From the IMG/VR virus record IMGVR_UViG_3300021962_000778, positions 1 through 20,980 of that record: a DNA stretch of 20,980 nucleotides; one strand, given 5' to 3'. Within the stretch, counting starts at the first letter, position 1. Each line of letters starts with the position of its first letter. This document shows, one piece after another, positions 1 through 20,980 of the stretch. A program made the position numbers and the translations under genes. A model generated the notes under the pieces. It was not told the origin of the DNA, ran no database searches, and saw nothing but the letters and a program-made list of their open reading frames with translations. The DNA comes from a virus.

Positions 1-203
1 ATGTTAGTCACTTCATAACCATAACCCTCAACCCTAGAATCTACCTCTTGCTGGAAATCTTTCTTGCTAATGTAACGCTTTGATTGCTTACAGTTAGAGA
101 AAGTGAGAACTTTCAGAATGTAGCGAGTGCTGATAGAATTGTCAGCAAACTTGACGGGATAGAAATCCACAATCATGTTTGCGTCTTTCGATGTCAGTTG
201 CAT
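1..203 (-). CDS. Small hypothetical phage protein, C-terminus outside window
   Basis: The open frame starts at ATG (203-201) with MQLTSKDANMIVDFYPVKF and runs for 67 codons to the left edge without a stop. I do not recognise it. It follows repeat copy 1, but the ATG that normally sits at the end of the repeat is ATA here (222-220), so translation must begin 17 bases further on, in a different frame. No Shine-Dalgarno sequence is visible. It is the last member of the minus-strand series in this window. Confidence 0.6.
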   Translation of the reverse strand, partial: MQLTSKDANMIVDFYPVKFADNSISTRYILKVLTFSNCKQSKRYISKKDFQQEVDSRVEGYGYEVTN

Positions 204-219
204 GTGAAACGGTTGTGCT

Positions 220-251
220 TATACTACTGGTACACTTTAGGGGCTTCAGTT
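220..251 (-). repeat. Dispersed intergenic repeat, copy 1 (start codon lost)
   Basis: The core ACTGAAGCCCCTAAAGTGT lies at 250-232. The nine-base spacer and then ATA (222-220) replace the usual ATG. The following bases AGCACAAC still match the first codons seen after copies 3 and 6. The TGA inside the core (248-246) is the stop codon of the upstream 246-557 gene. Confidence 0.9.
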
Positions 252-557
252 TTTATCACTGAAGTGAGCATAGATCCATCCAATTAAACAAATTGCAGCA
301 AGTGGTACAACAATCCACCAATACTCTACAACTAACCAAATAACAAATAAGATACCAAAAAGTACAACCCAACCTCCAAAATCTACATCAGATGATGAAT
401 CATCAGAACGACTTACTTCTCTGAGATTCCATACATCAGTGGCACCATAGATTTGTTCGATTTGTTCCTTTGCTCCACGAAATGTGCTGGACTGAACTGT
501 TACAGTCTGACGACCGCTAGCAGATCCTAACCATGCTTCACCTTTCCAAGTTGCCAT
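246..557 (-). CDS. Small membrane protein with two C-terminal transmembrane segments
   Basis: The 103-residue protein starts MATWKGEAWLGSASGRQ. Residues 1-50 form a soluble, polar domain, followed by an acidic serine-rich linker. Two hydrophobic stretches follow at about 62-80 and 82-95, with aromatic residues at the membrane borders. It is expected in the host inner or thylakoid membrane. The ATG lies two bases after the stop of the 560-721 gene, and its own TGA stop is supplied by repeat copy 1. The function is unknown; the soluble domain resembles small conserved cyanophage proteins. Confidence 0.8.
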   Translation of the reverse strand: MATWKGEAWLGSASGRQTVTVQSSTFRGAKEQIEQIYGATDVWNLREVSRSDDSSSDVDFGGWVVLFGILFVIWLVVEYWWIVVPLAAICLIGWIYAHFSDKN

Positions 558-559
558 AA

Positions 560-721
560 TCAGACAGAAGGATCTACAGAGATTTCTTTAATGTTAAGTC
601 CACAGAGTTGGTTATAGACACGATTGAGAATCAATTTGCTAGCAGTCTTTGCTTTTGATTTCTCGTGCCAGATGGTAACACAACCATCATAAGTTTCGAC
701 ACGAACACGATAGTTTTTCAT
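560..721 (-). CDS. Small hypothetical protein (53 aa)
   Basis: The frame MKNYRVRVETYDGCVTIWHE begins at an ATG that overlaps the TGA of the 721-969 gene (TGATG at 723-719), a coupled start. It ends with TGA at 562-560, two bases before the next gene. The alternating hydrophobic N-terminus suggests a small beta-sheet fold followed by a helix (about residues 22-38). It is one of three tightly packed genes between repeat copies 2 and 1. The function is unknown. Confidence 0.75.
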   Translation of the reverse strand: MKNYRVRVETYDGCVTIWHEKSKAKTASKLILNRVYNQLCGLNIKEISVDPSV

Positions 722-969
722 CAGAAGTGTGCCTCAGAGTAGTCAAGAACTTCGCTGTACTTTGCGATACCATCATAGCAACGTTTTGCCATTTCAGAAT
801 CACCTTCAGCAACGTAACCTTTCAGAAACTCGAAGCAGTATTTGATACGCTGCTCAGGAGTGACTTTAGCGAGTTGTTGTTGCTTACGCTCGTATGCAGC
901 ATTGTATGCAAACATTTCACGATCTTCGAGAGAGATGTTGTGAAACTTGCGTTCGGTAGTGTTGTTCAT
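721..969 (-). CDS. Small hypothetical protein (82 aa), first gene after repeat copy 2
   Basis: The protein starts MNNTTERKFHNISLEDREMF and is mostly predicted helix, rich in Glu, Lys and Tyr, with no membrane segment. Its ATG is the last three bases of repeat copy 2. The first codons (Met-Asn-Asn-Thr-Thr-Glu) resemble the Met-Ser/Thr-Thr-Thr-Glu starts of other genes behind this repeat. It is coupled to the next gene by TGATG. I do not recognise a family. Confidence 0.8.
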   Translation of the reverse strand: MNNTTERKFHNISLEDREMFAYNAAYERKQQQLAKVTPEQRIKYCFEFLKGYVAEGDSEMAKRCYDGIAKYSEVLDYSEAHF

Positions 970-998
970 ACTACTGGTACACTTTAGGGGCTTCAGTT
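967..998 (-). repeat. Dispersed intergenic repeat, copy 2
   Basis: The sense strand reads AACTGAAGCCCCTAAAGTGT, then nine bases, then the ATG of the 721-969 gene. The stop of the 1000-1203 gene (TAG) lies one base before the repeat. Confidence 0.95.
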
Positions 999-999
999 C

Positions 1000-1203
1000 C
1001 TAACTCCAGGTGTCGATATACTCATCAAGAGTGAAAATGTCATCTGTGCTAGTTTCTTCTACCAACTCATCAATGGTAAGATCTTTTAGAAGAATACGAT
1101 AATCTTCTGGCGAAATGTCAACATCAGGATCGAAATCATCATGGCAAAGAAACTCATATTCACGGACAAGTGCATTGATAAGTTGTTCAGCAGTGTAATT
1201 CAT
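1000..1203 (-). CDS. Small acidic hypothetical protein (67 aa)
   Basis: The protein starts MNYTAEQLINALVREYEFLC and is strongly acidic, with about a quarter Asp/Glu. It looks alpha-helical, with no cysteine cluster or membrane segment. It is the last gene of the module that starts behind repeat copy 3 and is followed immediately by copy 2. Small acidic proteins of this sort are common in cyanophage accessory regions; no function can be read from the sequence. Confidence 0.75.
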   Translation of the reverse strand: MNYTAEQLINALVREYEFLCHDDFDPDVDISPEDYRILLKDLTIDELVEETSTDDIFTLDEYIDTWS

Positions 1204-1209
1204 TTTACT

Positions 1210-1467
1210 CTACCAAGTTCCTCTTTGGATGTGAATCTTTTTGATCTCTGTATAAATGAAACTACGAAGTTTAGAGTCGGTAGTGTTATCAAGAGCATAA
1301 TAAAGACGATTCAGATACTCATCTTGTGTGGAACCTATGTTACCATCACCACCAATGTCATTGAGTGATGAACCTGCAGAAACTTTGTTCCTGCCAAAGT
1401 TACCAGACACACGTCCAGTTGTTCTCAGTTTAGGACGAATCTTTGAGAGATTAGTGTAAGTCATCAA
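1210..1467 (-). CDS. Hypothetical protein (85 aa), Gly/Asn-rich centre
   Basis: The start could be either of two adjacent ATGs (1467 or 1464), giving (M)MTYTNLSKIRPKLRTTGR. Residues 18-48 are rich in Gly, Asn and Ser and look disordered. The C-terminal part is helical and basic. It overlaps the end of the small membrane ORF at 1451-1543 and ends six bases before the next gene. No family is recognised. Confidence 0.7.
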   Translation of the reverse strand: MMTYTNLSKIRPKLRTTGRVSGNFGRNKVSAGSSLNDIGGDGNIGSTQDEYLNRLYYALDNTTDSKLRSFIYTEIKKIHIQRGTW

Positions 1468-1543
1468 GATGATTAAACCAAGGAGAAAAGAGTGCTAACA
1501 TTGCCCAGGCAACACCAGCAGAGATGATGAGAAAGTATATCAT
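1451..1543 (-). CDS. Putative 30-aa single-span membrane peptide
   Basis: The frame MIYFLIISAGVAWAMLALF starts at an ATG that overlaps the TGA of the 1540-1908 gene (ATGA at 1543-1540). It ends with TAA, overlapping the next gene by 14-17 bases. Nearly the whole peptide is one hydrophobic helix with a short polar tail. The coupled start and embedded stop fit the packing style of this genome, but the short length leaves room for chance. Confidence 0.5.
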   Translation of the reverse strand: MIYFLIISAGVAWAMLALFSPWFNHLDDLH

Positions 1544-1908
1544 CGTGCGTAAAGATAACCTCCTGCCCAATCACAACGCTCAAACATTTCTTCACGAGAG
1601 TTGATAATCAGCACATTGTAACGCTCACCTTTAGCAGGTGCTTTTATGCTGGCAGGTTTATACACGGAACCAGTTTGCTTATCAATGAACGCATGAATAG
1701 AGTCACGACGATCACCAATGTGCATGAAGACTTTGTGATACTTACGACCAGAAGAATCCAGAGAGTAGTGATACCCGTCAGGAGCATCTTGTTGCAGAGC
1801 ATCACACAGCATCATACCATACTTAACAATGTTAAGATAGATCGTGTTGCGAGCATCTTGAGTTGCAACGTAATCAGCAAAAGTAGCAGTCATTTCAGTT
1901 GTGCTCAT
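1540..1908 (-). CDS. Conserved phage protein of unknown function (122 aa)
   Basis: The protein starts MSTTEMTATFADYVATQDAR. It has a compact alpha/beta appearance; the segment around residues 60-95 (YHKVFMHIGDRRDSIHAF, then a KPASIKAPAKG stretch) matches my memory of a conserved cyanophage hypothetical family. No catalytic motif is evident. The start codon is the end of repeat copy 3, and the first four codons belong to the repeat-associated start shared with the helicase gene. It is followed by a coupled membrane peptide. Confidence 0.85.
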   Translation of the reverse strand: MSTTEMTATFADYVATQDARNTIYLNIVKYGMMLCDALQQDAPDGYHYSLDSSGRKYHKVFMHIGDRRDSIHAFIDKQTGSVYKPASIKAPAKGERYNVLIINSREEMFERCDWAGGYLYAR

Positions 1909-1937
1909 ACTATAGGGACACTTTAGGGGCTTCAGTT
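1906..1937 (-). repeat. Dispersed intergenic repeat, copy 3
   Basis: The core CTGAAGCCCCTAAAGTGT is followed by CCCTATAGT and the ATG of the 1540-1908 gene. Identity with copies 1 and 6 continues through AGCACAAC inside the coding region. Confidence 0.95.
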
Positions 1938-1941
1938 CACA

Positions 1942-2838
1942 TCACCATGCTTTTTCCATGATAAAGTTTGCACGGGAGAACTCATAGCGATCAACTACTT
2001 TAAATGACCCATATTGGTTGTGAATGACGTAACCTTCATGTAGAGTGATTTGATTACCAATCAGACAACCAATCTCATCCAGTTCCTCAATGAAGCAGAA
2101 CAAATCATCCTTGATAGATGCAACGAGTTTCCACAATCTGATCAGGTTGATGTCACAATCGCATTTTTCTGCAATTTCATTTTCATCCACGGCATTTCCT
2201 TCGCGGATACAGTCATTGATTGCTTTTTTGATTTGTGTTGCTTTGTTTTTATTCACGAACTCACAAAGCATAGACATTTGCTTCGCAAACTTACACACAA
2301 TCGCAAGATCCTCACGATCATGATACAATTCCACCTCAGGTTGCACAAAGAGACATTGTTTAGTGCTGATGAGATTGCTAGTCAAAGGGAACGCATATGC
2401 ATCGCGGAGATCCTCCAATGCATTGTAAATCGTATGAGGAGCAATGATAATGTCCTGAGTGATTATTTCAGGAAAGACATAAGTGAGCGTGTTGGGACGA
2501 AAAGTATCGCTACCACCATACCCAATAAAATCACCTTGAATGATAGACTTTGTGCGAGGAAGGCAATCAAAACAAGCATGAAGAATACGCGCAACTTTAC
2601 CTTCATGGTTCGCATCAATTTCTTCATGAGAATGATTGATCTTGATCTTTACTTTGTTAAAGACAGATTTGGTGCCGACAAAGAACTTACCAGTTGCAGG
2701 ATTAGTTCCCCAAACAATAGCAGGAGCACCATCAATCTTAGTGGAGATGATGCTATCTTGATCGGTGAACCAATCTAGAACAGACAGATCACCAGTCAGG
2801 ATAGAATCTTCGGGATGTTCGATGTGGGTGTTCTTCAT
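1942..2838 (-). CDS. Nucleotidyltransferase-fold protein, ligase-like (probable DUF6267-type)
   Basis: This 298-residue protein carries the signature of covalent nucleotidyltransferases (DNA/RNA ligases, capping enzymes). Motif I is TKIDGAPAIVWG with candidate nucleophile Lys34. A GDFIGYGG segment is plausible as motif III, LHEGYVIH near residue 268 as motif IV, and SFKVVDR near 280 as motif V. The pattern HxEHPED, then K-x-DGAPA, then GKFFVGTKSVF and DANH is what I remember for a family in marine T4-like phages often left as DUF6267. Any nick or end-sealing role is inference. It is a one-gene module between repeat copies 4 and 3, with its ATG given by copy 4. Confidence 0.8.
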   Translation of the reverse strand: MKNTHIEHPEDSILTGDLSVLDWFTDQDSIISTKIDGAPAIVWGTNPATGKFFVGTKSVFNKVKIKINHSHEEIDANHEGKVARILHACFDCLPRTKSIIQGDFIGYGGSDTFRPNTLTYVFPEIITQDIIIAPHTIYNALEDLRDAYAFPLTSNLISTKQCLFVQPEVELYHDREDLAIVCKFAKQMSMLCEFVNKNKATQIKKAINDCIREGNAVDENEIAEKCDCDINLIRLWKLVASIKDDLFCFIEELDEIGCLIGNQITLHEGYVIHNQYGSFKVVDRYEFSRANFIMEKAW

Positions 2839-2867
2839 ACTACTACAACACTTTAGGGGCTTCAGTT
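2836..2867 (-). repeat. Dispersed intergenic repeat, copy 4
   Basis: The core is followed by TGTAGTAGT and the ATG of the ligase-like gene. A strong terminator (2884-2900) ends just upstream, so only about 40 bases are available to restart transcription of the next gene. Confidence 0.95.
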
Positions 2868-2883
2868 CTTAAAACAAAAAAAA

Positions 2884-2900
2884 GAGGGGATAAACCCCTC
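2884..2900 (-). terminator. Rho-independent terminator after the CAAD-like gene
   Basis: On the minus strand GAGGGG-TTTAT-CCCCTC is followed by eight T residues. The hairpin overlaps the end of the stop region of the 2899-3189 gene. This is the clearest terminator in the window. Confidence 0.93.
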
Positions 2901-3189
2901 ACTCAACGACACTGCTATAAGTGGTCTTGACTTTATCAATCAAAGCAGTACGTTGTTCACCAGTCAGAAGATTGTTGCGGGTGAAGTTAATGAAAGCAAC
3001 CAATCCAACGACTTCCATAACACCGTTAAAGACAGGGATTGCATCAACAACTGCGACAACCTCATGAATAAGAAGTTGTGCAACAATCACGACAAACAGA
3101 ATAGCAGTGGAGAGACCAATGTTCTTGAGAAGTTCATTGGAAACATTCTCATTCACGAAAGTCTTAACTTGTGCGATTTTGTCTTGCAT
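2899..3189 (-). CDS. CAAD/CURT1-like membrane protein (possible thylakoid curvature protein)
   Basis: The 96-residue protein begins MQDKIAQVKTFVNENVSNEL, an amphipathic helix. Two tandem hydrophobic helices follow at about 22-47 and 51-70, separated by a short turn containing DAIPVF. A polar C-terminal helix (RTALIDKVKTTYSSVV) comes last. The order amphipathic helix, two membrane helices, VVDAIPVF...EVVGLVAF.NF..NNLL and C-terminal helix matches the CAAD family, which includes CURT1/CurT, the thylakoid curvature protein of plants and cyanobacteria. A role in reshaping or anchoring to host thylakoids is inference. It is a single-gene module behind repeat copy 5, closed by a strong terminator. 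No Shine-Dalgarno is visible. Confidence 0.72.
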   Translation of the reverse strand: MQDKIAQVKTFVNENVSNELLKNIGLSTAILFVVIVAQLLIHEVVAVVDAIPVFNGVMEVVGLVAFINFTRNNLLTGEQRTALIDKVKTTYSSVVE

Positions 3190-3220
3190 TTGTGGTAGAT
3201 TGTGGGGTGGGAGTGCCCCT

Positions 3221-3252
3221 TACACTACAGGGACACTTTAGGGGCTTCAGTT
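3221..3252 (-). repeat. Dispersed intergenic repeat, copy 5 (second subtype)
   Basis: The core is intact, but the ATG position reads GTA (3223-3221) and the next ATG is 34 bases further on. The 3253-3429 gene stops with TAA directly before the core. Confidence 0.93.
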
Positions 3253-3429
3253 TTAGTTTATTGGAAGTTTGCCCAGTGACTTACCTTTTTTGTGGTCATC
3301 AATAAACTTCCTCGCTGATGCTTCAGTCCTACACACTTTGAGTTGCTCTCCGTTGTGAATGACCATCAGTTGATTGCCATAAGGGATGGCAGCATAGTTA
3401 CCTTTGCCAATAATAAATCCTTCTTTCAT
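3253..3429 (-). CDS. Small basic hypothetical protein (58 aa)
   Basis: I place the start at ATG 3429 (MKEGFIIGKGNYAAIPYGNQ), next to the stop of the ParB-like gene at 3431, rather than at the upstream ATG deep inside that gene. The fold looks like a small beta-barrel or sheet followed by a basic helix ending GKSLGKLPIN. It probably travels with the ParB-like gene as a two-gene unit. The function is unknown. Confidence 0.7.
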   Translation of the reverse strand: MKEGFIIGKGNYAAIPYGNQLMVIHNGEQLKVCRTEASARKFIDDHKKGKSLGKLPIN

Positions 3430-3430
3430 T

Positions 3431-4498
3431 TCAATACTTATCAATCTCAATAAAGCGGAAACCCTTACGGGAAGAATCGTGTTTACCAATAATTTGTGGA
3501 ATAGTACGATTGCAAATGTAAGGAACACTTTTCACAGAAAGTTCTAAGTTGCCCATTGGCCAATCTTGTGCATAATCTTTTTCTACCATCAGATAAGATG
3601 AATCCAAAATAACTTTAAGTTCTGCCTTAAAGTTTTGGATATTCTTTCTTGCCTCAGCAGGAATGTGCTTGTTACTGTAGGGAATAATCTCAATCGGTTG
3701 ATCGTTTTTTACAATGGCAGGAAGAATATGTTGACACCATGCCCGCCAGGCATAAGTTTCATTATCCGCAGACAGTAAAACAACTTTTTTACCATCAACA
3801 GTTACGCCTGCTTTTTTACACCATTCTTTCCACTTTGAAGCATCTTGAACAAGTACAAGAGGATCACCACCACCAACACCACGCTTCAGGATAGAATTAA
3901 CAATTTTAGTGATATTGTGAGTCGCAAAATGTTGTTGAATATTCAGTTCGTTATGAATATATTTTCGTATTTCAACTTCAGAAAGTGTAAGTTCACATTT
4001 CTTGATTAGAAACAAACAACCCAGAATAACAGACTCCATGGTTGCACCAAATGCAATATCATGGCGAAGATTTTCTCTCAATCCATCTGTAATTTTACTC
4101 TTCAGAGATTCATCGGTGATGACATAATAATAAACTGGGATATAACGTTCTCCACGACGTTTTGCTGCAATAATCCTCCCCCTCCCATCACGAATATCAC
4201 CATTAGTTCCTACAATGGGTGGAGGATCTTTTGTTTTAAATCCTTCAACCTCAAACTTATTTTCAAAAGTTTGAATACGTTCTTCAGTATTTCCTTCTTC
4301 TCTAATACCAATATTAAGTAACTTTTCATCATCTTCCTCTATTGTTTTCAGATCCAACAGACCAATATGAGAAAATTCACCCCCCTTTATGGATGGTGGG
4401 ATTATTTTTTTGGTGATGTAATCTTCCAAGTTAATAACACCAACCCCGTTGAATCCAGGAATTTGGTGTACACCCTCAATAGTTAATTCGTAGCTCAT
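3431..4498 (-). CDS. ParB/sulfiredoxin-fold protein
   Basis: The start MSYELTIEGVHQIPGFNGVG (ATG 4498) is preceded by AGGA at a suitable distance and gives 355 residues. The upstream ATG 11 codons earlier has no such signal. Residues 104-126 read DGRGRIIAAKRRGERYIPVY, the ParB/Srx nuclease-like pattern (DG.hR..A....G...IPV), preceded by the usual short acidic segment. The 230 C-terminal residues are not recognised. ParB/Srx-fold phage proteins include DNA-binding, nuclease and DNA-modification factors, so no role is assigned. It has its own sigma70-like promoter overlapping a palindrome at 4582-4610 and is isolated from the helicase gene by stem-loops. Confidence 0.72.
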   Translation of the reverse strand: MSYELTIEGVHQIPGFNGVGVINLEDYITKKIIPPSIKGGEFSHIGLLDLKTIEEDDEKLLNIGIREEGNTEERIQTFENKFEVEGFKTKDPPPIVGTNGDIRDGRGRIIAAKRRGERYIPVYYYVITDESLKSKITDGLRENLRHDIAFGATMESVILGCLFLIKKCELTLSEVEIRKYIHNELNIQQHFATHNITKIVNSILKRGVGGGDPLVLVQDASKWKEWCKKAGVTVDGKKVVLLSADNETYAWRAWCQHILPAIVKNDQPIEIIPYSNKHIPAEARKNIQNFKAELKVILDSSYLMVEKDYAQDWPMGNLELSVKSVPYICNRTIPQIIGKHDSSRKGFRFIEIDKY

Positions 4499-4563
4499 TA
4501 GTAAATCCTGCGTAAAATACATTAGGTGCAATCAATATGCATATGCGGTTTGATTGCTGTTTA

Positions 4564-4592
4564 AATTTAACAAATTTAGATAAAAATGTCAA
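4564..4592 (-). promoter_or_regulatory. Sigma70-like early promoter for the ParB-like gene
   Basis: TTGACA (4592-4587), a 17-base spacer and TAAATT (4569-4564) lie on the minus strand, with the start codon about 65 bases downstream. The -35 box overlaps the right arm of the palindrome at 4582-4610. Confidence 0.65.
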
Positions 4593-4610
4593 CTCATAAT
4601 CGACATTTTT
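4582..4610. terminator. Palindrome, bidirectional terminator or operator
   Basis: AAAAATGTC and GACATTTTT form a perfect nine-base inverted repeat with an 11-base loop. A/T tracts on both sides let it act as a terminator in either direction. Overlap with the -35 box of the ParB-like gene's promoter also allows an operator role, for instance autoregulation by that protein. Confidence 0.6.
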
Positions 4611-4633
4611 AAAAAAATCGTTGATTTGGTTGC

Positions 4634-4657
4634 GGAGGATGACCTATGACACCCTCC
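4634..4657 (-). other. GC-rich stem-loop downstream of helicase gene
   Basis: On the minus strand GGAGGGTG and CATCCTCC pair over eight bases (one G-U) around an eight-base loop. It has no U-tract, so it is not a classical terminator. It lies in the GC-rich 4621-4720 block. Confidence 0.5.
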
Positions 4658-4685
4658 AGGTAGAATTGCAAGAAAATCAGGGTTT

Positions 4686-4708
4686 GACCCCAGGCCAGCA
4701 CTGGGGTC
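4686..4708 (-). terminator. Stem-loop after the helicase gene, possible terminator
   Basis: GACCCCAG and CTGGGGTC form a perfect eight-base stem with a seven-base loop, 12 bases past the helicase stop codon. The T-rich stretch (GATTTTCTT) starts only some eight bases downstream, so termination may be partial. The hairpin may instead protect the 3' end of the mRNA. Confidence 0.55.
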
Positions 4709-4719
4709 TCGGGTCAGAC

Positions 4720-5967
4720 TCACCGCCTCACAGTGCTGATGGCAGGTTCGCCCTTCTCAAAGATAGTATCAACAACTGCCTGCACACTGCGAGCGGTGCT
4801 GATACCAACCTTGCTGTAGACAGGGATACACACAAGACCGAACGATTTGCTATACTGACTGAGGTTGCCAGGTTCGATACGTCCATCGCGCATACCTTTG
4901 GCATCATCGTGATGCAGACGGATACAACGTCCGATAGTCTGACTGATACCAATGAAGTCCATATTGCGAAGGAACAGCACTGCTTCCAGACCGCTGACGT
5001 TGATACCTTCAGCAAGGATGGAGTGGTGAAGAACAACGAACTTCTTATCGTTATCCTTACCCCAGGCACTCAGGGTGTCAAAGAACACCTCACGATTGAC
5101 CTTCTTGCCATCAATAACTGCGCCAGTCTTGGCAGTAATATACATCCAAGAATAACCGCGACATTCCAACTGGAAGCAGAAATCAGTTTCAGACACCAGC
5201 GAAACGATTTGCTTGGTTGCCTTAGCACAAATCAGAATCTTGCCAACCTTGTTGTCATCAATGGTTTCCAGCAGATTCTCAGAATCGCGGTCAAAGTTGG
5301 TCTGCTTGCCTTGCACCATCTCAAGTTGCTTGACAATCACTTTAGGGGGCACAATGTAACCACCCTCAACCAACTCAGGAGCAGGAACTTTGCAGATAAC
5401 TTGACCATACACAGCAGCATCATTCATCCCAGGTTTGCCTACAGCAAGGGAATGTTTGGGAGTTGCGGTGAAGAAATAGCAGCGCCGTGCATTAGCAGCA
5501 AAGTGCTCAGTTGCAGGGAAAAAGTGACGCTGAACGCTGTTGTGTGCCTCATCAAAGTAGATGGTATCCACATCAATCTCTGCAACCTGAAGACGCGACA
5601 GAGAGTTGTAGGTGGTGACAATCAGGCGATGATTGTCAGCATTAGCATCAACCCAGTTGCGAATCTCTTGAGGACGAGTAGAGGACTCGTGATGAGTTTC
5701 GCCACTGTGAACGTGCAGAACTTCAGCGTTCGTGATAAACTCCAGAAACTCAGCAGAGAGTTGCTCAGCAAGCAAGATGCGGGGAGCAACAACAACAATG
5801 GTCTGGGGAGTTTCAGACTGCAACTCGCGCAGAGCATCATAGATCATCTTCAGAGTCTTGCCACCGCCAGTGGGAACAATAATCTGACCTTTGCTGTGCT
5901 GCAACATAGCAGCAACGCCGCGTTCTTGGTGAGGACGCAGTTGGATTTGCATGGAAGTTGTGCTCAT
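4720..5967 (-). CDS. SF2 DEAD/DEAH-box helicase
   Basis: The 415-residue protein begins MSTTSMQIQLRPHQERGVAA. It contains Walker A PTGGGKT (32-38), APR motif Ia near 61, a VTTYNSL segment, DEAH (Walker B) near 139-142 in YFDEAH, TATP (motif III) near 166, and QTIGRCIR (motif VI) in the C-terminal RecA-like domain. The length fits a minimal two-domain DNA-dependent ATPase, such as the cyanophage helicases annotated as UvsW/restriction-helicase-like, which remodel branched DNA. The exact role is inference. It is a one-gene module behind repeat copy 6, is more GC-rich than the neighbouring late small genes, and has no Shine-Dalgarno. Confidence 0.92.
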   Translation of the reverse strand: MSTTSMQIQLRPHQERGVAAMLQHSKGQIIVPTGGGKTLKMIYDALRELQSETPQTIVVVAPRILLAEQLSAEFLEFITNAEVLHVHSGETHHESSTRPQEIRNWVDANADNHRLIVTTYNSLSRLQVAEIDVDTIYFDEAHNSVQRHFFPATEHFAANARRCYFFTATPKHSLAVGKPGMNDAAVYGQVICKVPAPELVEGGYIVPPKVIVKQLEMVQGKQTNFDRDSENLLETIDDNKVGKILICAKATKQIVSLVSETDFCFQLECRGYSWMYITAKTGAVIDGKKVNREVFFDTLSAWGKDNDKKFVVLHHSILAEGINVSGLEAVLFLRNMDFIGISQTIGRCIRLHHDDAKGMRDGRIEPGNLSQYSKSFGLVCIPVYSKVGISTARSVQAVVDTIFEKGEPAISTVRR

Positions 5968-5996
5968 ACTATAGGGACACTTTGGGGGCTTCAGTT
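5965..5996 (-). repeat. Dispersed intergenic repeat, copy 6
   Basis: The core has one substitution (CCCCCAAAGTGT instead of CCCCTAAAGTGT), changing the TAAAGT segment to CAAAGT. It is followed by CCCTATAGT and the helicase ATG. Identity with copies 1 and 3 extends into the first codons (AGCACAAC). Confidence 0.95.
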
Positions 5997-6194
5997 TCAG
6001 TTACTTCTCTTTTTGTATTGCTCAAGTTGTCTAATCATATCTCCCATTGTAGCACGACTGTACCCATTTGCAAAATATACAGTCTTCTCAGTTTCATCAG
6101 AATCATAGTCAACATTTTCGCAGATGCAGTAACCCCTCTTAAGAGACTTAATCATATTATCAACAACATATTCAGGGATTTGGATGCAATTCAT
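5997..6194 (-). CDS. Small hypothetical protein (65 aa)
   Basis: The preferred start is ATG 6194 (MNCIQIPEYVVDNMIKSLKR), with GAGAA a few bases upstream. The longer frame would begin inside the region following a terminator. The protein is helical with an acidic centre (NVDYDSDETEKTV) and a basic end. It sits alone between the terminator at 6231-6257 and repeat copy 6. No family is recognised. Confidence 0.7.
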   Translation of the reverse strand: MNCIQIPEYVVDNMIKSLKRGYCICENVDYDSDETEKTVYFANGYSRATMGDMIRQLEQYKKRSN

Positions 6195-6230
6195 TGTTCT
6201 CAGTGGTTTGATAGGTAAAGACAAAAATAA

Positions 6231-6257
6231 CACCCTTCTAGGTGATTCTAGAGGGTG
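6231..6257 (-). terminator. Terminator after the 6272-6454 gene, with promoter-like loop
   Basis: CACCCT-CTAG pairs with CTAG-A-AGGGTG (one bulged A), followed by TTATTTTT on the minus strand. The loop side contains TAGAAT (6250-6245) with a TTGACT 15 bases upstream. The spacing is suboptimal, but the layout recalls the promoter/stem-loop units at 17753-17796 and 19995-20033. Confidence 0.75.
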
Positions 6258-6271
6258 CTAATGGCAGTCAA

Positions 6272-6454
6272 TCAACCGCCGAACATTTCATCAAAAAGAG
6301 GAGTTTCCTCAAATTGTTTCATCTCACGCATAGCAACAAGATGGTTGATGTGTGCTTGGATAGCATCAATCTGTTGCTGCAACTTTTCCTTCTTAAAGTT
6401 CAGTTCCATGATGGAACGGTTGATCTCAATTCGGGACATTTCAGCAGTGCTCAT
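6272..6454 (-). CDS. Small coiled-coil protein (60 aa)
   Basis: The start is the repeat-borne ATG at 6454 (MSTAEMSRIEINRSIMELNF); the longer frame would run through repeat copy 7. Residues 10-45 form a continuous heptad-like helix (MELNFKKEKLQQQIDAIQAHI) suggesting dimerisation, with an acidic, Phe/Met-rich tail. It stands alone between copy 7 and a terminator. The function is unknown. Confidence 0.8.
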   Translation of the reverse strand: MSTAEMSRIEINRSIMELNFKKEKLQQQIDAIQAHINHLVAMREMKQFEETPLFDEMFGG

Positions 6455-6483
6455 ACTACTGAAACACTTTAGGAGCTTCAGTT
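6452..6483 (-). repeat. Dispersed intergenic repeat, copy 7
   Basis: The core variant CTGAAGCTCCTAAAGTGT is followed by TTCAGTAGT and the ATG of the coiled-coil gene. The stop TAA of the head-protein gene overlaps the repeat start (TAAACTGAAG). Confidence 0.95.
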
Positions 6484-6989
6484 TACTTTGCGTAGTGACT
6501 TGCTGGTTTCTCTTTACCTTTAACAATATCTTGGCGAAGTCTCTCACCAGTTCTCATGATTTTTTGTCTTTCAGTTCTAGTATATCCAGATGCTTTCTGT
6601 GGTTTGTAGCTTGGAGAAACTTCTGCTTTCTTCTTCTTCGTAAGCAGTTCAGATGCAGACTTTGTTTTCTCTCCTGCTTCTCTACGCTTACGCTCTAAGT
6701 ATGCTTTGCGTTGTGCTTCTTTTGCTGATAATGCAGCAGAACCTCTTTCTTTTTCGGGTTGTTGAGTTCTTGTAGATGCTTGACGTTGAGTACCAATATC
6801 AGAGCGAGGTTTGTAATCTTTAGCAGGTGCAGTTTTACCACCGCCAACTGCCTTCATTCTACGCTTTTCTGGTGCAGTTTTCTTACGCTCTGCTCCAATT
6901 CTTCCACCTTCTCCAGTCTTGCGAATCTGTGAAGATCCCATCACATCCTTATCATATGCTTCTGCGATAAACTCAGAAAAGGTTTTCAT
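6483..6989 (-). CDS. Probable internal head protein with T4-type capsid-targeting leader
   Basis: I choose ATG 6989 because it gives MKTFSEFIAEA, almost identical to the capsid-targeting leader of T4 internal proteins (MKTYQEFIAEA). In T4 the leader directs packaging into the prohead and is cut after Glu10 by the gp21 protease. The remaining 158 residues are very rich in Lys, Arg, Gln and Ser, low in hydrophobics and likely disordered, fitting a DNA-associated protein packed in the head and injected into the host. A T4-type late promoter (GATAAATA, 7021-7014) precedes it, in keeping with a virion protein. Its target in the host is unknown. Confidence 0.72.
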   Translation of the reverse strand: MKTFSEFIAEAYDKDVMGSSQIRKTGEGGRIGAERKKTAPEKRRMKAVGGGKTAPAKDYKPRSDIGTQRQASTRTQQPEKERGSAALSAKEAQRKAYLERKRREAGEKTKSASELLTKKKKAEVSPSYKPQKASGYTRTERQKIMRTGERLRQDIVKGKEKPASHYAK

Positions 6990-7005
6990 TTTGGGCAGCA
7001 AAAAA

Positions 7006-7032
7006 TCTCCTATTATTTATCATAATAGGAGA
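7006..7032 (-). terminator. Stem-loop overlapping the promoters of the head-protein gene
   Basis: TCTCCTATTAT and ATAATAGGAGA form a perfect 11-base stem with a five-base loop, followed by six T on the minus strand. By itself this is a full rho-independent terminator. It also contains the -10 box of a sigma70-like promoter and a late promoter. Confidence 0.8.
7014..7021 (-). promoter_or_regulatory. T4-type late promoter GATAAATA
   Basis: GATAAATA matches the NATAAATA late promoter of T4-like cyanophages (T4 TATAAATA). It lies across the loop and right arm of the hairpin, 25 bases before the ATG of the putative internal head protein. It is the only exact match I found on the coding strand. 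Confidence 0.7.
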
Positions 7033-7050
7033 CAAAGGGACAAAAGTCAA
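7022..7050 (-). promoter_or_regulatory. Sigma70-like promoter upstream of the head-protein gene
   Basis: TTGACT (7050-7045), a 17-base spacer and TATTAT (7027-7022). The -10 box is inside the left arm of the 7006-7032 hairpin, and the -35 box starts directly behind the terminator at 7053-7080. Confidence 0.6.
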
Positions 7051-7052
7051 GA

Positions 7053-7080
7053 GGGGATGGTCAGTTTCCTAACCGTCCCC
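7053..7080 (-). terminator. Terminator with GAAA tetraloop after the 7088-7300 gene
   Basis: GGGGA-C-GGTTAG pairs with CTGACC-A-TCCCC around a GAAA tetraloop (one mismatch, one G-U), followed by TCTTGACTTTT. It begins eight bases after the stop codon. Confidence 0.8.
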
Positions 7081-7087
7081 ATTCTTA

Positions 7088-7300
7088 TCAATTTTCTTCT
7101 GCTTCTTTACGCTTATCCATTGCAGACTTACTTACTTTACACACCAAGTCGTTATCATAGAAATACTTAACTCGTTCGCGGCGAGCAGTAATCAACATAT
7201 CATATTCTTCTTGTTGAGATTTAGTGAAGGTAAAATCTTGCCGCCTCCAAGTATCACGCAACTCTTTAAGATGAGGCAGAACATTCACAGTGTCAGTCAT
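7088..7300 (-). CDS. Small basic hypothetical protein (70 aa)
   Basis: The protein MTDTVNVLPHLKELRDTWRR is helical and rich in charged residues, ending in a Lys/Glu tail. It has no cysteine pair motif or membrane segment. It starts eight bases after the stop of the 7309 gene and is the last gene of the module opened by repeat copy 8, closed by the GAAA-loop terminator. The function is unknown. Confidence 0.75.
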   Translation of the reverse strand: MTDTVNVLPHLKELRDTWRRQDFTFTKSQQEEYDMLITARRERVKYFYDNDLVCKVSKSAMDKRKEAEEN

Positions 7301-7308
7301 TTTTTTAA

Positions 7309-7503
7309 TCAGTTAGAAGTTTTTTCGTGCCAAACTCGGAGACCAGGATGACCTTGATCATCCACAATCATTTCAGTTTTGATTGTCCATCCAGGTTTGT
7401 GAGTAAAAGTTACATCAAGTCCTTTCATTCCTACATGGTAGTTTTCACCAGCAGACCAAGACTTTTTGTTGATGCGAAGAACAGTTTGATGGGACACAAT
7501 CAA
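7309..7503 (-). CDS. Small hypothetical protein (62-64 aa), non-ATG start
   Basis: No ATG fits the N-terminus. A TTG at 7503 overlaps the TGA of the preceding gene, and a GTG at 7497 gives MSHQTVLRINKKSWSAGE. I slightly prefer the GTG but give the longer frame. The content is beta-rich with many aromatic residues (GWTIKTEMIVDDQGHPG). It is coupled to the acidic 7500-7634 gene. No family is recognised. Confidence 0.65.
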   Translation of the reverse strand: MIVSHQTVLRINKKSWSAGENYHVGMKGLDVTFTHKPGWTIKTEMIVDDQGHPGLRVWHEKTSN

Positions 7504-7634
7504 TAATCAATGTTGGAGTTAAGATACTCATTGAGGTTAAACTCTTCATCAATCAAAGTATTGATGAAGTCTTCGTCGGCAATGTAATCGAAGTTAGAAA
7601 GTTCTTCGATTTGTTGGTCGTCGAAAAAGTCCAT
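7500..7634 (-). CDS. Small acidic protein (44 aa)
   Basis: The frame MDFFDDQQIEELSNFDYIAD starts 13 bases after repeat copy 8 and ends TGA overlapping the next start. Roughly a third of residues are Asp or Glu, with regularly spaced Phe, Tyr and Leu, giving a DNA-mimic-like composition, though this is only suggestive. No Shine-Dalgarno is visible, as for other genes behind the repeat. Confidence 0.7.
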   Translation of the reverse strand: MDFFDDQQIEELSNFDYIADEDFINTLIDEEFNLNEYLNSNIDY

Positions 7635-7647
7635 AATTTCGTTGCTT

Positions 7648-7678
7648 ACAATACTAGAACACTTTAGAGGCTTCAGTT
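7648..7678 (-). repeat. Dispersed intergenic repeat, copy 8 (second subtype)
   Basis: The core CTGAAGCCTCTAAAGTGT is followed by TCTAGTATT and then GTAAGCAACGAA, a string shared with copy 9, before the ATG at 7634. The TAA stop of the 7677 gene overlaps the first bases. Confidence 0.93.
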
Positions 7679-7925
7679 AACTACAAGTAACACACTCTCT
7701 ACATTTCACATACTCAAGTTCTTTCCATTGGTTATGAAAGCAAAGAACAAGGCAATGAGTCTTTTCGTGAATGGGACAATTTTTGATGTCCTCTTCATCT
7801 TTGCATTTTACGCTAGTTTCGATTGTGATATACTTTTTGTCCACAAAATAAACCCAACCCTCAATACTATGACTAAGTGATTTATTCCAAATAACATAAT
7901 CATTGACTTTGGGTTGATAATTCAT
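7677..7925 (-). CDS. Conserved cyanophage hypothetical protein (82 aa), Cys-rich C-terminus
   Basis: MNYQPKVNDYVIWNKSLSHS begins an SH3-like or small barrel-type sequence (NDYVIW, GWVYFVDKKYITIET), similar to a conserved cyanophage family I remember but cannot name. The end carries CRECVTC, and further Cys/His (CPIHEKTHC) may bind a metal. The ATG overlaps the upstream TGA (ATGA), and its own stop abuts repeat copy 8. Confidence 0.8.
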   Translation of the reverse strand: MNYQPKVNDYVIWNKSLSHSIEGWVYFVDKKYITIETSVKCKDEEDIKNCPIHEKTHCLVLCFHNQWKELEYVKCRECVTCS

Positions 7926-8224
7926 AGAAATGCTGCTAACAGTGGATTTAGGTTAAGTTGCATTGATGAATAAGGAGTGGTATTCTTTATATCTACCTTA
8001 TCTCCTTGCTTGGAGGAATTGATAGGCGCATGATAGCACTTTCTCTTAGTGTCATAGAATCCCCAGATGGATTTGGGAGTTTTGTCGGTATAAGAAAACT
8101 TGCCATGATTACAGATCCAGATAGCAAGAAGATTACGCTTGAATAATGTAATTTCATACGAGTATCCTTTTGGCGGGCAGGATTGATAGGGGAAATCATT
8201 CGGCAATTCCAAGAGGTTTGTCAC
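7922..8224 (-). CDS. Conserved cyanophage hypothetical protein (100 aa), GTG start
   Basis: The start is GTG at 8224 (MTNLLELPNDFPYQSCPPKG). An ATGA-type start in another frame at 8199 would give an unrecognisable protein. The central part (LAIWICNHGKFSYTD, IWGFYDTKRKCYHAPINS, NTTPYSSM) and the NPLLAAFL end match a recurrent small cyanophage protein. It overlaps the preceding gene by 29 bases. The function is unknown. Confidence 0.78.
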   Translation of the reverse strand: MTNLLELPNDFPYQSCPPKGYSYEITLFKRNLLAIWICNHGKFSYTDKTPKSIWGFYDTKRKCYHAPINSSKQGDKVDIKNTTPYSSMQLNLNPLLAAFL

Positions 8225-8429
8225 TGATACAAATTGATGAATAATCTGGATACATTGTAGTCACAATGTATTGTGCTAGATCACGATTTGGTGATACTAC
8301 ATCAACTTCTATGTTAAGAAAGTTTGGTGCATCATCTGGAGAGTCTTGCATGGGCATTTCTACCTCAACTCGCCACACATTCCCATTTTTTAGATGCTGA
8401 TTCCAACCAACAGACATATCTGGGTTCAT
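8196..8429 (-). CDS. Small hypothetical protein (77 aa)
   Basis: MNPDMSVGWNQHLKNGNVWR begins at an ATG overlapping the upstream TGA (ATGA at 8429-8426). The sequence alternates beta strands (WRVEVEMPM, NIEVDVVSP) with a helix (DLAQYIVTTMYPDY), resembling other short cyanophage hypotheticals. No motif supports a function. Confidence 0.78.
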   Translation of the reverse strand: MNPDMSVGWNQHLKNGNVWRVEVEMPMQDSPDDAPNFLNIEVDVVSPNRDLAQYIVTTMYPDYSSICISDKPLGIAE

Positions 8430-8668
8430 GTAGTAAACTCCTCTACAATACCAGAATCAAGTTCTTCCGAAAGAGCAAAAGTTTGACTACTGAGAATTTT
8501 TTCTCTCAAATCTCCATAATATTTTTCATAAAAATTGTCACTATCTTGTGCTGTGATTAGATCAAAACACTCTTCATCACCCTCTGCGATGACATTCCAA
8601 ACACCACCATATTCGGATTGAGGGAAGGGAATGTAGTGCTCAACAATGTAAAGAAACTTTTGTGCCAT
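8426..8668 (-). CDS. Small acidic hypothetical protein (80 aa)
   Basis: MAQKFLYIVEHYIPFPQSEY starts 13 bases after the preceding stop. It is aromatic-rich and acidic (EGDEECFDLITAQDSDNFYE). The paired strand-helix layout resembles its downstream neighbour. It belongs to the eight-gene chain between repeat copies 9 and 8, coupled by ATGA junctions. The function is unknown. Confidence 0.78.
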   Translation of the reverse strand: MAQKFLYIVEHYIPFPQSEYGGVWNVIAEGDEECFDLITAQDSDNFYEKYYGDLREKILSSQTFALSEELDSGIVEEFTT

Positions 8669-8681
8669 TAGTTTGTGTAAA

Positions 8682-8864
8682 TTACTTTTCGATTGTAGTT
8701 GATTTTTCTACGAGCGTCAAGTTAGTAATTTGACGTTTTAGTTCATAATAAACTCCATTTAGTTGTGTGCTCATGTATCTCTCAAATTGATTATCTTCGA
8801 GCAATTTGATAATATTTTCTACCTGAATGAGAGCAAGAATGAGTTTTGTTTTTTCATTCATCAT
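8682..8864 (-). CDS. Small helical protein (60 aa)
   Basis: The start is ATG 8864 (MMNEKTKLILALIQVENIIK), which overlaps the TGA of the 8861-8977 gene (ATGA). An earlier TTG at 8870 is less likely. It appears to be one long amphipathic or coiled-coil helix pair with a Thr/Lys tail. No family is recognised. Confidence 0.72.
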   Translation of the reverse strand: MMNEKTKLILALIQVENIIKLLEDNQFERYMSTQLNGVYYELKRQITNLTLVEKSTTIEK

Positions 8865-8977
8865 GAGCAATAAAACTCGGCAAGATAATAGTCAACAGTA
8901 ATTTCCAATCGTTCTGCTTCCTTTTCTACTTCTTCCCAGAACTCTTCAGCAACTTGTTGCATTTCTTTCTCTGTCAT
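8861..8977 (-). CDS. Small acidic protein (38 aa)
   Basis: MTEKEMQQVAEEFWEEVEKE and 18 further residues form a very acidic amphipathic helix ending EFYCS. It is joined to genes on both sides by four-base ATGA overlaps, which makes real translation likely despite its size. I recall similar peptides in cyanophages. The function is unknown. Confidence 0.72.
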   Translation of the reverse strand: MTEKEMQQVAEEFWEEVEKEAERLEITVDYYLAEFYCS

Positions 8978-9156
8978 TGTGGTGGTTTGTTGGTGAAACG
9001 ATCGAAACGATTGAGTTGATAACCTTCTAAGATTGCTTGTCTTATGATATTTTCATAGGAATGAGATCGAAGAGGAATATGTCGATGAAGAAGAAAGTCT
9101 TCACAATCTTCTGCAAGTGCTTCCTTTTCTTCATCCGTGAGATTATCTATATTCAT
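8974..9156 (-). CDS. Small hypothetical protein (60 aa)
   Basis: MNIDNLTDEEKEALAEDCED starts at an ATG overlapping the TGA of the 9153-9527 gene. The N-terminal half is an acidic helix; the C-terminal half is basic (HRHIPLRSHSYENIIRQ). It is part of the coupled chain opened by repeat copy 9. No family is recognised. Confidence 0.75.
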   Translation of the reverse strand: MNIDNLTDEEKEALAEDCEDFLLHRHIPLRSHSYENIIRQAILEGYQLNRFDRFTNKPPQ

Positions 9157-9527
9157 ACCGCCAGTGCTCCAGAGGGAATCTCAACAATTTCGGGCAGTTT
9201 ACTATCATCAAACTCGTGCATATTATAACACACCCACTCACCATTACGGAAGACATATGCAAACTCTTCGCTGTTATTGGGGAGCAGATACTCTACAATA
9301 TCAGAATCAAGACGAGGAGGGCAGTTACCATAGTGTTCTGCTTGCTTGTTATCATTCCAGCAGGCACTCATATCACCACCATCAATCAGTTCAGAAACTT
9401 TCTCTTTGGTGTTGTAATGTGTGGTCAGAATACGACCCAACCACTCAGGATAACCGTCCCAATGATGATAGGCAGACAGAATAGAACCATCTTTGAGTTC
9501 GATGCCGATGCGGGAGCGGGTTGCCAT
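9153..9527 (-). CDS. Conserved phage protein of the MATRSRIG type (124 aa)
   Basis: The N-terminus MATRSRIGIELKDGSILSAY and the HHWDGYPEWLGRIL segment match a widespread conserved phage family of unknown function found in many unrelated myoviruses and siphoviruses. Conserved His and Asp-Gly in HHWDG might form an active or binding site, but this is not established. It is the first gene of the chain opened by repeat copy 9 (ATG 14 bases past the repeat), with no Shine-Dalgarno. Confidence 0.85.
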   Translation of the reverse strand: MATRSRIGIELKDGSILSAYHHWDGYPEWLGRILTTHYNTKEKVSELIDGGDMSACWNDNKQAEHYGNCPPRLDSDIVEYLLPNNSEEFAYVFRNGEWVCYNMHEFDDSKLPEIVEIPSGALAV

Positions 9528-9540
9528 TGCGTTCGTTGCT

Positions 9541-9572
9541 TACACTACAGGGACACTTTAGGGGCTTCAGTT
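9541..9572 (-). repeat. Dispersed intergenic repeat, copy 9 (second subtype)
   Basis: The core CTGAAGCCCCTAAAGTGT is followed by CCCTGTAGT and GTAAGCAACGAA. The TGA inside the core (9569-9567) is the stop codon of the methyltransferase gene. It closes the restriction-modification operon and opens the next module. Confidence 0.95.
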
Positions 9573-10028
9573 CATGAAATCTTCTATGTTATTAGATGAA
9601 GAGAACAGTTTTGCCATATAGAGTTGTTCATAATTACTCTGACCATCAATTATCTTTTCTGGATTAAGAGAATCTCCCATGAGAATCGTACCACCACCTA
9701 GTCTTTTTTTACATAGATCTACATTATCCCTCATCAAATCGACACCGTAAATATCACTCAACGCATCTTCTTCTTTCATATGATGAAACAAAATCTTAAT
9801 CCATTTGACTGCGACTAAGAACTGACCATCACCACAGGCAGGGTCAAGAACTGTTTTCCCTGGTGCAAACTTATCGATCCCACACTTCTTAACCATTCGT
9901 AGAACGAGATCTGTGGGAGTGAATACTTCTGCCGTTGCTTTAATCCTATACTCATCTCGATCAATCTCTCCCATGTAGGAGTGATCGTCCATCTTTTGTT
10001 TTATCTCATCCCATATACTCTCTGACAT
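9567..10028 (-). CDS. N6-adenine DNA methyltransferase, SAM-binding half
   Basis: From ATG 10028 (MSESIWDEIKQKMDDHSYMG) the 153-residue protein holds the N-terminal motifs of a gamma-class amino-methyltransferase: motif X-like AEVFTPTDLVLRM (33-45), motif I VLDPACGDGQFL (60-71), motif II IYGVDL and a motif III-like ILMGDSLNP. It stops before motif IV. The catalytic NPPF lies in the preceding gene (10006-10902), with which it overlaps by 23 bases. The two products should associate to make one enzyme, but the order of the halves is reversed relative to the usual single chain. It ends in repeat copy 9. Confidence 0.85.
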   Translation of the reverse strand: MSESIWDEIKQKMDDHSYMGEIDRDEYRIKATAEVFTPTDLVLRMVKKCGIDKFAPGKTVLDPACGDGQFLVAVKWIKILFHHMKEEDALSDIYGVDLMRDNVDLCKKRLGGGTILMGDSLNPEKIIDGQSNYEQLYMAKLFSSSNNIEDFMN

Positions 10029-10902
10029 ATTCGCTCTCTTGTTTTGTAATTTGGAAAAGGTCAAAGATTTCATCATCGGTCATTTTACGATCAGTTGGCA
10101 AGTTTGGCAACTTACAAAATACTTTTTCATTACCAAAACCAGACCATTTTGCAGTCGTGAGGATATATCCAAACAACAAACTATTAAGATTATGAGTTAG
10201 ATTTTCTCCAGATTCTCGATCATTTACAATAACATAATATGCCATATCTGTTCCACCAAGCACACCATCATCATAAAATGGTTTTGTATATCCACTCCTT
10301 GACCACATTACTTTCTTTTTAGATGCCCACTCTTGCCTTGCTTTGGAATACCAGATCTGCTTATTCGTATGCAGAATGGGGTGAGTGAACTCATCATCTT
10401 TTGTTTTACTAATAAGACCAGTCCCGCGAAGGATATTTACATTATGACAGCTCACATAATCATATTTGACATCTAACTTATCAGCAATATCAAAAATAAC
10501 TTTCTTATGAATAGACAGAGACTCTTTGCATACATCAATAGGCAAATAAAAGATGTTTGAGTTTATCTCTAGATCAAATGTTTCCCGTTCAGTTACAATT
10601 TCGGTTTTTCCTGCACTGGGATTGTTCTCCACCATATAATCAGCGAACGTGCTCCCGATTTTGGGAAAATACGTTTTTGTATCTAAATGCAGAAACTTTA
10701 CTGCCTTAGACTGAAAGATCTTTAGAATCTTGTTGGATGGTGATAGAAAACTACTAGGAGAAACCTGAAGTAGAATACCTCCAGGTTTTAACCAATTATT
10801 AAATGTTCTCTGAGTAAAATCAATCCACAATTTATGTTGTGTCTTCTTCTTATTTGTAGAATCCTGAAACGGTGGATTCGTTGCCACAACATCAAATTGC
10901 AT
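10006..10902 (-). CDS. N6-adenine DNA methyltransferase, catalytic NPPF and target-recognition half
   Basis: The ATG (10902-10900) overlaps the TGA of the endonuclease gene (TGATG) and has AGGAG seven bases upstream, a textbook coupled start. The 298-residue product begins MQFDVVATNPPFQDSTNKKK, so motif IV (NPPF, residues 9-12) is almost N-terminal. LKPGGILLQVSPSSFL follows as the motif VI-VII region. The rest is probably the target-recognition domain (SRSGYTKPF, GTDMAYYV, TAKWSGFGN). No SAM-binding motif I is present; it lies in the next gene. This split between motifs III and IV indicates a two-subunit enzyme. Confidence 0.87.
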   Translation of the reverse strand: MQFDVVATNPPFQDSTNKKKTQHKLWIDFTQRTFNNWLKPGGILLQVSPSSFLSPSNKILKIFQSKAVKFLHLDTKTYFPKIGSTFADYMVENNPSAGKTEIVTERETFDLEINSNIFYLPIDVCKESLSIHKKVIFDIADKLDVKYDYVSCHNVNILRGTGLISKTKDDEFTHPILHTNKQIWYSKARQEWASKKKVMWSRSGYTKPFYDDGVLGGTDMAYYVIVNDRESGENLTHNLNSLLFGYILTTAKWSGFGNEKVFCKLPNLPTDRKMTDDEIFDLFQITKQESEYVREYMG

Positions 10903-12026
10903 CAGCAAACTCCTGCTTTTTTAAGATTAAGATAGGTATTGATCGACGTATTGATTTCCTTGGATTTCTTGGGACGACGTTGACCATAGAACATGTCAAT
11001 CCCCTCTTTCTTGTGAAACTGAGATCCAGAATACTTCTGCTTAGGAAGATGCCATGCACCATTCTTTTGCAGAGTGAAAGGAATCTCAATGCTAACGATT
11101 GTGCCAGAAGAATCCTTTAGAGAGAAGAGAAGTCCCTTACCATTAGTATTATATTCTACCACACATTCTTCAGAGTTTGCACGTTTCAGCATTGCACCAT
11201 ACTTCTCACTGAACAGAGAGCACAGATACTTACCCTGCCCAACCAAAAGCAACTCCTCTTCATAATTGAGTCCTGCCATCTTAATGATACGCTGCTTTAC
11301 AAGATCCTTGGGGATACTATCAAGTGCAGAAACAATAGTTTTAGATGCAGAGAGTCCATAAGATGCACAATCAGATTTCCATTTGGATGCAATGTTTTTC
11401 CAATCTTTTGCTTCTTCACTGTAAGTATAGAAGTTGCGAACAGTTTTATTCACATCTTCGCAATACTCAAACACCTCTTTCAGAGGAGAATAACCCAACA
11501 AATCAAGCAAAGAATTGCGATAATCAGTATCACATCCTTGGAAGATGTTTCCATTGATAGGATTGACAAACGTCCCAACTCCAGCAGACTCAAAGATAAA
11601 GTTATTCAGGAAAGAAACCCAAGTTCCTGAGCACAACTGGATGCGATTAAAACCTTTCTTGTAGTTCTTCAGAGAAAAAGATACATAGTTCTTATCTTCA
11701 AAGCGAACAATAAAATCGCCTTTTAGTTTCTTATCACGAAACTCTTTCTCAACATCAACAATATCAAATTTCTTATCAGGATACTTTACAATTAACTTCT
11801 GGAAGAAATCATCAATGATCTTATCAATATTCTCTTTGTAGACGCTAGCATTAAAGTCAGAGGTAATATCACGATACTCACAATACTCTACAAAAGTATC
11901 TTTCTTTTCTTGCACATCATCAGTGATGGCAACACCATTCTCTACAGCATGTGCCTGCAAAAGATATACAATGTATGCCTCAGCAGCATCCTGAATGAAA
12001 TGATCCTTAGTGCAACCAGCGCCCAT
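10902..12026 (-). CDS. Probable type II restriction endonuclease
   Basis: This 374-residue protein (MGAGCTKDHFIQDAAEAYIV) is the first gene of an operon with the split methyltransferase. At 104-120 it has GDFIVRFEDKNYVSFSLKN, fitting the variant PD-(D/E)XK nuclease core D...hSxK (Asp104, Ser118, Lys120) found in several type II enzymes. The context makes a restriction enzyme the best reading; I cannot name the specificity. It would cut unmodified DNA, such as host DNA or a competing phage. It starts 15 bases after repeat copy 10 with no Shine-Dalgarno. An alternative is another DNA-binding partner of the methyltransferase. Confidence 0.7.
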   Translation of the reverse strand: MGAGCTKDHFIQDAAEAYIVYLLQAHAVENGVAITDDVQEKKDTFVEYCEYRDITSDFNASVYKENIDKIIDDFFQKLIVKYPDKKFDIVDVEKEFRDKKLKGDFIVRFEDKNYVSFSLKNYKKGFNRIQLCSGTWVSFLNNFIFESAGVGTFVNPINGNIFQGCDTDYRNSLLDLLGYSPLKEVFEYCEDVNKTVRNFYTYSEEAKDWKNIASKWKSDCASYGLSASKTIVSALDSIPKDLVKQRIIKMAGLNYEEELLLVGQGKYLCSLFSEKYGAMLKRANSEECVVEYNTNGKGLLFSLKDSSGTIVSIEIPFTLQKNGAWHLPKQKYSGSQFHKKEGIDMFYGQRRPKKSKEINTSINTYLNLKKAGVC

Positions 12027-12040
12027 AACAAAGAATAATC

Positions 12041-12071
12041 GTAATACTAGAACACTTTAGAGGCTTCAGTT
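12041..12071 (-). repeat. Dispersed intergenic repeat, copy 10
   Basis: The core CTGAAGCCTCTAAAGTGT is followed by TCTAGTATTACG, diverging from both subtypes after the spacer. The TGA in the core (12068-12066) ends the glycine-zipper gene. It is the promoter-proximal boundary of the restriction-modification operon. Confidence 0.93.
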
Positions 12072-12437
12072 GTCAATATTGCATCCAACTAAGGCACCGC
12101 CAGCAATACCAAGAGGAATTGCCCACAAACGACCATCACCGCGAGATAGAGCAGCACCAACGCTACCACCAAGAATACCACCTAAAATAGAACCTTCGAT
12201 GCAGGAATCATCTTCGATTCTATTTTGCCTAACAATATGATTGTAATAACAAGGAACTCGCTTTCGGTTAGTTTTTACATATCCACCAACATATTGTCCA
12301 TATCTGTTATAATATCCAGGAACATATTGTTCTGTATTTCGATAACAATACGATTCGGTATAGACTCTTTTATGTTCTGCAAGTGCAGGAAGTGGAGAAA
12401 TCATCAGTGCAGAGAGTAGAACTGCTGGGACTTTCAT
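12066..12437 (-). CDS. Secreted glycine-zipper protein
   Basis: MKVPAVLLSALMISPLPALA is a signal peptide with a likely cut after ALA (about residue 20). A Tyr-rich, Cys-containing middle (YCYRNTEQYVPGYYNRYGQY) precedes a glycine-zipper segment at about 84-117 (GSILGGILGGSVGAAL, then GIAGGALVG), like the 17-kDa antigen/2TM glycine-zipper family. It should act in the periplasm or outer membrane. A role in host envelope alteration is inference. It has its own sigma70-like promoter (12461-12489), and its stop is inside repeat copy 10. Confidence 0.82.
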   Translation of the reverse strand: MKVPAVLLSALMISPLPALAEHKRVYTESYCYRNTEQYVPGYYNRYGQYVGGYVKTNRKRVPCYYNHIVRQNRIEDDSCIEGSILGGILGGSVGAALSRGDGRLWAIPLGIAGGALVGCNIDN

Positions 12438-12460
12438 TGTAGTTTATTGTTGTATCTACT

Positions 12461-12489
12461 ACTTTACATGAAAAAAGAGTGCTTGTCAA
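12461..12489 (-). promoter_or_regulatory. Sigma70-like promoter embedded in a terminator
   Basis: TTGACA (12489-12484), a 17-base spacer and TAAAGT (12466-12461). The -35 box forms the loop of the terminator of the preceding gene. The -10 box TAAAGT is the same hexamer found in the core of the dispersed repeat. Confidence 0.6.
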
Positions 12490-12496
12490 GCACTCT
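12476..12496 (-). terminator. Terminator after the 54-aa gene
   Basis: AGAGTGC-TTGACAA-GCACTCT is a perfect seven-base stem (extendable to nine), followed by six T with no interruption. It lies ten bases past the stop codon. Confidence 0.88.
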
Positions 12497-12506
12497 AGAC
12501 AGTTCA

Positions 12507-12671
12507 TCAACCTCCACGTTCTCGCAAACTTCGCACCAAGTATTCGGTGAACTGTTCCATTTTATCTGGATGAACTGTTTGCGGTGCTTGATTGATTACT
12601 TTTTTGAGTGCATCCATTTCTCTCCACTCATCTTCAGTAAGTTTTTCTTGTCTTCCAGATGAAAGGGTCAT
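12507..12671 (-). CDS. Small conserved protein (54 aa)
   Basis: MTLSSGRQEKLTEDEWREMD and 34 more residues give a helical protein ending LVRSLRERGG. I recall similar 50-60-residue proteins in cyanomyoviruses, without assigned function. GGGAG precedes the ATG by nine bases, and a late-promoter-like ATTAAATA lies about 40 bases upstream. It is closed by a strong terminator. Confidence 0.78.
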   Translation of the reverse strand: MTLSSGRQEKLTEDEWREMDALKKVINQAPQTVHPDKMEQFTEYLVRSLRERGG

Positions 12672-12709
12672 AAAGATCTGCTCCCGTGATTATGTTCATA
12701 TCCTAACAG

Positions 12710-12717
12710 TATTTAAT
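12710..12717 (-). promoter_or_regulatory. Late-promoter-like ATTAAATA
   Basis: Six of eight bases match T4 TATAAATA, about 40 bases before the 12671 start codon in the only 94-base gap of this stretch. Weak by sequence alone. Confidence 0.3.
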
Positions 12718-12765
12718 GGAAATGTTGTGTTTCTTAATATTGTCTTTAGAGTGTATTAACAGTTC

Positions 12766-12996
12766 TTAACCTTTATCTTGATAAAAATTTCCAAACATAC
12801 CAGAATCTCCTGGTTTGCGGTTTTCCAGTTTATCCAAGAGCTCATCAAACGATACAAGATGTTCGATTTCTTGTATAATTTTTGAGATTGTAGTACAAAC
12901 CATTGGACGTTCTTGTCGTGCAGCATATGCAAGAGCATTACGCAATGCTGCTTCTGCTTCTTTTAAACTTGTTTCTACAGATTCGGAGAGTGCCAT
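12766..12996 (-). CDS. Conserved cyanophage hypothetical protein (76 aa)
   Basis: MALSESVETSLKEAEAALRN starts a mostly helical sequence (AALRNALAYAARQERPM) that I recognise as a recurrent cyanomyovirus protein of unknown function. The end KPGDSGMFGNFYQDKG is typical. It starts two bases after the preceding stop and ends the long coupled series beginning at 17720. Confidence 0.8.
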   Translation of the reverse strand: MALSESVETSLKEAEAALRNALAYAARQERPMVCTTISKIIQEIEHLVSFDELLDKLENRKPGDSGMFGNFYQDKG

Positions 12997-12998
12997 AA

Positions 12999-13622
12999 TT
13001 ATTTTGTATTAGAAATTGGTGTCCATTCATAACCACCTGCTGATTTGATTATCTTATTGTCAGCATCAAGTTGTGCTCGTTTGTTATAGTATTCTGCTTC
13101 TCGCAGATTATACTCACGGCACTTATCTTTCTCTTCTTGTTTTGCCGCAGCATCACACATTGCATTTAGTTCTTCTTCGGTGTATTGCTCTCCAGGAAAA
13201 TTGCTAATACGATCCTCAGTCAAAGTAGGATTTGCAAGATATTCTAGATCAGAATGACCCCAAGGAGGCATAGAATCTTCCCAAAAATTATTCCGTGCAC
13301 CTTTACATTCGGGTGAAGGATCATCTTTATCACAAGTCAGAGGGACTTTATACTTAGAAAGTTCCTCTTTAGTCATAGAACCTTCATAATACGCTCTTTC
13401 TTTAAGAACGTCATCAAGATTTACAGGACGATGACCGCTTAGTAGTTCTAATACCCCAAGACACTTTTGAGATTGTTCTTTGTGATAGTTGTATTCGTCT
13501 TGTACGACTTTACGAATTACAGAATAAATCTCGTGCGGTGATGCTTCCTCACATGAAAGAGCATCATGCAGCCATTCTTCAAGATGCTCAAGAGAATACT
13601 TTTTGTAGTTAAAATCAGTCAT
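12999..13622 (-). CDS. Cyanophage hypothetical protein (207 aa)
   Basis: The first 65 residues (MTDFNYKKYSLEHLEEWLHD, then EIYSVIRKVVQDEYNYHKE) form a helical domain that I recall from several cyanophages. The rest is charged and poor in hydrophobics, with acidic and Pro-rich parts and a C-terminal Lys/Glu helix. Six cysteines are scattered with no clear metal site. Its ATG overlaps the stop of the zinc-ribbon gene (13619-13622). No function is assigned. Confidence 0.8.
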   Translation of the reverse strand: MTDFNYKKYSLEHLEEWLHDALSCEEASPHEIYSVIRKVVQDEYNYHKEQSQKCLGVLELLSGHRPVNLDDVLKERAYYEGSMTKEELSKYKVPLTCDKDDPSPECKGARNNFWEDSMPPWGHSDLEYLANPTLTEDRISNFPGEQYTEEELNAMCDAAAKQEEKDKCREYNLREAEYYNKRAQLDADNKIIKSAGGYEWTPISNTK

Positions 13623-13822
13623 CGATCTTCTCTGGGTTTAGGTTTAGAACACTCAAGGCAATAATAAGAGAAACCCTCTCTAAAAGTTTTTACCACCTGA
13701 AAGTGGTCTTTATCAAGTGGTTTCTCATTATCACATTTGCTACACTTCCTTTTTCCACTGTTTACGAACTCTTTTGAGTTCTTTGAGTTCCATCTTAATA
13801 TTTTTGTAAGCAGTGTCAGCAT
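13619..13822 (-). CDS. Zinc-ribbon protein, start uncertain
   Basis: The C-terminal 42 residues carry CSKC...YYCLEC with a 22-residue spacing and DHF between, the treble-clef-like ribbon often found in small phage proteins and as the N-terminal part of HNH nucleases. The only ATG (13822) gives MLTLLTKILRWNSKNSKEFV, which is read out of frame over the tail of the 13740-13916 gene. That overlap of 83 bases is unusual here. Removing one A from the AAAAA run near 13750 would fuse both frames (KQWKRKCSKC), so a +1 frameshift or an indel is possible. Confidence 0.6.
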   Translation of the reverse strand: MLTLLTKILRWNSKNSKEFVNSGKRKCSKCDNEKPLDKDHFQVVKTFREGFSYYCLECSKPKPREDR

Positions 13823-13916
13823 CTAACTTACCTCCCATTTCAAGGGCAATAATAATATCAACTCTGGTGCCAAAATGCGAAAGTGCTTTTTCAAATGAAT
13901 CTAAATCCTCATACAT
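13740..13916 (-). CDS. Small basic helical protein (58 aa), overlaps zinc-ribbon frame
   Basis: [20 protein letters not shown] begins at an ATG overlapping the ferredoxin stop (TAATG at 13918-13914). The C-terminal third is strongly basic (MELKELKRVRKQWKKEV), and TAG follows directly before the ribbon cysteines in another frame. It could be a free-standing protein or the N-terminus of a frameshifted zinc-ribbon protein. Confidence 0.68.
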   Translation of the reverse strand: MYEDLDSFEKALSHFGTRVDIIIALEMGGKLDADTAYKNIKMELKELKRVRKQWKKEV

Positions 13917-14206
13917 TACAGGTTTTCTTCTTGCTCAGTCAGGATAACACAATCACTGGTGGGATATGCGACACAAGTGAGCACCCATCCATCAGCAACC
14001 TGGTCATCATCTAGGAACGATTGCTCCTCATTATCAACAGTACCAGAGATAAGTTTGCCTGCACAAGAAGAACAAGCACCTGCACGGCACGAATAGAGCA
14101 TATCAAGCCCTGCTTCTTCTGCTGCTTCTAAAATATATTGATCACCAGCACACTGAACAACATTTTCAGTACCATCTGGTGAGCGAAGAGTAACGGAATA
14201 GGTCAT
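13916..14206 (-). CDS. petF: Plant-type [2Fe-2S] ferredoxin
   Basis: The 96-residue protein ([20 protein letters not shown]) has the complete ligand set: Cys40, Cys45 and Cys48 in [13 protein letters not shown] and Cys78 in LTCVAYP, with the length of photosynthetic ferredoxins. It is a soluble electron carrier able to take electrons from photosystem I and pass them to reductases; phage copies are auxiliary metabolic genes. The redox partner here is unknown, and I see no bilin reductase gene in the window. The ATG overlaps the upstream TGA, with GGAG seven bases before it. A good sigma70-like promoter lies inside the preceding gene, allowing independent early expression. Confidence 0.96.
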
Positions 14207-14460
14207 TTGTCTCCTAAAGTGTAATCGTCTAAGTTTGGATGTTCTTTGATATTGTAAATGACTGGATGAATATTGTCAATCTTTGATTCCAGTCTGTTCT
14301 CACATTCATATAAAGCGTTTGTGAGACCTATGTTTTCTTCCTCAAGTTTTTCTACTCTTTCCTGAAGTTTGATAATTTTATCGTAAAGATTAAAAATTGA
14401 GTTATTATTTAAATCAAATTTTTCAGTCGGTGCAAATAAACTTTTGATGAATTTAATCAT
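14203..14460 (-). CDS. Coiled-coil protein (85 aa)
   Basis: [20 protein letters not shown] has a short hydrophobic, possibly membrane-associating N-terminus. A strict heptad coiled coil follows at about 28-60 ([18 protein letters not shown]), then a C-terminal segment with [11 protein letters not shown]. Its last codons carry the Shine-Dalgarno of ferredoxin, and its body contains a promoter directed at ferredoxin. The function is unknown. Confidence 0.8.
14251..14279 (-). promoter_or_regulatory. Intragenic sigma70-like promoter for ferredoxin
   Basis: TTGACA (14279-14274), a 17-base spacer and TACAAT (14256-14251) lie inside the coiled-coil gene. The predicted start near 14244 leaves a leader of about 38 bases with GGAG before the ferredoxin ATG. 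Confidence 0.6.
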
Positions 14461-14626
14461 TCTCTACAACAGATCTATAGTATCTATTATAGGCAAGAAA
14501 ACGATTCATGCTTGGTTTTACTTGCAAACTAGTACAACATTCGAGGTAAGAATTAAATTCATACCACGGTGTTGTTGGGTCTAATGTTGTAAACTGATGT
14601 TGCAAGTCATTATTGTGTTCAGTCAC
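14453..14626 (-). CDS. Small hypothetical protein (57 aa), GTG start
   Basis: The frame begins at GTG 14626, overlapping the TGA of the preceding gene (GTGA): MTEHNNDLQHQFTTLDPTTP. It ends with TAA overlapping the next gene's ATG by eight bases. The C-terminal part (LQVKPSMNRFLAYNRYYRSV) is helical and aromatic. The double coupling makes it a credible gene. No family is recognised. Confidence 0.72.
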   Translation of the reverse strand: MTEHNNDLQHQFTTLDPTTPWYEFNSYLECCTSLQVKPSMNRFLAYNRYYRSVVEND

Positions 14627-14988
14627 TTTGTTTTCTTAGACTTTGGATTGCGAGTAGTGTTTCTAGAGGAATCCACGCTGGATTTTCGTTTGCGAACTGG
14701 ACTTGTACTTCTGTCACTTTTCTTTCCGTCTGGCGACTCCACACTTCTCGTGTGTTTTTGACTGGACTTAAGGGATTTGCCATCACGATTTAATACCTTG
14801 TAATCTTTTGGTTTAAGTTTATATCGATCTAAGTATTTTTGCAAGTGCTCTTCACACTCAAAATGACAGACTGTAAGTGCAATACCTTTTACATTATGAT
14901 AATCTTTATTAACTTCCAATCTCCACGGAAATATTTTATGTGGAAATAAAATATTAAAGTCGGATTGCAAAATATTAGAACGAATCAT
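14623..14988 (-). CDS. Hypothetical protein with basic disordered tail (121 aa)
   Basis: MIRSNILQSDFNILFPHKIF opens a small folded domain (to about residue 70) with CHFECEEHLQKYL. Fifty residues of Ser, Lys and Arg follow (TSPVRKRKSSVDSSRNTTRN), ending KSKKTK. The tail suggests nucleic-acid binding or virion packing, but no known signal is seen. It is coupled by GTGA to the next gene. Confidence 0.75.
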   Translation of the reverse strand: MIRSNILQSDFNILFPHKIFPWRLEVNKDYHNVKGIALTVCHFECEEHLQKYLDRYKLKPKDYKVLNRDGKSLKSSQKHTRSVESPDGKKSDRSTSPVRKRKSSVDSSRNTTRNPKSKKTK

Positions 14989-15000
14989 TTATCTACTCTT

Positions 15001-15177
15001 TTATTGTGGTTCGCATATTACAAATTGATAGGAATTCCCATAGGTGTCATGCCCTTGACGACACAAATATACTGGATGTTTTGGATCAAGAGATGCAATT
15101 TGTGACAGCGTATAAAGTGCAATAGCAAACTGCATGAATGGCAGTGCTTTGACTATAGTATCACGATAATTTTTCAT
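15001..15177 (-). CDS. Small protein with hydrophobic N-terminal segment (58 aa)
   Basis: MKNYRDTIVKALPFMQFAIA contains one moderately hydrophobic helix (about 10-28), followed by a polar part with two cysteines (YLCRQGHDTYG, FVICEPQ). It may be a membrane-anchored or exported peptide. It lies nine bases after the preceding stop and 12 bases before the 14988 start. Confidence 0.68.
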   Translation of the reverse strand: MKNYRDTIVKALPFMQFAIALYTLSQIASLDPKHPVYLCRQGHDTYGNSYQFVICEPQ

Positions 15178-15186
15178 TTCGCAAAA

Positions 15187-15432
15187 CTACTTAGGGCAGT
15201 GTAGAAAATACTTGTATTCAGCAAGTGGTCCGTAGTGCCACTGAATTATATCACATTCTTTGTAGGTGCCAACTACTTTGGTGGACTGTGATTTATCTGT
15301 CTCAGTCTCAGTGTTGCTGCCTGATGCCCAGACGATATAGGAAAGCACTAAACAAAGACCGATAAAAATAATACTAGCACCACCAAATCCACGCAGAAAC
15401 TCTTTCAGTGCTTGTTTATCATCTTCAGTCAT
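15187..15432 (-). CDS. Single-pass membrane protein (81 aa)
   Basis: The N-terminal 16 residues are charged (MTEDDKQALKEFLRGFG). A clear membrane helix follows (ASIIFIGLCLVLSYIVWAS, about 19-37), then a Thr/Glu-rich linker and a globular end with two Cys (YKECDIIQW, YFLHCPK). The topology is probably N-in with the C-terminus in the periplasm. It is coupled by ATGA to the upstream gene. The function is unknown. Confidence 0.8.
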   Translation of the reverse strand: MTEDDKQALKEFLRGFGGASIIFIGLCLVLSYIVWASGSNTETETDKSQSTKVVGTYKECDIIQWHYGPLAEYKYFLHCPK

Positions 15433-15635
15433 GCTCCAATCTCATCAAGTTTCTCATTCATGATGCCAGTCATATCAAGTGTGCGTGGATCAATACCAGC
15501 ATCAGTGCAATCCATGATAAACTCCATGAAGGCACCTAGAATGAGACAAGCACGGCGTTTGTCATGCTCTGTGATGGTAGTATGTGGCATGGCAACATAG
15601 TTTAGCACATGACAGTAGAGATCATCGTAGGTCAT
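15429..15635 (-). CDS. Small hypothetical protein (68 aa)
   Basis: MTYDDLYCHVLNYVAMPHTT is a compact helical protein with three cysteines and an acidic C-terminus. It joins both neighbours through ATGA overlaps. No family is recognised. Confidence 0.75.
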   Translation of the reverse strand: MTYDDLYCHVLNYVAMPHTTITEHDKRRACLILGAFMEFIMDCTDAGIDPRTLDMTGIMNEKLDEIGA

Positions 15636-15814
15636 GATGTTTCGTCAGAATAGTTTACATAAAGATTGTCACCACCGATGTTTAGGTGGTACATCTTACC
15701 ATTGTTGAGATAGATTCCCAACCATACGGCACGACCTTCTTCCATGGTTTCGTAGTGTACCATCTTAACATCCTCCAGCACAATCTCGTCTGGATTCTTC
15801 ACAAATCTACTCAT
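15632..15814 (-). CDS. Small hypothetical protein (60 aa)
   Basis: MSRFVKNPDEIVLEDVKMVH precedes a beta-rich sequence (AVWLGIYLNNGKMYHLNIGG). It starts within the last codons of the upstream gene (eight-base overlap) and is coupled by ATGA to the downstream one. The function is unknown. Confidence 0.75.
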   Translation of the reverse strand: MSRFVKNPDEIVLEDVKMVHYETMEEGRAVWLGIYLNNGKMYHLNIGGDNLYVNYSDETS

Positions 15815-16148
15815 TGTCCTTCATCCAATTTTCAAGAGTTTCCATGTCTTCTTCAAAATCTTTCACATCATATGGAATGAGTTCTACTTCACCACGCTCA
15901 ATTTGATCTGCCATTTCATACAGATGCTCAAGAAACTCTTTTGGTAGAGTATCATCTTCACCTAGAGATTGCCAAAACCAAGATAAACACTCTTCATATG
16001 GATCATCATACCACATCAAAGCATAATCTGCATAGTTGCCAGTCATTAGGTCACGCCAGATACGGAATGTCCCACGGATACTTTGCCATCCAGTAAACCA
16101 ACAGTGATGAATGATATACTCAACCCAGGTCAGTGTCGTTTTCTTCAT
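15807..16148 (-). CDS. Trp-rich acidic hypothetical protein (113 aa)
   Basis: MKKTTLTWVEYIIHHCWFTG begins a sequence with an unusually high tryptophan count in the first 60 residues (WFTGWQSIRGTFRIWRDL, WFWQS) and a long acidic helical tail. The aromatic part could be membrane-peripheral. It overlaps the preceding gene by 29 bases. I do not recognise a characterised family. Confidence 0.78.
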   Translation of the reverse strand: MKKTTLTWVEYIIHHCWFTGWQSIRGTFRIWRDLMTGNYADYALMWYDDPYEECLSWFWQSLGEDDTLPKEFLEHLYEMADQIERGEVELIPYDVKDFEEDMETLENWMKDNE

Positions 16149-16395
16149 AAGATTCGTCTAAATGACCCCAGTTCCAAGTGTGTTCAATAATACCAATATC
16201 AAAACCAAACTTATAAGCCCAGAACAGAATACTCAAAGTAGAACCAGAACCTGATTTAATTTGAATATAAGGCCATCCAGGATAATCATTCCAACTTACA
16301 GATGCCTGAAGCAAACTCCAACCTTTTACATTCAGAATCTGAACATACCAATCGTGTCCGTAATCATTACGGTGCTTAAAGTTAATCAGATTCAT
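16120..16395 (-). CDS. Trp-rich hypothetical protein (91 aa)
   Basis: MNLINFKHRNDYGHDWYVQI continues as a beta-rich, aromatic sequence (WSLLQASVSWNDYPGWPYIQ, then IIEHTWNWGHLDE). It looks like a small conserved cyanophage fold but has no motif to assign. It is coupled by ATGA to the upstream gene. Confidence 0.78.
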   Translation of the reverse strand: MNLINFKHRNDYGHDWYVQILNVKGWSLLQASVSWNDYPGWPYIQIKSGSGSTLSILFWAYKFGFDIGIIEHTWNWGHLDESYEENDTDLG

Positions 16396-16814
16396 ACACC
16401 TTCCTCAAGATTTGTCAGTTCTTCATCAGTCAATGCAGTTCCCATAGGACCTTTCTTAAGACGTGCCCATGCTTCATCTGCTTCCTTGAATTCTTCAAAC
16501 TTCTTACGAAGATCTTCATCCATAGTCAGCTCATACTCTTCACATACCTTGCGTTGATCTGCCTCATTAGTGTAATCATTAAAGACCAGTGACATAGCAC
16601 CACTGCGGATAGATTGCGGACACATACCCACACACAGCATAAACTTCTCAAATAGTTTAAAATACTGTCGGCAGTTGAGATCTGCTGCAGGTGCTGTGAT
16701 TAAATAATGCTCTTCAGGGAGCATATCATCATCAACTGTAGATCCAAACCCACCAGTATAGGTGCGAGTCCAGGTAGCATCAAATTTAAATTGTACTTCA
16801 GCGTTGTAAGTCAT
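16392..16814 (-). CDS. Hypothetical protein (140 aa)
   Basis: MTYNAEVQFKFDATWTRTYT shows a beta-rich N-terminus followed by a helical part with two Cys (MLCVGMCPQSIRSG) and a charged C-terminus. Residues 1-110 look like a globular domain; the last 30 are acidic. It overlaps the AbrB-like gene by 17 bases. The function is unknown. Confidence 0.78.
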   Translation of the reverse strand: MTYNAEVQFKFDATWTRTYTGGFGSTVDDDMLPEEHYLITAPAADLNCRQYFKLFEKFMLCVGMCPQSIRSGAMSLVFNDYTNEADQRKVCEEYELTMDEDLRKKFEEFKEADEAWARLKKGPMGTALTDEELTNLEEGV

Positions 16815-16953
16815 CAGATTTTTTCAGAGTAAAGGATCCGTCTTGGTTATCAATCCATTTTAGCACATCACCCTCCTTCCATCCAAGGGTTTTCATCATC
16901 TCATCAGGAAACGTAATGATTCCATCATCATCCACGATCAGTGTGGTTTTCAT
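16798..16953 (-). CDS. AbrB/MazE-type swapped-hairpin protein (51 aa)
   Basis: MKTTLIVDDDGIITFPDEMM, LGWKEGDVLKW and the GSFTLKK end follow the SpoVT/AbrB pattern (strand, DxxGxIxhPxxh, hxhxxGD, strand). Members bind DNA as swapped dimers, as transcription regulators or antitoxins. No toxin-like gene is adjacent, so a small regulator is the better guess; its target is unknown. Its start overlaps the TGA of the preceding gene (ATGA), and the end overlaps the next gene by 17 bases. Confidence 0.75.
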   Translation of the reverse strand: MKTTLIVDDDGIITFPDEMMKTLGWKEGDVLKWIDNQDGSFTLKKSDDLQR

Positions 16954-17120
16954 TGAGGACAAGACACAAAAAACTCACCATTTACATAGCACGAATACTT
17001 AGATTTGTCTATGCGTTCTTTTCGTGTTGGTGTTAGATAATATCGAATTGGATCACCAACAATAACAGGAACATCTTGCAAACATCCTGCAATAATACAT
17101 CCACCAATCAAAGTAATCAT
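16950..17120 (-). CDS. Small lipoprotein-like peptide (56 aa)
   Basis: MITLIGGCIIAGCLQDVPVI has a short hydrophobic start with IAGC, which fits a lipobox (cysteine 13), followed by a Pro-, Tyr- and Lys-containing part with two further Cys. The signal is short and has no basic residue before it, so export is uncertain. It overlaps the AbrB-like gene by ATGA. Confidence 0.68.
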   Translation of the reverse strand: MITLIGGCIIAGCLQDVPVIVGDPIRYYLTPTRKERIDKSKYSCYVNGEFFVSCPQ

Positions 17121-17121
17121 T

Positions 17122-17319
17122 TTAATTCCATCTAAGTGTATTCAGGTAATTAAGTACTTCCTCACGAACGTTCATCAATTCATGATAACATTTTTGATTA
17201 TGAGCACATTGACGTAATTCAGAGTCTGGTTTTAATACACTTTCAACAAATAAATCTAATCCACGATTCCATTTCTCTTGTTTAGATTCACCATCATCGA
17301 TGCTGTTTTGATCTTTCAT
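17122..17319 (-). CDS. Small helical protein (65 aa)
   Basis: MKDQNSIDDGESKQEKWNRG is polar at the N-terminus, followed by two amphipathic helices with a Cys pair (RQCAHNQKCYHE). It overlaps the upstream gene by 26 bases and ends just before the lipoprotein-like gene. No family is recognised. Confidence 0.72.
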   Translation of the reverse strand: MKDQNSIDDGESKQEKWNRGLDLFVESVLKPDSELRQCAHNQKCYHELMNVREEVLNYLNTLRWN

Positions 17320-17479
17320 CTGGTTTAACTGTAAAAGGACAAATTGGAACAGTTTTACGGATTTCCTGAATGATTTCTATCCTTTGTTGATTTGTAAGAC
17401 CTGCGACTTTACCAACACGATCAATAATCGAAAGTGCATCCGAACATGATATGGTTGTTGTAAGTAACAAAGCAACCAT
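17294..17479 (-). CDS. Exported small protein with signal peptide (61 aa)
   Basis: MVALLLTTTISCSDALSIID starts with a hydrophobic segment and a cysteine at position 12; TISC is a poor lipobox but compatible with a signal peptide. A helical domain follows (GLTNQQRIEIIQEIRK). AGGAG stands six bases before the ATG, one of the strongest ribosome sites in the window. A late-promoter-like CTTAAATA lies 22 bases upstream. The function is unknown. Confidence 0.72.
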   Translation of the reverse strand: MVALLLTTTISCSDALSIIDRVGKVAGLTNQQRIEIIQEIRKTVPICPFTVKPDERSKQHR

Positions 17480-17500
17480 AGTTTTCTCCTATTCTATTAC

Positions 17501-17508
17501 TATTTAAG
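17501..17508 (-). promoter_or_regulatory. Late-promoter-like CTTAAATA
   Basis: It matches T4 TATAAATA at six of eight bases and is properly placed before the AGGAG and ATG of the 17479 gene in a 40-base intergenic gap. Confidence 0.35.
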
Positions 17509-17519
17509 TCGGTTTATAA

Positions 17520-17720
17520 TTACTTAATAATCTCCCAATGATCATCTGTAATTTCATCAATCCAGAAAAAGTACTTTTGATTAATAGAAGCAAGAAATAC
17601 TTTACCATCCTTACGTTGCTCTACACGACAGGAATGAAGTCCAGCCATTTGATTAGCAAAACGATTCTTTGCTTTATTAGACTTAGGTTGGACACAGATA
17701 AATTCAGTCTTGGTCTTCAT
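17520..17720 (-). CDS. Conserved cyanophage hypothetical protein (66 aa)
   Basis: MKTKTEFICVQPKSNKAKNR is basic, with a beta-rich centre (GKVFLASINQKYFFWID). I recall close relatives in cyanomyoviruses but no function. It is the first gene downstream of the promoter/stem-loop unit at 17753-17796. Confidence 0.78.
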   Translation of the reverse strand: MKTKTEFICVQPKSNKAKNRFANQMAGLHSCRVEQRKDGKVFLASINQKYFFWIDEITDDHWEIIK

Positions 17721-17752
17721 GATGTTTTAAAGTAGTTAAAGAGAGTTTTATC

Positions 17753-17782
17753 AACCTCCACAAAGGTATTCTAGTGGAGGTT
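17753..17782 (-). other. Stem-loop carrying the -10 box in its loop
   Basis: AACCTCCAC and GTGGAGGTT make a perfect nine-base stem. The 12-base loop starts with TAGAAT, the -10 box of the promoter at 17768-17796. A weak T-content follows, so it may terminate read-through or mask the transcript start. Confidence 0.7.
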
Positions 17783-17796
17783 TAGGAGTTTGTCAA
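17768..17796 (-). promoter_or_regulatory. Sigma70-like promoter interleaved with a stem-loop
   Basis: TTGACA (17796-17791), a 17-base spacer and TAGAAT (17773-17768). The -35 box is inside the last codons of the SprT-like gene. It drives the 17720 gene and probably the whole small-gene series. Confidence 0.7.
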
Positions 17797-18237
17797 GCGG
17801 TTAGAGAAAGAATACACAAAGTCATTAAGACCTAGGTATTCATTGTAAAGGAACTCTTCCATCTGTCTTGCTTCTACTTCCCATGGTTGGTCTTCATAGT
17901 CCGTCTCCGTGTGGTCTGTGCCCCTCCAGAGGCGTTTGTTGTGCTTGTCCTTAAGATTACCCTTAACGTGTTGATAAACGTGCCAGAGTTCATGGAAGAG
18001 GGTCTGAAGGTACAGGTCAGAGTTCATACGATTGTGTAACTCAATCTCAAACTCACGAGGGCGATAGTTACAGTCCATTACAGTACACCAACCATAGACA
18101 CCTTCTCGTGCTAATCCACGATGATTAACAGTGATGTCAACTTTGTATTTTGGAAGATACTTAGCAATGAACCATTCTACAGCATCAGTACAACGACGTT
18201 TGCTGTAGTTGTATCCAGTGGTTTCAAGATAGAGCAT
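17782..18237 (-). CDS. SprT-like zinc metallopeptidase
   Basis: From ATG 18237 (MLYLETTGYNYSKRRCTDAV) the protein has 151 residues. It contains the zincin motif HELWH at 82-86, followed by His89, preceded by a beta-rich segment and a helix rich in Asn and Leu, as in SprT-family domains. SprT relatives cleave DNA-protein crosslinks or act as uncharacterised phage hydrolases; the substrate here is unknown. A TTG at 18294 would lengthen the protein but has no support. The ATG overlaps the end of an upstream leader ORF. The last codons contain the -35 box of the next promoter. Confidence 0.82.
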   Translation of the reverse strand: MLYLETTGYNYSKRRCTDAVEWFIAKYLPKYKVDITVNHRGLAREGVYGWCTVMDCNYRPREFEIELHNRMNSDLYLQTLFHELWHVYQHVKGNLKDKHNKRLWRGTDHTETDYEDQPWEVEARQMEEFLYNEYLGLNDFVYSFSNRLTNS

Positions 18238-18322
18238 TGATCGCAACTGTAGTGACACGAGTTCCCCATTGTAGCATCCAGAGGAAGGACGCAACGAAGA
18301 TGAGTTTTTCAGTGGTGGTCAT
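18224..18322 (-). CDS. Short hydrophobic leader ORF (32 aa) behind repeat copy 11
   Basis: The repeat-borne ATG (18322) opens MTTTEKLIFVASFLWMLQW, a mostly hydrophobic peptide that ends TGA at 18226-18224, 12 bases inside the SprT-like frame. It may simply couple translation to SprT, act as a small membrane peptide, or mark a decayed N-terminus that has lost frame with SprT. Confidence 0.5.
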   Translation of the reverse strand: MTTTEKLIFVASFLWMLQWGTRVTTVAINALS

Positions 18323-18349
18323 ACTACTAGGACACTTTAGAGGCTTCAG
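18320..18349 (-). repeat. Dispersed intergenic repeat, copy 11
   Basis: The core CTGAAGCCTCTAAAGTGT is followed by CCTAGTAGT and ATG. The two leading A are replaced by T-A-T, just downstream of the terminator of the halogenase gene. It is the outermost copy; none is seen between here and the right edge. Confidence 0.93.
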
Positions 18350-18359
18350 ATACTAAAAA

Positions 18360-18384
18360 CCCCCGCCAGGTAATCCAGCGGGGG
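18360..18384 (-). terminator. Strong terminator after the halogenase gene
   Basis: CCCCCGC and GCGGGGG pair over seven GC-rich bases around an 11-base loop, followed by TTTTTAG. It lies 10 bases past the stop codon and 10 bases before repeat copy 11. Confidence 0.93.
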
Positions 18385-18394
18385 GAGATGCTTC

Positions 18395-19531
18395 TTAAAT
18401 TTTCCTTGTCATTCCATCATACCAGACTTTAAAACTATATGCTGGCCATTGAGAATATAGGTTATTAATACTTCCTCCACCATAAGTACTAGGAACAATC
18501 TCATATTGATCGCAAGTTTTTGCATAATCAAGATATTCCTGAAAGAATGGATCTTGGAATGTTAATGTCTTCGCATAATTCCAGAAAGGAGTATCATACT
18601 TAGACCCAAACTGATAGTGCCACAATACAAAGTTCTCCGTCTGTTTGATATATCTACGAATTTCCCATTCCCTTTCTCTCATACTACCTTGTTTCAGTAG
18701 AATAGTATCAAAAACTCCTCTTGACCACTCAAGATATGTTTGTGTTGATGATGATTCTAATGGTTCTAAGAAAAACAGACGATTTCCATTAAGAAAAATT
18801 CTTTCATCTACAATTGGACGCTTTGCAACATAATTTTTAAATGAAACGTGCTTCTTAACTTCTACATCAAACATGCTCAGGAAGTTTTTCTCTGCTTCCT
18901 CTTTTGTTGTGATGTTATCGTTATAACAATACCCCACACAATAGTCATGGGATGGTGATGATTCATGTGTCGGAATTACAAATGTCCATCCATCTGGAGT
19001 TGCAACATGGCGACTCCAAAATGCTTCTGCAACATTCCAGTTTGGTTTACCAAGAATTGCTGCATTGATTGGATTTTTTAATTCCTCATAATCAGTGAAA
19101 TCTGTTGGTTTTCCACGACAATCAAAAACATAGTCCGCATCAACACTATGCACATCTAGTACATTACTTTCAGTGACTTTAAAATGTCCTGAATTTAGAA
19201 TTGATCGTTGCATCTCCCATGGACAATAATGCATTGCCATGCGGTCTGCTGGGAAGTTATGGAAGAGTTTATCATTATACTTTCCCCACCCTTCATATAA
19301 AATACCACTTTTAAATGTGGCATGAATATCATTATTATACCAATCAAATCCAGTAGCAGCCCAGAGAAGATTTGGTGGTTCTAATAATGTTGCTTGACCT
19401 ACTCTTTCTGGTTGAGTTTCTGGGTTGTAGATTAACTCAATCTCAATATCTTTTTCTTTTCTAGTGTACCAACCCCAATGAAGTGCGGTGAATGATCCAC
19501 CATTACCCGCACCAACAATTGATATTTTCAT
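18395..19531 (-). CDS. Flavin-dependent (tryptophan-type) halogenase
   Basis: The 378-residue protein has a Rossmann dinucleotide motif GAGNGG (7-12). A Lys at position 74 in ATFKSGI aligns with catalytic Lys79 of PrnA (AFKAAI), and LEPLESSS (255-262) matches the EPLESTG region containing catalytic Glu346. GWTFVIP at 181-187 corresponds to the WxWxIP signature with Phe for the second Trp. The family oxidises chloride with FADH2 and O2 to halogenate indoles. The chain is about 140 residues shorter than PrnA, so the substrate site probably differs; the substrate is unknown. Such genes recur in cyanomyoviruses. A strong terminator follows it. Confidence 0.88.
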   Translation of the reverse strand: MKISIVGAGNGGSFTALHWGWYTRKEKDIEIELIYNPETQPERVGQATLLEPPNLLWAATGFDWYNNDIHATFKSGILYEGWGKYNDKLFHNFPADRMAMHYCPWEMQRSILNSGHFKVTESNVLDVHSVDADYVFDCRGKPTDFTDYEELKNPINAAILGKPNWNVAEAFWSRHVATPDGWTFVIPTHESSPSHDYCVGYCYNDNITTKEEAEKNFLSMFDVEVKKHVSFKNYVAKRPIVDERIFLNGNRLFFLEPLESSSTQTYLEWSRGVFDTILLKQGSMREREWEIRRYIKQTENFVLWHYQFGSKYDTPFWNYAKTLTFQDPFFQEYLDYAKTCDQYEIVPSTYGGGSINNLYSQWPAYSFKVWYDGMTRKI

Positions 19532-19567
19532 TTATAATATTATTACAGATGTTAAGTTTTTATTTAA

Positions 19568-19981
19568 TTAAAATACGGTGGTAACGTTACTAAAAGTTTC
19601 GGTAGATCCAATTCCAAATGAAGATGATGTTGCGTTCATACCAAAATCAATTGATGATGATGTTGTATTCGAATTAAAATCGATTGTAGTTTCTTCTTGG
19701 ACTACAGGTTCTTCAACAACAGGTGTGTTATTAAAAGTTACCATCGGTTCTTCAACGACGGGGGTACTTTCTACTGTAGTTGTAGGAGCAACATAAGGTG
19801 CTGGTTCTACATCAGTTACTGCACCACCAAACTCATACAGATGTGTTGCTGCTTCTTCTTGACTATCAAAGACAAGACGATTTTCGGGATTACTGGACCA
19901 GTGATAGTTCCCACAATAGTAGATAAAATCAACATCACCATTTTCATGGGTACGATGAACTTTCGAAATGTAGTGAGACAT
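19568..19981 (-). CDS. Low-complexity protein with TPVVEEP repeats (137 aa)
   Basis: Residues 1-55 (MSHYISKVHRTHENGDVDFI) form a small Tyr/Trp-rich domain (YYCGNYHWSSNPENRLVFDS, then AATHLYEFGG). The rest is Val/Pro/Glu-rich with two TPVVEEP units and then Ser/Asn/Phe-rich repeats (IDFNSN, SIDFGMNATSSSFGI). Such tails are common in virion-associated proteins. It lies between the fibre-like gene and the halogenase and has its own early-type promoter (20005-20033). The function is unknown. Confidence 0.78.
   Translation of the reverse strand: MSHYISKVHRTHENGDVDFIYYCGNYHWSSNPENRLVFDSQEEAATHLYEFGGAVTDVEPAPYVAPTTTVESTPVVEEPMVTFNNTPVVEEPVVQEETTIDFNSNTTSSSIDFGMNATSSSFGIGSTETFSNVTTVF
19707..19765 (-). 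repeat. Short direct repeat encoding TPVVEEP
   Basis: Two 20-base units (19707-19726 and 19746-19765) differ at three positions and encode the duplicated TPVVEEP block. Confidence 0.85.
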
Positions 19982-19994
19982 AATAAAGAAGTAA

Positions 19995-20028
19995 AGACAC
20001 TTGCAGTCTAGTGGAGAAGGAAGTGTCT
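19995..20028 (-). other. Stem-loop carrying the -10 box in its loop
   Basis: AGACACTT and AAGTGTCT form a perfect eight-base stem with an 18-base loop that contains TAGACT. It has the same arrangement as the 17753-17782 stem-loop. The string CTCCACTAGA is common to both. Confidence 0.68.
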
Positions 20029-20033
20029 GTCAA
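20005..20033 (-). promoter_or_regulatory. Sigma70-like promoter interleaved with a stem-loop
   Basis: TTGACA (20033-20028), a 17-base spacer and TAGACT (20010-20005), placed between the structural gene and the 19981 start codon. Confidence 0.62.
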
Positions 20034-20038
20034 GTGGT

Positions 20039-20980
20039 TTATCTTGCGTTGGACTGTCCACCGTAAAGGTTGAAACTTGGTGCTTCTGCGAAGGCTGCGT
20101 AAATGTAAGTTTTGCCTGATTCATTAATATCAAGAGGAGTATCCCGTATTTTGAAACCATTTGAAAGGAAATCGCAGAAATCGTCAGCACCCTCCGCAAC
20201 ACTCAGGTTTGGTCTTAATCCTAAAGTTGTAGTGTTATATTTGTTTCTTTCAGAATCGAGAATCCACCAATCTTTATTCACCGATGAATTAGTAGCTTTT
20301 AGTAATAAAAATTTAGGTCTAAATCCGGTTATAATCACCGGACCGTCTGTACTATTATTTCCGGTGTAACTACCAAATTTACTGAATCCGGGGATTTCTG
20401 CCCAAGCATAAACTATGTAATCAGCGTTTGCATTAATTCCAGCAAGACCACTACTTAAAGTAATGGTAGTAGAATCAGCACCAGAAATATATTCTGTATT
20501 ACTTGTCTCTCCTACTGTTTGGTTAAGATATAAAGTCTTGGTGGGGTCAATACTTTTGTGCCTTACACGCCAACTCTCCTCAGTACCAGTTAATTGTTTC
20601 ACAATCGTAAAATCAGGAGTCTGGGATAAACCGTGAGGAACTTTGGCTCCCGCAGTCTGATTTCCTGCATATTTTATAATACTAAACCCACTCTTTGTAT
20701 TCACAGAAGCACCAGTAGGAGTAATCGTTCCAGCAGTTAATCCAGCAGCAGAAGCAGTATCATAACCTACATCGTCAATATTAAAGGTGTTTGAGTTTCC
20801 ACCTGCTTTCCAAGCCCATCCAACATAAGTTAAACCACTTTCATTAACTCTAGATTCAGCACCACTTATAACAAATCCGTTGGATTGAGGAGTTACTGAC
20901 GAATAAGTAATTTCTTGAGCGGTCTCGGAAGAAGACAACATTTTTGTTGCACCACGCACCGAATCATACAACGCATGATT
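20039..20980 (-). CDS. Phage structural protein (tail-fibre-like), N-terminus outside window
   Basis: The frame is open to the right edge (the residues preceding MYDSVRGATKM read NHAL), so the true start is missing. Ser/Thr/Gly-rich beta repeats dominate. At least two modules share the pattern aromatic-x-(Y/G)-x-GN-x-T-x-G, GL or GF-x-P-x-F, K, W, D/H (around IIKYAGNQTAG and FGSYTGNNSTDG). This is typical of long cyanophage structural proteins with concanavalin-like or DUF7483-type domains. It probably belongs to tail fibres or another virion appendage contacting the host surface. It ends six bases before the promoter of the next gene. Confidence 0.85.
   Translation of the reverse strand, partial: NHALYDSVRGATKMLSSSETAQEITYSSVTPQSNGFVISGAESRVNESGLTYVGWAWKAGGNSNTFNIDDVGYDTASAAGLTAGTITPTGASVNTKSGFSIIKYAGNQTAGAKVPHGLSQTPDFTIVKQLTGTEESWRVRHKSIDPTKTLYLNQTVGETSNTEYISGADSTTITLSSGLAGINANADYIVYAWAEIPGFSKFGSYTGNNSTDGPVIITGFRPKFLLLKATNSSVNKDWWILDSERNKYNTTTLGLRPNLSVAEGADDFCDFLSNGFKIRDTPLDINESGKTYIYAAFAEAPSFNLYGGQSNAR

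Follow-up and report, generated by a model that had tools for sequence, protein, structure and literature searches.

A predicted Type II restriction-modification cassette of a T4-like cyanophage, its adenine methylase permuted and divided over two chains

Does a cyanophage encode a restriction-modification system of its own, in which a nuclease gene stands beside an adenine methylase divided into two chains of reversed order? This question was raised by a virus record of 20,980 bases, analysed here over its whole length (the window), in which an earlier note had described an endonuclease-like gene followed by a split, order-reversed N6-adenine methylase. The neighbouring genes point to a T4-like cyanophage (Kyanoviridae), and the flanking DNA was matched by Synechococcus and Prochlorococcus phages.

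Layout of the cassette and its genomic site

The features on which the analysis relies were the following:

12066..12437, minus strand: upstream neighbour (phrog_767), annotated as cAMP phosphodiesterase in related phages; flanks the empty site described below
12052..12069, minus strand: repeat CTGAAGCCTCTAAAGTGT, a promoter-like gene-start element upstream of the operon, one of 11 copies
10902..12026, minus strand: endonuclease-like gene, predicted Type II restriction endonuclease, 374 aa (open reading frame, model, residue conservation, dN/dS)
11979..11981, minus strand: codon of endonuclease E16, candidate helix-A acidic residue (conservation among homologues)
11667..11717, minus strand: endonuclease D104-K120 (KGD-x13-SLK), candidate PD-(D/E)XK core (conservation and model)
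10910..10914, minus strand: AGGAG ribosome-binding site ahead of the NPPF-half ATG (sequence)
10006..10902, minus strand: NPPF/TRD half of the adenine methylase, 298 aa (Pfam Eco57I, phrog_3689, homologues)
10867-10878, minus strand: motif IV NPPF, within the NPPF half
9567..10028, minus strand: SAM-binding half (motifs X, I, II, III), 153 aa (Pfam N6_Mtase, phrog_21201)
9819..9845, minus strand: motif I DPACGDGQF of the SAM half (sequence and alignment A2)
9553..9570, minus strand: repeat copy over the SAM-half stop codon, belonging to the next gene, 9527..9153 (copy positions)
9153..9527, minus strand: downstream neighbour, T4-like GC 66 / phrog_1987, on the other flank of the empty site

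The operon was present as described earlier, running on the minus strand from 12026 to 9567 in the order endonuclease-like gene, NPPF/TRD half and SAM-binding half, with slight corrections to the start codons. The NPPF half extends from an ATG at 10902 to a stop at 10006, the alternative TTG start at 10908 in the list of open reading frames being unnecessary. Its chain opens with MQFDVVATNPPF and hence starts just before motif IV, which places the break between motifs III and IV with the C-terminal half first, as the earlier note had proposed. The SAM half extends from an ATG at 10028 (MSESIWDEI) to 9567, a start shared with bacterial homologues (e.g., MSEELW and MSKSIW), and a longer reading frame starting at 10076 is less likely. 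It contains EVFTP (motif X), LDPACGDGQF (I), IYGVDLMRDN (II), and GGTILMGDSL (III). The stop codon of the endonuclease gene and the start codon of the NPPF half overlap as TGATG, with AGGAG upstream, and the NPPF and SAM genes overlap by 23 bases (10028-10006). Both arrangements, from which coupled starts had been deduced, are real in the sequence and support translational coupling. In profile searches, the NPPF half matched Pfam Eco57I (2.2e-7, profile 73-164 of 171) and phrog_3689 (1.4e-19), and the SAM half matched Pfam N6_Mtase (4.4e-7, profile 23-94 of 311) and phrog_21201 (1e-16).

The genes that flank the cassette were found adjacent to each other in S-SM2 and SynMITS9220M01, 120 and 51 bases apart, with the cassette absent. 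This empty site indicates that the cassette is an accessory insertion, or that it was lost there. The idea of an exchangeable module is therefore supported by the empty site, but not by the flanking repeats that had been offered as evidence for it. The repeat, CTGAAGCC(C/T)CTAAAGTGT, occurs in 11 copies between positions 205 and 18356 of the window, all on the minus strand, where 0.04 would be expected by chance; most copies lie just upstream of a gene start, and its sequence appears promoter-like. Since the copies sit at gene starts, those at either end of the cassette mark the start of the operon and that of the next gene, and the repeats were rejected as module ends. Apart from the window's own copy (L001), the repeat was absent from the loci searched. 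A TAGTAT-like block was observed downstream of the repeat, and the window also carries a tryptophan halogenase-like gene at 18395-19531 (Pfam 2.1e-24).

Architecture of the methylase

The search for single-chain relatives proposed in the earlier note was successful, and four phage contigs (L044, L047, L048, and L049) were found to encode both halves as a single chain, likewise with the order swapped. The fused chain of L048 was modelled in place of the heterodimer (pLDDT 85.1, pTM 0.80). The model aligned with the beta-class enzymes M.MboII (Z 12.7, colinear over model residues 1-442) and M.RsrI (Z 11.3, over 1-461), whereas the alignment with the gamma-class M.TaqI (Z 11.2) covered model residues 1-313 only (TaqI 95-408) and that with M.BseCI (Z 9.8) the NPPF/TRD half. 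By sequence, the nearest solved relative was M.BseCI (E 1.4e-7). Alignment over most of the model with the beta class and half-only alignment with M.TaqI indicated a beta-like order with a gamma-like recognition half. In this way the SAM pocket, for which the earlier note had suggested a complex of the two chains, was checked indirectly, through a naturally fused chain that is predicted to fold as a single methylase.

Beta-class methylases have a DPPY-type motif IV. The window carries NPPF at this place, its aligned relatives NPPF or NPPY, and the recognition domain is TaqI-like, as judged by the fold of the fused L048 chain. The NPPF/Y motif IV is shared with the gamma-class M.TaqI, M.BseCI and CamA; nevertheless, these are single chains of order X-I-II-III-IV-TRD, whereas in the window IV-TRD comes first and X-I-II-III follows on a second chain. 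In the fused relatives X-I-II-III forms a C-terminal domain, unlike in those three enzymes. With the beta-class M.MboII, M.RsrI and CcrM the window shares the motif order IV..TRD..X-I, the fused relative being colinear with the first two, but it differs from them in its motif IV and its recognition domain. On the predicted fold, the swapped order is thus the known beta-class order carried by gamma-type halves.

The reversed order of the halves is real, but it is not unique to the window, being found in the fused phage chains and in bacterial loci (see below). A permutation arising inside the window phage was ruled out, since single-chain forms and bacterial chromosomes with the same split show that the arrangement did not originate there. 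Tandem duplication with loss of the outer halves, the origin suggested by the earlier note, corresponds to the published permutation-by-duplication model (summarised in PMC5944983). No relic of a duplication was found, and a swap in gene order would yield the same arrangement. In the tree, the fused forms made up one group and the bacterial members were nested among split phage forms; midpoint rooting separated a fused clade from a split clade, the root itself being uncertain. Nine entries with in-frame stops in the extracted segments were left out of this tree, and it is likely that the aligned segment had overrun the stop of the gene in these cases. Naturally split or circularly permuted methylases are known, such as M.BssHII and M.Alw26I (PMC5944983); these are cytosine-C5 enzymes broken in the variable region/TRD, whereas the window break lies between motifs III and IV.

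Other methylase arrangements were observed in the course of the searches. Klebsiella phage PKO111 (L007:1524-3459) carries another swapped split methylase of T4-like phages, in which a GIY-YIG domain is fused to the NPPF half (gp114) and the SAM half (gp115) follows with a 14-base overlap; this arrangement has relatives in Klebsiella and Shigella phages. A lone NPPF half was seen near 135-141 kb in ACG-2014f (L005), and in the same phage group the SAM half was matched near 36 kb (KJ019096, near 36.6 kb), possibly a split methylase with unlinked halves. A large protein of Synechococcus phage MA01 (L006:1619-4843), annotated as a Type II restriction subunit, contains, as judged by eye, a helicase-like region and, after it, a methylase region with NPPY.

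The endonuclease-like protein and its linkage to the methylase

The AF2 model of the endonuclease-like protein (pLDDT 94.4, pTM 0.85) was most similar to HinP1I (Z 7.8 and 6.6) and MspI (Z 5.7) when compared by VIA-align, followed by a Cas4-family protein (Z 5.1); a Z of 7.8 falls in the middling range by the tool's own scale. With Foldseek, HinP1I was returned at a non-significant E of 0.25. A profile search against PDB chains gave chance matches only, HinP1I and MspI being absent up to E 10, and no family was found in Pfam, NCBIfam, PHROGs or PADLOC by single-profile searches. The likeness to HinP1I and MspI is therefore structural only and belongs to the model. Among the homologues, K102, D104 and K120 were kept in 37 of 37, E16 in 36 of 37 and S118 in 35 of 37. 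The D104-K120 region spans two neighbouring strands of the model, and the conserved residues fit a PD-(D/E)XK site written D..SxK. Although they are its best structural matches, HinP1I and MspI are more than 100 aa shorter than the window protein. The companion nuclease proposed in the earlier note is hence favoured by a PD-(D/E)XK-like model nearest to two restriction enzymes, and homology to a non-nuclease family, which would have spoken against it, was not found.

Furthermore, the gene was closely linked to the methylase. Searches of viral contigs recovered the NPPF half in 44 contigs and the SAM half at 45 loci, and the SAM half comes next in the same order or is fused. Inspection of the loci found with the NPPF half placed the endonuclease gene upstream in 42 of the 44 contigs, downstream in one (L048) and beyond the contig end in one (L052). 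A direct search with the endonuclease yielded only two loci, probably because the short exact patterns of this search are peculiar to the window sequence. Several of the contigs are near-identical, and 37 distinct endonuclease sequences, some of them partial, were obtained. At two SAM-half loci (L078 and L088) the endonuclease was undetected despite available upstream DNA, the NPPF match at L078 being weak. The dN/dS was about 0.1 (0.08-0.17 across all three genes, 0.08-0.14 for the endonuclease), which places all three genes under purifying selection. The order endonuclease-NPPF-SAM in dozens of contigs, together with this selection, indicates more than chance. The nuclease and methylase genes are adjacent and separate, as in Type II restriction-modification systems.

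Several departures from the common layout were also seen. An extra gene of ~375 aa lies between the endonuclease and the NPPF half in about a dozen contigs, among them the closest relative of the window (L008:3347-4468; another example is L015:2884-4011); it gave no convincing family match and is ParB-like by eye. The endonuclease homologue at L048:5434-6597 stands after the fused methylase, not before it. In L050, the NPPF half lies in two frames.

A nuclease gene convergent on the methylase gene is a common Type II layout. Six bacterial loci, five from Actinobacteria and one from a Limnochordia MAG, were found with the endonuclease alignment. In each of them both methylase halves are present, swapped and overlapping as in the window and about 50% identical. 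Four of the loci (L095, L096, L097, and L099, the last from Curtobacterium ammoniigenes NBRC 101786) have the nuclease gene convergent to the two methylase genes, and all three genes are codirectional in L094 and L098. Ordinary chromosomal genes were seen nearby, by eye, in L095 and L098. The bacterial system is rare: one of 296 genomes sampled from the phylum of G001 contained it, namely G001 itself. Plasmid records gave no match to the L048 endonuclease query.

Proposed system and its role

We consider it probable that these genes of a T4-like cyanophage form a Type II restriction-modification cassette whose adenine methylase is permuted and made of two chains. The main puzzle for this reading is posed by P-RSM6 and S-SZBM1, where an endonuclease gene with the conserved residues was found and a methylase half was undetected in a search run without a positive control, a situation hard to reconcile with a toxic nuclease unless the DNA is otherwise protected. 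Both would be accommodated if the methylase pair shielded phage DNA against restriction by the host, the endonuclease-like protein being a separate nuclease, for repair, recombination or host-DNA degradation, with no target site in common. Phage methylases without a nuclease are common, which also favours such a separation. Nevertheless, we regard it as unlikely in view of the almost invariable linkage of the genes in viral contigs, their pairing on bacterial chromosomes as well, convergent in four of six loci, and the best fold matches, which are Type II restriction endonucleases.

It is considerably less probable that the endonuclease-like protein is not a nuclease and instead serves the methylase as an additional subunit for DNA binding or regulation: the absence of a family in four libraries and of a significant Foldseek match would agree with this, whereas the conservation of E16, D104 and K120 and the position of HinP1I and MspI at the top of the structural list argue against it. 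Least probable of all is a decaying, disused remnant of a bacterial restriction system, which the divided NPPF half of L050, a single contig, might suggest, but which is at odds with the low dN/dS and with intact frames in dozens of contigs.

In the restriction-modification reading, the 374-aa protein would be a PD-(D/E)XK restriction endonuclease, and the 298-aa and 153-aa chains would constitute one N6-adenine DNA methyltransferase. The former chain would supply the catalytic face with NPPF together with the target-recognition domain, and the latter the SAM pocket, the two rebuilding one Rossmann methylase fold, with coupled translation keeping the halves balanced. Gene content, gene order and their conservation, the predicted single-methylase fold of a fused relative and the conserved residues of nuclease type were observed directly in the analysis. 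From these we infer that the two chains form a heterodimer, that both enzymes act on the same site, and the role of the cassette, which is most likely the protection of phage DNA while unmodified DNA is cut. During infection, the methylase would protect the phage DNA and the nuclease would cut unmodified DNA, that of the host chromosome and possibly of rival phages.

A comparable strategy is described in passages of the review PMC7019647, according to which the nuclease and methylase genes of chloroviruses lie side by side and the packaged nucleases are believed to initiate degradation of the host DNA; a test for exclusion of a second virus did not ascribe it to these nucleases. Compared by description, the chlorovirus systems (CviAII, CviJI) resemble the window in having a virus-encoded nuclease beside a methylase. 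They differ in that chloroviruses are eukaryotic algal viruses, and a split methylase is not described in those passages (PMC7019647). A wider proposal, which we put forward tentatively and with some doubt, is that the cassette combines an architecturally distinct class of adenine methylase, whose gamma-type halves follow the beta order on two chains that must pair, with a restriction endonuclease of a new family. T4-like cyanophages would use the two to cut host and rival DNA while marking their own, so that the strategy of the chloroviruses would have a counterpart among prokaryotes.

The literature searches, made in a library of incomplete coverage, found no title or abstract describing the cassette. 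Its nuclease would represent a family without an entry in the four family libraries searched, and the evolution of permuted DNA methylases can be tested directly on the naturally occurring split and fused forms. If a conserved nuclease-methylase cassette is indeed present in cyanophages, these phages carry the same type of weapon that bacteria use against them.
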